From: Jannaschia helgolandensis
GTDB taxonomy: Bacteria; Pseudomonadota; Alphaproteobacteria; Rhodobacterales; Rhodobacteraceae
Direction: 5' to 3'
DNA length: 64,000 bases
NCBI RefSeq assembly: GCF_900109285.1
Contig: NZ_FNZQ01000002.1
Coordinates: 62,001 to 126,000, forward strand
Both the position numbers and the translations under genes were made by a program. This document shows positions 1 to 64,000 of the stretch, in pieces. The notes below the pieces were generated by a model. It worked only from the letters and a program-made list of their open reading frames with translations. It was not told the DNA's origin and searched no databases. Positions within the stretch are counted from its first letter, which is position 1. Every line of letters begins with the position of its first letter.

Positions 1-668
1 TGCGCGACACCGTCGCCCGTGGCGGGCGCATCCTGTTCGTCGGTACCAAGCGCCAGGCCCAGAAGCCCGTCGCCGACGCCGCCGAGCGTTGCGCGCAATA
101 CTACATGAACCACCGCTGGCTGGGTGGCACGCTGACCAACTGGAAGACCGTGTCCAATTCGATCAACCGCCTGAAATCCATCGACGAATCGATGGAACAG
201 GGGTTTGCCGGCCTGACCAAGAAAGAGCGTCTGGGCATGGAGCGGGACCAGACCAAATTGCAGGCGTCGCTTGGCGGCATCCGCGAAATGGGAGGACTGC
301 CCGATCTGCTGTTCGTTATCGATGTGAACAAGGAAGATCTGGCCATTGCCGAAGCCAAGAAGCTGGGCATCCCGGTGGTTGCGGTCGTCGATACCAACTG
401 CTCGCCCGATGGCGTCGACTATATCATTCCCGGCAACGACGATGCGGCGCGTGCCATCGGCCTGTACTGCGATCTGGTCGCCCGCGCCGCTCTGGATGGC
501 ATGTCCGCACAGCTGGGCGCCGCCGGTGTAGACATCGGTGAGATGGACAACGTCGAAGAATCCGTCGATCCGGGCGAAGCCGTGGAACCCGATGTGGATG
601 ATGCAGAGTCCGCGTCCGCACCCGAGGCCGAGAAAGCCCCCGCCAAGGAAGCCCCTGCCGAGGCGTAA
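1..668 (+). CDS. rpsB: 30S ribosomal protein S2, 5'-truncated by window edge
   Basis: Structural protein of the small ribosomal subunit. The reading frame is open from base 3 and ends at a TAA at 666-668. The translated part holds hallmark S2 segments: GTKRQAQ near its start, then the [13 protein letters not shown] stretch, and later [20 protein letters not shown]. The start lies outside the window. After the conserved fold the protein runs into an acidic Asp/Glu/Ala/Pro-rich tail of about 45 residues, which E. coli S2 lacks; I believe such tails occur in related alphaproteobacteria. tsf follows 76 bases downstream on the same strand, the usual rpsB-tsf pairing. Confidence 0.97.
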
Positions 669-744
669 GCCCAGGGACATCAATCGGTTACGGGGCGCGG
701 TCATCTAGGCCGCGCCCATCCCCATTTCTAAAGGAGACAGGATC

Positions 745-1620
745 ATGGCGATTACTGCTGCGATGGTGAAAGAACTGCGCGACACGACCGGCGCGGGCAT
801 GATGGATGCCAAGAAGGCACTGACCGAAAACGACGGCAGCATGGAAGCTGCGGTCGACTGGCTACGGACCAAGGGTCTGGCCAAGGCTGCCAAGAAATCC
901 GGCCGCACCGCCGCCGAAGGCCTTGTCGCCGTGGCCGTGGCCGACGGTATGGCCGTCGCCGTCGAAGTGAACTCCGAGACTGATTTCGTTGCCAAGAACG
1001 CCGACTTCCAGAAAATGGTGTCGGATATCGCCGAGGCCGCGCTGAAGGTCGACGATATCGACGCGCTGAAGGCCGCCGAGGTCGGTGGCAAGACCGTCGA
1101 ATCGATGGTCACCGACAAGATCGCCACCATCGGCGAGAATATGTCCGTGCGTCGCATGGCCAAGTTGTCCGGCGGGTCAGTCGTTTCCTATGTCCACAAC
1201 GCCGCGGCGCCGGGCATGGGCAAGATCGGTGTGCTGGTCGCGCTGTCGTCGTCGAACGACGCCTTTGGCAAGCAGGTCGCGATGCACGTCGCCGCGGCCA
1301 ATCCGGCATCGCTGTCTGAAGCGGACCTCGACGCGGCAATCGTCGACAAGGAGCGTCAGGTCCAGATCGACATCGCCCGCGAAAGCGGCAAGCCCGAGCA
1401 GGTCATCGAAAAGATGATCGAAGGCCGGATGAAGAAATACATGGCCGAAGTCACGCTGCTCAACCAGCAGTTCGTGGTGAACCCGGACGTGACCGTCGCC
1501 CAGGCCGCCAAGGACGCGGGCGTCGAAGTTACCGGCTATGTGCGTCTGGAAGTGGGCGAGGGCATCGAGAAGGTGGTCGAAGATTTCGCCGCCGAAGTCG
1601 CCGCAGTCGGCAAGAGCTGA
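745..1620 (+). CDS. tsf: translation elongation factor Ts
   Basis: Guanine nucleotide exchange factor that regenerates EF-Tu-GTP. The 291-residue product starts [20 protein letters not shown], the typical UBA-like N-terminal domain, and contains the family signature with the TDFVAKN motif near residue 80 ([13 protein letters not shown]), followed by the dimerisation domain. Length is normal for a bacterial EF-Ts. The start is supported by AAGGAGA about 8 bases upstream. It follows rpsB and is probably co-transcribed with it. A strong hairpin begins 26 bases after the stop. Confidence 0.98.
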
Positions 1621-1646
1621 TCTGTCTGCCATCACGATAATGGTGC

Positions 1647-1671
1647 GGCGCCAAGGGTGAACCTTGGCGCC
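1647..1671 (+). terminator. hairpin terminator of rpsB-tsf
   Basis: Perfect 10-bp inverted repeat: GGCGCCAAGG at 1647-1656 pairs with CCTTGGCGCC at 1662-1671 around a 5-base loop. It begins 26 bases after the tsf stop. The following bases are only moderately T-rich, so intrinsic termination is likely but not textbook. Confidence 0.7.
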
Positions 1672-1717
1672 GATTCCATTTCGGGGCTGTAGGGAAGAGA
1701 CTGTCCCCGAAGTGCTC

Positions 1718-1743
1718 GGTTCCGGGGGTAATTCCCCGGAACC
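1718..1743. repeat. second perfect inverted repeat downstream of tsf
   Basis: GGTTCCGGGG at 1718-1727 pairs exactly with CCCCGGAACC at 1734-1743, with a 6-base loop. No T tract follows on either strand. It lies about 46 bases beyond the tsf terminator in the 300-base gap before the LuxR gene. It may be a back-up terminator or insulator. The rest of the gap (1744-1920) turns progressively AT-rich and shows no gene. Confidence 0.5.
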
Positions 1744-1920
1744 TCGCGGGTCCGAACTTCATCGGGCGGAGCGCAATGGCGGTTTAAGGGCACCGTCACA
1801 CCGCGTCCGAATAGTTCTTGGCGAAATTGCCATCACTCACAGAACACGTTCAGGATGTCATTTGCCTTTACCCAAGGTAAGTAGGGAAAACCTTACCTTT
1901 CGGTAAAAATTAAAATTTGG

Positions 1921-2688
1921 TTAAGGATCATACATAAAAAACTGATTTTGAATTGATATTTTCAATATCGCCTGAGCTGTCGTTTCGACATTCAGTTCTT
2001 TGCGCGCCAGTCTCAGGTGTTTCTCGATCGTCGCAGGCGATTTTTTCAGCAGGACTGCTATATCCTGGACTGTCTTGCCATCGGCTATCAGTTCCAGAAC
2101 CTCGCGCTGGCGATTCGTCAGATTCCGCCCGTGCAGACCATAGGGCAGGGACAGGAACGTCAGATGTGTAACGTGGCAGATCAACTCGATCTCGTTGCCG
2201 CTGCTCGCCCAGATCGCATCCGCTTCTGCTTGCGTCATGGTCGTGCTGCCCAGCCCGATCCCGTGACCTGCGCGGACGGAATGGCGCGGGAAGCTGATAC
2301 CATAGCCCGCTACGATGCCATGCTTGCGATTGAATTCGACCACGCGCATGACTTCGGGAGGCAATCGGCCTTCGGAGGCATCACGGGCAATTTCACCCCA
2401 GGACAAGGTGCCCACGTTCTGCATAGCCCAGCGGACCATGGGGGCGTCGCGAAACAGGCCGCCTTCGAGATAGGGGTCGGTGAATTCCTTGGGATAGTTG
2501 GTCAGGATGAATGCATCCCTGAGATCGCCTGTCGTGTGATCCGTCCGAAACCGTGTGGCCGCATAAAGAACACGGTCGAACCCGTAACCGGCCATACGAT
2601 CCTTTAGCTTGGACCAGGCATTCTCGATATCCGGCTGAATCATCAGATCGAGTAGAAACTGCTCGGTATCGGTGGCACGCTTTGACAT
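1921..2688 (-). CDS. LuxR-family regulator with autoinducer-binding-type domain
   Basis: Predicted transcription factor of 255 residues. Roughly residues 20-165 resemble the autoinducer-binding fold: a YPKEF...PYLE segment, a D-A-P-x-V stretch, a conserved-looking LSW and a GxGISFP strand. Residues about 185-250 are a clear LuxR/GerE helix-turn-helix (LTNRQREVLELIADGKTVQDIA, then SPATIEKH). The first pocket aromatic of canonical LuxR proteins appears to be Phe rather than Trp, so the ligand may not be an acyl-homoserine lactone. No luxI-type synthase is in the window, making it a LuxR 'solo' here. It is divergent from the dehalogenase gene and is its obvious candidate regulator. The gene looks AT-richer than its neighbours. 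Confidence 0.85.
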   Translation of the reverse strand: MSKRATDTEQFLLDLMIQPDIENAWSKLKDRMAGYGFDRVLYAATRFRTDHTTGDLRDAFILTNYPKEFTDPYLEGGLFRDAPMVRWAMQNVGTLSWGEIARDASEGRLPPEVMRVVEFNRKHGIVAGYGISFPRHSVRAGHGIGLGSTTMTQAEADAIWASSGNEIELICHVTHLTFLSLPYGLHGRNLTNRQREVLELIADGKTVQDIAVLLKKSPATIEKHLRLARKELNVETTAQAILKISIQNQFFMYDP

Positions 2689-2750
2689 TCAAACAAACTC
2701 GTTATCAAAGAAATTCACCTTGGACGACCGTTCCACCCGTGTCGAGCCGA

Positions 2751-2781
2751 CCCTGCCTTCAGGGTTGCCCTGATCCAGGGC
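2751..2781. promoter_or_regulatory. tandem dyad, candidate operator between luxR-type gene and rdh
   Basis: Two adjacent dyads share the same arms. CCCTG (2751-2755) and CAGGG (2760-2764) are separated by 4 bases. GCCCTG (2767-2772) and CAGGGC (2776-2781) are separated by ATC. Their centres are about 16-17 bp apart. They lie in the 165-base divergent region between the regulator start and the proposed dehalogenase start. This is where a LuxR dimer would be expected to bind, but no binding evidence exists. Confidence 0.45.
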
Positions 2782-2853
2782 AGGCTATTCGTGCGCATCA
2801 GAGTTCGGGGTTGCGTATTCCAGACCATCCGGCGGAGATATGCCACCGACAGT

Positions 2854-5800
2854 ATGGACCCGCACCTTATGACGCTCCGCTTCTTTTCCGATGCCAATCG
2901 TCCGGTTCACATGGGACCGTATCCCTCGGAGCGCTTGGCGCGCAGCGATGCGATGCCTGATCTGTCGACTGTCCCTTCGGCCCGCCCGCTGATCTTCCGC
3001 AAGAGCGATGCAGCGTCGATCATCAATGCGATGGCCGAACATCAGGCCATGCTGGACGCGATCCGCGACGGTCCGGTCAACCCGATTCTGGCTGGCGCAC
3101 CAACCGATGTGAAAAATCGTTCCAACCACCTGAAGGCATTTGGCTATTTTTGTGATGCGGCTGTCGTCGGGGTCTGTCGCCTGCCACGAGCGGCGTTGTT
3201 GAAACAGCCGCATTCGAACCCTGATGTTGCCCGGTTGGCCAGAGATCTGAAGACCCGGCAGATCAAGACGCTGGCCTCTGGCATCGACACGATCATGGCC
3301 GACCTAAGGGACTCGCTTGAAGCCGCGCCCACGACCATCGACGATCATACTCATGCGATCGTCTTTCTGTACGAGAACCCGCGCGATCCGGAAAAGAACG
3401 AGGTCGGCACCGAATGGATTGCCGACGCGCAGGCCCATCGCGCGGGGTTGCTGGCTTCGGAAACTGCCATCGTCGTGGCCAATTACCTGCGTTTGCTGGG
3501 ATATGCCGCGCGTGGACATACAGTGTCGTCATCGGATGTCGATCTGAACCGGCTTGCGGTTGCGGCAGGTCTAGCGGTGGTGCGGGACGGGGGGCTGACC
3601 CACCCCTACATCGGCTCTCGTTTCGGACTGGCCGCCGTTACAACGACGTTCAAGATCGCGCCGGACCAACCGCTGGCCAGTGAGCAGCCAGCTTCGGCAC
3701 ACGGTCTGGCGTGGAAGGTCGGGGCAGGGTTCGCCAAGAACGCATTCAACGCGGTGCCATTTGCCAAGCGCCGCTTTGTCGACGGCGCGCATCCGTTCGA
3801 AACGCTGCGCCGCGTCGACACGCCCACGACCTATATAGACGAGCCGAATGTCGCCCGCGTGCCCAAGCGCGCCGACATGTTCGCCCGTGCGCAATTCGGC
3901 GACATGGGCAAACCGTTGCAGGAGGCCTCGAAGGGCGGGCATTACGTTCGCAAGGCCGCTCCGTCGATGGCGCAGCGTCGGGCCCTGGCGGCATTCTTAT
4001 TGCTGCAAGACGGGGACTCAGCGGTCGAAAAGGCACGTCTGGACCCACAGGCCGCCGCAGATCTGGTCAAGGCGACGGGGTATTGGCTGGGGGTCGATGC
4101 CATCGGGATCAGTCGCTGTCCGGACTGGGCATGGTATAGTCATGACGCGCGCGGCGACGTGATCGACCCGCCGCACGATCAGGCGATCAGCATGATCATC
4201 GACCAGGGCTACGAGACGATGGAGGGCGCGTCCGGCGACGACTGGATCAGCGTTGCGCAGTCAATGCGTGCCTATCTGCGGTTTTCACTGTTGGGCGGGG
4301 TGATCGCCAGGCAAATCCGCAATCTGGGCTACAAAGCCAAGGCCCATTCGGTGATGGACGGCGAGGTTCTGCAGCCGCCGCTGTTGCTTCTGTCCGGTCT
4401 GGGCGAGGTCAGCCGCATCGGCGAGGTGATCCTGAACCCGTTTCTGGGCCCGCGCCTTAAATCGGGCGTCGTCACGACAGACCTGCCGATGGCGCATGAC
4501 AAGCCGATTGATTTCGGTCTGCAGACGTTTTGCGATAGCTGCAACAAATGCGCGCGGGAATGCCCGTCGGGGGCAATCACAGCCGGTCCGAAGCTGATGT
4601 TCAACGGCTATGAGATCTGGAAATCCGACAGCCAGAAATGCGCCACGTATCGGATTACGACCGAGGGTGGCGCGATGTGCGGCCGGTGCATGAAGACCTG
4701 CCCGTGGAATCTGGAGGGCGTGTTCAAGGAAAAGCCGTTTCGCTGGGCTGCGATGAACGTGCCGAAACTGGCACCTGCGTTGGCAAGACTGGACGATGCG
4801 GTCGGAAACGGCGGCCTGAACCCGATCAAGAAATGGTGGTGGGATCTGGAGCTGGACCACGACGGCGGATACCGCTCGACAGACAAGCCGGTCAACGAAC
4901 GCTCGCTGCAACGCGATCTGGAGCTGAAATACAAGGATCAGACTCTGGCCGTCTATCCCGCGCCTCTGGCCCCGCATCCATGGCCGTATCCGTTTCCGAT
5001 GGATCGGGAGGCGGGGATCGCGGCCTATCAGGCGATGGTAACGGCGCAGGAATACAAGTCCCTGCTGGAGCGGGATGAGCGCGGGCATTTGCACATCTAT
5101 GACACCGGAGGCGACAGCCCGGTCATTCAGGTCGAAGTCGCGGCGGCAGAGGTCACGGCCGAGGGTGTGATGTCATACACGTTTCGGTCGCCAGACGGCG
5201 GCGACCTGCCGGAATGGCAGGCCGGCGCGCATCTCGATATCGTCGTAGCGCCCGAGTTCCTGCGGCAATATTCGATGTGCGGCGACCCCGCCGACCGCAG
5301 CACCTATCGCATTGGTGTGCTGCGCGAGGACGGTGGGCGAGGGGGCTCGAAGCTGATGCACCGGATTTTCACGCCGGGGCGACGTGTGTTCGTGTCGCGT
5401 CCCATCAACCATTTTGCGCTGGATCCTGAAGCATCACATACCGTTCTGATGGGCGGTGGCATCGGCATTACTCCGATGATTGCCATGGCACATGAGCTTT
5501 ATAGCGCAGGCCGTTGTTTCGAAATGCATTACTCTGGAAGGTCGAGGGCCGCCATGGGGTTCTTGGACGACATCGCTGGCGCACCATGGGCAAATCGCGC
5601 GACATTGCACGTCACCGACGAAGGATCACGCGCCGATTTTGGAAGGATCCTGAGCGGTCTGCCGGAAGGCGCACATGTTTATACCTGCGGCGCGGAGCCA
5701 TACATGGCTGCGGTCATGGCGGAGGCAGAGGCTACCGGCATCCCGGAAGCGGCGCGGCACCTGGAATATTTCTCGGTGCCGGAGCAGGTCGAATACGAGA

Positions 5801-6069
5801 ACCACGACTTCATACTCAGACTTGTGCGGTCAGGTCGAGAGTTGCACGTTCCCGCAGATAGCAGCGCGACAGACGTGTTGACCAGGAATGGCATACCGAT
5901 CGACGTGAAATGTTCCGATGGGCTATGCGGGGTCTGTAAATGCGGGCTGGTATCTGGTGATGTCGAGCATCGGGATTACGTATTGTCCAAGGCACAGCGA
6001 GAGACAACGATCATCCTGTGCCAAAGCCGGGCGACGGAGCGTGACGGTGTGGTGGAAATCGATCTCTGA
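2854..6069 (+). CDS. self-sufficient cobalamin-dependent reductive dehalogenase fused to FMN/NAD/2Fe-2S reductase
   Basis: Predicted cytoplasmic enzyme of 1071 residues from the ATG at 2854; an in-frame GTG at 2791 and ATG at 2869 are alternatives, and none has a good ribosome site. Residues 1 to about 700 match the catabolic RdhA type: an N-terminal degenerate copy of the B12-binding fold, the B12 domain, and two 4Fe-4S motifs (C560-x2-C563-x2-C566-x3-C570P; C596-x12-C609-x2-C612-x3-C616P). Y428 in AWYSHD is the likely catalytic Tyr; K494/K496 and R534 are candidate partners. Residues about 750-1071 are a phthalate-dioxygenase-reductase-like module: flavin motif R804QYS, nucleotide motif GGGIGITPM from 867, and plant-type 2Fe-2S C1020, C1025, C1028 and C1056. 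There is no Tat signal and no RdhB-type anchor gene. The architecture is that of Comamonas BhbA and the Nitratireductor NpRdhA group. Substrate is unknown, probably a halogenated aromatic. Confidence 0.9.
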   Translation: MDPHLMTLRFFSDANRPVHMGPYPSERLARSDAMPDLSTVPSARPLIFRKSDAASIINAMAEHQAMLDAIRDGPVNPILAGAPTDVKNRSNHLKAFGYFCDAAVVGVCRLPRAALLKQPHSNPDVARLARDLKTRQIKTLASGIDTIMADLRDSLEAAPTTIDDHTHAIVFLYENPRDPEKNEVGTEWIADAQAHRAGLLASETAIVVANYLRLLGYAARGHTVSSSDVDLNRLAVAAGLAVVRDGGLTHPYIGSRFGLAAVTTTFKIAPDQPLASEQPASAHGLAWKVGAGFAKNAFNAVPFAKRRFVDGAHPFETLRRVDTPTTYIDEPNVARVPKRADMFARAQFGDMGKPLQEASKGGHYVRKAAPSMAQRRALAAFLLLQDGDSAVEKARLDPQAAADLVKATGYWLGVDAIGISRCPDWAWYSHDARGDVIDPPHDQAISMIIDQGYETMEGASGDDWISVAQSMRAYLRFSLLGGVIARQIRNLGYKAKAHSVMDGEVLQPPLLLLSGLGEVSRIGEVILNPFLGPRLKSGVVTTDLPMAHDKPIDFGLQTFCDSCNKCARECPSGAITAGPKLMFNGYEIWKSDSQKCATYRITTEGGAMCGRCMKTCPWNLEGVFKEKPFRWAAMNVPKLAPALARLDDAVGNGGLNPIKKWWWDLELDHDGGYRSTDKPVNERSLQRDLELKYKDQTLAVYPAPLAPHPWPYPFPMDREAGIAAYQAMVTAQEYKSLLERDERGHLHIYDTGGDSPVIQVEVAAAEVTAEGVMSYTFRSPDGGDLPEWQAGAHLDIVVAPEFLRQYSMCGDPADRSTYRIGVLREDGGRGGSKLMHRIFTPGRRVFVSRPINHFALDPEASHTVLMGGGIGITPMIAMAHELYSAGRCFEMHYSGRSRAAMGFLDDIAGAPWANRATLHVTDEGSRADFGRILSGLPEGAHVYTCGAEPYMAAVMAEAEATGIPEAARHLEYFSVPEQVEYENHDFILRLVRSGRELHVPADSSATDVLTRNGIPIDVKCSDGLCGVCKCGLVSGDVEHRDYVLSKAQRETTIILCQSRATERDGVVEIDL

Positions 6070-6091
6070 GCAACCTCACACAATATCGCAT

Positions 6092-6132
6092 GGCATTATT
6101 TTACATAATCTTGGTTATCGGATAATTATGCC
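6092..6132. terminator. imperfect inverted repeat between convergent rdh and phoB
   Basis: GGCATTATT (6092-6100) and AATTATGCC (6124-6132) pair with one mismatch, with an AT-rich interior that can form further pairs. It sits between the converging ends of the dehalogenase gene and phoB in a 126-base AT-rich gap. It is a plausible weak bidirectional terminator. Confidence 0.35.
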
Positions 6133-6195
6133 TTGGTTCAGGCAGGCTTCGCAGTGCTTTAAAGTCACGGTTCAAGTTACTGAAAATGAAGATTA

Positions 6196-6882
6196 CTACC
6201 CTAGCGCGTAACCTGCCCCACGCACTGTGCGGATCGGGTCGTCGACACCTGTCGCTGTGCGCAGCGCCTTGCGCAATCGCCCAACATGCACGTCAACGGT
6301 CCGGCTGTCGACATAGATGTCGCGGCCCCAGACCCGGTCCAGAAGCTGGTCTCGCGACCAGACACGGCCTGGGCGTTCCATGAATGTTGTCAGCAGGCGA
6401 AATTCGGTCGGACCCAGATGCAGCTCGACGCCGTCGCGGAACACACGGTGCTGGACGGTATCCAACGTGACGTCCGCGAATTCCAGCTTTTCACCGACAG
6501 ACGCCGGTCGGACCCGACGCAGCTGCGTGCGGATGCGGGCCATGAGTTCGACGACGGAATAGGGTTTCACGACGTAATCATCCGCGCCGGTTTCCAGCCC
6601 CCTCACCCGGTCGACTTCTTCCGATCTGGCCGAGATCATGATGACCGGAATGCCGCGTGTTTCAGCGGTGGATTTCAAACGGCGGCAGACTTCGATGCCG
6701 GTCACCTCGGGTAACATCCAGTCCAGCAAAATCAGGTCCGGATTATCTTCGCGCGCAAGCTCCAGCGCGGCATCACCGGAGGTCGCCTGACGAACGTCGA
6801 ACCCTTCCGCTTCGAGGTTATAGACAAGCACCTCGCGCTGCGGGGCTTCGTCTTCGACCACAAGGACCGAGGGCTGGGTCAC
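6196..6882 (-). CDS. phoB: phosphate regulon response regulator PhoB
   Basis: OmpR/PhoB-type response regulator of 228 residues. The receiver domain has the acidic pair E10-D11, the phospho-acceptor D54 (LILLDWMLP) and K106 (DYVVKPYS). The C-terminal winged helix (about 130-225) contains LGPTEFRLLTTF and DSRTVDVHVGRLRKAL, both characteristic of PhoB. It is the last gene of the phosphate block, and its ATG overlaps the phoU stop by 4 bases, so translation is coupled. When phosphorylated by PhoR it should bind the Pho box ahead of pstS. Confidence 0.95.
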   Translation of the reverse strand: MTQPSVLVVEDEAPQREVLVYNLEAEGFDVRQATSGDAALELAREDNPDLILLDWMLPEVTGIEVCRRLKSTAETRGIPVIMISARSEEVDRVRGLETGADDYVVKPYSVVELMARIRTQLRRVRPASVGEKLEFADVTLDTVQHRVFRDGVELHLGPTEFRLLTTFMERPGRVWSRDQLLDRVWGRDIYVDSRTVDVHVGRLRKALRTATGVDDPIRTVRGAGYALG

Positions 6883-7598
6883 TTGACCGTCCCACCGCGT
6901 GTCGTGCTGGTGATATCGGCCTTGGTACGGTCCTCGTCCGGCAGGACGCCATCGACCAGATAGATGACCTGTTCGGCGATACCGGTCACCAGATCGCCCA
7001 TGCGCTCGATGTTTTTCGCCATGAAATGCAGGTGCATGCAGGCCGTTATGTTGCGCGGATTTTCCATCATATGGGTCAGGTATTCCCGGAACAGACCATT
7101 ATACATCTGGTCTACCTCCTCATCACGGGCGCGCACGTCGTAGGCCAGAGCGGAGTCGCGTTGAATATAGGCGTCCAAGGCATCCTTCAGCATGGTCTGA
7201 ACTGCCTTGGACATGCGTTTCAGGGATGCAGTTCCACCCTCCACCGGATGAAGTTCCTGAAGAATTTCAGTCCGTTTCGCGATGTTCTTCGCGTAATCCC
7301 CGACCCGTTCAAGCGCGGCGGAGATGCGAAACACCGACAGTACGGTCCGCAGATCGGTGGCAATGGGCTGGCGCAGGGCGATCAGACGGGCCGCTTCTTC
7401 ATTCACGCGAAGTTCAAGCGCGTCGATGGCTTTGTCACCGCGCCGGGTCGCATTGGCGAGGTCCAGATCGCTGTCCAGAAGCGCGGTGGACGCGTTTTCG
7501 ATTGCCTCTTCGACCATGCCGCCCATCTTCATGATGAGACCCTGAATGGTCTCCAGGTCGCGATCGAAGGCGCTGGCGATGTGGGTGTTGCTGATCAT
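6879..7598 (-). CDS. phoU: phosphate transport system regulator PhoU
   Basis: All-helical adaptor of 239 residues that links the PstSCAB transporter to PhoR and keeps the regulon off when phosphate is plentiful. The sequence shows the two PhoU repeats with the conserved acidic/Arg metal-binding motifs: ALELRVNEEAARLIALRQPIA with ERVGDYAKNIAKR, and later DEEVDQMYNGLFREYL with NIERMGDLVTGIAE. It lies 10 bases after pstB and overlaps phoB by 4 bases, the standard order. Confidence 0.95.
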   Translation of the reverse strand: MISNTHIASAFDRDLETIQGLIMKMGGMVEEAIENASTALLDSDLDLANATRRGDKAIDALELRVNEEAARLIALRQPIATDLRTVLSVFRISAALERVGDYAKNIAKRTEILQELHPVEGGTASLKRMSKAVQTMLKDALDAYIQRDSALAYDVRARDEEVDQMYNGLFREYLTHMMENPRNITACMHLHFMAKNIERMGDLVTGIAEQVIYLVDGVLPDEDRTKADITSTTRGGTVK

Positions 7599-7608
7599 GG
7601 TTCTCTCC

Positions 7609-8412
7609 TCAGCCGATCCGGCCGGAAATGTAGCTTTCGGTTCGGGGATCTTCGGGCGACGTGAATATCTTTCCCGTCTCGCCGTATTCGACCAGATGCC
7701 CGAGATGAAAGAACGCCGTCTTCTGGCTGACGCGCGCGGCCTGTTGCATCGAGTGGGTAACGATGACGACGGAATAGCTTTGGCGCAATTCGTCGATCAG
7801 TTCCTCGACCTGGGCGGTTGCGATCGGGTCAAGCGCAGAACAGGGCTCGTCCATCAGTAGTATTTCCGGCGCAGTGGCAACCGCACGGGCAATGCACAAA
7901 CGCTGCTGCTGGCCGCCCGAAAGGCCGGTTCCCGGCTGTGACAGGCGGTCCTTCGCCTCGTCCCAGAGTGCGGCGCGACGCAGGGCGTTTTCAACGATCT
8001 CATCCAGATCGGACTTGTTCCTGGACAACCCGTGAATACGCGGACCATAGGCAACGTTATCATAAATCGACTTGGGAAACGGATTCGGCTTCTGAAACAC
8101 CATGCCGACCTTGGCGCGCAACTGCACCGGATCGACGCGCTTGTCATAGATATCCTCCCCATCGATACGGATATCGCCCTCGACCCGTGCGATGGAAATA
8201 GTGTCGTTCATCCGGTTCAGACAGCGCAGGAATGTCGATTTACCGCAACCTGATGGGCCGATGAAGGCCGTAACCGTCTTGTCGGCGATATCGACATTCA
8301 CATCCTTGATGGCATGTGTATCGCCATAATAGACCTGCACGCCCTTGGCCGTGATCTTCGGTTTATCGGTTTCGGTGTCCAAGACTCTCTCCGTCAATCG
8401 CATGTCATACAT
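7609..8412 (-). CDS. pstB: phosphate ABC transporter ATP-binding protein PstB
   Basis: ATPase subunit of the high-affinity phosphate importer, 267 residues. It has the Walker [10 protein letters not shown] (residues 52-60), the Q-loop stretch [21 protein letters not shown] typical of PstB, the signature [14 protein letters not shown], Walker B ILLMDEP, and a switch His in IVTHSM. The conserved GRIG at the very C-terminus is present. It starts 16 bases after the end of pstA. Start choice is uncertain by a few codons because a second Met is at residue 4. Confidence 0.96.
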
Positions 8413-8428
8413 GGCTTCGGCCCCTGTC

Positions 8429-9781
8429 CTACCACCGCCGCTCGAACCGGCGGCGCAGGAAGATGGCCGTCAGGTTCATGAGCAGCAGGAATACCAGAAG
8501 AACGATGATTGCCCCACTGGCCCGTTCGACGAAAGCCGGATCGGACCGTTGCGTCCAGTTGAAGACCTGCACCGGAAGTGCGGTGGCCGGATCGAACAAT
8601 CCACCCTCCCACGGTGCTTCGGGATATTCGCGCACGAAGGCGACCATGCCGATCAGAAGCAGCGGTGCGGTTTCGCCCAGGGCTTGTGCCAGACCGAGGA
8701 TCGTGCCGGTCAGGATACCCGGCATGGCTAGCGGTAGGACGTGGTGAAACACGCTCTGCATGCGGGATGCGCCGAGGCCGAGCGCCGCATCGCGGATCGA
8801 AGGCGGCACGGATTTCAGCGCGGCGCGGGTGGCGATGATGATCGTGGGCAGCGTCATCAGCGTCAGGACCAGCCCACCGACGATGGGTGCCGATTGCGGC
8901 AGGCCCGCGAAGTTGATGAAGATCGCAAGTCCCAGTATACCGAACACGATGGACGGCACGGCGGCGAGGTTCGAGATATTCACCTCGACCAGATCGGTCC
9001 AGCGGTTCTGGGGCGCGAATTCCTCAAGATAGACGCTGGCCGCCACGCCGATGGGCAATGCCAGCACCAGCACGATCAGCATCATGTAGAGCGACCCCAG
9101 AATGGCCACGCCCAGACCGGCAGCTTCGGGCCGGGTGTCGGACGCATCCGGTGCAGTCAGGAACAGCCAGTTGAACGATGTGTTCAGCAGGCCCTTATCC
9201 TCGAGCGCTTCGGCCAGTTGCAGCTGTGCCGGACTGATATTGGTATCGCGCTCAGCCGAGGCATAGGTCACACGTCCCTTGTAGAAGCCGTCGATGCGAC
9301 CCGATGCCATGACCTCGACCGAAACGGTCTGGCCGATCAGGTCGGGGTTGCGCAGGACGCGGTTGCGCAACTGCGCGACGCTTTCGTCCGAGATCAGTTC
9401 CGCAGCGTCCTTGGCTGAAAGTTCTGTCTCGATGCCATTGGCCGCGATGGTCGCCTCAAGCCCGTCGCGCAGCAATGGCGCATAGCCGAAGGTCGTGACC
9501 TTGGCCATCACCTCGGGGTCGCGGACGCCGGACTTGTCCAGCTTCTCTTCGGGCAGAGTCACCTCGATCTGGATCGTCGTCTGCCAGAACGCCGACAGAC
9601 CGGATGTCAGGATCGACGTCAGCAGCAGGATCAGCATGGCGATACCGATGCAGACCGCGATCAGGCCATACATCTTGAATCGGCCTTCCGCCCCGTTGCG
9701 CTTGGCGGTGCGGCTATCCTTGATCAGCAGGCTGCCTTGCCCGGCGCCGGCCGGGGCGGTGTTCGCGGTCGCGTCGGTCAT
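8429..9781 (-). CDS. pstA: phosphate ABC transporter permease PstA with N-terminal extension
   Basis: Membrane permease of 450 residues, against about 300 in E. coli. One membrane segment near residues 38-62 is followed by about 150 residues likely to be periplasmic, matching the DUF3333-type extension found in alphaproteobacterial PstA. The permease core (about 215-445) has [15 protein letters not shown] and the cytoplasmic EAA loop [27 protein letters not shown], which contacts PstB. It overlaps the pstC stop by 4 bases. Confidence 0.93.
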
Positions 9782-11241
9782 TCGTACTGCTCCCGGTATT
9801 TGCGGACTATGAACAGGGCCAGTACGTTCAGACCCAGCGTGATAACGAAGAGCGTCAGGCCAAGTGCAAAGGCCACAAGCGTTTCCGGCGAGGCGAAGTC
9901 AGTGTCCCCAGTCAGCTGCGAGACGATCTTGACAGTTACTGTTGTCATCGCTTCGAACGGATTGAGGTCAAGCCGGGCCGCGGCCCCTGCCCCCAATACC
10001 ACGATCATCGTCTCGCCGATGGCGCGGGACGCGGCCAGAAGCACTGCCCCGACGATACCCGGCAGGGCGGCGGGCACGATGACCTGGCGTATGGTTTCGG
10101 ATTTCGTGGCACCAAGACCAAGGCTGCCGTCGCGCATCGCCTGCGGTACCGCGTTGATGATGTCGTCCGACAGGGACGATACGAAGGGGATCAGCATGAT
10201 GCCCATGACCAGACCTGCAGTCATGACCGACGATGCCGAATTTCCGAGACCCAACGGCGAAGCGAAGGCATCGCGCAGGAACGGCCCGACGGTGATCAAC
10301 GCGAACAACCCGTAGACGATGGTCGGGATGCCGGCCAGTATCTCGATCAGCGGCTTGGCGACGGAGCGAAATTTCTTCCCCGCATATTCCGACAGATAGA
10401 TCGCGGCAAACAGTCCGATCGGCACAGCGACGATCAGCGCGATTGTCGAAATATACAGCGTACCCCAGAGCAGCGGCAGAATGCCAAGTTGCGAAGCCCC
10501 GCCCCGGCCCGAGAAACTGGGCGACCAGGTGGTCGAGAAGAAAAACTCCGTCCACGAATACTGGCGGAAGAAGTTTGCAGTTTCGAACAGCAGCGACAAA
10601 ACGATGCCGAGGGTGGTCAGGATGGCGATGGATGCCGCGGCGATCATCAGGATAAGGACGCCGCGCTCAACTACATTTCGGGCCCGAAACTCACCCCTGG
10701 ACCGGCTGACGGCCCAGGCTCCGCCGATCAGCGCCAGACCGATGACAGCAATAGTCATGATCCATGACAGGCTACTGCGGGCCTGCCAATAAGACGTCGC
10801 GGCCGTGAGAACCTCACCTGTAAGCGCACTGCCGAGCGCTGTGCCCTCGGATGCCAGCAAGCCGCCGACATCTTCGACCGAGAGATCGCGCAGTTCGTCG
10901 CGTGTGAAGGAACCCGATGAAATGCCGCTGTCGATCCCGTCGGCCACCCGGCGGACATCCGACATGACGAGCGCGGCGGTGCCGCCGTCGGGAACCGCGC
11001 CGGCAGGCAGATCGGCAAGGATGGAACGGTCCAACAGGATCGGCTGGACCAGAAGCCAGATTGCCAGAAGACCAAGCGCCGGGGTCAATGCCATCAACGC
11101 GCCGTTCAGGCCATAATAGATTGGAAGGCTGTGCAGGCGACGTGCATCCCCGTCGACGGTAGCGATCGCGCGCGACCGGGCCATCAGGAAGGCGATGGTG
11201 CCAATGACGGCAAGGATCAGCAAAATCCAGCTGAGGGGCAT
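9778..11241 (-). CDS. pstC: phosphate ABC transporter permease PstC with N-terminal extension
   Basis: Membrane permease of 487 residues. The N-terminal half carries extra membrane segments and a soluble stretch of about 100 residues, as in the alphaproteobacterial PstC N-terminal family. The core includes VPIGLFAAIYLSEYA, AGIPTIVYGLFAL and the EAA loop MRDGSLGLGATKSETIRQVIVPAALPG. It forms the channel with PstA. A hairpin with a T-rich tail separates it from pstS, and it overlaps pstA by 4 bases. Confidence 0.93.
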   Translation of the reverse strand: MPLSWILLILAVIGTIAFLMARSRAIATVDGDARRLHSLPIYYGLNGALMALTPALGLLAIWLLVQPILLDRSILADLPAGAVPDGGTAALVMSDVRRVADGIDSGISSGSFTRDELRDLSVEDVGGLLASEGTALGSALTGEVLTAATSYWQARSSLSWIMTIAVIGLALIGGAWAVSRSRGEFRARNVVERGVLILMIAAASIAILTTLGIVLSLLFETANFFRQYSWTEFFFSTTWSPSFSGRGGASQLGILPLLWGTLYISTIALIVAVPIGLFAAIYLSEYAGKKFRSVAKPLIEILAGIPTIVYGLFALITVGPFLRDAFASPLGLGNSASSVMTAGLVMGIMLIPFVSSLSDDIINAVPQAMRDGSLGLGATKSETIRQVIVPAALPGIVGAVLLAASRAIGETMIVVLGAGAAARLDLNPFEAMTTVTVKIVSQLTGDTDFASPETLVAFALGLTLFVITLGLNVLALFIVRKYREQYE

Positions 11242-11267
11242 GGCAGCAGCTCCGGGTCGACGTGGCA

Positions 11268-11298
11268 GAAAAGAAACGGGGGGAATCGCCCCCCCCGT
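11268..11298 (-). terminator. intercistronic hairpin between pstS and pstC
   Basis: On the minus strand ACGGGGGG (11298-11291) pairs with CCCCCCGT (11283-11276) around a 7-base loop, followed by TTCTTTTC. It lies 13 bases after the pstS stop. It is a likely partial terminator or RNA-stabilising stem that lets the binding protein be made in excess over the permeases. Confidence 0.7.
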
Positions 11299-11310
11299 CT
11301 CGGTCGTGTC

Positions 11311-12345
11311 TTACTTCATTGTCGTTTCGTCGGATACAGTTGCCTGTGTCGCTGCCAGTTCCGGATCGGGAACGAGACCATAGTCCGAAAGCGGTCCGCC
11401 GGGACCGGCAATATCGTCCGAGACGAAGAATTCGGCGTATTCCTTCAGTCCGGGGATGACACCCAGATGCGCTGCCTTGATGTAGAAATACAACGGACGC
11501 GATACCGGGTATTCACCCGAAGCGATGGTTTCGGTCGAAGGCGTGACGCCATTCATCGTCGCAACCTTCAGCTTGTCGGTGTTATTCTCGTAGAACGACA
11601 GGCCGAAGACGCCGATACCGTTGGCGTCGCTTTGGATGCGGGACAGGGTTTCGGTGTAGTCACCGTCGATGTCGACGCTGCGGCCATCGGCGCGGATCGA
11701 CATGCAGGCGGTCTCGGCGTCGTCTTCGGACATGCCAGCGGACGTCATCCGCTCCAGCGCGCCAGTATCTTCGCATCCCTGAAGGATCACCTTTTCCTCG
11801 AAGACTTCACGGGTGCCGTGCTTGGTACCAGGGATGAAGGCCAGGATTTCTTCGGCAGGCAATGCCGCATCGACGTCGGCCCAGGTGCTGTTGGTATTAT
11901 CGACCAACGCTCCGTCCTCGCCGGGGATCTGAGAGGCGAGTGCCAGATACCACTGCGACGGCGTGAAATCGTTGTAGGCCGGGCCGTCCTGCTGGCTGGC
12001 GAAAACGATGCCATCATAACCGATACGGACTTCGATGATATCCGTGACACCGGCGTCGGCGCAGGCAGAAAGTTCCTTGTCGCGGATTTTGCGCGAAGCG
12101 TTGGCGATGTCGATGGTATTCTCGCCGACGCCTTCGCAGAACCGCTTCAGACCGGCGGAGGAGCCGCCTGATTCCACCACCGGGGTCGGGAAGCCGAAGT
12201 TCTCGCCGAAGGCTTCGGCGACGATGGACGCATAGGGCAGAACGGTGGACGACCCGGCGATCTGGACCTGTTCGCGCGCTGTTGCCACGGTGGCCGAGAG
12301 GGCGATGATTGCAAAACCCGAAACGGTGGCTTTGTTTATGGACAT
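11311..12345 (-). CDS. pstS: periplasmic phosphate-binding protein PstS
   Basis: Substrate-binding protein of the PstSCAB importer, 344 residues. The start at 12345 is chosen because CCAGGAG lies about 6 bases upstream and the protein then begins with a clean signal peptide (MSINKATVSGFAIIALSATV, cleavage after ATA). The mature protein opens with VQIAGSSTVLPYASIVAEAF, whose GSSTVLP loop binds phosphate. The rest matches the SphX/PstS type, with CxSIRADG and FYIKAAHLG segments. It is the first transporter gene after phoR and is preceded by a triple Pho box. Confidence 0.95.
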   Translation of the reverse strand: MSINKATVSGFAIIALSATVATAREQVQIAGSSTVLPYASIVAEAFGENFGFPTPVVESGGSSAGLKRFCEGVGENTIDIANASRKIRDKELSACADAGVTDIIEVRIGYDGIVFASQQDGPAYNDFTPSQWYLALASQIPGEDGALVDNTNSTWADVDAALPAEEILAFIPGTKHGTREVFEEKVILQGCEDTGALERMTSAGMSEDDAETACMSIRADGRSVDIDGDYTETLSRIQSDANGIGVFGLSFYENNTDKLKVATMNGVTPSTETIASGEYPVSRPLYFYIKAAHLGVIPGLKEYAEFFVSDDIAGPGGPLSDYGLVPDPELAATQATVSDETTMK

Positions 12346-12433
12346 GGAATGCTCCTGGTTGGCATTTGACGTCAGGCGAACCCCGTCTTGAGGTGCGCTC
12401 TGGGCAGCACTAGTCAATTCGCGTTGGCCTTTT

Positions 12434-12462
12434 GTGACGAAAGCGTAACGGTTTTATGACAG
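12434..12462 (-). promoter_or_regulatory. Pho box upstream of pstS
   Basis: On the minus strand three 7-mers occur at an 11-bp period: CTGTCAT (12462-12456), CCGTTAC (12451-12445) and TCGTCAC (12440-12434), separated by AAAA and GCTT. This is the established PhoB-binding architecture of direct heptamers with 4-bp AT-rich spacers. A further CTGTCAC lies upstream at 12477-12471 with an 8-base gap. The block is about 90 bases upstream of the pstS start. Confidence 0.85.
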
Positions 12463-12490
12463 TCGGTTCTGTGACAGTCATGACGCAGCG

Positions 12491-13519
12491 TCAACTGGCC
12501 GGCAGGATCACCGTAACTTCTGTCCCCTGCCCTTCGACGCTTTCGATCCGAAGGCGCCCCCGATGTCGGTTGACGATATGCTTGACGATGGCAAGGCCCA
12601 GCCCCGTGCCGCCTTGCGTCCGCGACCGCCCCGTGTCGACGCGGTAGAATCGTTCAGTCAGTCGCGGAACATGCTCCGGCGGAATTCCCGGCCCCGTATC
12701 ACTCACGGTCAGCCGCCAGGCCGGGCCGCGCAGCACCGGCTCGCGGTCGATATGGAGCAGGCTCAGGCTGACAATCCCGGGATGTGCGCCGTATTTGATC
12801 GCGTTCTCGATCAGGTTGCTTACGATCTGGACCAGTTGATCCCGATCACCGATAACCTGTGCGGACGCAGGTGCATCGAAGCGGATTTCGACCGCATCCG
12901 CCTCGGCTCCGGGTCGCAGCATGCCGATCGTTTCAGACACCAGTGCCGCCATGTCTATGCGGTCGGTGGGCCGCTTGCGCGACTGACCCTCCAACCGGCT
13001 AAGCGACAGCAGGTCGGACACAAGCCTGTTCATCCGCGCCGTCTCCTGCGCCATAAGCGCCAGAAAGCGGTCGCGCCCCTTCGGATCGTCGCGCGCGGGA
13101 CCCTGCAATGTTTCGATAAATCCCATAATGGCGGTCAACGGGGTTTTCAGCTCGTGGCTGACGTTGCCGACAAAGTCACGACGCATCGACTCGCCTGCCC
13201 GTGCCTCTGACAGGTCGCGAAACACCAGAAGGACCTGCCGCCTCCCGTCCGGTACCGGAATCGGCGAGACCGTCACCTCGAACAGCGTTTCGACGGCGCC
13301 CGTGCTGTGGACGAAACGGGTGACACCGGGTTTGCCCTCTGCAAAGGCCTCCTCGACCGGCTGGAGCAGGGAAGGCTGACGCAACACGCTGACATAGGAC
13401 CGACCGACAACCCAGACGCCGAGCCGATCCTGCGCGGCCGGGTTGGCGACCGCCACCCGCCCGGCGGCATCCAGCAGCATTGCCGGTTCCGCCAGCGCAT
13501 TCAAAATCGATTCAATCAT
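12491..13519 (-). CDS. phoR: phosphate regulon sensor histidine kinase PhoR, no membrane segment visible
   Basis: Sensor kinase of 342 residues. The ATG at 13519 (MIESILNALAEP) has GGAAG about 8 bases upstream; a TTG 20 codons earlier is the limit of the frame because a stop precedes it. Residues about 1-105 look like a PAS domain. The H-box is FVGNVSHELKTPLTAIMGF with H122. The ATP-binding domain has NLIENAIKYG, SDTGPGIP and GGTGLGLAIVKHI. Neither start gives a hydrophobic N-terminal helix, unlike E. coli PhoR, so it is probably soluble or tethered through PstB/PhoU. Confidence 0.9.
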   Translation of the reverse strand: MIESILNALAEPAMLLDAAGRVAVANPAAQDRLGVWVVGRSYVSVLRQPSLLQPVEEAFAEGKPGVTRFVHSTGAVETLFEVTVSPIPVPDGRRQVLLVFRDLSEARAGESMRRDFVGNVSHELKTPLTAIMGFIETLQGPARDDPKGRDRFLALMAQETARMNRLVSDLLSLSRLEGQSRKRPTDRIDMAALVSETIGMLRPGAEADAVEIRFDAPASAQVIGDRDQLVQIVSNLIENAIKYGAHPGIVSLSLLHIDREPVLRGPAWRLTVSDTGPGIPPEHVPRLTERFYRVDTGRSRTQGGTGLGLAIVKHIVNRHRGRLRIESVEGQGTEVTVILPAS

Positions 13520-13622
13520 ATCGGGGCTTCCGGTCAGGCCAGCGGGATCGGCATTGCCTATTCCAGGCACAGGGTTCAATCAATGATCAGCAAACCCCAG
13601 ACCGTCACAGTGTTACTCGGAC

Positions 13623-13640
13623 CCGGCCAAACCTGGCCGG
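13623..13640 (-). terminator. hairpin after the trans-sulfuration enzyme gene
   Basis: CCGGCCA (13623-13629) and TGGCCGG (13634-13640) form a perfect 7-bp stem with a 4-base loop. It begins 26 bases past the end of the minus-strand PLP enzyme gene. No T tract follows, so it may terminate weakly or only protect the 3' end. Confidence 0.4.
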
Positions 13641-13666
13641 AATCTAATTCCCCGGTAAACCGCGGC

Positions 13667-14842
13667 TTAGCGCGCGGCATCCAGTGCGACGGTGAAGTCG
13701 TGCTGCAACAACTCCAACGGCTCGCAGCCGATGGAAACACGAAAGAACCCTTCCGTAATGCCGAGCGCGGCACGGCCTTCGGGCGTCAGGCCACGATGAC
13801 TGCTGGACGCCGGATGCGACAGCGTCGTGCCAACATCGCCCAATGTCGGCGCGAAGGCGAGGTTCGGGGCGGCCTTGGTCAGCGCATTGGCCTGCGCCCG
13901 CCCGCCCTTCAGCCGGAAACTGACCATATTGCCCCACTGTCCGTCCAGCAGCGCGCCCGCCCGATTGTGGTCGGGATGATCGGACCTGCCCGGATAAAGC
14001 ACCGTCTCGACCGCGTCATGATCCGCGAAAAGCTGCGCCATCGCGGCGGCGTTGGCCTGCGCCCGTTCGAACCGCATGTCAAACGTATACAGGCCCCGCT
14101 CCGCCATCCAGCAATCCCAGGGACTTGGCGTCAGACCCAGTGTGACGTTGGTGTCGTAGATCGCCTTGCGGTGGTCCGGATCACGCGCCAGCACATATCC
14201 CAGCGTGACGTCCGAATGCCCTGCCAGAAGCTTGGTCACCGAATGGATCACGACATCCGCGCCGCGTGCATAGGCCGGAAAACCGTAGGGCGTGGTAAAG
14301 GTGTTGTCGATGACTAGGATCAGACCGCGGTCCTTGGCCAGCCGTTCAATTCCCTCCATGTCGGCGATCCGCAGGGTGGGATTCGACACTACTTCGACCA
14401 GCATCAACCTGGTCGCAGGCGTGATCGCCGCCTCCATCGCCGGGACATCGGTGGGGTCAACTAGCGTCGAGGTTATGCCCCATCGCGGCAGATCCTGCGT
14501 CATCATCCGCAGGCTGCGCCCATAAAGCTGATTGCCGCCGACGATATGATCGCCTGCTGACAGCAGGCCCAGAAGCGTGGCGGTCACAGCGGACATGCCG
14601 GAGCCGGTTATGATGCCGCCTTCCCCGCCCTCCAGACGGTCGATCATCCCGGCCAGAACGTCGGCGTTCGGGTGACCCTCGCGCCCATAGGTGTATCCCT
14701 TGGCACGCCCCTCGTATTGATCGTCCAGCGCGTCGGGGCTGGGCGAGGAATAGACGACCGAGGGCTGTAACGGAGTGACGACCGCGCGGCTGACGCTACT
14801 TGGAAAGACCGTCCGGCGGACGAGGTTCGGGCGTTTCGACAT
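13667..14842 (-). CDS. PLP-dependent trans-sulfuration family enzyme (Cys/Met metabolism)
   Basis: Member of the cystathionine synthase/lyase family, 391 residues. Visible motifs are the cofactor phosphate loop GSGMSAVTATLLGLL, the active-site Tyr region NQLYGRSL, the cofactor Asp in ILVIDNTFTTPYG, and the PLP Lys in SVTKLLAGHSD. The C-terminal substrate arm ends with SLGDVGTTLSHPASSSHR-type residues (here TLGDVGTTLSHPAS). The family spans cystathionine beta- and gamma-lyases and O-acyl-homoserine sulfhydrylases, and the exact substrate cannot be set from sequence alone. It starts 24 bases after proA and may share its transcript. Confidence 0.85.
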   Translation of the reverse strand: MSKRPNLVRRTVFPSSVSRAVVTPLQPSVVYSSPSPDALDDQYEGRAKGYTYGREGHPNADVLAGMIDRLEGGEGGIITGSGMSAVTATLLGLLSAGDHIVGGNQLYGRSLRMMTQDLPRWGITSTLVDPTDVPAMEAAITPATRLMLVEVVSNPTLRIADMEGIERLAKDRGLILVIDNTFTTPYGFPAYARGADVVIHSVTKLLAGHSDVTLGYVLARDPDHRKAIYDTNVTLGLTPSPWDCWMAERGLYTFDMRFERAQANAAAMAQLFADHDAVETVLYPGRSDHPDHNRAGALLDGQWGNMVSFRLKGGRAQANALTKAAPNLAFAPTLGDVGTTLSHPASSSHRGLTPEGRAALGITEGFFRVSIGCEPLELLQHDFTVALDAAR

Positions 14843-14866
14843 GAACTTCGCCTTATATACTACTGA

Positions 14867-16126
14867 TTATGAACGGATCGCACCGTTTCCGGAAACGAGG
14901 TATTTGAAGCTGGTCAATTGTTCGGCCCCGACCGGCCCACGTGCATGCATCTTGCCGGTGGCGATGCCGATTTCAGCGCCCATCCCGAACTCTCCGCCGT
15001 CGGCGAACTGGGTCGACGAGTTGTGCATAAGGATCGCCGAGTCCAGTCGCTCGAAAAAGCGGGCCACCGGGGCGGCATCTTCGGCGATTATGCAATCGGT
15101 ATGATTGCTGCCGTGTTGGCGAATGTGTGCGATAGCATCGTCAACATTTTCAACAACTTTTGCGGCAATCTTCATGTCAAGATATTCGGTTCCCCAATCG
15201 TCGTCCGTCGCCGCGACACTGCCCTGCAACCCCTCGCCTGCATGAACCTCGACGCCTTCGCGCATCAGGTCGGCGATGATGTCTGCACCCAGTGTGCCGG
15301 CCACGTCACGGTGGATCAGCAGGCATTCTGCGGCGCCGCAGATGCCGGTGCGGCGGGTCTTGGCGTTCAGGATGATCTTGCGCGCCATGTCCGCATCGGC
15401 AGAGGCGTCGACGTAGATATGAACGATGCCTTCCAGATGGGCGAAGACCGGCACCCGCGCTTCGCGGCTGACCAACCCGACCAGACCCTTGCCGCCGCGC
15501 GGGACGATGATGTCGATATGGTCGGTTGCGGTCAGCATGGCGCTGACGGCGGCGCGGTCGCGGGTCGGGATCAACTGGATCGCAGCCTCCGGCAGGCCCG
15601 CGGTCCGAAGCCCCACTACCATCGCGGCATGGATCGCGCGGCTGGAATGAAAACTCTCGGAGCCGCCGCGCAGGATGACGGCGTTCCCGGCCTTCAGGCA
15701 CAGCGCCCCGGCATCGGCGGTGACGTTGGGACGGCTTTCGTAGATCACGCCGACAACACCCAGCGGCGTCGCGATGCGGCGGATGTGCAACCCGTTGGGC
15801 CGGTCCCATTCCGCCAGTATGCGCCCCACTGGATCGGGCTGTTCGGCAATGGAACGCAGGCTGTCGATGATGTCGCGGATGCGGTCTTCGTCTAGCGTCA
15901 GACGATCCATCATTGCGTCGGTCAGGCCCTTCTGACGGCCATAGGCCAGATCCTTGGCGTTCGCGGCCAGCACGTCGCCCCGGCGTGCCCAGAGCGCTTC
16001 GGCGGCGCCGATCAGGGCCGCATGCTTGCGTTCGGCCGAGGCACAAGCGAGTTCGGCGGCAGCCGCGCGGGCTGCTTCGCCGATCCCCTGCATCAGGGCG
16101 GGAATATCTTCGGTCAGATCTTTCAT
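14867..16126 (-). CDS. proA: glutamate-5-semialdehyde dehydrogenase
   Basis: Second enzyme of proline biosynthesis, reducing gamma-glutamyl phosphate to glutamate semialdehyde with NADPH; 419 residues. Motifs of the family are [35 protein letters not shown], the [13 protein letters not shown] stretch, and the catalytic Cys in [15 protein letters not shown]. It lies 12 bases after proB, so the two are almost certainly co-transcribed, and the two enzymes work together because the intermediate is labile. Confidence 0.96.
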
Positions 16127-16138
16127 CGGAGCACTCCG

Positions 16139-18339
<2,201 letters not shown>

Positions 18340-18352
18340 TCAAGCGATGGGG

Positions 18353-18931
18353 TCACACCTTGCTGGCGGGCATCTGCCGAATATAGGTCCAGGTCGGAAC
18401 GACGGCGTTGCGCGCGACGCAAAACGTCTCGGCGTCACCGATGTAGTCGAACCCGGCGTTGGTCAGAACACGGGCCGAGGCCGGGTTGTCCTGAAAGATC
18501 GTTCCGAAAATCTGTCTGGCATTCATCGGGTTCGCTTCGATCAGCGCGGTCACAGCCTCGGATGCAAGGCCGGTGTTCCAAACGGCAGGTCCAACCCAGT
18601 AACCGATTTCCCACTGGTCGCGGTCCATTCGCTTAAGGCTTACGACCCCGACAATTTCATCAAGCCCGGCGGCGGTCGCGTCCATCGCCCAGACGGTATC
18701 CTCTCCTTCGCCCGCCATGACACGGGTGACGAAGGCATCGGTTGCACCCGGCGGCAGGGGGTGCGGAATCGACGGTGTGTTCAACGCTACGCGCTTGTCG
18801 CCCGCATAGAGGTCGATGAGACCCATGTCGCTGCGCCGCAGGGGTCGCAGCGTCAGGCGACTGGTGGTCAGTATGGCCTGGTCACCGGTTTCGACACGAT
18901 CGACGCGCAGGGGCGCACGTTGCGGGGTCAT
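18353..18931 (-). CDS. GNAT family N-acetyltransferase (RimJ/RimL-like)
   Basis: Predicted acetyltransferase of 192 residues. It shows the type-3 GNAT pattern: TSRLTLRPLRRSDMGLI at the front, the WEIGYWVGPAVWNTGLASEAV acetyl-CoA loop, and the NPASARVLTNAGFDYIG motif towards the end. Substrate unknown. Its ATG overlaps the LysE-type stop by one base (TAATG), so the two are translationally coupled. It precedes obgE by 70 bases in the same direction. Confidence 0.85.
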   Translation of the reverse strand: MTPQRAPLRVDRVETGDQAILTTSRLTLRPLRRSDMGLIDLYAGDKRVALNTPSIPHPLPPGATDAFVTRVMAGEGEDTVWAMDATAAGLDEIVGVVSLKRMDRDQWEIGYWVGPAVWNTGLASEAVTALIEANPMNARQIFGTIFQDNPASARVLTNAGFDYIGDAETFCVARNAVVPTWTYIRQMPASKV

Positions 18932-19542
18932 TACGTTCCTCCTCCGAACAATACGAACAAAACACTAACTACGGTAAGGGTGGCGAGGGTCCACATCAGG
19001 TAACGTTCCCCGGTGGTGCCGCGAAGGTGATGAGCGACCAGGCTGCCGCCCCAGGTCCAGAGCGGGTGCAACACAACCTGTGTCGCCAGAAGGATCGCGG
19101 CGATGGTCGCCGTCGCCTGCAAAGCGGGCGTGCCGGGAACGGTGAAGGCGGTGAACCCGCCGGTGATCATCGCCCAGGCCTTTGGGTTGAGGGGGTGAAC
19201 AATCAGCCCGGCAAGAAAACCCGGTGCCTTTGCCGCGCCCCTATGTTCCAGGCGCATGTGTGCAACGCGCCAGGCCAACCAGACGATATAGGCAGCGGAG
19301 ATCCATTTCAGCGTCTCGAATGCCCAGGGCGCGCGGTCGGCCAATTCCATCAGACCGAAGCCGACAGGCCAGATGACAAGCTGCTTGCCAAGTGCAACGC
19401 CCGCCACGAAGGGCAGCGCCGCGCGCAAACCGTGGGCCGCACCCGTGGTCATCAACGCCATGTTCGCCGGGCCGGGTGTGCCGACCTGACTGATGGCGAA
19501 GGCCACGAAGGGAAGGACTGCAACGCTCAATCCGGCACCCAT
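18931..19542 (-). CDS. LysE/RhtB family exporter
   Basis: Predicted inner-membrane exporter of amino acids or related metabolites, 203 residues with about six membrane helices. The ATG at 19542 (MGAGLSVAVLPFVAFAIS) gives a normal family length; the longer open frame upstream overlaps the preceding acetyltransferase. The family signature VGTPGPANMALMTTGAAHGLR lies near the N-terminus, and LNPKAWAMITGGF carries the conserved NPK. It overlaps the neighbouring GNAT gene by 16 bases at its start and by 1 base at its end. Confidence 0.85.
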   Translation of the reverse strand: MGAGLSVAVLPFVAFAISQVGTPGPANMALMTTGAAHGLRAALPFVAGVALGKQLVIWPVGFGLMELADRAPWAFETLKWISAAYIVWLAWRVAHMRLEHRGAAKAPGFLAGLIVHPLNPKAWAMITGGFTAFTVPGTPALQATATIAAILLATQVVLHPLWTWGGSLVAHHLRGTTGERYLMWTLATLTVVSVLFVLFGGGT

Positions 19543-20096
19543 TCGGAGGCCAGAAGTCCCATCATCACATCGTCGCGCCAGCCGTCGGCGGTGCGCGCCG
19601 ACTGGCGCTCGCGTCCTTCGGTGACGAAACCCAGTTTGGCATAGCACCGGATCGCCCGTTCATTGGTGTCGAGAACCCGCAGCGACAACCGGTTCAGACC
19701 CATGCCATCGAAGGCCTGTTCAATCACGAGACGCAATGCTTCGGTCCCGTATCCCTGCCCCAGATGCGCTGCATCCAGCAGGCCGATGGCAAGGTTTGCC
19801 CGACGGTCAGCCATGACGTGGCTATGCAGACGCACTGTTCCGATCAGATCGCCGCCCAGGGTGATCATCCACGCCAGCGCCGCCTGTTGCTCCGCCAGCC
19901 ATGCTTGGCATGCCGTTTCGGTCAACGACGGCACGGTCGCAGAATCCATGCCGTAGGCCTGCAAGACCTCCGATGAGTGGCCCAGGGCCAGCCGCCTCGC
20001 CGCATCACCGGATTGTGGCGCACGCAGAACGATGCGCGGTCCCGTCAGGGTCGGCACATGCGGCTGATCGGCAGCATGGGGGATGCGGTTGATCAT
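19527..20096 (-). CDS. GNAT family N-acetyltransferase (RimJ/RimL-like)
   Basis: Predicted acetyltransferase of 189 residues. The ATG at 20096 (MINRIPHAADQPHVPTL) has GAGG 5 bases upstream. It has TGPRIVLRAPQSGDAARR at the front, the acetyl-CoA loop in LDAAHLGQGYGTEALRLVIE and the terminal LDTNERAIRCYAKLGFV. It is more typical of ribosomal or small-molecule acetyltransferases than of drug-modifying ones, but substrate cannot be assigned. It follows rpmA after a terminator-like stem and may still be read through into the downstream genes. Confidence 0.85.
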   Translation of the reverse strand: MINRIPHAADQPHVPTLTGPRIVLRAPQSGDAARRLALGHSSEVLQAYGMDSATVPSLTETACQAWLAEQQAALAWMITLGGDLIGTVRLHSHVMADRRANLAIGLLDAAHLGQGYGTEALRLVIEQAFDGMGLNRLSLRVLDTNERAIRCYAKLGFVTEGRERQSARTADGWRDDVMMGLLASEWVPD

Positions 20097-20131
20097 CGGA
20101 ACCTCGCGGTCAGATGGGGGCATGAACGACG

Positions 20132-20160
20132 AAGGGGACCGGCTTGTCGCCGATCCCCTT
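20132..20160 (-). terminator. hairpin after rplU-rpmA
   Basis: On the minus strand AAGGGGATCGGC (20160-20149) pairs with GCCGGTCCCCTT (20143-20132), a 12-bp stem with one G-U pair and a 5-base loop, starting 25 bases after rpmA. There is no clear T tract, so it may attenuate rather than end transcription into the acetyltransferase gene. Confidence 0.6.
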
Positions 20161-20185
20161 GAAAAGGTGAACCTGAAGGTTCGGC

Positions 20186-20455
20186 TTACTCGGCTGCCTC
20201 CGCCACGGGAAGGACGCTGATATAGGTGCGGCCCTTGAAGCCCTTGCGGAACGTCACGGCGCCGTCGGTCGTAGCAAAGATCGTATGATCCCGACCAAGG
20301 CCCACGCCTTCGCCCGGCCACCATTTGGTGCCGCGCTGACGCACGATGATGTTGCCTGCGATGGCCGCCTGGCCACCGAAAAGTTTCACGCCCAGACGAC
20401 GACCCGCAGAATCGCGGCCGTTGCGGGAGGAGCCACCGGCTTTCTTGTGTGCCAT
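20186..20455 (-). CDS. rpmA: 50S ribosomal protein L27
   Basis: Large-subunit protein near the peptidyl-transferase centre, 89 residues. It starts [20 protein letters not shown], the canonical L27 N-terminus without a cleavable leader, and contains [19 protein letters not shown]. It follows rplU by 6 bases, the universal rplU-rpmA pair. Confidence 0.98.
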
Positions 20456-20461
20456 CTGTCC

Positions 20462-21335
20462 TTACTCCTGTTCTGCGGCGAACTTGGTCGCCTGATCGAT
20501 CCAATCGTCGCGCTCGATGCGACCCTTGAACGACAGCTTGTCATCCATGTATTCGATTTCGGCCGGTCCCCAAGCGGAGATCTGGTCGAAGTGGAATACA
20601 CCATTCTCGTGCAGCAGGCCTTCCAGCTTGGGACCCACGCCAGAGATCTTCTTCAGATCGTCGGCCTTGTCCCCGCGCGCCTTCTTCAGCAGGTTGCCGG
20701 GCTTGCTTCCGACCGAGGCTTCGGCTGCATCGGCCTTCTTTGCAGCAGCCTTCTTGGGAGCCGCGGCCTGCTTCGTGTCGGCCGCGTTCTTGGCGACGAC
20801 AGCACCGGCAGCAACGGCGGCACCAGCGGCGACAGCCGCACCGGTGGCCACAGCCACCTTGGTTGCGGTCGAAACACCGTCATCCGACTTTTTGCCAGCG
20901 ACCGACTTGTTGCCAGACTTCGACGTCTTGGGCTTGTTCGACGCGGGCTTGGCGGCGGCCTTGTCTGCGGCCGACAGTGACCCGGTGCCCGTCGCAACCT
21001 TGACGCCCGACTTGTCACCACCCGAGGCCAAGATCGACGTGATCCGCAGCAACGTCAGCTTCTGGCGGTGGCCCTTGGTGCGCTGCGACGAATGTTTCCG
21101 GCGGCGCTTGACGAAATGGATCAGCTTTTCGCCCTTGATCTGATCGATCACGTCGGCCTGAACGGCGGCTCCGGCGATCAGGGGCGCGCCGACGGTGACC
21201 TTGTCTCCGCCGAGCATCAGCACATCGTTGAACTGGATCGTATCACCGGCTTCTGCAGCCAGACGCTCCACGCGAAGCACGTCGCCTTCGGCGACCCGGT
21301 ACTGCTTCCCACCGGTTTTCAGAACGGCAAACATC
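20462..21335 (-). CDS. rplU: 50S ribosomal protein L21 with long Ala/Lys linker and helix-hairpin-helix tail
   Basis: Ribosomal protein L21 is usually about 100 residues; this one is 290. Residues 1-103 are L21 itself (MFAVLKTGGKQYRVAEGD...KRRRKHSSQRTKGHRQ). Residues about 104-215 are low-complexity, rich in Ala, Lys, Ser and Val. Residues about 218-290 form a helix-hairpin-helix-like domain (DDLKKISGVGPKLEGLLHENG). The start at 21335 has AAGGAGAGAG upstream. The extension is in frame with no stop, so the fusion is real. I recall similar extended L21 proteins in Rhodobacteraceae; the role of the tail is unknown to me. Confidence 0.93.
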
Positions 21336-21489
21336 CGCTCTCTCCTTGCTATGTATCCGCGTCCTGCGGTCCCCCTTTCGGGGCGTTCCGGCCGACACCC
21401 ATCGGATGCCAGACCACCTCGGACAGCGCGTCCCAAGGGGACAGGCGTAAAAATCAATTGGCCGCAAGAATCCTTACGGCCACGACGGG

Positions 21490-21518
21490 GCTATTTCACG
21501 CGGTCCCATGCCTGTCAA
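21490..21518 (-). promoter_or_regulatory. candidate sigma-70 promoter for rplU-rpmA
   Basis: On the minus strand a consensus -35 TTGACA (21518-21513) is followed after 17 bases by AATAGC (21495-21490), a poor -10. Transcription from here would give an rplU leader of about 150 bases, which contains a short CCCC/GGGG hairpin near 21372-21385. The remaining sequence between 21519 and 21969 holds no gene I can support. Confidence 0.45.
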
Positions 21519-21969
21519 GGCAAGGCCGGGCTTGAGCGGGGCCGAAAGTATCAGCGGGTCAGAATACCACTTGTGCCATGAACCAGGCTGCCGCAACGCT
21601 CTGCCCGCAGGGTATCATTCCGAATGCCACATCGGCCCAACGGATCATGGCGGCATTATAAAAGCGGTCATCGGGGCCGCGCGGGCACCGACCTGATCCC
21701 TCGCAGGGTTTGGCCCGGATAGCGCCTGCGCCGAGGCCTCGGTGCTCCCGGTCGATCGGTTCGGTCAACGGACCCTACAGGGCCCCAGAGTGCTGAACAC
21801 TGACAGTTCCTTTCATGCCACGCCCCTCCCGCATCAAGCCCATCGCGTGTGAGCACCGGTACAAGGGAGTGAGAGTCGCATAACCCGGCGCAGGGTTAAG
21901 ATACAAAATGAGGCCTGATCCTCTTGCGGCAGTCGCGCCTCTTGCCTAAAGACGCGCCACCACCCGTGC

Positions 21970-22059
21970 GGAGAGGTGCCGGAGTGGTCGAACGGGACGG
22001 TTTCGAAAACCGTTGTGGATTAACGTCTACCCAGGGTTCGAATCCCTGTCTCTCCGCCA
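21970..22059 (+). tRNA. tRNA-Ser (anticodon CGA)
   Basis: A 90-base tRNA with encoded CCA. The acceptor arms GGAGAGG and TCTCTCC pair (last pair G-U). The D region has the class II pattern GCCGGAGTGGTCGAACGG, the anticodon loop is TTTCGAAAA with anticodon CGA, a long serine-type variable arm (TGTGGATTAACGTCTACC) follows, and the T arm is GGGTTCGAATCCC. It reads UCG codons. Confidence 0.96.
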
Positions 22060-22180
22060 CCAACACCTGTAAGTAATTGTTTTTAAATAACTTGTAGGGT
22101 GGCACGGAATTCTTCCCCCTAAAACTTCCCCGTTGCAGCTACGTTCTTTGGGTGGCTGTGGCGTCGTCTAGACACTTCTC

Positions 22181-22672
22181 TCACCGTACGCGGCTGCGCC
22201 GTTCCAGAAAAATGACATCACGCCATTGCCCCGCCACAGGCCCGTGCGTCATCCGTCCCAACCCGCGACGCGTGCCCAGAACGTCGAATCCCACATGGCG
22301 ATGCAAGGCCAGACTGGCATGATTTTCAGGGAAAATCTGCGCCACAAGGGTCCACCAGCCCGCCGCTTCACTGTCGGCGACAAGACGCGACAACAATGCT
22401 TTTCCCAGTCCCCGCCCGACAGCCTGGGCGGCGACATATGTGCTGACTTCGCCGACCCCCGCATAGGTATCTCGGGTCGAGGTTGGGGCAACCGCGGACC
22501 AGCCCAGAATGGTCCCGTGCTCTTCGGCCACCAGGGCAAGTGCATACGCGTCGTGGAACGCGTCCCAATCAACCGGCTCAGCTCGGAAGGACGCGTGCCC
22601 GGTGGTCAGCCCTTCGGCATGGATCGCCGTGATCTGCATCGCATCGGCGGGCCGCGGCGGGCGCAGGATCAT
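22181..22672 (-). CDS. GNAT family acetyltransferase, phosphinothricin-acetyltransferase-like
   Basis: Predicted acetyltransferase of 163 residues. The layout MILRPPRPADAMQITAIHAEGL, GHASFRAEPVDW, VSTYVAAQAVGRGLGKALLSRLV (acetyl-CoA loop) and the late NHASLALHRHVGFDVLGTRRG matches the PAT/MnaT branch of GNAT proteins, which acetylate amino-acid analogues. The native substrate is not predictable. It starts 3 bases after the stop of the DUF853 gene, so the two are probably one transcript. Confidence 0.85.
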   Translation of the reverse strand: MILRPPRPADAMQITAIHAEGLTTGHASFRAEPVDWDAFHDAYALALVAEEHGTILGWSAVAPTSTRDTYAGVGEVSTYVAAQAVGRGLGKALLSRLVADSEAAGWWTLVAQIFPENHASLALHRHVGFDVLGTRRGLGRMTHGPVAGQWRDVIFLERRSRVR

Positions 22673-22675
22673 ATC

Positions 22676-24223
22676 CTAGCGTCCCCGGAACAGACCGCCA
22701 AGTACGCCCCGCACGATCGACCGCCCGGCGCGCGTGCCCAGCGACCGGGCAAAGGACTTGGCAAAGGCCTCGCCGACACTGTCGCCCCGCCGCGTCCGCT
22801 TCGACGTCGACCGGCTGACACCGCCACCGCTATAGCGCCGGCCGGCCTTGTATTCGCGCACCGCCGCCTCGGCCTGTTCCTCCTCCGCCTCGGACTGCTC
22901 AGCGGCCTTTGCGGCGGCGTCCGCCCGTTTCGCCAAGACTTCGAAGGCGCTTTCGCGATCGACCTCAGTTTCGTATTTTCCGGCAAGGCCCGATGACTGC
23001 ACCACGTCCTTGCGCTGCGCATCCGTGATCGGCCCCAGTTGCGAAGCGGGCGGACGGATCAACGTCCGCTCGGCCACACCGGGGATGCCCTTGCGTTCCA
23101 GGAGCGATGTGACCGCCTCGCCCACACCGACCTCGCGGATCGCATCTTCGATATCGAAACGCGGGTTTTCGCGGTAATTCTGCGCCGCCTGCCGCAGGGC
23201 CTTCCTGTCCTTGGCTGTGAACGCGCGCAGGGCGTGCTGGATGCGGTTGCCAAGCTGGCCCAGAATATCCTCTGGAATGTCCTCGGGGTTCTGGGTCACG
23301 AAATAGACCCCTACGCCCTTGGATCGGATCAGACGCGCAACCTGTTCCACTTTATCTATCAGGGCTTTGGGCGCATCATCGAACAGTAGGTGCGCCTCGT
23401 CGAAGAAGAACACCAGCTTGGGTTTGTCCGGGTCGCCGATCTCGGGCAATTGTTCGAACAATTCGGAAAGCAGCCACATCAGAAACGTCGCATAGAGCCG
23501 TGGTGAAGCCATCAGTTTGTCGGCGGCCAACACGTTAACCATTCCGCGCCCGTCTTCCGTCAACCTGAACAGGTCGTCCAGATCGAGCGCCGGTTCCCCG
23601 AACAGCAACGCACCGCCCTGCGTCTCGAGTGTCAGAAGCGCCCGCTGGATCGCCCCGACCGAGGCGCTGGCCACATTGCCATATCGCGTCGACAGCATCT
23701 TGCGGTTCTCGGCCACCCAGACAAGCAATGATTGCAGATCCTTCAGATCAAGCAGGGCCAGGCCTTCCTCATCAGCGACACGGAAGGCAATGTTCAACAC
23801 ACCTTCCTGGGCGTCGGACAACTCCATCAGACGGGCCAGCAGAAGGGGACCCATCTCGGACACGGTGGTGCGGACCGGGTGGCCGGATTCGCCCCACAGA
23901 TCCCAGAAGGTGACGGGCGCTGAAGCATAGGTCAGGTCCAGCCCGATTTTATCCGCGCGTTCGGTGAAGGCGTCGTGCAGCTTGTGCCCATCGGACCCGG
24001 CCCACGCCAGTCCGGACAGATCGCCTTTGACGTCCGACAGGAACACCGGCACGCCCGCGTCCGAGAACCCCTGCGCCAGGATTTGCAGCGTCACAGTCTT
24101 GCCAGTTCCGGTCGCGCCCGCGATCAACCCATGCCGGTTCGCATAGTCCAGCCGCAGGTTCTGCGCCGTGGCATAGGCATCTCCGCCCCCCCCTGCGAAT
24201 ATCACATCCTTGTCGTTCGCCAT
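22676..24223 (-). CDS. DUF853 / HerA-helicase-like ATPase (YjgR type)
   Basis: Predicted P-loop ATPase of 515 residues. The ATG at 24223 ([15 protein letters not shown]) is preferred to a GTG 25 codons upstream because the family starts here. Walker A is GATGTGKT (36-43), Walker B is [13 protein letters not shown], and a sensor-like [26 protein letters not shown] follows. The C-terminal 80 residues are Arg/Ser/Gly-rich and probably disordered. The family is widespread in Proteobacteria with no settled role. Confidence 0.88.
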
Positions 24224-24403
24224 ATGTTCACCCCATCTTAACCTTACCCTGACATAACAGTCCCGAGCTGCGACGCACAGGGTCGCGTCCCGGCTCACCT
24301 CCCTGTCGAACTGGCCGCGCTGTCCTTGGATGGCGCGGTCCTTTTCTTATCCGGCACGGGGTCATAACCCAGCCGCAAATACACAGTACTGTGAAATATG
24401 TCG

Positions 24404-24432
24404 TTGACGGGTTGCAGAACGCTGCTTAGGGT
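24404..24432 (+). promoter_or_regulatory. candidate sigma-70 promoter ahead of a small RNA
   Basis: TTGACG (24404-24409) and TAGGGT (24427-24432) are separated by exactly 17 bases. A start about 6-8 bases on would give a transcript of about 70 bases ending in the terminator at 24481-24510. Confidence 0.5.
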
Positions 24433-24437
24433 CCGCC

Positions 24438-24512
24438 ATATCAAGTCGGCCAGTCCGACGGGGAGAGAAAAAATAAAATGAAAAAGGGTCTGTTCACAGA
24501 CCCTTTTTCTTT
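24438..24512 (+). ncRNA. candidate small RNA, about 70 nt
   Basis: Inferred from layout only. A promoter-like pair with 17-base spacing ends at 24432. The following 70 or so bases contain a hairpin (GTCGG 24445-24449 with CCGAC 24455-24459), an A-rich single-stranded stretch (GAGAGAAAAAATAAAATG), and a perfect intrinsic terminator. No gene lies between promoter and terminator. A 39-codon frame starting at 24478 reads through the terminator and looks accidental. It lies in the 411-base divergent gap between the DUF853 and IalB genes. I do not recognise the family. Confidence 0.5.
24481..24512. terminator. strong intrinsic terminator
   Basis: AAAAAGGGTCTG (24481-24492) pairs perfectly with CAGACCCTTTTT (24497-24508) around a TTCA loop, followed by CTTT. 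It works in either direction by sequence. There is no annotated gene immediately upstream on the plus strand, which is why a short RNA is proposed. Confidence 0.85.
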
Positions 24513-24634
24513 GCCTCGCTGGAAGTTGGCCCGGCGGCGGCTTTTGATCGCCGGAAGTCGTCGAAGCCCCCTGCACCTTTGCGGTGGCGCATGCTAAGTC
24601 AGCTTCGGAAATGACCTCACGAGGAGAGTTGAAC

Positions 24635-25276
24635 GTGACCATAGCACTGATCCGCCCGCATTCCGCACTCGTTGCCGCGCTGGCCCTTGCCCTTACCTTC
24701 GCATCGCCCGCTTCTGCCCAGGATGCCGCAGGTGACACAGCCGACGAGACGCCGGCGCCGACGTCTCCGGGTGGAGATCTGACCACCGGCCAGAGCGTTG
24801 GTCAGGCCCTTGGCGGCGGACCCGAAATATATGTGCGCGAAGAGCATGGCGACTGGGAAATCCGCTGCCTGAAAGCGCCCGAAGGACAGGACGACCCTTG
24901 CCAGCTGTATCAGCGTCTGGCCGATCAGCAGGGCAACCCGACGGCCGACGTGAACTTCTTCGATCTGCCCGATGGCAACGAGATCGTCGCCGGGGCCACG
25001 GTGCTGACACCGCTGCAGACGCTGTTGACGGCGCAGGTCACGATGACCGTCGATGGCGGCCAGCCGCGCCGCTATCCCTACAGCTTCTGCGACACCACGG
25101 GTTGCTACAGCAGGATGGGCTTCACCGCCGAAGATATCGCCGCCTTCAAACGCGGTGCCAAGGCCACGCTTATTGTCGTCCCTGCCCTGGCGCCTGACCA
25201 GCGGGCCGAACTGACGATGTCACTGATTGGATTCACTGCCGGTATGGCGGCAATCGAAGTGGCGAACGACAACTGA
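24635..25276 (+). CDS. invasion-associated locus B (IalB) family protein
   Basis: Predicted exported protein of 213 residues of the IalB family, named after a Bartonella protein but common in free-living alphaproteobacteria. The GTG at 24635 is preferred because GAGGAGA lies about 9 bases upstream and the protein then begins with a signal peptide (hydrophobic ALVAALALALTF, cleavage after ASA). The family core includes HGDWEIRCL, paired Cys residues (RCL and DDPCQLYQR; SFCDTTGCYSRMGF) and IVPALAPDQ-like sequence. Exact function unknown. A terminator follows. Confidence 0.88.
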   Translation: MTIALIRPHSALVAALALALTFASPASAQDAAGDTADETPAPTSPGGDLTTGQSVGQALGGGPEIYVREEHGDWEIRCLKAPEGQDDPCQLYQRLADQQGNPTADVNFFDLPDGNEIVAGATVLTPLQTLLTAQVTMTVDGGQPRRYPYSFCDTTGCYSRMGFTAEDIAAFKRGAKATLIVVPALAPDQRAELTMSLIGFTAGMAAIEVANDN

Positions 25277-25298
25277 CCCGTTCCGAATCCAATTCCTG

Positions 25299-25326
25299 AA
25301 AGGGCGTCCTTCGGGGCGCCCTTTTC
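25299..25326. terminator. bidirectional terminator between convergent ialB-type and ketosynthase genes
   Basis: AAAGGGCG (25299-25306) pairs with CGCCCTTT (25317-25324); the interior adds a CC(TTCG)GG tetraloop stem. A T run follows on the plus strand and an A-rich lead gives a T run on the minus strand. It lies 23 bases after one gene and about 6 bases from the end of the other. Confidence 0.85.
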
Positions 25327-25331
25327 GTCGA

Positions 25332-26540
25332 TCAGACAGCGCGCAGCGCCAGCACCGCATTCATGCCGCCAAATGCAAAGGCATTCGACAGGCTGGCCCG
25401 CACCACTGCCTCCCGTGCCGTGTTCGGCACGATGTCCAGCGCGCATTCCGGATCGGGTTCCCGCCAGTTCGCCGTGGGCGGGATCACCCCGTCGCGCAGC
25501 GCCATGATACAGGCCAGAAGTTCGATCGCCCCTGTCGCGCCGATGCAATGGCCGTGCATCGACTTGGTGGAACTGATGGCGAGACGGTCCGCATGGGGGC
25601 CGAATACATGGGCGACAGCGGCGCTTTCAGTCTTGTCGTTTGCTGCCGTGCCTGTGCCGTGCGCGTTGATATACCCGATGTCCGACGGGGTCATGCTCGC
25701 GTCGCGCAACGCCCCCGCCATCGCCCGCTCGGCACCCTGACGGGAGGGCATGACAATGTCCGACGCGTCGGACGTCATCGCCACACCCGCGACTTCAGCC
25801 AGAATTTCCGCGCCCCGCGCCCGCGCCCGTTCGTATTCTTCCAGAACGAAGATCCCCGCCCCCTCGCCCTGGACCATGCCTGACCGGGTGGCGCAAAACG
25901 GGCGGCAGGTATCACGCGACATTACGCGCAGACCTTCCCACGCCTTGACCCCGCCGAAGCAAAGCATCGCCTCGGCCCCGCCGGTCACCATGACGTCGGC
26001 CATGCCGGAACGGACGAACTGGAATGCCTGCCCGATGGCATGGTTCGAAGAGGCGCAGGCCGTCGCCACGGTAAAGGACGGACCTTTGAGGTTGTATTCC
26101 ATCGACAGATGCGCGGCGGCGGCGTTGTTCATCAGCTTGGGCACGACGAAGGGGTGGACGCGGTTCTTACCCTCTTCGTAGACGACGCGGTAATTCTCAT
26201 CCTGGGTGTTCAGACCACCGCCGGACGTGCCGAGAATGACACCGGACCGCGCCGCAAGCTCGCCCGAAAACGCAAGCCCCGACTGTGCCAGCGCCTGTCC
26301 CGCTGCCAGCAAAGCGAATTGCGTGTACCGGTCGAACAGCGCGATCTGCTGGCGATTGAAATGCGCACTCTCATCATAGTCCCTGACCTGCGCGCCGATG
26401 CGGATGGTCAGGCGGTCGGCATCGCGGATATCGAGGTCACCAATTGCGCAATGACCCTCACGCATGGCGGCCATGGTCGACGCCACATCGATGCCCAAAG
26501 CGTTGATGGTGCCCGCGCCAGTGATGACGACCCGCCTCAT
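25332..26540 (-). CDS. beta-ketoacyl-ACP synthase (FabF-like)
   Basis: Condensing enzyme of 402 residues. The ATG at 26540 (MRRVVITGAGTINALG) overlaps the ACP stop as ATGA. The active-site triad is visible: C162 in ATACASSNHAIG, H296 in NAHGTGT, and K328/H331 in STKSMHGHCIGATGA. It resembles FabF-type enzymes. Being coupled to a dedicated ACP beside lpxD suggests it elongates an acyl chain for a lipid A or other specialised lipid rather than bulk fatty acids, but this is inference. Confidence 0.9.
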   Translation of the reverse strand: MRRVVITGAGTINALGIDVASTMAAMREGHCAIGDLDIRDADRLTIRIGAQVRDYDESAHFNRQQIALFDRYTQFALLAAGQALAQSGLAFSGELAARSGVILGTSGGGLNTQDENYRVVYEEGKNRVHPFVVPKLMNNAAAAHLSMEYNLKGPSFTVATACASSNHAIGQAFQFVRSGMADVMVTGGAEAMLCFGGVKAWEGLRVMSRDTCRPFCATRSGMVQGEGAGIFVLEEYERARARGAEILAEVAGVAMTSDASDIVMPSRQGAERAMAGALRDASMTPSDIGYINAHGTGTAANDKTESAAVAHVFGPHADRLAISSTKSMHGHCIGATGAIELLACIMALRDGVIPPTANWREPDPECALDIVPNTAREAVVRASLSNAFAFGGMNAVLALRAV

Positions 26541-26824
26541 GAGGGGTCGGTCACCCCGCGTTGCTCGCACACCAGACGGGTCACCGCCTCCACGATCGCG
26601 CCCACGGAGGAGACGTCGAAGTCGGACTTGGCAGGTTCGTTGGCATTGAACGGAACCTGGATGTCGAACGCCTCCTCGATGGCGAAAATGGCTTCGACCA
26701 ACCCCATGGAATCAACGCCCAGATCGGCCGGAACCGAGGCGTCGCTGACGTCCGTCGTGTCGATCATCGCCTGATCCGCCACGATTTCATGGACGCGCGC
26801 CCGGATGTCATGTTTTGTCGTCAT
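26537..26824 (-). CDS. acyl carrier protein, non-housekeeping type
   Basis: Small carrier of 95 residues. The phosphopantetheine site is S39 in LGVDSMGLVEAIFAIEEAF; the residue after Ser is Met where most fatty-acid ACPs have Leu. The C-terminal region (VSSVGAIVEAVTRLV) matches helix IV of ACP. It overlaps lpxD by 17 bases and the ketosynthase by 4 bases. The context resembles specialised ACPs that serve lipid A acylation, such as AcpXL of Rhizobiales, but length and sequence do not prove equivalence. Confidence 0.88.
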   Translation of the reverse strand: MTTKHDIRARVHEIVADQAMIDTTDVSDASVPADLGVDSMGLVEAIFAIEEAFDIQVPFNANEPAKSDFDVSSVGAIVEAVTRLVCEQRGVTDPS

Positions 26825-27914
26825 TCCCGTCCCCTAGCCCCTTTTTCATGACAATTGCACGAAGGCTGGCCAGTTGTTCCAATGCGCGCGGCAAACGGCG
26901 CAGGGCACGATACATCGCCATGTTCGTTTCCATCTTCACCGCAGGAGAGCCCATGACGACTTCGCCGTCGCGGACACGCGAATAGATGTCGCTGCCCCCC
27001 CCCGCGACCACGTCGTTGCCGATCGTGATGTTGTCGTTGACCCCCACCTTGCCCGCCAGTACCACCCGGTTGCCGATCGTCGTGCCACCCGCAATGCCGA
27101 CGTGACCGCACAGCAGGCAATCTTCTCCGATCCGGTTGTTGTGGCCGATCTGGACATGGTTATCGATCTTGGTACCGCGTCCGATGGTGGTATCCGCTAC
27201 CGTTCCCTTGTCGATGGCAGAGTTTGCGCCGACCTCGACATCGTCGCCGATGGTCACCGATCCCAAGGAATGGATGCGGATCCAGCGCTGTTCGCTTATA
27301 TCGCCCTGATCTCCGAGCGTCTTTCGGGCGCGCTCGACCCCCGACTCCTCGGGCGTGACAAAACTGAAACCGTCACCGCCGATCACGGCATTGGGCTGTG
27401 CGATGAACCGGTCGCCGATGTTTACCCGCGATCCGATGCGGACACCTGACATCAACAACACGTCGTCGCCGATCAACGCGTCTTCCGCGATGGTGACATG
27501 CGCCGCGATGCGGGCCCGTGCACCGATGCGGACACCCGCACCGATGACAGCGAGAGGCCCGATGGCCGCACCCTCGCCGATGATCGCATCTTTTTCAACA
27601 ATGGCAGAGGGATGCACGCCGATGTTCATGCGTGGTCCACTATCCAGCGCGGCGGTGACCCCAGCCATCGCCAGCCGGGCGCGTGGCACCAGAATAGCTC
27701 CGCGCAGGCCGAAACTTTCCCAATCCGCGCCATCCCACAGGATCGCGGCTCGGGCCTGACCGGCGTTCAACGCATCGGCGTAGTCAGGTGACATCGCAAG
27801 GGCAAGATCGTCCGGTCCGGCCACAGCGGGTTCTGCGGCACGATGCAGGGTCAGCGATCCATCCCCGAGAACCGGCTGGCCCAGAACTTCGGCGATGTGT
27901 GCAAGCGTGAACAT
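26808..27914 (-). CDS. lpxD: UDP-3-O-acylglucosamine N-acyltransferase LpxD
   Basis: Third step of lipid A synthesis, adding a 3-hydroxyacyl chain from ACP; 368 residues. The N-terminal uridine-binding domain (AEPAVAGPDDLALAMSPDYADAL) is followed by many left-handed beta-helix hexapeptide repeats (IGEGAAIGPLAVIGAGVRIG and on). The catalytic His is in VQIGHNNRIGEDCLLCGH. GADGFSF-like sequence (GGDGFSFVTPEESG) is present. The start has AGGAGG upstream. A second, more conventional lpxD elsewhere in the genome cannot be excluded. Confidence 0.9.
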   Translation of the reverse strand: MFTLAHIAEVLGQPVLGDGSLTLHRAAEPAVAGPDDLALAMSPDYADALNAGQARAAILWDGADWESFGLRGAILVPRARLAMAGVTAALDSGPRMNIGVHPSAIVEKDAIIGEGAAIGPLAVIGAGVRIGARARIAAHVTIAEDALIGDDVLLMSGVRIGSRVNIGDRFIAQPNAVIGGDGFSFVTPEESGVERARKTLGDQGDISEQRWIRIHSLGSVTIGDDVEVGANSAIDKGTVADTTIGRGTKIDNHVQIGHNNRIGEDCLLCGHVGIAGGTTIGNRVVLAGKVGVNDNITIGNDVVAGGGSDIYSRVRDGEVVMGSPAVKMETNMAMYRALRRLPRALEQLASLRAIVMKKGLGDGNDDKT

Positions 27915-28319
27915 GGCGGTCCTCCTGGGGTGGCGTGCCCCTTTCGACGCCGATCTAACCCTGCAACGCGCCCAATTCCACCCCGGCCTCGCGCCGCGCA
28001 GTCAGCTCGCTGCATGCGCAGGGATCGTCCGGATAATTAATGCAGTCAGGATTTTCCGGGTTCATTCATTATTTCCAAAGAAAGTGCTTGTAGGCAGGTT
28101 GGCAACAGGACTCGAAAAGGTTCCATCCCGATCATCGATGGGCGAAATTCTGCTTATTGGCTGTGCAGGTGTCATCAGAAGTGGAGAATCGAAAAAATTA
28201 TGCCACACCGACGAGGTCACATGGGGATGAGACACCTGAGGCCGCAAAGACGGTCCAAGACAGTGAATGGGGCAATTATCGTGAATGAACACACCTCAAC
28301 GGGCGTGCAGGCATCTTCG
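27915..28319. other. divergent intergenic region, no gene supported
   Basis: About 400 bases between the lpxD start and the exported M15-like gene. The half nearest lpxD is GC-rich; 28030-28210 is clearly AT-richer. I see no tRNA, no convincing promoter pair and no conserved leader. Upstream in-frame codons of the next gene (from 28200) run into it, and GTG 28281 is the main alternative start. Confidence 0.5.
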
Positions 28320-28877
28320 ATGCCGATTTCTTTAACCAGACGCGGACTTCTCGGCGCTTTTGCTGCGACTGCGGTCGCTGCTGCGCCAACATATTCCAAA
28401 GCTGCAGGGTTTCTGCGTGGCGGCGGCGACATCCGATCCATTAAAATGCACAACGCCCGTACCGGCGAAAGCATGGAGACGATCTATTGGGTCGAGGGCG
28501 ATTATGTCCGCGATGCCCTTGCTGAAATCAGCTTTTTCTTCCGCGACTGGCGCCGGAATGAGGTCAAGCCGATCGACAACCGCGCCGTCGATATCATCTC
28601 CGCGACCCATCGTCTGGTCGATACGCGTGAACCGTTCCTTCTTCTGTCGGGCTATCGCTCGCCCGCGACGAACGCGATGCTGCGATCGCGGTCCAGCGGT
28701 GTCGCGCGCAACTCTCTTCACCTGAAGTGCCAGGCTGCAGATATCCGTCTGTCTTCGCGGTCCGTCAATCAGGTTTCGCGTGCGGCCGCATCCATCTCCG
28801 CGGGCGGTGTGGGAAAATATTCACGGTCGAACTTCACGCATGTTGATTGCGGCTCCGTCCGCAATTGGGGTGCCTGA
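28320..28877 (+). CDS. Tat-exported DUF882 / M15-like peptidoglycan peptidase
   Basis: Predicted periplasmic protein of 185 residues. The ATG at 28320 puts a twin-arginine signal right at the N-terminus (MPISLTRRGLLGAFAATAVA, then an AxA-type site). A GTG at 28281 would add 13 residues. The mature domain matches DUF882 (YcbK-like) peptidases: FLLLSGYRSPATNAMLR, SLHLKCQAADIRL with zinc-binding His and Asp, and the C-terminal SNFTHVDCGSVRNW. The family trims peptidoglycan or cleaves D-Ala-containing peptides. A terminator follows 32 bases later. Confidence 0.88.
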   Translation: MPISLTRRGLLGAFAATAVAAAPTYSKAAGFLRGGGDIRSIKMHNARTGESMETIYWVEGDYVRDALAEISFFFRDWRRNEVKPIDNRAVDIISATHRLVDTREPFLLLSGYRSPATNAMLRSRSSGVARNSLHLKCQAADIRLSSRSVNQVSRAAASISAGGVGKYSRSNFTHVDCGSVRNWGA

Positions 28878-28909
28878 CAGCTTCTCCGATTTTCTTCTGC
28901 TAAACGATC

Positions 28910-28940
28910 AGCCGCCCTGTTGCCCCGGGGCGGCTTTCTC
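28910..28940 (+). terminator. intrinsic terminator of the M15-like gene
   Basis: AGCCGCCC (28910-28917) pairs with GGGCGGCT (28928-28935) around a 10-base loop, followed by TTCTC. Confidence 0.75.
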
Positions 28941-29354
28941 GGGTTATATGTGTCAGGTCCCGTCCTTGTGGGCAGGATTTCCCAAAAACATATGATCCGT
29001 GGTTCATTATGCTCCATGTTTTGGCGGACCGCGACGTGACGGCATGGCACGGGCGGTCACATATCTCACCTCAATTTGGCTGCGACGTGCTGCACCTTCA
29101 GATCGGGCAATCAGTCTTCTGCGAACTGCGGTCGCGCGATACCCGGCAAATTCGGACACTTCAGACGGGTCGTTGAAGCGTTCGAGGAACTGGCCACCGC
29201 ATATACCGTAGTGCTGGCACGCATATCCGTCGGGCCATGAACGCGAGATTACGAAGTAACGCTCCAGCGCAGGATACTTTGCCATTTGGAGGCGGCTGCC
29301 GGGACGAATTCAGATGAAGCCCTGACAGGTTAAAAGGTCCCGATCTTAATCCAG
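28941..29354. other. intergenic region, no gene supported
   Basis: About 410 bases between the M15-like terminator and the end of the Fbp-type ATPase gene. A 92-codon minus-strand frame (29285-29007) exists, but it has no ribosome site and no recognisable domain. A CAGATGAAGCCCTGACAGG stretch near 29310 shows no clear hairpin. I see no RNA gene. Confidence 0.4.
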
Positions 29355-30419
29355 TTATGGAAACACGAAACAGCGATCCCGTCGAATCGACAGCCACATC
29401 ACCGTTCCAGGCTTCGGCAGGAACACAGCGGGCACCGTGGCCGTGACGCGGCTGGTCGCGTCGTCCATCAGAAATTCCACCAGGCTTTCTTTGCCCATGA
29501 ATCTTGCGCGCAGAACCGTTCCGCGCGCGGGCGCCCCCTCCGCAGGAGTCGGCGACGGTCCCTTGCCCGCCCGGTCGAAATCGATGCGCACATGCTGGGG
29601 CCGGAACACGATGTCGACGGCAGTCCCATCCGGCAGACCGGGGGCCAGGAACTGACCAAATGGCGTATCCGTCAATGCCCCGTAAACTTCGCCAGATAGA
29701 ACATTGATATCGCTGAAAAATGCCGCTGCTTCCCGATCAATGGGAGCATTGTAGATATTATAGGGCGCGGCCTGTTGCACGATCCGCCCGTCCCGCATCA
29801 GCGCGATTTCATCGGCCATCCGCATGGCTTCGTCCGGCTCGTGCGTGACCAGAAGAACGGCGGTCCCTTCCTCCTTCAGGACGGACAGGGTCGCGTCCCG
29901 AATCTCATCGCGCAGACGATTGTCGAGCCCCGAGAAAGGCTCATCCATAAGCATGATCTTCGGTCGCGGTGCCAGCGCGCGGGCAAGGGCCACACGCTGT
30001 TGCTCGCCACCTGACAGCTCGTGCGGATGCTTGTCTTCATACCCGACCAGATCAATGCGGGTCAGCAATTCGGCGATCCGGGCGGCCGACACCGCATCGC
30101 GTGGCAAACCGAACCCGATGTTGCGGGCGACTGAAAGATGCGGGAACAGGGCGAAGTCCTGGAACATCAGACCCACGCCCCGCGCCTCGGGCGGAACATG
30201 AGTGCGGGCATCGGCCACGATCTCGCCGTTCAACCGGACCGTTCCGGCATCCTGCCGGTCGACTCCCGCGATAATCCGCAATGTCGTCGACTTGCCACAG
30301 CCCGAGGGGCCCAGAAGACAGGTCACCTGCCCTGCCGGAACCGACAGAGAAATACCATCGACGACGTTGCGCCCACCCAGGTGGCGGACCAGTCCTTCGG
30401 TCTGCAGGCGTGGCGTCAT
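29355..30419 (-). CDS. ABC transporter ATP-binding protein, FbpC/PotA-like, orphan
   Basis: ATPase of 354 residues; start chosen at 30419 (MTPRLQTEGLVRHLGGRNVV). It has Walker [10 protein letters not shown], signature LSGGEQQRVALARAL, Walker B IMLMDEPFSGLD and the switch His in LLVTHEPDEAMRMADEI. The C-terminal 120 residues are a TOBE-type regulatory domain (FRPQHVRI). The best fit is the Fe3+ importer subfamily. No permease or binding protein lies beside it; an FbpA-type binding protein lies 15 kb away. Spermidine- or thiamine-type substrates remain possible. Confidence 0.85.
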   Translation of the reverse strand: MTPRLQTEGLVRHLGGRNVVDGISLSVPAGQVTCLLGPSGCGKSTTLRIIAGVDRQDAGTVRLNGEIVADARTHVPPEARGVGLMFQDFALFPHLSVARNIGFGLPRDAVSAARIAELLTRIDLVGYEDKHPHELSGGEQQRVALARALAPRPKIMLMDEPFSGLDNRLRDEIRDATLSVLKEEGTAVLLVTHEPDEAMRMADEIALMRDGRIVQQAAPYNIYNAPIDREAAAFFSDINVLSGEVYGALTDTPFGQFLAPGLPDGTAVDIVFRPQHVRIDFDRAGKGPSPTPAEGAPARGTVLRARFMGKESLVEFLMDDATSRVTATVPAVFLPKPGTVMWLSIRRDRCFVFP

Positions 30420-30480
30420 CGAATACCCGAGCATTAAAGTCAGGCGTGCCTAACAGCCGAATTGCAAGGGGTAAAGCGGA

Positions 30481-30912
30481 TCAGAGAACCTCGCCGACCT
30501 GCTTTTCCTGCCGGGTATAAAGATAAATCAGGAAGCTGAGCAGTATGACAAGACCCATCGTCACCCAGGGCATGACGCCACCGCCGACCAGCGCGATGAT
30601 CGTGGGGTTTGCAAAAAACGCTGCCCAGACCGCCAGCACGACAAGCGTCAGAAACGCGAACGCCGTCATCCACACTGCCGGACGCAGATGTGCCAACAGA
30701 CACAGTGACCCGATCAGGGCCAGCGTGACATGCGCCCCCCAGACACCCTGGACCCAGGCCGGCACCCCGGCGAGCCAGTTGATCTGCTCGGGCGGATACA
30801 TATCCAGCCACCCCATTCGGAGTCCGTAGGACACCATCACGTATTCTGCCAGGGAGACGAGTCCGTATCCCAGCGAGATCAATCCCATGACGTAGAAATG
30901 CCAGCGCTGCAT
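30481..30912 (-). CDS. small four-helix membrane protein, function unknown
   Basis: Predicted inner-membrane protein of 143 residues. The ATG at 30912 (MQRWHFYVMGLISLGYG) has GGAGG about 5 bases upstream. Four hydrophobic segments lie near residues 7-26, 58-77, 83-103 and 109-130, ending in a short charged tail. The Trp-rich first loop contains PPEQINWL. I do not recognise the family. It precedes the ATPase gene on the same strand with a 61-base gap, so they may be co-transcribed. Confidence 0.7.
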   Translation of the reverse strand: MQRWHFYVMGLISLGYGLVSLAEYVMVSYGLRMGWLDMYPPEQINWLAGVPAWVQGVWGAHVTLALIGSLCLLAHLRPAVWMTAFAFLTLVVLAVWAAFFANPTIIALVGGGVMPWVTMGLVILLSFLIYLYTRQEKQVGEVL

Positions 30913-31052
30913 GTCGCCTCCGCGCGTTACCTCAGAAGGGCGACTTATCACGAAAACCGACCGCTACAAACGGTTACGGGGCCCGCAGTTCAGCGCGCCC
31001 CGCTCCGTCGAAATGGCCACCTCCATTCAGGGCGCGGCCAATCAGGATGACA

Positions 31053-34000
31053 TCATTTAAGTAGCAGTTCCGCTTCCTGACGCTTGAGCATCCGTCGCGC
31101 GGCGGAATATCCCTCGCGGCCTTCCCGTTCGCGCAACTCGGGGAAGATCGCGAATATCTCCTCGCGCTGCGCCTTGCCCAGACCTTTGAGGGAGTGATCA
31201 CCGGGCTGGAAACTTTCGGTCCAGGCCCCGTCAGACAGGATGACCTCGTGATTGTCGAACATGACGTGGATATAGGTAACGTCCACCGCATCCATCCGTT
31301 CGACGCCGGGGCGTCCGACCAGATGCTTGGCCGCAACCAGAACTTCGCGCTCATCAAAGTAGAGCATGGTTTCGTCATTCGCGATCAGGACGCGGTGCTG
31401 CGGCGACACGATCATATCCCGTTCGGGCAACCCATGACCCAACGCGCCTTTTCGGACCAGAACGGCACGCAACGCGCTGTTTTCGCTCAGCTCGGTAGCA
31501 GCGATTTTACGCTTTCCGTTCCAACGGATCACCTGGATGCCATTGTCGCGGGTGATAACCCTGTCGCCGACCTCCAGTGATTCCACAGGAACTTCGCCCT
31601 GCGGCGTGGCGATCAGGGTGCCCGGCGTGAAACAGGGAACGACCGCCTCGATGTCTTCGAACTGCGCGGTCGTGTCATCGCGGAAGGTGATGATGCCGTC
31701 TTCGCGGTCGTCGGAGGTATAGGTGATGAAGGCCACGTCCGATCCGGTCAGGTCCAGAGTGTCGAAATCATCACTGCCCGAACCGCCGTCGATCATGTCG
31801 CCGGTGGTTGCGCCAAGGATCAAATCGCGATCGTCGCCAGCGGCGATCATGTCGGCGCCGTCATCACCCGAGATGGTGTCCGCACCGTCTCCGCCCTTGA
31901 TCCAGTCTACGCCGTCGCCGCCGGTGATTAGGTCATCACCATCGCCGCCACCGATCTCGTCGTCACCCTTGCCGCCGAAGATGCTGTCATCACCGTCTTC
32001 GCCCTTGATGGTGTCATTGCCACCGGCACCCTGAATGGTGTCGTTGCCGCGGCCCCCAAGGATCGAATCTTCGTTGGCGCTGCCTGAAATGGTATCATCG
32101 CCCTTGCCGCCGTCGATGGTATCGTTGCCACCGCCGCCCGAGATGGTGTCGTTGCCGTATCCGCCGGTAATGAAGTCGTTGCCGGTACCGCCCATGATAT
32201 CGTCGTTACCATCACCGCCATCGAGCGTATCGGTCCCGTCACCGCCGCGAATGGTGTCATCGTCATCGCCACCGGCAATGCTATCGTCACCTTTGCCACC
32301 AAGGATCTTGTCATTTCCCTTGCCGCCATCGATCGTATCGGTTCCGCCCGCGCCCTGTATGGTGTCGTTACCATAGCCGCCGGTGATCAAATCGTCGTTG
32401 GCGCTGCCCGAGATGCTGTCATCACCCTTACCACCGTCGATCACGTCGTCGCCGCCGCCACCTGAAATAGTGTCGTTTCCATCGCCGCCATTGAGCGTAT
32501 CCTGGCCATCTTTCCCGTCGATCTTGTCGGCACCGGCACCACCATCGACCAGATCGTCGCCGTTTCCGGCATCTACGACATCGTCGCCCTCGCCCGCATC
32601 GACTTCGTCGTTGCCTTCACCGGCAAGGATCGTGTCATTACCAGCACCCGCAACGATGATGTCGTCGTCGCCCACTTCGCCATCCAGCAGCGCATCGTTG
32701 TTGTCGACGAAATCGCCATCAGGATCACCGTCGTAACCATCGTCGATCTTGTCGTCGCCTGACGTGCCTTCGACGATGCCGTCACGTGTATCGACCGCGC
32801 CGATGACGTTCTCGATATTGATGAACCTGGCGGTCTCGCCCGTCCGCGTACCATCGTCATCCAGGAAGAAGATCGTACCGTTCTCGGCATTGTCGGCATC
32901 GTATTCGACCGCGGCATTCGCACCGGTCAGGTCCAGCGTGTCGAAATCGTCACCGCCTTCGCCGCCGTCGATCATGTCGCCCGAGGTGACATTGACGAAA
33001 TCATCGCGATCATCGCCACCCGACAGCGTATCGGCGCCGTCGGCACCCGATATCGTATCGTTTCCGGCACCGCCTTCGACCAGATCGTCGCCCTTGCCGC
33101 CGCGGATGGAATCATCTCCCGCGCCGCCGTCCACCGTATCGTTGCCGCCGGAGCCAGACAGAATGTCGTCGCCCGCGCCACCGAACATCAGGTCGTCATT
33201 GGCGCTGCCCGAAACCGAGTCGTCGCCCGCGCCGCCGTCCAGCGTATCGTCACCACCGTTACCGCGCAGGGTATCGTTGCCGTCACCGCCCAGAATGGAA
33301 TCGTTGTCGCGACCACCGTCGATCAGGTCATCACCTTCGCCACCGTCGATCGTGTCCTGACCGTTGCCGCCCGAGATGGTGTCGTTTCCGGCTCCACCTT
33401 TCAGCACATCGTCACCTTCGCCACCGTCGATGCTGTCATTGCCAGCGTCGCCGAAGATCGTGTCGTTGCCCTCGCCGCCCTCGAGCGTGTCGTCGCCGCC
33501 TTCGCCGAACAGACGGTCATTGCCCGCCTCGCCGCGCACGATATCGTCGCCGACGCCCGCGTAGACGGTATCATTGCCCGCACCGGCCAGAACCAGATCC
33601 TCGTCACCCGTGGTGCCTTCGACTCCCAGGGCGTCGTTATTGTCGATCCGGTCGCCCTGTGCATCGATATAGGCCAGGTCGATCAGCTCGCCCGCCTCAG
33701 TACCGTTGACGATACCGTCGGGCTGCATCTGAGGAGTGAACTTCAGGTTGTCGACTGCGCCGGACCCGGCCAGCTCAATCGTCATGTATTTCGCGCCGGG
33801 CGTGTCGATCTGAACGTCCTTCTGACCATTGTTGGCAGTCTTGACGCTGATCTTCTTCAGAAACTTGCCATCTTCGTCATAGAGCCTGATCCAGGCACCT
33901 TCTTCAACGTCGAGCAGCGTGATCGAGTCGACGGTAACTTCATTGTCAAAGGTGAACAGGAACTTGCCACCGCAAGCATTGTCGTCCGGGTCGCTGCTGT

Positions 34001-34229
34001 CGCGATCTTCCGACAGGATCAGAACCTTGCCCAGGTTATCAGTCTTCAGGTCCCAGTCGCCGCCGCTCGGCTTGGACGAATCGAAGATCATCGCCGGGTT
34101 CTTCGTGTCCATCGACCCGTCGTTGTTGATGCTGCCGATCGTAACGCCCTGGCTGGAATACTGGCCGTCTATGATCGTCCCGGCACTTTGATCGTTGAAA
34201 TCAATGAGGGTTTGACTGGTAATGGTCAT
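31053..34229 (-). CDS. large RTX-repeat protein with C-terminal Hint domain
   Basis: Secreted-type protein of 1058 residues. Start is supported by AAGGAG 8 bases upstream. Residues 1 to about 170 form an unrecognised beta-rich domain (SQTLIDFNDQSAGTIIDG). Two long RTX blocks of GGxGxDxL-type calcium-binding nonapeptides follow (about 205-410 and 515-800), each ending in a similar spacer with a GDMIDGG...FDTLDLTG element. A Hint_2 domain starts at C866 (VPCFTPGTLIATPQGEVPVE) and includes SPQHRVLI. There is no signal peptide, as expected for type I secretion; no HlyB/HlyD genes are here. Cargo function is unknown. Confidence 0.92.
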   Translation of the reverse strand: MTITSQTLIDFNDQSAGTIIDGQYSSQGVTIGSINNDGSMDTKNPAMIFDSSKPSGGDWDLKTDNLGKVLILSEDRDSSDPDDNACGGKFLFTFDNEVTVDSITLLDVEEGAWIRLYDEDGKFLKKISVKTANNGQKDVQIDTPGAKYMTIELAGSGAVDNLKFTPQMQPDGIVNGTEAGELIDLAYIDAQGDRIDNNDALGVEGTTGDEDLVLAGAGNDTVYAGVGDDIVRGEAGNDRLFGEGGDDTLEGGEGNDTIFGDAGNDSIDGGEGDDVLKGGAGNDTISGGNGQDTIDGGEGDDLIDGGRDNDSILGGDGNDTLRGNGGDDTLDGGAGDDSVSGSANDDLMFGGAGDDILSGSGGNDTVDGGAGDDSIRGGKGDDLVEGGAGNDTISGADGADTLSGGDDRDDFVNVTSGDMIDGGEGGDDFDTLDLTGANAAVEYDADNAENGTIFFLDDDGTRTGETARFINIENVIGAVDTRDGIVEGTSGDDKIDDGYDGDPDGDFVDNNDALLDGEVGDDDIIVAGAGNDTILAGEGNDEVDAGEGDDVVDAGNGDDLVDGGAGADKIDGKDGQDTLNGGDGNDTISGGGGDDVIDGGKGDDSISGSANDDLITGGYGNDTIQGAGGTDTIDGGKGNDKILGGKGDDSIAGGDDDDTIRGGDGTDTLDGGDGNDDIMGGTGNDFITGGYGNDTISGGGGNDTIDGGKGDDTISGSANEDSILGGRGNDTIQGAGGNDTIKGEDGDDSIFGGKGDDEIGGGDGDDLITGGDGVDWIKGGDGADTISGDDGADMIAAGDDRDLILGATTGDMIDGGSGSDDFDTLDLTGSDVAFITYTSDDREDGIITFRDDTTAQFEDIEAVVPCFTPGTLIATPQGEVPVESLEVGDRVITRDNGIQVIRWNGKRKIAATELSENSALRAVLVRKGALGHGLPERDMIVSPQHRVLIANDETMLYFDEREVLVAAKHLVGRPGVERMDAVDVTYIHVMFDNHEVILSDGAWTESFQPGDHSLKGLGKAQREEIFAIFPELREREGREGYSAARRMLKRQEAELLLK

Positions 34230-35005
34230 GGCAGTGACTCCTTAATACCGCGACATGGCGCGCAGGTCGCGCAGCAGATCGGCAGAGATAAAATGAAAAC
34301 GGACCGAGGCAATCCGGGTGACGGCACCTTCTTGGCGCTTGCAGTTCGGCGACGTCATCATGACGGCATCTCCACCCGGTCCAGTTGCGACTTTCCCGAA
34401 GGTGAGGAGATGGGCGGACCATAGATTGCGGACGCACCTGAAGGCACTTTCCCGACAGTCAGCCGCTATAAAAATGCAGAAGGGTCGGCAGACCCGCGCG
34501 CAGCCCAAAAGGCATGCGCCCGCACATTACAGGCGGCATCCATACGGATGCTCACAAGTGCGGCCGCCCCCGTGGCCAGCAGACATCACCCCCCAAAGGG
34601 CGTGCTTCCGGTGTAGCAACTGACTGCTATCGAGGAAAGCGAAATGTGGCGCAATTTAGGTTACTTGGCCACAATTGCGTCATGTCGGGGAACGTCGCGA
34701 CCGGAAATGTCCGAAAAATTCTCGAATCACGTTTCCGTAGCAGAAACAATAAGATGTGGCTCTTCGTTGCAATCACCCTTTCATCGCAGGGCGATCAGCC
34801 AATGCTGCCCTTCCTGAGTGATGTAGGCCGCAGCTTATGGCACCCATGCCGACCGGCCAGCCACATTCGCATCGTTGACGATCTGGCATCGAAATATGGC
34901 AGGATTTGGATTGGCTAAAGATGGTCTGTTTCTTTCACGGCAACCACAATTGTGACAAATTTCCTGACATCCGAAGTATTCGGAGTGTCTGATCCCCCGA
35001 AGCTT
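34230..35005. other. long AT-richer intergenic region, no gene supported
   Basis: About 780 bases upstream of the RTX-Hint gene. Composition is visibly more AT-rich than the surroundings between 34620 and 34990. Short frames exist on both strands, but none has a ribosome site plus a recognisable protein. It probably contains the RTX promoter and possibly decayed sequence. A small dyad CCGAA-GTA-TTCGG lies at 34972-34984. Confidence 0.5.
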
Positions 35006-35036
35006 CGATCGACCCGGCGGATGCCGGTGTCGATCG
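35006..35036 (-). terminator. hairpin downstream of tRNA-Leu
   Basis: CGATCGAC-CCGGC (35006-35018) pairs with GCCGG and GTCGATCG (35023-35027, 35029-35036) with a single bulged base and a 4-base loop. It begins 14 bases after the tRNA 3' end on the minus strand. No T tract follows. Confidence 0.55.
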
Positions 35037-35050
35037 GGGATGCTGTTGCC

Positions 35051-35135
35051 TGGTACCCGTGGCCGGACTCGAACCGGCAAGCCTCGCGGCGGCGGATTTT
35101 GAATCCGCTGCGTCTACCAATTCCGCCACACGGGC
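35051..35135 (-). tRNA. tRNA-Leu (anticodon CAA)
   Basis: An 85-base tRNA with encoded CCA on the minus strand. The acceptor begins GCCCGTG, the D arm is GGCGGAATTGGTAGACGC, and the anticodon stem GCGGA/TCCGC encloses TTCAAAA with anticodon CAA. A leucine-type long variable arm and the T loop GGTTCGAGTCC follow. It reads UUG codons. Confidence 0.95.
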
Positions 35136-35193
35136 CGATCAGGGACAGCGCGCGAAGCCCTAGCGGGCCATCCGCGTCTCGTCAATCGTCGCG

Positions 35194-36057
35194 CTAGAGG
35201 CTCTGCGCCGAAAACGTATCGCAGGCCTCCATGCGACCCTCCTCATAGCCTATGGCGAACCAGCCCGCCCGCTGCTCGGACGTTCCATGCGTAAAGGTGT
35301 GCGGCATCGGCACCTTGCCCTGACTGCGCTGAAGCCGGTCGTCGCCGATTTGTCGGGCGGCATTGACCGCTTCTTCGATATCACCGCGCTCCAGACTGTT
35401 GAAACGTGCCTGCGCCTCGCGGGCCCAAATGCCTGAATAGCAATCTGCCTGAAGCTCCACCCGGACAGAAATGGCGTTCGACTGCTGCTCCGACGATTGA
35501 GCCCTGATCCGGTTCGCCTGTCCCAGAATGCCCAATTCATTCTGAACGTGATGCGAAACCTCGTGGGCGATCACATAGGCGGCGGCAAAATCGCCCCCCG
35601 CGCCCAATTGCTGATCCAGTGTCGTGAAGAACGACGTGTCCAGATACGCCTTGCGGTCCGCCGGGCAATAGAATGGCCCCGTCGCGCCCGAGGCCCCGCC
35701 GCAGGGACTTTGCGTCACACCCGAAAACAACACCAGCGTGGGCGCATCGTAATTCGTGCCGACCTGCGTGCGGAACAGGTCCGCCCAGACTTCCTCGGTA
35801 TCGGCCAGCACGACGGACACGAATTCCGCCTCGCGCTGTTCGGCCTCCGAGATGGGACGCGATTGCGTGACCGATGACTGTGTGCCGCCGCCCTGCAAGA
35901 ACGGTGAGACGTCGATCCCGAAATACCAGCCAATCAGCACGACAGCTATCAGGCCCAGGCCCCCGGCCCCGCCGGTCATGCCCACGCGGCCACCCCTGCT
36001 GCGCCGCCCACGGCGGTCCTCGATGTTGCGGCTTCCCCGTCGTCCCTGCCAGCGCAT
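35194..36057 (-). CDS. neutral zinc metallopeptidase family protein (YpfJ-like)
   Basis: Predicted membrane-anchored metallopeptidase of 287 residues. The start at 36057 (MRWQGRRGSRNIEDRRG) has GGAGG about 7 bases upstream. An Arg-rich cytoplasmic N-terminus is followed by one membrane helix (about 32-50), then a periplasmic domain with the zinc motif HEVSHHVQ and two conserved Cys residues (SPCGGASG, FYCPADRKAYLD). The family is common, and its physiological substrate is not established. Confidence 0.9.
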   Translation of the reverse strand: MRWQGRRGSRNIEDRRGRRSRGGRVGMTGGAGGLGLIAVVLIGWYFGIDVSPFLQGGGTQSSVTQSRPISEAEQREAEFVSVVLADTEEVWADLFRTQVGTNYDAPTLVLFSGVTQSPCGGASGATGPFYCPADRKAYLDTSFFTTLDQQLGAGGDFAAAYVIAHEVSHHVQNELGILGQANRIRAQSSEQQSNAISVRVELQADCYSGIWAREAQARFNSLERGDIEEAVNAARQIGDDRLQRSQGKVPMPHTFTHGTSEQRAGWFAIGYEEGRMEACDTFSAQSL

Positions 36058-36126
36058 CGCCGCCCTCCGTTTTCTTCCTGTCAATCGCACTTGACCCTGC
36101 GACGGTTCCATGGGACCGGCAAGCCC

Positions 36127-36705
36127 ATGATCCGAAGCCTGTATGACTGGACCCTTTCCTGGGCTGCACACCCGAGGGCCTTGTGGGTTCTTGCTCTGGT
36201 CAGTTTCGTCGAAAGCTCGGTCTTCCCGATCCCGCCGGATATCCTGCTGATACCTATGATCATCGCCGCACCGTCACGGGCCTGGCTGATCGCTGGCGTC
36301 TGCACGGTGGCGAGCGTCCTGGGCGGGATGCTGGGATATGCCATCGGGTTCTACGCCTTCGACGCCTTGGGCGAACCGATCCTCCGCGCCCTGGGCAAGG
36401 CCGACAGTTTCGATGTCTTCCGCACCAGGTATAATGACTGGGGCGCCTGGGCTGTGCTGATCGCGGGGGTCACGCCCTTCCCCTATAAGGTCATTACCAT
36501 ATTGTCTGGTGCGACGCAGCTATCCTTGCCGGTCTTCATCGTCGCCAGCATCGTCGCACGGGGGCTGCGGTTCTTTCTGGTGGCTGCTTTGCTGTGGAAA
36601 TTCGGTGCGCCGATCCGCACATTCATTGAACGCCGGCTTGGCCTGGTATTCACCGTTTTCATGGTCTTGCTGGTGGGCGCAGTCTATCTGATGAAATTCA
36701 TATGA
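36127..36705 (+). CDS. YqaA/DedA-like (VTT domain) membrane protein
   Basis: Predicted inner-membrane protein of 192 residues, starting MIRSLYDWTLSWAAHPRAL at 36127. Motifs include FVESSVFPIPPDILLIPMI at the first helix and GAWAVLIAGVTPFPYKVITILSG, typical of the YqaA branch of SNARE-associated DedA-like proteins. Members of the wider superfamily are linked to lipid-carrier flipping. Its stop overlaps the dsbB-type start by 4 bases, so the pair is coupled. Confidence 0.87.
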   Translation: MIRSLYDWTLSWAAHPRALWVLALVSFVESSVFPIPPDILLIPMIIAAPSRAWLIAGVCTVASVLGGMLGYAIGFYAFDALGEPILRALGKADSFDVFRTRYNDWGAWAVLIAGVTPFPYKVITILSGATQLSLPVFIVASIVARGLRFFLVAALLWKFGAPIRTFIERRLGLVFTVFMVLLVGAVYLMKFI

Positions 36706-37157
36706 AACGCCTGATTGCGCTTGCCACCTCGGGCCATATCACGCTGCTGGGTGGCGCATTTCTGTTTCAGCTTGCGGGATATGCCCCCTGTGCGATGTGC
36801 ATCTGGCAGCGTTGGCCACACGCGGCTGCGATCGTGTCAGGACTGATCGCCCTGAGCGGCGTCATCCCGCGGACAATGGCGGTCCTGGCCGCACTGGCGG
36901 CCCTGACCACAAGTGCCATCGGGTTTTTCCACGCGGGCGTCGAACAGGGCTGGTGGCCCGGACCCAGCAGTTGCACCGGCAACGGCGATGGGTTGTCGTC
37001 GCTTTCGGGTGCAGACCTTCTGTCGACCGACGTGTCCGACACAATCATCATGTGCGATGATATCGTCTGGCAACTGGGCCTGACGATGGCAGGCTGGAAC
37101 GGCGTATTTTCCCTGGTACTGGCGGTGGTCTGGATCATGGCGGCGCGGCGCGCCTGA
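36702..37157 (+). CDS. disulfide bond formation protein DsbB-like
   Basis: Predicted membrane quinone oxidoreductase that reoxidises DsbA, 151 residues with four helices. The first periplasmic loop has the redox pair in YAPCAMCIWQRWPH, and the second pair lies in SSCTGNG and IIMCDD. It overlaps the YqaA-type gene by 4 bases. The protein is of normal DsbB length. Confidence 0.9.
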   Translation: MKRLIALATSGHITLLGGAFLFQLAGYAPCAMCIWQRWPHAAAIVSGLIALSGVIPRTMAVLAALAALTTSAIGFFHAGVEQGWWPGPSSCTGNGDGLSSLSGADLLSTDVSDTIIMCDDIVWQLGLTMAGWNGVFSLVLAVVWIMAARRA

Positions 37158-37258
37158 ACTTTCGGCACTTCGAGAGGTTCAGGGCGTTGAGCCTATATCC
37201 GGGGGGTGCTAGAAGAACCTTCAACCATATCTAGATCCGATCCGAGGCCGAGAATCGC

Positions 37259-40027
37259 ATGAACGACGAGCCGGAAATGCCTGAAAACGAAGACGAAACT
37301 CCCAAGCGCGTTGTCATGCACCACGATGGGCCGCAGGTTTCGATCATCGACGAGATGCGAACCTCGTTCCTCGACTACGCCATGTCGGTCATCATTTCGC
37401 GCGCGATCCCCGATCTGCGCGACGGTCTGAAGCCGGTTCACCGCCGCATTCTCTATGCGATGCACGAGACAAACAACACGCACGACAAGTCCTATCGCAA
37501 GTCGGCGCGCCCCGTCGGCGACGTCATGGGCAAGTATCACCCGCACGGCGATTCCGCGATTTACGAGGCGCTGGTGCGAATGGCGCAGGACTTCTCGATG
37601 TCGCTTCCTCTGCTTGATGGTCAGGGCAACTTCGGCTCGATGGACGGCGATAACGCGGCCGCCATGCGCTATACCGAAGTGCGGATGGACAAGCCTGCCG
37701 CATACCTTCTGGCTGACATCGAAAAAGACACCGTCGACATGGTACCGAATTACGATGGCAAGGATATGGAGCCGTCGGTCCTGCCCGCCCGCTTTCCCAA
37801 CATGCTGGTCAATGGCGCGGGCGGCATCGCCGTCGGCATGGCGACGAATATCCCGCCGCACAATCTGGGCGAAGTCATCGACGCCTGTCTTGCGCTGATC
37901 GAAAACCCGGACCTGACGTCCGAAGACCTGATCGAATACGTTCCCGGTCCCGACTTTCCGACCGGCGGCATCATTCTGGGCCGCACCGGTATCCGGAAGG
38001 CATATCTGGAGGGGCGCGGCTCCGTCGTGATGCGCGCCAAGACCCGTATCGAGGAAATCCGTAAGGATCGTTTTGCCATCGTGCTCGACGAAATTCCTTA
38101 TCAGGTGAACAAGGCCACGATGATCGAAAAGATCGCTGAGGCCGCCAAGGACAGGCGCATCGAGGGTATCGCCCACGTGCAGGACGAATCCGACCGTGTG
38201 GGCGTCCGCGTCGTGGTCGAATTGAAGCGTGACGCCACCGCGGAAGTCGTCCTGAACCAGTTGTTCCGCTTCACACCGATGCAGACCAGTTTCGCCTGTA
38301 ATATGCTGGCGTTGAACGGTGGACGGCCCGAGCAGCTGACCCTGCGGGCATTTCTGACGTCTTTCCTGTCGTTCCGCGAGGATGTCATTGCCCGGCGCAC
38401 GGCCTATGAATTGCGCAAGGCCCGCGAACGCAGCCATATCCTCTGCGGTCTGGCCGTCGCCGTCAGCAACGTGGACGAAGTCGTCCGCACCATCCGCGCC
38501 AGCCAGGACGCCGCCGAAGCGCGCGAAAAGCTGATGACCCGCGCCTGGCCCGCCGAGGAAATCGCCCCGTTCATTCGCCTCATCGACGACCCGACCCATA
38601 CGTTGAATGACGACGGCACATACAACCTGTCGGAGATTCAGGCCCGCGCCATTCTGGAACTTCGCCTGCAACGCCTGACGCAACTGGGCGTCAAGGAAGT
38701 TACGGACGAGCTGGAAGAGCTTGCGGGCAAGATCAAGGAGTACCTCGAAATCCTCGGATCTCGCGCGCGCATCCTCGACATTATCTCGACCGAGCTGCGC
38801 GAAGTGCGCGAGTTGTTTGCCGTCCCCCGCCGCACCGAAATCACCGAATGGTCCGGTGACATGGACGACGAGGATCTGATCGAACGCGAGGATATGGTCG
38901 TGACCATCACCTCGTCCGGTTATGCCAAGCGCACACCGCTGGTCGAATTCCGTGCCCAGAAGCGGGGCGGCAAGGGCACCGCCGGCATGGCCACCAAGGA
39001 AGAGGATGTCGTCACCACCCTGTTCGTGGCCAACACCCATACGCCGCTTCTTTTCTTCACGACAGACGGGATGGTCTACAAACTCAAGACCTGGCGCCTG
39101 CCGCAGGGTGGACGCACCTCCAAGGGCAAGGCGCTGGTCAACCTTTTGCCGATCCAGATTGGTACCGGCATCGCCGCCATCATGCCTGTCGACCGCGAAG
39201 AAGAGGACTGGGGCGATTTGCAGGTGGTCTTCTGCACCGACCGCGGCACGGTACGGCGCAACAAACTCTCGGATTTCGCCAACGTCATGCGTAACGGCAA
39301 GATTGCCATGAAGTTCGAGGGCGAAAGCGCGGGATGGTCGCTGATCAACGCGCGCATCGCGTCGCACGACGATGACGTGATGCTGGTGACGCGGTTCGGT
39401 CGCGCGATCCGATTCCCGGCGACCGACGTGCGGGTCTTCAACTCGCGCGCCTCGACCGGTGTGCGCGGTATCAGGATCGGTAAGGACGACGCCGTCGTGT
39501 CAATGGCCGTGATCCGCCACTTCGATGCGACGTCCGACGAACGCACGGCCTACCTGAAAATGCGCCGCGCGGTGGCCGGGTTGGCCGACGATGCGGAATT
39601 GCCCGACGACGAGGAGGCAAATGCCAATGCCACCATCGACCCCGAGCGCTATGCCGAGATGTCGGCGCATGAAGATTTGATCCTGACCATCACTGAAAAC
39701 GGCGCTGGCAAGCTGTCGTCATCGCACGATTATCCCGTTCGGGGCCGCGGTGGCATGGGCGTCGGGGCACAGGACAAGGTGGCGCGCGGCGGCCCGATCG
39801 TTGCCGCGTTCCCTGTCGAGATGGACGACCAGATCATGCTTGCCACATCGACCGGTCAGTCGATCCGCTGCCCGGTCGACGGCATCAGTTTCCGCTCGCG
39901 CAGCGCCGGCGGCGTCAAGGTCTTTGATACCAAAGGCTCGGAAAAAGTGGTCTCGGTCGCGCGCGTCGCTGACAGTTCGGACGACGATGTGTCGGAAGAT
40001 GGGACCAACGTCACAGATATGGAGTGA
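37259..40027 (+). CDS. gyrA: DNA gyrase subunit A
   Basis: Breakage-reunion subunit of gyrase, 922 residues. The N-terminal domain shows [21 protein letters not shown] and HRRILYAM. The catalytic Tyr is Y138 (MRYTE). The quinolone-resistance region is [17 protein letters not shown], with S99 and E103 at positions equivalent to E. coli Ser83 and Asp87. The C-terminal beta-pinwheel has the GyrA box QKRGGKG, which distinguishes gyrase from topoisomerase IV ParC. Confidence 0.98.
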
Positions 40028-40143
40028 ACCATATACGGCAACTTTGCATGACATAATCGCAAATCCGCCGTCGCAGGCGTGACAGTCCCTCCAATCTCGT
40101 CCTATGAGTGAGGGGACCCGCAGAAAGCAGGGATGTCTCGAAA

Positions 40144-41004
40144 ATGCCTAAAACATTGGACAACTGGGACGATCTGAAGTTCGTCCTTGCGATGACGCGG
40201 CACGGAACGATGTCAGCCGCCGCGCGGTATCTCAACACAAATGTCGCGACCGTGTCTCGCCGTCTTGACCGGCTGAGCCACGATCTCTCGATTTCGCTGT
40301 TCGAAAAACGCGGGACCGGATTTGTGGCGACACTTGCGGCTGAACGTCTGGCCTTGATCGCCGAAGACCTGGACCACAGACTGCGGTCTGAAATCGTCGG
40401 CATGGCCGAAGGCAATGACGACGTGATGATTTCGATTGAAATCGCTGCGCCGCCCGCCGTTCATCGCCAGTTCGTGTTGCCCCGCACCAGCGAATTGAGT
40501 GAATATCTTCCGCAGGTGATCCTGACGCTGACCGACAAGACCTTTTCGCAAGGCCTGGGTGAAGCGGATATTCAGGTTCGCATCGGACGCCCTGAAGGTG
40601 GTCGCCTGAAGGCGCGGAAGTTCTGCGACTACTCGCTCCGCGTCTATCACGCACGTGACGCCGTACTGAACGGCGAATGGATCGGGCTGACCCAGCGCTT
40701 CCCTGATGCCGATTACCTGATGAGTGTATATCCAGACGCCAAGCCCAGTCCACGCTACCGCGTTGAATCAATGCCGATGGCGCTGGATATGATTGTCCAA
40801 ACCGGGCTGCCGGGGCTTCTGCCCGATTTCATGGTTCAGCCGCATCACAATCTGGTTCTGGCCGATCTGCCGAACAACGATCTGAAGGGTGAATTGTGGA
40901 TCACGTATCACGAAACCCGCCACAGTGACACGACACTGCGCGCCGTCGTGGATTGGTTTTGCAGCTCCAGCTCGAAAAGCGGTCTGAAGTTGGCCAGCCA
41001 GTGA
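40144..41004 (+). CDS. LysR-family transcriptional regulator
   Basis: Regulator of 286 residues, start at 40144 (MPKTLDNWDDLKFVLAM). The winged helix-turn-helix occupies about residues 8-65 (GTMSAAARYLNTNVATVSRRLDRLSHDL), followed by the LysR substrate domain. The second helix (NTNVATVSRRLDRLS) is typical of the branch with a short inducer domain. No divergent target gene lies beside it, so the regulon is unknown. It follows gyrA by 116 bases. Confidence 0.87.
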   Translation: MPKTLDNWDDLKFVLAMTRHGTMSAAARYLNTNVATVSRRLDRLSHDLSISLFEKRGTGFVATLAAERLALIAEDLDHRLRSEIVGMAEGNDDVMISIEIAAPPAVHRQFVLPRTSELSEYLPQVILTLTDKTFSQGLGEADIQVRIGRPEGGRLKARKFCDYSLRVYHARDAVLNGEWIGLTQRFPDADYLMSVYPDAKPSPRYRVESMPMALDMIVQTGLPGLLPDFMVQPHHNLVLADLPNNDLKGELWITYHETRHSDTTLRAVVDWFCSSSSKSGLKLASQ

Positions 41005-41207
41005 AGGTTCTCGATCCCGGACATAAATAGCATGCACGCGGCGACGCTCCACCAACATTTCGTCGCATGGAGGTGGGACGAAGTGCCGTAGCCTGCGCCA
41101 TGGCGGATCAGCGGGCGCGCATGGATTTTCGTTCAATATTCACCAGTAACTTGTGTCCAAGTTCGCCAATCTTGATACCCAAGACGGCTAATGCGGCTCG
41201 GGCCGAC

Positions 41208-41237
41208 AAACCGCCCCTGACAGGAGGCGGTTTTTTC
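41208..41237 (+). terminator. strong intrinsic terminator with no adjacent gene
   Basis: AAACCGCC (41208-41215) pairs with GGCGGTTT (41226-41233) around a 10-base loop, followed by TTTC. It lies 204 bases after the LysR stop and 44 bases before trmFO. It ends either a long LysR 3' UTR or an unannotated short RNA in the 41005-41207 gap, where I see no gene. Confidence 0.8.
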
Positions 41238-41280
41238 ATATGGGCTTTCGCACGATCCGGCGGGGCCGTATGAGGGGCGC

Positions 41281-42630
41281 ATGGCAGACAGACTTCATAT
41301 CATCGGCGGCGGCATGGCCGGGTCCGAGGCCGCGTGGCAAGCTGCGCAGGCAGGCGTTCCCGTCACCCTCCACGAAATGCGGCCCAAGGTCGCCACCTTC
41401 GCGCATCGCACAGGATCACTGGCCGAAATGGTCTGTTCGAATTCGTTTCGGTCGGACGACAGCGAACAGAACGCAGTCGGCCTGCTGCATTGGGAAATGC
41501 GCGCAGCGGGCGGCATCATCATGGAAACGGCGGATGCACATCGCCTTCCCGCCGGGGGTGCTCTGGCCGTGGATCGTGATCCCTTCGCTGAGGCGGTGAC
41601 TGCCAGATTACTGGCGCACCCCCTGATTTCCATCGAATACGAAGAGATCACTGCCCTGCCCGACAGCGGAAACTGGATCATTGCCACTGGCCCCTTGACC
41701 GGGTCGGGGCTGGCGCAGGCCATCGCCGCCGAAGCGGGTCAGGACAGCCTCGCCTTCTTCGACGCCATCGCCCCCATCGTTCATTTCGACACCATCGACA
41801 TGGACACGGCCTGGATGCAGTCGCGCTATGACAAGGGCGAGACCGAGGAAGAACGCACCGCCTATATCAACTGTCCGATGAACCGCGAACAGTACGAGGC
41901 ATTCATCGACGCGCTGCTGGCCGCCGAGAAGACCGGGTTCAAACCGGGCGAGACCGCCGGATATTTCGACGGCTGCCTGCCCATCGAAGTCATGGCAGAA
42001 CGTGGGCGTGAGACGCTGCGCTTCGGCCCGATGAAACCTGTCGGCCTGACCAATCCGCACAACCCGACCGAAAAGGCCTATGCCGTTGTGCAGCTGCGGC
42101 GCGATAATGCGCTGGGCACACTCTATAATATTGTCGGCTTCCAGACCAAGATGAAGTATGGCGCGCAGAAGTCTGTTTTCGCTATGATTCCCGGCCTGCA
42201 AGATGCGTCCTTCGCGCGTCTGGGCGGCATTCACCGGAACACTTTCATCAACTCGCCCACCCTGCTGGACGATCAGATGCGCCTGAAATCCAAGCCCCAC
42301 ATTCGCTTTGCCGGGCAAATCACCGGGGTCGAAGGCTATGTCGAAAGCGCCGCGATGGGCCTGCTGGCCGGGCGGATGGCCGTCGCCGAAATGACCGGCA
42401 CGACCCTGCCCCCGGTGCCGCAGACGACCGCCATGGGCGCGCTGATCCACCACATTACCGGCGGGGCCGAGGCCAAGACCTTCCAGCCGATGAACGTCAA
42501 CTTCGGTCTGTTTCCCCCCGTGATCGCGAAGGGCGGTCGCAAGGGGCGGCAGGTCCGTTACAAGATGTACACCGACCGCGCCAAGGCCGATTGGCAGGAC
42601 TGGCTGGGGCTGCGCGAAGCGGCGGAATGA
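41281..42630 (+). CDS. trmFO: folate/FAD-dependent tRNA (uracil-54-C5)-methyltransferase
   Basis: Makes ribothymidine at position 54 of tRNAs using methylene-tetrahydrofolate and FAD; 449 residues. The N-terminal FAD motif is [14 protein letters not shown], followed by [21 protein letters not shown] and [14 protein letters not shown], all characteristic of TrmFO (formerly Gid). The C-terminal [16 protein letters not shown] and NVNFGLFPP also match. The start overlaps nothing upstream, and its stop overlaps the gluQRS start as ATGA. Confidence 0.97.
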
Positions 42631-43445
42631 TCACCCGCTTCGCCCCGTCCCCCACCGGGCCGTTGCATCTGGGCCATGCCTGGGCCGCGATGGTGGCGGA
42701 CGATCTGGGCAAGATGCTGTTGCGGATCGAAGACATCGACCAATCCCGCGCCCGCCCGGAGTGGGAGGCCGCGATTTACGACGACCTGCACTGGATGGGT
42801 CTGGACTGGCCCACACCTGTGATGCGTCAGTCCGACCGCCTGACATCTTACACTGCCGCACTGGACCGCCTGTGGGACGCGGGCGCCCTTTATCGCTGCA
42901 CCTGCAACCGCCGCGATATCCAAACCGCCGCCTCCGCCCCGCAGGAGAACGCGCCGTTGCTGGGGCCGGACGGCATCGTCTATCCCGGCACCTGCAGGGG
43001 GGCATCCCGCACCGGACCCCGGCCCGACGGTATGGCTCTGCGGCTGGATGCGGACGCGGTGCCGAACCTGTCTTGGACCGAACGGGGCAACCCGCGGTCA
43101 ATGTCCGCTGACACTTTCGTACGCAGCATCGGCGATATCGTCATCGCCCGTCGCGAGATGGGCACAAGTTATCATCTGGCCGTCACCATCGACGACGCGG
43201 CGCAAGGGATCGATCTTGTCACGCGGGGCGAGGATCTGGCCGAAGCCACCCCGATCCATGTTGCCCTGCAACGTCTGCTGGACCTTCCGACGCCCACCTA
43301 TCACCACCACGATCTGGTCCGGGATGCCGACGGCAGGCGGCTGGCCAAACGCGACGATGCGCGCAGTATTGCCAGTTACCGCAGTTCGGGATGGTTGGCA
43401 GGCGACCTGATCGCCCACCTCCGCCGGAGTCGCATCGCGCCCTAA
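42627..43445 (+). CDS. gluQRS: glutamyl-Q tRNA(Asp) synthetase
   Basis: Truncated glutamyl-tRNA synthetase paralogue that glutamylates queuosine at the anticodon of tRNA-Asp; 272 residues. The start at 42627 ([19 protein letters not shown]) contains the HIGH-type HLGH, and the KMSKS-type loop is LAKRDDARS. The zinc site shows [10 protein letters not shown] with a later YPGTCRG. There is no anticodon-binding domain, as expected. It overlaps trmFO by 4 bases, uniting two tRNA-modification genes. Confidence 0.95.
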
Positions 43446-44602
43446 AGCGGCTGCGCCGTCTCGACCATCCGGGCGAAAAAACTGGCCCCGATGGGCGCGA
43501 TGGCGTCGTTGAAGTCGTATTCCGGGTGGTGCAGCACCGGCCCGTCCCCCGCGCCCAGAAACAGATAGGCACCTGGGCGCACGTTCAGCATGTAGCTGAA
43601 ATCCTCAGCCCCCATTTCCTTGCGCGCATCGGGTGTGACCTTGTCCTCGCCCACGACATCCGCCGCAACCGACGCGGCGAATGCGGCCTTCTCGGCATCG
43701 TTTATCGTCGCCGGATAACCCCGTTCATACCGGCATGTCGCGTCGACGTCATAGGCCGCTGCCTGCCCGGTCACGATCTGGCCCAGCCGCCGCTCCACCA
43801 TGTCCTGCACCGCCGGGTCGAATGTCCGCACTGTGCCCTCGATATAGGCCGTGCCCGGAATAATGTTGTCCGCCGTGCCGGTATGGATCTGCGTGATTGA
43901 TACGACCAGTTCGTCCAGCGCGTAGTGATTGCGGCTGACGATGGTCTGGATCGCCTGCCCGATGCCAAGCGCTGCGACGATCGGGTCCTTGGTGTCGTGC
44001 GGCATCGCGCCGTGCCCGCCCTTGCCGGTTATGTCGATGTGGAACGTGTCGACGGCGGCCATGATCGGGCCGGGCGTGGTGAAGAATTCGCCTTCTGCAA
44101 AGTTCGGCGCGTTGTGGATGCCATAGATCTGCGAGATGTCGAAGCGGTCCATTATACCCTCCTGCACCATGACGTTGCCGCCGCCGCCGCCCTCCTCCGC
44201 GGGTTGAAAAATCAGCGCCACGCGACCCTTGAAGTTGCGAGTATCGGCCAGATATTTCGCCGCGCCCAGCAACATCGCCGTGTGCCCGTCATGGCCGCAG
44301 GCGTGCATCCTGCCGCTGGTTTCGCTGCTGTATTCGGCCCCTGACGCTTCCTTGATGGGCAGCGCGTCCATGTCGGCGCGCAGACCGATGGTCGGGCCGT
44401 CGCCCTGTCCCTCTATGATGGCGACGATGCCCGAAGTGGCGATACCCTCGTGAATTTCGCCGATGCCGAACTCGCGCAGTTTCCCCGCCACGAAGCCCGA
44501 GGTTCTGGGCAGGTCGAACTGAAGTTCCGGATTGCGGTGCAGCCAGCGACGCCACTCCTGCATTTCGGGTTGCAGCGCGGCGATGGAATTGAGGACTGGC
44601 AT
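43442..44602 (-). CDS. M20 family amidohydrolase (hippurate hydrolase-like)
   Basis: Zinc-dependent aminoacylase-type hydrolase of 386 residues. The start at 44602 (MPVLNSIAALQPEMQEW) has AGGAGA about 6 bases upstream. Motifs are WRRWLHRNPELQFD, GLRADMDALPI, the metal site MHACGHDGHTAML with the ligand Cys, FQPAEEGGGGG, and GAEDFSYML. The family cleaves N-acylated amino acids such as hippurate; substrate here is not determined. It converges with gluQRS with a 4-base overlap and is divergent from mazG. Confidence 0.9.
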   Translation of the reverse strand: MPVLNSIAALQPEMQEWRRWLHRNPELQFDLPRTSGFVAGKLREFGIGEIHEGIATSGIVAIIEGQGDGPTIGLRADMDALPIKEASGAEYSSETSGRMHACGHDGHTAMLLGAAKYLADTRNFKGRVALIFQPAEEGGGGGNVMVQEGIMDRFDISQIYGIHNAPNFAEGEFFTTPGPIMAAVDTFHIDITGKGGHGAMPHDTKDPIVAALGIGQAIQTIVSRNHYALDELVVSITQIHTGTADNIIPGTAYIEGTVRTFDPAVQDMVERRLGQIVTGQAAAYDVDATCRYERGYPATINDAEKAAFAASVAADVVGEDKVTPDARKEMGAEDFSYMLNVRPGAYLFLGAGDGPVLHHPEYDFNDAIAPIGASFFARMVETAQPL

Positions 44603-44658
44603 GACTTGTCTCCTGTTCGCTTTGAGGGGCAGACAACACAGAGAACGGAGGAATACCA

Positions 44659-45477
44659 ATGCCGGAAAATCCGCAAAACGACCTTTGCACTGCTCCCGGC
44701 GGGGGATTGCCCCGTCTGCTGGCGATCATGGACCGACTGCGCGATCCTGTCACGGGCTGTCCATGGGACATCGAACAGGACTTCGCATCAATCGCACCCT
44801 ACACCATCGAGGAAGCCTACGAAGTCGCGGATGCGATCCAGCGGGATGCCTGGGACGAACTTGAGGGGGAATTGGGCGATCTGCTGTTGCAGGTCGTCTA
44901 TCATGCCCGGATGGGGGCCGAGGACGGGCGCTTCGACTTTCATTCGATTGCCGAGCGGGTTGCGCAGAAGATGGTCGACCGCCATCCGCACATCTGGGGC
45001 GACGACAGCCGCGATAAATCCGCCCAGCAGCAGGTGCAGGATTGGGAGGCAGCAAAGGCCAGGGAACGGCAGGGCCGGACACTGGATGGCGTAGCGTTGG
45101 GCCTGCCCGCGCTGATGCGGGCCGTAAAGTTACAAAACAGGGCGGCGCGCGTCGGCTTCGACTGGCCCGAAACCGTCGCCGTTCTGGACAAGCTGCGCGA
45201 GGAAGCCGTCGAACTTGTCGATGCCAGGGATACCCTGACCGCCGACGAAGTGACCGAGGAGATGGGCGATCTTCTGTTCGTGATGGCCAATCTCGCCCGC
45301 CATCTGGATGTCGACCCCGAAGCCGCACTGCGCGCCGCTAACGCAAAGTTTACCCGCCGCTTCGAGGCCATTGAGGACGCGCTGGCCACTGAGGGCCGTA
45401 CACCGAAAGATTCCGATCTCGCGGAGATGGACCGGCTATGGGACGCGGTAAAATCGGCTGAAAAAATACCAAAGTGA
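44659..45477 (+). CDS. mazG: nucleoside triphosphate pyrophosphohydrolase MazG
   Basis: Hydrolyses NTPs to NMP and pyrophosphate, cleaning the nucleotide pool; 272 residues with two tandem MazG domains. The first carries the CPWD motif (GCPWDIEQDFASI), EEAYEVADAI and ELEGELGDLLLQVVYHARM; the second shows EEAVELVDARD and EEMGDLLFVMANLARHLDVDPEAALR. Both ExxE/D-type metal sites are intact. Confidence 0.95.
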   Translation: MPENPQNDLCTAPGGGLPRLLAIMDRLRDPVTGCPWDIEQDFASIAPYTIEEAYEVADAIQRDAWDELEGELGDLLLQVVYHARMGAEDGRFDFHSIAERVAQKMVDRHPHIWGDDSRDKSAQQQVQDWEAAKARERQGRTLDGVALGLPALMRAVKLQNRAARVGFDWPETVAVLDKLREEAVELVDARDTLTADEVTEEMGDLLFVMANLARHLDVDPEAALRAANAKFTRRFEAIEDALATEGRTPKDSDLAEMDRLWDAVKSAEKIPK

Positions 45478-45546
45478 TTTTGTCGGGATTGACCTGAGTG
45501 TTTGAGTCGGGAATACCTCCTTCATCCAACCACAGAGGATTCTCCG

Positions 45547-46551
45547 ATGTTCAGAACTTTCATCCTTGCCACTACGGCACTCGCTGCCCTGCCTGCGTTC
45601 GCAGGTGAGGTGAACGTATATTCCTATCGTCAGCCCGAGCTGATTGAGCCGCTGATCGCGGGCTTCCAGCAGGCGACGGGCAATACTGCAAACGTCGTCT
45701 ATATCGACAACGGCATCACGGAACGCCTGGTCGCGGAAGGTCCGCGGTCGCCTGCCGATCTGATCTTCACCGTAGATGTCGCCCGCCTGGAAGAGGCGCG
45801 TGAAGCCGGCGTCACCCAGCCTGTGCAAAGCGAGATCCTGAACGCGAATATCCCTGCAGAGATGCGCGACCCCGACGGCAACTGGTTCGGCCTGACCACC
45901 CGCGCGCGCATCGTCTATGCCAGCAAGGAACGTGTCGGCGAAGGCGAAGTGACAACCTACGAGGACCTGGCCGATCCGAAATGGGCGGGCCGGATCTGCA
46001 CCCGGTCTGGCACCCACGCCTATAACATAGCGCTGCTGTCGGCGATCATCGAACATGACGGCATCGAGGCCGCGACCGATTGGGCCGAGGGCGTGAAGGC
46101 CAACCTCGCCCGCCCGCCCGAGGGCGGCGACCGTGATCAGGTCAAGGCGATCTGGGCCGGGGAATGCGACATCGCCCTGGGCAATACCTATTACATGGGT
46201 GCGATGCTGGCCGACCCCGAACAGCAGGACTGGGCCAATGCCGTCCGCCTCGACTTCCCGACCTTCGCCGACGGCAGCGGGACGCATGTGAACATCTCGG
46301 GCGTGGCGATGGTCAAGGGCGCGTCGAACGAGGCGGAGGCGCTGGCCTTCATGGAATACCTGTCGTCACCCGAAGCGCAGCAAATCTATGCCGAAGTGGT
46401 GAACGAATATCCCGTGACACCGGGCACCCCACCGTCGGACCTGGTTGCAAGCTGGGGTGAGCTAACGCCCGACACCACCTCTCTGACAGCCGTCGCAAGC
46501 AATCGCGCCGAAGCTCTGAAGATCATGCAGTCAATCGACTTCGACAATTGA
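45547..46551 (+). CDS. periplasmic Fe(3+)-binding protein FbpA-like
   Basis: Substrate-binding protein of 334 residues. The ATG at 45547 gives a clear signal peptide (MFRTFILATTALAALPAFAG). The mature part matches the FutA/FbpA group: VNVYSYRQPELIEPLIAGFQ, ADLIFTVDVARLEEA, WAGRICTRSGTHAYNIALLSAII, and the paired tyrosines in NTYYMGAM that usually bind iron. No permease or ATPase gene is adjacent; a terminator follows at once, so it is transcribed alone. An FbpC-like ATPase lies at 29355-30419. Confidence 0.9.
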   Translation: MFRTFILATTALAALPAFAGEVNVYSYRQPELIEPLIAGFQQATGNTANVVYIDNGITERLVAEGPRSPADLIFTVDVARLEEAREAGVTQPVQSEILNANIPAEMRDPDGNWFGLTTRARIVYASKERVGEGEVTTYEDLADPKWAGRICTRSGTHAYNIALLSAIIEHDGIEAATDWAEGVKANLARPPEGGDRDQVKAIWAGECDIALGNTYYMGAMLADPEQQDWANAVRLDFPTFADGSGTHVNISGVAMVKGASNEAEALAFMEYLSSPEAQQIYAEVVNEYPVTPGTPPSDLVASWGELTPDTTSLTAVASNRAEALKIMQSIDFDN

Positions 46552-46573
46552 CCGCCTGCGGTCCCTGACGTTG

Positions 46574-46608
46574 CGCCGCGCTCTGGACAATCCGGGGCGC
46601 GGCGTTTT
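46574..46608 (+). terminator. intrinsic terminator of the FbpA-type gene
   Basis: CGCCGCGC (46574-46581) pairs with GCGCGGCG (46597-46604), followed by TTTT. It ends just 9 bases before the next start codon, which implies a separate or read-through promoter for the nucleoside hydrolase. Confidence 0.8.
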
Positions 46609-46617
46609 GATGACCGC

Positions 46618-47556
46618 ATGACACGTAAAATCATCATCGATACCGACCCCGGACAGGACGACGCCGTCGCGATCCTGCTGGCGCTGGCCTCGCCCGAATT
46701 GCAGGTGCTGGGTCTGACCGCCGTAGCGGGCAACGTGCCACTGGACCTGACGGCCAGAAACGCCCGCATCGTTTGCGAATTGGCACGGCGGCCCGATGTG
46801 CCGGTCTTCGCCGGATGCGATCGTCCGCTGGCGCGTGACCTGGTGACCGCCGAACACGTGCATGGCAAGACCGGCCTCGACGGGCCGCAGATGGCCGAAC
46901 CGACGATGCCGTTGCAGGACATCCATGCGGTCGATTTCATTATCGAGACCTTACGGGCCGAGGCGCCCGGCACCGTCACGCTCTGCCCGCTTGGGCCGCT
47001 GACCAACATCGCCACCGCATTCCGGCGCGCGCCCGACATCGTCGCGCGGGTGCAGCGCATCGTATTGATGGGCGGTGCGTATTTCGAGGTGGGGAACATC
47101 ACCCCCGCCGCCGAGTTCAATATATATGTCGACCCCGAAGCCGCCAAGATCGTCTTTGCCGCCGGTGCACCGATCACCGTCCTGCCGCTGGATGCCACGC
47201 ACAAGGCCTTGACCACCGCCGACCGTGTGCAGGCGTTCCGCGATCTGGGCACCGAAGTCGGGCGCATGGTCGCCGCATGGGCCGATTTCTTCGAACGGTT
47301 CGACAAGGAAAAATACGGCTCCGCAGGCGCGCCGCTGCACGACCCCTGCGTGATTGCCTGGCTGTTGAAGCCCGACCTGTTCACCGGGCGCGAGATCAAC
47401 GTGGAAATCGAGGTCGACAGCCCGCTGACCCGCGGTATGACCGTCGCGGACTGGTGGCGTGTAACGGACCGCCCGGCCAATGCGCTGTTCATCGGCGACG
47501 TCGATGCGGACGGGTTCTTTTCGTTGTTGACCGAGCGTCTGGCCCGGCTGGGGTAG
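46618..47556 (+). CDS. inosine-uridine-preferring nucleoside hydrolase family protein
   Basis: Hydrolyses the N-glycosidic bond of ribonucleosides; 312 residues. The calcium-binding N-terminus [16 protein letters not shown] is intact, as are LGLTAVAGNV, the LGPLTNIA stretch, LMGGAYFEVGNITPAAEFNIYVDPEAA and the C-terminal ligand Asp in LHDPCVIAWLL. The exact base preference (IunH or Rih type) cannot be decided from sequence. Confidence 0.92.
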   Translation: MTRKIIIDTDPGQDDAVAILLALASPELQVLGLTAVAGNVPLDLTARNARIVCELARRPDVPVFAGCDRPLARDLVTAEHVHGKTGLDGPQMAEPTMPLQDIHAVDFIIETLRAEAPGTVTLCPLGPLTNIATAFRRAPDIVARVQRIVLMGGAYFEVGNITPAAEFNIYVDPEAAKIVFAAGAPITVLPLDATHKALTTADRVQAFRDLGTEVGRMVAAWADFFERFDKEKYGSAGAPLHDPCVIAWLLKPDLFTGREINVEIEVDSPLTRGMTVADWWRVTDRPANALFIGDVDADGFFSLLTERLARLG

Positions 47557-47603
47557 CGCGGCTCTGCCTCGTGCGCCGGGATATTTAAGGAAAGAGGAAG
47601 CGC

Positions 47604-48992
47604 ATGTTCGCCTTCGACAACAGCTACGCCCGCCTGCCCGGGCGCTTCTATACCAAGATGGCACCCACCGCCGTCAGTACACCCGGCTGGATCGCATTGA
47701 ACGAGGGGCTGGCGCGCGATCTGGGGCTGGACCCCGACCTGTTGCACGATCAGTTGGACGTGTTTGCCGGGAACGCCTTACCGGACGGGGCCGACCCCTT
47801 GGCGCAGCTTTATGCGGGGCATCAGTTCGGCGGCTGGTCCCCGCAACTGGGCGATGGGCGCGCGATCTTGCTGGGCGAACATATGGACGGCAACCGCCGG
47901 GTGGACGTGCAACTCAAAGGTTCCGGCCCGACCCCCTACAGCAGGATGGGCGACGGACGCGCGGCGCTTGGGCCAGTAATCCGCGAATACATCCTATCCG
48001 AGGCGATGCATGCCCTGGGTGTCCCGACGACCCGTGCCCTGGCAGCCGTGACCACGGGCGAGACGGTTCTGCGACAGGAAGGGCCTCTGCCCGGCGGCGT
48101 CCTGACACGGGTGGCCGCCAGTCACATCCGCGTCGGCACGTTTCAGGTCTTTGCCGCGCGGGACGATGTGGACGGCTTGCAGGCTCTGCTGGACTACACG
48201 CTCGCCCGTCATGCGCCGGACGCCAAAGGCCCGATGGGCCTGCTGCGACATGTGATGGGTGTTCAGGCCAAACTGATTGCGCAATGGATGGGTCTCGGTT
48301 TCGTCCACGGTGTCATGAACACCGACAACATGACCATCTCCGGCGAAACCATCGACTATGGCCCCTGCGCGTTCATGGAGTCCTATCACCCCGATACAGT
48401 GTTCAGCAGCATCGACCAGTTCGGACGCTATGCCTGGAAGAACCAGCCGGACATCGCGCTGTGGAACCTGGCGCAACTGGCGACCGCCCTCTTGCCCCTG
48501 ATGGGTGAGCGGGAGGCGGCGGTGGCCGAAGCAACCGGCGCTCTGGACGGATTCCGCGACCTCTATGCCGCCGAGTGGACCGCCGTGATGAACGCGAAGA
48601 TCGGCGTGGACGACATGAGCCTTGCCATGGAACTGCTTGATATCATGTCCGAAGGTCAGGGCGATTTCACGAATGTCTTCCGCGCGCTGACCACCGCGCC
48701 CGGACGCGCTCGGGACGAAGTCCTGACCCGCGACCGGTTCGACGACTGGCAGGCGCGATGGCTGGCCCGCAACCCCGATACGGCTGCGATGGGCCGCGCC
48801 AATCCCGCGATCATCCCCCGCAACCACCGCGTCGAGGAGGCGATTGCCGCCGCGTATACGGGCGACTTCGCACCCTTCCATGCGCTCAATGCCGTATTGA
48901 CCGATCCGTGGCAGGAGACCGAGGCCAACGCCCCCTATCGTATCCCCGCCGCCGCGCACGAGCGGGTGACGCAGACGTTCTGCGGCACATGA
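47604..48992 (+). CDS. selO: SelO/YdiU family pseudokinase, protein adenylyltransferase
   Basis: Member of the SelO pseudokinase family, which transfers AMP to proteins in redox stress; 462 residues. Motifs are [64 protein letters not shown] and the active-site [23 protein letters not shown] (H235 onwards). The conserved Cys three residues from the C-terminus is present (TFCGT). The start has GAGGAAG upstream. Confidence 0.93.
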
Positions 48993-49042
48993 CCGACTGC
49001 GCCACAATTGCCGCGCGCGTCGTGGCCCGCTAGGAGGCGGAT

Positions 49043-49468
49043 ATGACAAGCTCGGCGCCCTCCATCCTCGACCGCTGTGAAGCCCATGGATTGCGTATGA
49101 CGGGCCAGCGCCGGACCATCGCGCAGGTGCTGGAAGATGCGTTCGATCATCCCGATGTCGAAACGATCCACGCGCGGGCCAGTGCCATCGACCCGAATAT
49201 CTCGGTCGCCACCGTGTACCGGACAGTGAAACTGTTCGAGGAATCGGGGCTGCTGGAGCGTCGCGAATTCGGAGATGGCCGCGCGCGGTATGAGGACGCC
49301 GAACGCGAACACCATGACCATCTGATCGACATGCAGACCGGCAAAGTGATCGAATTCGTCGACCCCGAGATCGAGGCCCTGCAGGAAAAGATCGCGGAAC
49401 GGCTGGGCTATGACCTCAAGGGACACCGGTTGGAGCTGTTCGGCGTGAAGCGAAAGCCAAATGTCTGA
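49043..49468 (+). CDS. Fur-family metal-responsive repressor
   Basis: Regulator of 141 residues. The winged helix includes GLRMTGQRRTIAQVL and SVATVYRTVKLFEESGLLERREF. The metal site shows the EREHHDHLIDMQTGKVIEFVD pattern of Fur/Mur proteins. The C-terminal CxxC pair of many Fur proteins is absent, and the haem-type HxHH run of Irr is not seen, so alphaproteobacterial Fur/Mur is the best fit. Its start has AGGAGG. The stop lies inside a perfect palindrome at 49456-49476. Confidence 0.88.
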   Translation: MTSSAPSILDRCEAHGLRMTGQRRTIAQVLEDAFDHPDVETIHARASAIDPNISVATVYRTVKLFEESGLLERREFGDGRARYEDAEREHHDHLIDMQTGKVIEFVDPEIEALQEKIAERLGYDLKGHRLELFGVKRKPNV

Positions 49469-49514
49469 CATTTGGCGAAGCCGCCGCGTTTCGTCTCGAA
49501 TGTCTGACAATTGG
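49456..49514. promoter_or_regulatory. paired TGTCTGACA palindromes upstream of the EamA transporter
   Basis: A perfect inverted repeat with 10-base arms (GCCAAATGTC and GACATTTGGC around one T) occupies 49456-49476. A second copy of the core, AATGTCTGACAATTGG, lies at 49499-49514, with centres about 40 bases apart. The first copy includes the stop of the Fur-family gene; the second ends 8 bases before the transporter start. No T tract follows either. They look like a two-site operator; TGTCNGACA-type half sites are used by some GntR/FCD regulators. Confidence 0.5.
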
Positions 49515-49522
49515 ACCGCCCG

Positions 49523-51727
<2,205 letters not shown>

Positions 51728-51911
51728 CCGGGCGTATCGCGCCCAAGGCCGATCCGGTCCCCTTTGGCAGGCGTCATCACTATGGTCGGACTGCCGATGA
51801 TCTTGATCGGGTTGATGCCGTCGGCGATGTCCCGTCCGTCTTGCGAAGGGCAGGCATCGCCACAACAATCTGCACCGGGCCTTGCACCCAGTGACAAGAA
51901 CGGTGGAGAGC

Positions 51912-52349
51912 ATGACGGCGGACGAGATCATCACCCGGCTGAACCTGTCGCCACACCCCGAAGGCGGATTTTACCGCCAAACCTTCGTCAGCGACGCACC
52001 CGCTGGCACCCGTCCCGCCGGAACCGCCATTCTGTTCCTACTGCGTGATGGTGGCGGCAGCCACTGGCATCGTGTCGATGCGGACGAGCTGTGGTTCTGG
52101 CACGCCGGGGCGCCGCTGATCCTGTCGACGTCAGCCAGCGATGCGGGACCAGCCACCGACCTGACCCTTGGTCCCGACATGGATGGCATGGCGTTTCAGG
52201 GCATGGTCCCAAAGCACCACTGGCAAGCCGCCCGCACCACGGGCGACTGGACACTGGTCACTTGCACCGTAAGTCCCGGTTTTCAATTCGAAGGCTTCAC
52301 GCTGGCGCCATCCGATTTCGACATTCCCCACATGAAGAATGGGACCTAA
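51912..52349 (+). CDS. cupin domain protein, DUF985 family
   Basis: Cupin-fold protein of 145 residues, start at 51912 (MTADEIITRLNLSPHPEGG) with GGTGGAG upstream. Family motifs are LSPHPEGGFYRQTF, TAILFLLRDGGGSHWHRVDADELWFWHAGAPL and FQGMVPKHHWQAARTTGDWTLVTCTVSPGF. Members have been likened to sugar epimerases, but the function is not known. It lies 184 bases after eno and just before the antiporter gene. Confidence 0.87.
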   Translation: MTADEIITRLNLSPHPEGGFYRQTFVSDAPAGTRPAGTAILFLLRDGGGSHWHRVDADELWFWHAGAPLILSTSASDAGPATDLTLGPDMDGMAFQGMVPKHHWQAARTTGDWTLVTCTVSPGFQFEGFTLAPSDFDIPHMKNGT

Positions 52350-52353
52350 CGCC

Positions 52354-53604
<1,251 letters not shown>

Positions 53605-53721
53605 TGCCTCCCGCGACGACGCCGCCACTGGCCGATGGTTTTCGCGCCCCAGCACAGGATGTGCTGATCGAACGATTGCTCCAATGCTCGCCGGGCTTTC
53701 GTCTTGCGCATGGAACGGCGC

Positions 53722-54339
53722 TCAGGCCTCCAGCTCGGCGTCCCAATACAGATAATCCATCCATGACGCATGCAGGTGGTTCGGCGGGAACTTCCGCCCC
53801 AGATTCATCAACTGTCCGGCCTCGGGCCGGCGTGGCGGTTTGCGAAGATGGAACCCGACCTGTTTCAGTGATTTCGAACCCTTGCGCAGGTTGCATCGTC
53901 CGCAGGCCGCGACGACGTTTTCCCACGATGTGATCCCGCCCCGCGCGCGCGGCACGACATGGTCAAACGTCAGATCGCCCTTCGATCCGCAGTATTGGCA
54001 GGCGAATTCATCGCGCAGAAACAGGTTGAATCGGGTGAAGGCAACGCGGCGCTGCGGTGCGACGTAATCCTTCAGGACCACCACCGACGGAATACGGATC
54101 GTGGTAGAGGGCGACCGCACCACCTCCTCGTATTCACTGACGATGGTGACACGGTCCAGAAACGCCGCTTTCACCGCATCCTGCCAGGGCCAGAGCGACA
54201 GCGGGTAATAGGACAGCGGGCGATAATCCGCATTCAGAACCAGCGCCGGAAAATGCTTCAGGCCCGCCGGATCGCGAGAGAATTCAGTTCTGAAATCAGG
54301 CCCCGTCGCGGTCGAGGCGGCTTGCAACAAGGCGGACAT
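53722..54339 (-). CDS. HNH endonuclease family protein
   Basis: Predicted nuclease of 205 residues. The HNH core with its zinc knuckle is visible: FACQYCGSKGDLTFDHVVPRARGG followed by WENVVAACGRCNLRKG. The N-terminal half (FPALVLNADYRPLSYYPLSLWPWQDAVKAAFLDRV) matches chromosomal HNH proteins conserved in alphaproteobacteria, which are not tied to phages or restriction. Role unknown. The 117-base gap before it holds nothing I recognise. Confidence 0.88.
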   Translation of the reverse strand: MSALLQAASTATGPDFRTEFSRDPAGLKHFPALVLNADYRPLSYYPLSLWPWQDAVKAAFLDRVTIVSEYEEVVRSPSTTIRIPSVVVLKDYVAPQRRVAFTRFNLFLRDEFACQYCGSKGDLTFDHVVPRARGGITSWENVVAACGRCNLRKGSKSLKQVGFHLRKPPRRPEAGQLMNLGRKFPPNHLHASWMDYLYWDAELEA

Positions 54340-54486
54340 CTCTCGCCCTCCACATCTGGGGGCGGCGCGTCCGTTGATCCGGGCGCGCGGCCCCTGTTGA
54401 TTGCGACTATATCTGGGGACGATCCCCTGACAAGCCTCAAGATGCGGTCTGGCTAGACGGGCAATATGAATGTTTTCAGACGGTGG

Positions 54487-55143
54487 TCACTCAATCCCGA
54501 AGACATCGCGCAAAAAGGCCAGTGCGACCTGCAATCCGTCCGGCGCGATCCCGTGGCCGGTGCCCTTCATGACATGCGCATAGACCCGCTCGAATCCGGC
54601 GGCTTCCATCGCCTCTGCGGCTTCGGGAAGGGACTGGATCGGAACAACTTCATCCGAGTCACCATGCACCAGAAGGACGGGCGGGCGGCTGACGACCTCC
54701 TCCGACAGATCCTCGGGCTTGAGCATCCGGCCCGAGAAGCCGACGATCCCCGCAAAGGCATCGGCCCGGCGTGGCCCGACATGCAACGCCATCATCGTGC
54801 CCTGACTGAACCCGAACAGGACTGTCTGCGCCGCCGTCACGCCCTCGGCCTCCATGGTCGTGGCCAGCCAGTCGTTGAGGTCGTCGACGGCGCGGTCCAT
54901 GCCCGCCATCGCCTCCTCCTCCGACGATCCGTCGATCCACGGGATCGGAAACCACTGATACCCCATCGGCGCACCGGCGCAGGCCTCCGGCGCGTCGGGG
55001 GCAATGAAGGCGGTGTCGGGCATATGCGGTGTCAGCGGATCGGCCAGACCCATCAGGTCCGCGGCATTCGCACCATACCCGTGCAGAAAGATCACAAGCC
55101 GCTTCGGCGCATCCGGCCCCCGGCGTTCGTGGCGCAGCGTCAT
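54487..55143 (-). CDS. phospholipase/carboxylesterase family alpha/beta hydrolase
   Basis: Predicted serine esterase of 218 residues. The start at 55143 (MTLRHERRGPDAPKRLVIFL) overlaps the glycosylase stop by 4 bases. It has LVIFLHGYGANAADL, the nucleophile in FGFSQGTMMAL, HGDSDEVVP with the catalytic Asp, and the late GTGHGIAPDG with the His. Substrate unknown. It is the last gene of the cbiD-cobK-glycosylase transcript. Confidence 0.9.
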   Translation of the reverse strand: MTLRHERRGPDAPKRLVIFLHGYGANAADLMGLADPLTPHMPDTAFIAPDAPEACAGAPMGYQWFPIPWIDGSSEEEAMAGMDRAVDDLNDWLATTMEAEGVTAAQTVLFGFSQGTMMALHVGPRRADAFAGIVGFSGRMLKPEDLSEEVVSRPPVLLVHGDSDEVVPIQSLPEAAEAMEAAGFERVYAHVMKGTGHGIAPDGLQVALAFLRDVFGIE

Positions 55144-55799
55144 CGGATGCCCTCCCGTTTCTTGGCCTCGGCGTAGTATGCCCAGAGCAGGCGGGCCGCA
55201 ACCGCCCGCCACGGCGACCATTGTTCCGCGATGACACGCATTTCGCGTTCCTTGGGCCGTTCGGGCAGGTCCAACAGCATCCGCGCGGCTTCCTGAAGGG
55301 CCAGATCGTTCGGCGCAAAGACATCGGCATGACCAAGCGAGAACATCGCATAGATCTCGGCCGTCCAGCGTCCGATGCCGGGCACTTCGGTCAGCGTGGC
55401 GACGACCTGATCGGTTGGCGCGGTGCGGAGGGCGTCGAAGTCGATCCGCGCCTCGGCCAGTGCGCCGATATAGCGTATCTTCTGGCGCGAGAGACCGCAG
55501 GCGCGCATTTCCTCCTCCGTTGCCCGACGCGCGATCTCCGGGTCATGCAAGTCCGCCGCCTCGCAGCGCGCGACGATGGCATTGGCGGACGCGACGCTGA
55601 CCTGCTGGCTGACGATCGCGCCCAGAAGCGCGCGGAAACCGTCGGCCCGGCGGCGCAGCGGCAGCGGTCCGGTCAAATCGAGAGCTGCGGCAAGGCGCGG
55701 GTCGTGGGTCGCCAGCCATGCCGCGCCTTCCGCAATGTCAGCGTCGGTCTCGATCCGCCGAATGGTGTCGGACGAAGGCGATGGCGCGGTCGATGTCAT
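55140..55799 (-). CDS. DNA-3-methyladenine glycosylase II, AlkA-like
   Basis: Base-excision repair enzyme of 219 residues in the HhH-GPD superfamily. It has ALLGAIVSQQVSVASANAI, the helix-hairpin-helix LTEVPGIGRWTAEIYAM and the catalytic Asp in VFAPNDLALQEAARML. It lacks the iron-sulfur Cys cluster of endonuclease III. The ATG at 55799 is supported by GGAGAGGAAAG upstream and gives an unusual 62-base overlap with cobK. Confidence 0.9.
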   Translation of the reverse strand: MTSTAPSPSSDTIRRIETDADIAEGAAWLATHDPRLAAALDLTGPLPLRRRADGFRALLGAIVSQQVSVASANAIVARCEAADLHDPEIARRATEEEMRACGLSRQKIRYIGALAEARIDFDALRTAPTDQVVATLTEVPGIGRWTAEIYAMFSLGHADVFAPNDLALQEAARMLLDLPERPKEREMRVIAEQWSPWRAVAARLLWAYYAEAKKREGIR

Positions 55800-56454
55800 G
55801 ACTTTCCTCTCCGCCGGGGTCTTTCGGCCGGGCGATCATGTGGACGGCTAGCCCAAGATCGCGCGCCGCGTCCAGCTTGGCCCGCGCGCCGCCGGCATTC
55901 TTGCTGACCAGATGCGTGACACCCAGCAGGGCGAAAAGGGCGCGTTCACCATCCTCGGTGAAGGGGGGACGAGCAACGATCCACGTCACGCCGTCGCGCG
56001 TCGGGGCATGGTCGATACGGCGGCACCAGAGATGCAACCCACGCTGCAAAAACGGCACGAGCGATCCCGGACCCGTCGACAGGAACACGCGCGCGCCGGT
56101 CGGAATGGCATCGGCGGCGGCGGCGGTGGTGGCATGGACATGCCATGTCGGATCGTTCGGCCATGGCGGTTGTTGCAACCGCAGATAAGGCACGCCCATC
56201 TCGCGGCAGATGCGCACCGTCCGTTCGGTGACCCGCGCCGCAAACGGATGCGTCACGTCCAGAACCGCCGACACGCCTTCAAGAGCGGCCCGAAACCCGG
56301 CCTCGCCGCCGAACCCGCCGATCCGTGTCGGCACCTCCAGATCGCACGGCACCTCCGTCACGCCCGCCAGGGACGCAAGCACGTCGCAATCCGCGACAGC
56401 GGCGCAGACCCGCCGCGCCAGCCCCGTGCCGGCAAGGATCATCACCTCACCCAT
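55738..56454 (-). CDS. cobK: precorrin-6A reductase CobK/CbiJ
   Basis: NADPH-dependent reductase of corrin ring synthesis, 238 residues from the ATG at 56454, which overlaps the cbiD stop; an ATG at 56442 (MILAGTGLARR) is equally possible. The family features are the N-terminal MILAGTG strand, VLDVTHPFAARVTE, VPYLRLQQPPW, VFLSTGPGSLVPF, and the VSKNAGGARAKLDAA stretch near the C-terminus. It lies between cbiD and a glycosylase gene. Confidence 0.93.
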   Translation of the reverse strand: MGEVMILAGTGLARRVCAAVADCDVLASLAGVTEVPCDLEVPTRIGGFGGEAGFRAALEGVSAVLDVTHPFAARVTERTVRICREMGVPYLRLQQPPWPNDPTWHVHATTAAAADAIPTGARVFLSTGPGSLVPFLQRGLHLWCRRIDHAPTRDGVTWIVARPPFTEDGERALFALLGVTHLVSKNAGGARAKLDAARDLGLAVHMIARPKDPGGEESHDIDRAIAFVRHHSADRDRR

Positions 56455-57460
56455 CGTGTGCCAGAATACGGCCTGCACGGTCGATCACCACGATATCGAC
56501 CTGTGCACCGATCATCGACATGACCTGTGCGCGCGCTCTGCCCGCCACGACCCCGGCCAGCGACGGCACCCGCTCCACCGCCTCCAGCGCGGTGTTGCAA
56601 TCGGACAAATTCACCCCGGCCCAGTCCGACAAAAGCCCGAAATCCACCTGCGACCGACCGGAATGCAGGTCCATCGCACCCTGCGCCAGCTTGGACAGTT
56701 TGCCGATTCCGCCGCCCACGGTGACCCGCGCGACGGGATGGCGGCGCAGATATTTCAGCATGCCTCCCGCGAAATCGCCCATATCCAGCATCGCATGATC
56801 CGGCAGGCCATGCAGCGCCTGCACGACGCGTTCGCTGGTCGCCCCGGTACAACCCGCCACATGGTCCTGTCCCGAAGCGATGGCCACGTCGATGCCCCGG
56901 TGAATCGAAGCGATCCAGGCCGCGCAACTGAACGGCCGCACGATGCCCGTCGTGCCCAGGATCGACAGACCGCCTTCGATGCCCAACCGGGGGTTCCAAG
57001 TCTTGCCCGCCAGTTCTACGCCACCGACGACGGACACCGTGATCTCCACATCCGGCGCACGGGCGTATTCCGCGGCCAGTTCGGCCACTACCTCGACCAT
57101 CATGGCGCGCGGCACCGGGTTGATCGCAGGCTCACCAACCGCAATCGGCAAGCCCGGTTTCGTGACCGTTCCCACGCCTTCGCCCGCTCGGAACACGATA
57201 CCGCCCTTCGAGGCCGCGACCCGGACCCGGATTTCCGCGCCATGCGTCACGTCGGGGTCGTCGCCCGCGTCCTTGATGACGCCTGCCTCATGACCGGCGA
57301 CGTTCACGATCTCGAACGTCGGCGTCTCGCCCCTGGGCAGCGTGATCGTCACCCGGTCGGGCACCGTCCCGCCCCACATCCCCGTCAGCGCCGCCTTGCA
57401 GGCCGCCGTCGCACAGGCACCCGTGGTCCAGCCACGGCGAAGTTTGGGCGTCTCGTTCAT
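56447..57460 (-). CDS. cbiD: cobalt-precorrin-5B C1-methyltransferase
   Basis: Methylates C-1 of the corrin ring, 337 residues. The start at 57460 (MNETPKLRRGWTTGACATAA) has GGAGG 4 bases upstream; the much longer frame upstream overlaps cobA in antisense and is not real. Motifs are RRGWTTGACATAACKAAL, VGEPAINPVPRAMM, GIEGGLSILGTTGIVRPFS and VAGCTGATSE. CbiD belongs to the anaerobic pathway and replaces CobF in some aerobic bacteria. It is divergent from cobA with an 84-base gap. Confidence 0.95.
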   Translation of the reverse strand: MNETPKLRRGWTTGACATAACKAALTGMWGGTVPDRVTITLPRGETPTFEIVNVAGHEAGVIKDAGDDPDVTHGAEIRVRVAASKGGIVFRAGEGVGTVTKPGLPIAVGEPAINPVPRAMMVEVVAELAAEYARAPDVEITVSVVGGVELAGKTWNPRLGIEGGLSILGTTGIVRPFSCAAWIASIHRGIDVAIASGQDHVAGCTGATSERVVQALHGLPDHAMLDMGDFAGGMLKYLRRHPVARVTVGGGIGKLSKLAQGAMDLHSGRSQVDFGLLSDWAGVNLSDCNTALEAVERVPSLAGVVAGRARAQVMSMIGAQVDIVVIDRAGRILAHDG

Positions 57461-57544
57461 TCCACCTCCATGCCATGCCGCCCCCGAAGCGCCAATGGTC
57501 GCGCGCCACCTTTCGCATGGGCTGGGGCGGGCATATAGAACGTC

Positions 57545-58393
57545 ATGGACATGCAACTCCCCTCTCACGACTGGCCTGAACTGGCCCCCGGCTGGGTCTG
57601 GCTGTGCGGGGCCGGGCCCGGCGATCCGGGGTTGCTGACGCTGCATGCGGCGAATGCGCTGCGACAGGCGGACGTGATCGTCTATGATGCGCTGGTCCAC
57701 GAAGGTATCCTCGACTGGGCCGCCGCCGGGGCCGAGAAGGTCTATGCCGGAAAACGTGGCGGCAAACCGTCCGCCAATCAGCGCGACATTTCCCTGCACC
57801 TGGTAGAGCTGGCCCGCGCGGGCAAACGTGTCCTGCGGCTCAAGGGGGGTGACCCTTTCGTCTTCGGGCGGGGCGGCGAGGAAGCGCAGACGCTGGTGCA
57901 GCACGGCATCCCGATCCGCATCGTGCCGGGCATCACGGCGGGCATCGCCGGGCTGGCCTATGCGGGCATTCCGGTCACCCACCGCGACGTGAACCAGTCG
58001 GTCACCTTCGTCACCGGCCACGATCGGGCGGGTGCGGCCCCCACGGCGCTGGACTGGGCCGGATTGGCGCGGGGCAGCCAGGTCATCGTCATCTACATGG
58101 GCATCAAGCATATCGGTGAAATTGCCGCCAGACTGATCGCCGCGGGCCGCTCCCAGTCCGAGCCGGTCGCCGTCACCACGACGGCTACACTGGCCGCTCA
58201 GCGGACCATCGAAACCACGCTTGCGGACGTCGAAGCCGATATTGCCGCCGCCGGACTGGAGCCGCCCGCCATCATCTGCATCGGCATGGCGGTCGCGCTG
58301 CGACAGGCTCTCGACTGGCAGGCTCAGGCACGGGGCGAGGCGCCGCGTAACCTCGACCCCCTCGACCTCAGACGACCTGTCGAGACCGGATGA
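57545..58393 (+). CDS. cobA: uroporphyrinogen-III C-methyltransferase
   Basis: Makes precorrin-2, the branch point to cobalamin and siroheme; 282 residues. The SAM-binding motif is LCGAGPGDPGLLTLHAANAL, with YDALV, the GGKPSANQRDI and RLKGGDPFVFGRGGEE motifs, VPGITAGIAGLAYAGIPVTHR, and IYMGIKHIGEIAARL. It lacks the CysG dehydrogenase and chelatase domain. It starts a plus-strand run with cobB and an MFS gene. Confidence 0.95.
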   Translation: MDMQLPSHDWPELAPGWVWLCGAGPGDPGLLTLHAANALRQADVIVYDALVHEGILDWAAAGAEKVYAGKRGGKPSANQRDISLHLVELARAGKRVLRLKGGDPFVFGRGGEEAQTLVQHGIPIRIVPGITAGIAGLAYAGIPVTHRDVNQSVTFVTGHDRAGAAPTALDWAGLARGSQVIVIYMGIKHIGEIAARLIAAGRSQSEPVAVTTTATLAAQRTIETTLADVEADIAAAGLEPPAIICIGMAVALRQALDWQAQARGEAPRNLDPLDLRRPVETG

Positions 58394-58436
58394 TGCTTTT
58401 ATCTTTGCTCTATAAATATTCATATCCCGCAGGACG

Positions 58437-59684
58437 ATGCCGGGCCTGATCCTTGCCGCCCCCGCATCGGGCAGCGGCAAGACCACCGTCACGCTGGGCC
58501 TGCTGCGCGCGTTACGCGACCGCGGCATTGCGGTCCGGGGTGCGAAATCCGGCCCCGATTACATCGACCCGCGATTTCACGAGGCCGCCTCCGGTGCGTC
58601 CTGCCCCAACCTGGACGCCTGGGCAATGGACCCGGCAATGATCGCGGGGCTGGCCGCAACGCCCGACCTTCTGCTGATCGAAGGCGCGATGGGCCTGTTC
58701 GACGGCGCCCCTCCCGACGGGCGCGGTGCGGTCGCCGATCTGGCGCGACAGTTGCACCTGCCGGTGGTGCTGATCGTCGATGCGGCCCGCATGGCGCAAT
58801 CGATCGCGCCACTGGTCGCCGGGTTCGCGGATCACGACCCGGAAGTGAACGTCGCGGCCGTCATCCTCAACCGCATCGGCAGCCCGCGTCATGAAGCCAT
58901 GCTGCGCGCCGCCTGTCCCCTGCCGGTTCTGGGGGCAGTTCCCCGCGATGCCGCGCTGGCGACACCCTCCCGGCATCTGGGGCTGGTGCAGGCCGGTGAG
59001 CATCCTGCATTGGAGACATTTCTGACGCAGGCCGCCCGCATCATGGCGGACCGCATCGATCTCGACGCGCTGATCGGTCTTGCCGCACCTCTGAAGGGTG
59101 CGGACTGCAGCCCGCTGCCGCCCCCCGCGCAGCGTATCGCCGTCGCCCGCGACGCGGCTTTCGCCTTCGTCTATCCGCACCTGCTGAGCGGCTGGCAGGC
59201 CGCCGGGGCGGAGATAGCGACGTTTTCACCCCTCGCTGACGACCCTGCACCGGACGCCGATCTGGTCTATCTGCCCGGTGGGTATCCTGAACTTCATGCC
59301 GGACGGCTGGCCGCGAATACGACGTTCCTTGCTTCGCTACGGGACCGGGAGGTCTATGGTGAATGCGGCGGCTATATGGTGATGGGAGAGACGCTGACCG
59401 ACGCCGCGGGCCAGCACCACGCCATGGCGGGCCTTCTGCGGTTGCAGACCAGCTTTGCCGATCGCCGCCTTCATCTGGGGTATCGCCGATTGCAGGCGAA
59501 CCATGGCCCCTTTGCCGGAAACTGGCGTGGTCACGAATTCCATTATGCCACGACCCTGCGCGCCGAAGGCGACGCGCTGTTCACGGCACAAGACGCCGAA
59601 GGCACAGCCCTGCCAGCTGCGGGTCTGCGCGCCGGTCGGGCCAGCGGCTCTTTCGCTCATCTCATCGCGCCCGCACAGGTCTGA
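58437..59684 (+). CDS. cobB: cobyrinate a,c-diamide synthase
   Basis: ATP- and glutamine-dependent amidation of the corrin ring, 415 residues. The ATP domain has the P-loop in APASGSGKTTVTLGLLRAL, KSGPDYIDP, and EGAMGLFDG. The C-terminal class I glutaminase domain has its catalytic Cys in YGECGGYMVMGE and late His near SFAHLI. It sits 43 bases after cobA in the same direction. Confidence 0.95.
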   Translation: MPGLILAAPASGSGKTTVTLGLLRALRDRGIAVRGAKSGPDYIDPRFHEAASGASCPNLDAWAMDPAMIAGLAATPDLLLIEGAMGLFDGAPPDGRGAVADLARQLHLPVVLIVDAARMAQSIAPLVAGFADHDPEVNVAAVILNRIGSPRHEAMLRAACPLPVLGAVPRDAALATPSRHLGLVQAGEHPALETFLTQAARIMADRIDLDALIGLAAPLKGADCSPLPPPAQRIAVARDAAFAFVYPHLLSGWQAAGAEIATFSPLADDPAPDADLVYLPGGYPELHAGRLAANTTFLASLRDREVYGECGGYMVMGETLTDAAGQHHAMAGLLRLQTSFADRRLHLGYRRLQANHGPFAGNWRGHEFHYATTLRAEGDALFTAQDAEGTALPAAGLRAGRASGSFAHLIAPAQV

Positions 59685-59755
59685 CCCCCCCTGACGCACC
59701 GTCTGGATACAATCCCGCGCTGGCCCCCCGTCCGACCGGCGCGTAGGTATGATCC

Positions 59756-60979
59756 ATGACGACAGCTTCCCTGGACATCCTGCAAGACGACTCACGCGCC
59801 AAGCGCAATGTCCTCGTCCTCGTCGCGGCACAGGCGCTGCTGGGCGCGCAACTGCCGATGAACTTCATCGCGGGCGGACTGGCCGGTCTCGCTCTGGCCC
59901 CCACCCCCCTGCTCGCTACCCTGCCGATCAGCCTGATCGTCTTCGGCTCGATGACCACGGCGCCGTGGATCAGCCCGCTGATGCAGGCGCGTGGGCGCCG
60001 GTTCGGCTTTGTGCTGGGCGCGCTGGCCGGGGCCGCCGGGGCCGGGCTTGCGGTGCTGGGCCTGACGACGGGCAGCTTCGCGATCTTTCTTGCCGGGGCT
60101 TATCTGACCGGCATCTACATGAGCACTCTGGGCTTCTACCGCTTCGCTGCGACCGACACCGCCTCCGACGCATTCCGGCCCAAGGCGATCAGCTATGTCA
60201 TGGCAGGCGGATTGTTGTCGGCGCTGGTCGGGCCGCAGATTGTCAAGCTGACGGGGGACGCGACCATCATCCCCTTCGTGGCCAGCTATGCCACCGTCGC
60301 CGTGATCAATCTGATCGGGTTGTGGCTGTTTTTCCTGCTGGATATTCCGACGCCTGCCAAACCGGCACTTGACGCGGCGCGCGGGCGGACACGGGGCGAA
60401 TTGCTGCGCTCGCCCGCCATCGTCGTGTCGATCATCTGCGCGATGGTGGCCTATGCGCTGATGAACCTGGTGATGACCTCGACCCCGCTGGCGGTGGTCG
60501 GCTCCGGGTTCAGCACGGGCAATGCTGCCGACATCGTCTCGGCCCACGTGATCGCTATGTATGCGCCCAGCTTCTTCACCGGCCATCTGATCGCACGGTT
60601 CGGGGTGACCCGTATCGTGTCGGCGGGGCTGATCCTGCTGGCCGCCGCCGGGACGGTGGGCTTGTCCGGCGTGACCCTGCCGCATTTCTACGGCACGCTG
60701 ATCCTTCTGGGGTTGGGCTGGAACTTCGGTTTCATCGGCGCGACAACCATGCTGACCGCCAGTCATTCGCCCGAGGAACGCGGCACGGTTCAGGGGATGA
60801 ACGACGCGCTGGTCTTCGGCCTCGTTACGCTGGCGTCGCTGTCATCGGGCGGATTGATGAGTTCCTCCGCCGATGCCGTCAGCGGCTGGTCGGCAGTGCA
60901 CTACGCGATGGTGCCGTTCCTGATGCTGGCGGGCGGTGCGCTGATCTGGCTGCGGATGACGCGCGACCGGACGGCCTAG
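59756..60979 (+). CDS. MFS transporter
   Basis: Predicted inner-membrane transporter of 407 residues with about twelve hydrophobic segments. The ATG at 59756 begins a run of polar residues (MTTASLDILQDDSRAKRN) before the first helix. A loop with MQARGRRFGFVLGALAG fits the MFS signature between helices 2 and 3, and HSPEERGTVQGMNDALVFG lies in the C-terminal half. It follows cobB by 71 bases; association with cobalamin transport is possible but not shown by sequence. Confidence 0.87.
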   Translation: MTTASLDILQDDSRAKRNVLVLVAAQALLGAQLPMNFIAGGLAGLALAPTPLLATLPISLIVFGSMTTAPWISPLMQARGRRFGFVLGALAGAAGAGLAVLGLTTGSFAIFLAGAYLTGIYMSTLGFYRFAATDTASDAFRPKAISYVMAGGLLSALVGPQIVKLTGDATIIPFVASYATVAVINLIGLWLFFLLDIPTPAKPALDAARGRTRGELLRSPAIVVSIICAMVAYALMNLVMTSTPLAVVGSGFSTGNAADIVSAHVIAMYAPSFFTGHLIARFGVTRIVSAGLILLAAAGTVGLSGVTLPHFYGTLILLGLGWNFGFIGATTMLTASHSPEERGTVQGMNDALVFGLVTLASLSSGGLMSSSADAVSGWSAVHYAMVPFLMLAGGALIWLRMTRDRTA

Positions 60980-61090
60980 CCTCCCGGCGGGGCGACAGGT
61001 CGGGATCGCAGGCCCGAGGTCGGGCGTTGTTCCGGCCAAGGTGTCTCCGGCCAGGAAAAGGGCGACCCGAAAGCCGCCCCGATCCGATCC

Positions 61091-62362
61091 TCAGCTGCGC
61101 CCTTTCCAGGGCACCAGCCAGTCCTCGGCCTTGCGCATCAGGATATCGATGCTGAACCCGATGACACCGATCAGGATGATGCCCATGACCACGATATAGG
61201 TCTGCTGGAACTTGGACGCCGTGGTGATCATCATGCCCGCACCGACATTCGCGGCCACCAGCTCGGCGGCGACCACCGTGCCCCAGCAGACGCCCATCGC
61301 AACCCGCGCCGCGGTAAAGATTTCCGGCAGGGAATTCGGGATGATGACGTGCCGCAGGATCTGCCATTTCGATGCCCCCAGCGAATAGGCCGCGTGCACC
61401 TTGCTGATGTTCACGCCCGACACCCCTGCCCGCGCGCCGATCGCCATGATCCAGAGCGCGGCCAGGAACAGCAGGACGACCTTGCCGGTCTCGTTGATGC
61501 CGAACCAGATGATGACCAGCGGGATCAGCGCCAGCGGCGGCACCGGGCGCATGAACTCGACGATCGGGTCGAACCAGCCCCGGAACCAGTTCGACAGGCC
61601 CATCGCATAGCCCAGCGGAATGCCCACGATCGCGCCCAGCACGAACCCGGCCAGCACCCGGAACAGAGACCAGCCCAGATGCTCCAGCAAGGTAAAGTTG
61701 CGATAGCCGTCCCGTGAGACTTCGATCAGCGCCTCGACCACCCGTTCGGGCGACGGCAGATAGAGCGGCTGCATCTGGAAGCCCCGGTCGGGTACGAAGT
61801 TCATGCCGCCCCTTGCGTTCATCGAAATGCGGCCGTTGTCCGTCTGGACCGCTTGGTTGGCATCGATGGGTTCGCCATTGATCGCGATGATCATATAGCC
61901 TTCCTCATCTCCGCCGATGTCATTGGCTGTCATAGGGATGATCTTGGAGCGGTACAGCCCGATCCGCGCGACATCGTTCTTGGCGAATCCGTCGCCCGGC
62001 TCGACCACCGGATCGTCGACGGCGGCGCCCACTTCGTGGACCCGCACGGTGACGGTCGCATCGTCGGTCGCACCGGTCGCGTTCTGCGCCGTATAGGTGA
62101 ACGTCGTGTCCCCTTGAAACGGTCCCGGCACATGGATCGGCGACAGCTTGGAGCCGGTGAACGCCCCCCAGATCAGGAACAGCACCACCACCGAGATGAC
62201 CGAAGCCCAGCGGTTGGGCCGTACGGCGGTTTCGTCGCCGAAGGTCACCGTCTTGAGCGAGGTGAAATCCTTGCGCCTCGTGCGGGCGGTGATGGCATTT
62301 ACCAACAGCATCGAGATGACGAAGAGAGCGGCATAGACCGCGATGATCAAAAATCCGGTCAT
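61091..62362 (-). CDS. tauC: taurine-type ABC permease TauC with inserted periplasmic domain
   Basis: Permease of 423 residues, against about 275 in E. coli TauC. Two membrane segments (3-21 and 52-68) are followed by about 130 residues (about 70-198) before the usual LYLPSPERVVEAL. The first part of this segment (TFTYTAQNATGATDDATVTVRV) looks like a bacterial Ig/cadherin-type strand pair. The permease core follows, with the EAA loop AYSLGASKWQILRHVIIPNSLPEIF. It sits 1 base after tauB. Confidence 0.9.
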   Translation of the reverse strand: MTGFLIIAVYAALFVISMLLVNAITARTRRKDFTSLKTVTFGDETAVRPNRWASVISVVVLFLIWGAFTGSKLSPIHVPGPFQGDTTFTYTAQNATGATDDATVTVRVHEVGAAVDDPVVEPGDGFAKNDVARIGLYRSKIIPMTANDIGGDEEGYMIIAINGEPIDANQAVQTDNGRISMNARGGMNFVPDRGFQMQPLYLPSPERVVEALIEVSRDGYRNFTLLEHLGWSLFRVLAGFVLGAIVGIPLGYAMGLSNWFRGWFDPIVEFMRPVPPLALIPLVIIWFGINETGKVVLLFLAALWIMAIGARAGVSGVNISKVHAAYSLGASKWQILRHVIIPNSLPEIFTAARVAMGVCWGTVVAAELVAANVGAGMMITTASKFQQTYIVVMGIILIGVIGFSIDILMRKAEDWLVPWKGRS

Positions 62363-62363
62363 A

Positions 62364-63167
62364 TCAGGCGTCCTCCGTCCGGCCCATGATTTCCTCTTCC
62401 ATTTCCCAGATCATGGAGAGGATCTCTTCGCGCCTTTGCCCGAATTCGGGATGTTTCTTCACTTCGCGAAGGTCCTGCGCAACGCCCATTTCCGCGAACG
62501 GCAGGCGATATTCCTTGTGGATGCGACCCGGTCTCGGGGCCATGACCAGCAGGCGCTCGCCCAGAAGCAGCGCCTCCTCGACCGAGTGGGTGATCAGGAT
62601 GATCGTCTTGCCGGTCTCTTTCCACAGCTTCAGGACAAGGCCCTGCATCTTCTCGCGGGTCAGCGCGTCCAGTGCGCCCAGCGGCTCGTCCATCAGGATG
62701 ACATCGGGATCGTTCGCAAGACAGCGGGCCAGAGCCACGCGCTGCTGCATTCCGCCCGACAATTCATAGATCGCCTTGTCCTTGAAGTCCTTCAGGCCGG
62801 TGATTTCCAGCAGCCGGTCGGCACTTTCCCGACGCTCGGCCACGGGCGTGCCGCGCATGCGCGGACCGAACTCCACGTTCTCGCGCACGTTCATCCACTC
62901 GAACAGGGCACCTTGCTGAAACACCATTCCACGCTCGGCGTCGGGGCCTTTGACCTCGTGGCCGTTCAGGATGACCTTGCCATCGGTCGGGGCCAGAAAC
63001 CCCGCCACGATATTCAGAAGCGTGGTCTTGCCGCAGCCCGATGGCCCCAGCACGCTCATCAATTCGCCGCTTTGCAGGTTGAGCGATACATCCTCAAGCG
63101 CCTGAACATAGGACCCGTTGGGCAGGTCGAAGCGCATGGAAAGGTTCTCTATCGACAATCCGTTCAT
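62364..63167 (-). CDS. tauB: taurine-type ABC transporter ATP-binding protein
   Basis: ATPase of 267 residues. It has Walker A GPSGCGKTT, the Q-loop FQQGALFEWMNVRENV, signature LSGGMQQRVALARCLA, Walker B ILMDEPLGALD and the switch His in LITHSVEEALLL. The family is nitrate/sulfonate/taurine importers. It lies between tauA and tauC; taurine is the best guess from the partial binding protein. Confidence 0.93.
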   Translation of the reverse strand: MNGLSIENLSMRFDLPNGSYVQALEDVSLNLQSGELMSVLGPSGCGKTTLLNIVAGFLAPTDGKVILNGHEVKGPDAERGMVFQQGALFEWMNVRENVEFGPRMRGTPVAERRESADRLLEITGLKDFKDKAIYELSGGMQQRVALARCLANDPDVILMDEPLGALDALTREKMQGLVLKLWKETGKTIILITHSVEEALLLGERLLVMAPRPGRIHKEYRLPFAEMGVAQDLREVKKHPEFGQRREEILSMIWEMEEEIMGRTEDA

Positions 63168-63214
63168 TCGTCGTCCCCCGTTCCGGGCCGCTCTGTGGGG
63201 CCCTTTGTCGTGTC

Positions 63215-63242
63215 CGGGGGCGGCAACGCAAGGCCGCCCCCG
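63215..63242 (-). repeat. intercistronic hairpin between tauA and tauB
   Basis: CGGGGGCGGC and GCCGCCCCCG (63215-63224 and 63233-63242) form a perfect 10-bp stem with an 8-base loop, starting 9 bases after the tauA stop on the minus strand. No T tract follows. It probably stabilises the tauA message upstream of a processing or partial termination point, as in many binding-protein operons. Confidence 0.65.
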
Positions 63243-63250
63243 AAGGCGTT

Positions 63251-64000
63251 TTACATGCTGCTTGCGTCGGTCAGCGGACCGGTGTTGACCGTATCCTCAT
63301 AGCTGTCCAGCGCGGCGGGGATGGAGCCAGCCTCGACGAAGACGTCGGCAACACCCTTCATGAAGGTCGCCGCGTTCCCGCCAAGCCAGGCTTCGGAAAG
63401 CTGCTGCTCGATGGTCGGGAAGGTGAAGCCGGTAAGATCGCTGCGCGCGGTCTCCAGTTCCTGACCGGATTCCTTGGCGATCACCTCCAGCATCTCCTCG
63501 GACTGGTTCGCTGCCCACTCGGCATTGGCATCCGCCGTCACCTTGACGAACTTGGCCGCCATTTCTGGGTTCTCTGCAATGAACTCGGCCGGGGCGGAGG
63601 TCACGTCGAACACCAGAATGCCCAGCTCTTCCTTTTCGGCACCGGTCAGCAGGACGTTGCCCGATTCCTTCATCCGCGAAAGGCCACCGCCGTAACCGCA
63701 GGCGAAGTCCACATCGCCCTGCGCCAAGGCAGCGGACCCGGTCGGGGGATCCATGTCAACAATATCGAGCGTCGAAATATCGACGCCGAAGTAATCCATC
63801 TGCCGAAGGAAACCATAGTGCGCGGCGGTGCCCAACGGGACGGCAACTTTCTTTCCTGCCAGGTCGCCGGCATTGTCCTTGGTGATCTGCAGGTCCGAGC
63901 GTACGACGCAGTTATCGTTCTCCGAGTAGGACACTGCGACGTCGATGATCTGCAGGTTCTGACCGGCCGAGACTGCGACGACGAAGGGAGGAACACCTTG
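63251..64000 (-). CDS. tauA: taurine-type ABC substrate-binding protein TauA, 5' end outside window
   Basis: Periplasmic binding protein, C-terminal 249 residues visible. Reading on the minus strand is open from 64000. The visible part starts QGVPPFVVAVSAGQNLQII and continues with VSYSENDNCVVRSD, KKVAVPLGTAAHYGFLRQM, DMDPPTGSAALAQGDVDFACGYGGG and the LSEAWLGGNAATFMKGVADVF C-terminus, matching TauA-type proteins. The signal peptide and start lie beyond the window. Confidence 0.92.
   Translation of the reverse strand, partial: QGVPPFVVAVSAGQNLQIIDVAVSYSENDNCVVRSDLQITKDNAGDLAGKKVAVPLGTAAHYGFLRQMDYFGVDISTLDIVDMDPPTGSAALAQGDVDFACGYGGGLSRMKESGNVLLTGAEKEELGILVFDVTSAPAEFIAENPEMAAKFVKVTADANAEWAANQSEEMLEVIAKESGQELETARSDLTGFTFPTIEQQLSEAWLGGNAATFMKGVADVFVEAGSIPAALDSYEDTVNTGPLTDASSM

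Follow-up and report, generated by a model that had tools for sequence, protein, structure and literature searches.

At the junction between a LuxR-type regulator gene and a phoB-like gene, Jannaschia helgolandensis carries a long open frame, here called rdh, and the locus raises the question of which enzyme this frame encodes, what it could do for its host and how it came to lie there. The window, i.e. the whole stretch of 64,000 nucleotides that was analysed, places rdh on contig 11 of a draft genome (3.56 Mb, 14 contigs). The frame (2854–6069, forward strand) encodes 1071 residues and is open throughout without an internal stop, so the single intact frame claimed in a preliminary description of this DNA is confirmed. 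An alternative longer frame with a GTG start opens at 2791 and would add 21 residues. Since the start of many relatives corresponds to M6 or lies at most two residues away from it, the true start of rdh is probably 2854 or 2869.

The preliminary description had interpreted the product as a self-sufficient, catabolic-type reductive dehalogenase with neither a Tat signal nor an anchor gene, and this assignment proved correct. By eye, no Tat signal is seen in the 1071-residue protein, whose first RR pair occurs at residue 306; the extension encoded by the 2791 frame holds RRR, with no hydrophobic stretch after it by eye. Directly adjoining rdh there is no membrane anchor gene, the neighbours being the LuxR-type and the phoB-like gene. 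A respiratory reductive dehalogenase was therefore rejected, since both the Tat signal and the RdhB anchor were not seen.

The enzyme class follows from profile and structure matches. The NCBIfam model for reductive dehalogenases (TIGR02486, RDH), a search proposed in the preliminary description, matches with 197 bits compared to a curated cut-off of 160.35. The best match among solved structures is NpRdhA (4RAS, 3.1e-165), in two stretches covering residues 8–111 and 163–747. Pfam detects Fer2 (PF00111) at the C-terminus and dicluster 4Fe-4S domains at residues 560–619; none of the 12 Pfam hits of the protein is a dehalogenase family. The C-terminal module matches the reductase domains of self-sufficient P450 enzymes (6KBH, 5.4e-61; 6LAA, 3.4e-55); over residues 757–1067 it also matches phthalate dioxygenase reductase (2PIA, 5.5e-53). 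It contains the motifs RQYS (804–807) and GGGIGITP (867–874) as well as C1020, C1025, C1028 and C1056, cysteines that do not vary in any of the 31 rows of alignment A2, a set of chosen relatives of which two (L105 and L086) are near-identical. These matches and motifs confirm the oxidoreductase module that had been read from the letters before, with FMN, NAD(P) and [2Fe-2S] as its predicted cofactors. An AlphaFold model based on 29 close sequences has a mean pLDDT of 62.2, with most blocks between residues 411 and 750 below 60, and, being poor in the catalytic core, gives nothing on the active site.

Table 1. Features of the rdh locus (positions in the window; residues refer to the 1071-residue protein).
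Feature	Position	Strand	Evidence
rdh, self-sufficient catabolic reductive dehalogenase, 1071 aa	2854–6069	+	TIGR02486 over cut-off; NpRdhA 3.1e-165; 50% identity to BhbA
Vestigial N-terminal B12-fold copy, residues ~78–275	3085–3678	+	Profile-profile alignment of both halves (hhalign), E 9e-24; two controls fail
Functional B12-binding core, residues ~390–553, with Y474 and K536	4021–4512	+	NpRdhA alignment, residue positions, alignment A2, hhalign
Two [4Fe-4S] motifs, residues 560–617, R600 within the second	4531–4704	+	Pfam, motifs, alignment A2
Module resembling phthalate dioxygenase reductase, residues 757–1071, with FMN, NAD(P) and C-terminal [2Fe-2S] parts	5122–6066	+	6KBH, 2PIA, PF00111, motifs
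LuxR-type regulator (autoinducer-binding and GerE domains), outside the system, divergent	1921–2688	-	Pfam; beside tsf in 16/20 genus genomes
phoB-like response regulator, outside the system, convergent; starts a pho/pst-like cluster	6196–6882	-	named by eye

The B12 fold is duplicated, as had been proposed. In a profile-profile comparison with hhalign, using profiles cut from alignment A2 (residues 60–290 and 385–560), the N-terminal copy and the core align over 162 columns with 28% identity (E 9e-24), and both control pairings, in which each half was compared to the reductase module, fail (E 0.1 and 0.4). At the positions matching Y474 and K536 of the core the N-terminal copy has glycine. 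Lacking the catalytic Tyr and Lys, it thus resembles the vestigial domain of NpRdhA. Downstream of the core both predicted iron-sulfur motifs of the RdhA type were found, C560-x2-C563-x2-C566-x3-C570-P and C596-x12-C609-x2-C612-x3-C616-P, and their eight cysteines are identical in 31 of 31 rows of A2.

In the alignment to 4RAS, mapped by hand, Y426, K488 and R552 of NpRdhA correspond to Y474, K536 and R600, and F291, S422 and M423 to F343, S470 and M471. All six residues are identical in every one of the 31 A2 rows, BhbA among them, and the same six are reported to be conserved between NpRdhA and JtRdhA (PMC10463259). A catalytic Tyr/Lys/Arg set is therefore present, but the residues named for it in the preliminary description (Y428, K494, K496 and R534) are not the NpRdhA equivalents: Y428 and R534 are conserved in A2, yet they are other residues than the catalytic ones, K494 is variable, and position 496 is Lys or Thr.

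Among characterised enzymes, BhbA from Comamonas sp. 7D-2 (plasmid pBHB, WP_015585978) shares the domain order and is 50% identical in an alignment that covers 99% of the query, with 64% in the B12 and Fe-S core (residues 400–720). The bhbA gene belongs to a plasmid cluster with genes for a ring-cleavage dioxygenase, a transporter component and a porin, whereas rdh in the window is without such neighbours. NpRdhA from Nitratireductor pacificus (4RAS, 6ZXU) likewise combines a vestigial and a functional B12 domain with two [4Fe-4S] clusters and Y426/K488/R552. In contrast to the protein described here, it has no fused reductase, and its gene cluster is described as encoding the ferredoxin and the oxidoreductase separately (PMC10463259). 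JtRdhA from the marine Jhaorihella thermophila is, as here, a single-polypeptide RdhA-PDOR fusion, described with no Tat signal, a duplicated B12 fold and the same six active-site residues (PMC10463259). Ros_A3X954 from the marine roseobacter Roseobacter sp. MED193 is reported as a Tat-less catabolic debrominase that converts 2,6-dibromophenol to 2-bromophenol. The positions of its Fe-S motifs (283–294 and 337–345) suggest a short protein without a fused module, and this apparently unfused enzyme is reported to be oxygen-sensitive (PMC13101508). Taken together, we assign the rdh protein with a probability of about 0.9 to the soluble single-polypeptide reductive dehalogenases of the BhbA/JtRdhA type, and it clearly belongs to an enzyme type that has been characterised before.

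By analogy to JtRdhA and NpRdhA, from which chemistry, substrate class, cofactor chain and residue roles are transferred, FMN would take electrons from NAD(P)H. Single electrons would then reach base-off cob(II)alamin by way of the C-terminal [2Fe-2S] cluster and both [4Fe-4S] clusters. Once reduced, the cobalt would take an ortho halide, most likely bromide or iodide, off a halogenated phenol. Y474 would give the proton, K536 would set up Y474, and R600 would lie near the substrate. Purified JtRdhA works in air and, with NADPH, debrominates and deiodinates ortho-halophenols, while chlorinated ones inhibit; it also accepts 3-bromo-4-hydroxyphenylacetate and 3,5-dibromo-4-hydroxybenzoate (PMC10463259). 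Most likely, the rdh protein removes ortho bromine or iodine from halophenols at the expense of NAD(P)H, although we hold the exact substrate with less confidence than the enzyme class. On the example of JtRdhA the enzyme would also be oxygen-tolerant, and chlorinated substrates are doubtful because JtRdhA does not turn them over. The host gene for CobN (1553 bits, cut-off 822) fits its own cobalamin synthesis, and a supply of the cofactor is plausible.

For the fate of the product, the host genome was searched for PobA, PcaH, HpaB, homogentisate dioxygenase and the LigB family. PobA is not over its cut-off in the host genome, and PcaH and HpaB have no match there; control genomes did match. 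Growth on the dehalogenated product is unproven in this host because none of the three was found. The term "catabolic" is thus appropriate for the enzyme type, but catabolic use in the host is uncertain. Homogentisate dioxygenase is present (633.9 bits, cut-off 510.75), and there is one match to the LigB family (86.1 bits, cut-off 26.3), a broad family that E. coli matches too, so this match says little for or against a 4,5-cleavage enzyme. Within the genus, PobA exceeds its cut-off in 14 of 20 genomes, the host being among the other six. These are 9 of 12 rdh-bearing and 5 of 8 rdh-free genomes with PobA, and there is no tight linkage between rdh and PobA across the genus.

A small subset of loci has pobA directly 3' of rdh. 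In L044, L049, L061 and L062, i.e. in all four loci tested, the gene adjacent to rdh on the downstream side passes the model for 4-hydroxybenzoate 3-monooxygenase, and the two genes form a minimal debromination-hydroxylation unit. In Nitratireductor OM-1 pobA is annotated near rdh. This gene order would fit 4-hydroxybenzoate as the product in those hosts.

Alternatively, the substrate could be a halotyrosine or a halogenated breakdown product of tyrosine; once dehalogenated, it would enter the homogentisate route instead of 4-hydroxybenzoate catabolism. The homogentisate dioxygenase of the host, next to the missing PobA, PcaH and HpaB, is consistent with this, as is the use of 3-bromo-4-hydroxyphenylacetate by JtRdhA (PMC10463259). 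We nevertheless consider it unlikely, as homogentisate dioxygenase is a common gene of little weight alone, no genomic link between rdh and a tyrosine gene was seen in the host, pobA is paired with rdh in the four relatives mentioned above, and the pocket residues match hydroxybenzoate-acting enzymes. In the cell, the enzyme probably dehalogenates natural brominated phenols, either for detoxification or to feed a pathway; this is the least certain step of our interpretation.

No conserved partner of rdh was found, and apart from the pobA loci the gene stands alone. Clusters of neighbouring frames over 104 sequences comprised rdh itself (92), a loose ABC-ATPase cluster in 20 loci, at varying positions, and otherwise at most 9 loci each. 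When 75 genes adjoining rdh were scanned with Pfam, none of the 25 families listed (of 82) occurred in more than five. This set includes five downstream genes (L088–L092) among the upstream ones and leaves out loci where the upstream frame is missing or shorter than about 100 residues; gene calls of neighbours, codon-based or by longest frame, are approximate. A conserved operon was hence rejected.

The LuxR-type gene was also considered as a partner, since the two genes are divergent neighbours only 165 bp apart and the host has two matches over cut-off to LuxI-type synthases, both away from the LuxR locus. Rdh might then be part of a quorum-controlled dehalogenase unit regulated by the adjacent LuxR gene. 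However, 16 of the 20 genus genomes have LuxR next to tsf, inspection of eight congeners showed no rdh at the LuxR site (in L153 the contig ends about 0.7 kb past LuxR), and a GerE domain occurs in only 3 of the 75 neighbours scanned, the window LuxR included. Such a unit is therefore highly improbable. A QueG (epoxyqueuosine reductase) relative fused to a reductase and acting on tRNA, the placement that the preliminary description had set against its own reading, can practically be dismissed: QueG and RdhA share a class III B12 fold (PMC10463259) and TIGR00276 gives a weak hit, but with 28.9 bits this hit is far below the cut-off of 200 whereas the RDH model is passed, the Tyr/Lys/Arg set of NpRdhA is complete, and a separate 381-aa frame (C5:500023–500367; RDH match 35.5 bits) may be the host's own QueG.

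Congeners give clues to the history of the locus. In the congener G009 (locus L150) LuxR and the phoB-like gene are separated by about 170 bp with no rdh between them; in the window the distance is 3507 bp and rdh occupies the gap. Both flanks of the rdh site are about 74% identical at the nucleotide level between the two genomes. The rdh copies of congeners sit at loci other than the luxR-phoB site. In a quick tree (89 rows, short search, SH-aLRT only) they fall into four groups, one of them beside Sulfitobacter, and the group of the window copy has a modest support of 82; the tree was calculated without L085, the nearest congener copy (78% identical), and without L055, L063, L071, L074, L095 and L105. 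The empty site in G009, the scattered congener copies and the groups in the tree favour repeated single-gene transfer. Most likely, rdh entered the luxR-phoB junction as a single-gene gain; for the direction at this site we infer gain in the window rather than loss in G009.

The junction itself (2689–6195 in the window) is variable. It is empty in L150, contains rdh in the window, a cluster that starts close to a homogentisate-dioxygenase-like frame in L151 (by eye) and ABC-transporter-like genes in L155 and L157 (named by eye). Possibly, it is an insertion hot spot.

In four congeners a 19-nt element, TTACATAATnnnGGTTATC, with up to three mismatches, precedes the start of LuxR by about 80–90 bp. 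The window has this element at 6101–6119, just past the rdh stop and at a distance of 3.4 kb from LuxR, which looks as though the insertion of rdh had separated LuxR from an element upstream of it. The element was detected in seven of nine loci in a search without shuffled control (L150, position 3287; L153, 2472; L156, 2199; L157, 2210; L151, 3293; L155, 7972; and the window) and was not detected in L152 and L154; in L151 and L155 it is far from LuxR, too. Flanking repeats as marks of an insertion were not found at the rdh borders. All repeats detected lie inside rdh: direct repeats of 14 nt in three pairs, and two pairs of inverted repeats, one of 23 nt and one of 16 nt.

Enzymes of this layout had been described beforehand as a small group, which is not borne out by their distribution. 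A scan of GTDB contigs gave 268 stretches encoding relatives. The best 80 of these 268 are 67–77% identical by best segment and belong mostly to Rhodobacterales and Hyphomicrobiales, with six from Granulosicoccus/Granulosicoccaceae and one from a Flavobacteriales MAG. Within the genus, 12 of 20 genomes, host included, have a strong match (split in two pieces in G012). Two congeners have rdh proteins that agree in every residue with those of Jannaschia marina and an uncultured Jannaschia. In the family of the host, 79 of 198 genomes drawn evenly from a larger group, again including the host, match with E <= 1e-180, two of them (G118 and G121) covering the query partly. One genome, G158, has two strong matches, one of them partial (161–1071); the other 78 have one each at this threshold. 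On plasmids, eight records reach E <= 1e-100, among them Comamonas pBHB, which carries BhbA (50%), Nitratireductor OM-1 (51%), Ruegeria TM1040 (71%) and Jannaschia M317 (76%). As to the family, a Rhodobacteraceae-like host had been suggested; the order Rhodobacterales is right, but the taxonomy line of one record puts Jannaschia in Roseobacteraceae. Putative bhbA homologues are reported to be widely distributed in the Roseobacter clade (PMC13101508), and layout, chemistry and occurrence in marine roseobacters are already in print (PMC10463259; PMC13101508).

Tentatively, rdh can be regarded as a free-standing, serially transferred one-gene trait of mostly marine Rhodobacterales, which might dehalogenate halophenols (or halotyrosine) without a dedicated ring-degradation partner. 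It would be selected for detoxification or salvage of natural organobromines and not for growth, and bromine cycling would be common in the family (about two fifths of the genera sampled); this broader scenario is possible, but less likely than not. The gene itself adds one member to a known enzyme type, and the more useful result is its spread across the family: the occurrence in 79 of 198 genomes, in varied neighbourhoods, points to aerobic debromination as a frequent accessory trait of the group. Since NAD(P)H is all that a self-sufficient dehalogenase requires and JtRdhA is active in air (PMC10463259), each natural homologue is a candidate for the clean-up of brominated phenols.
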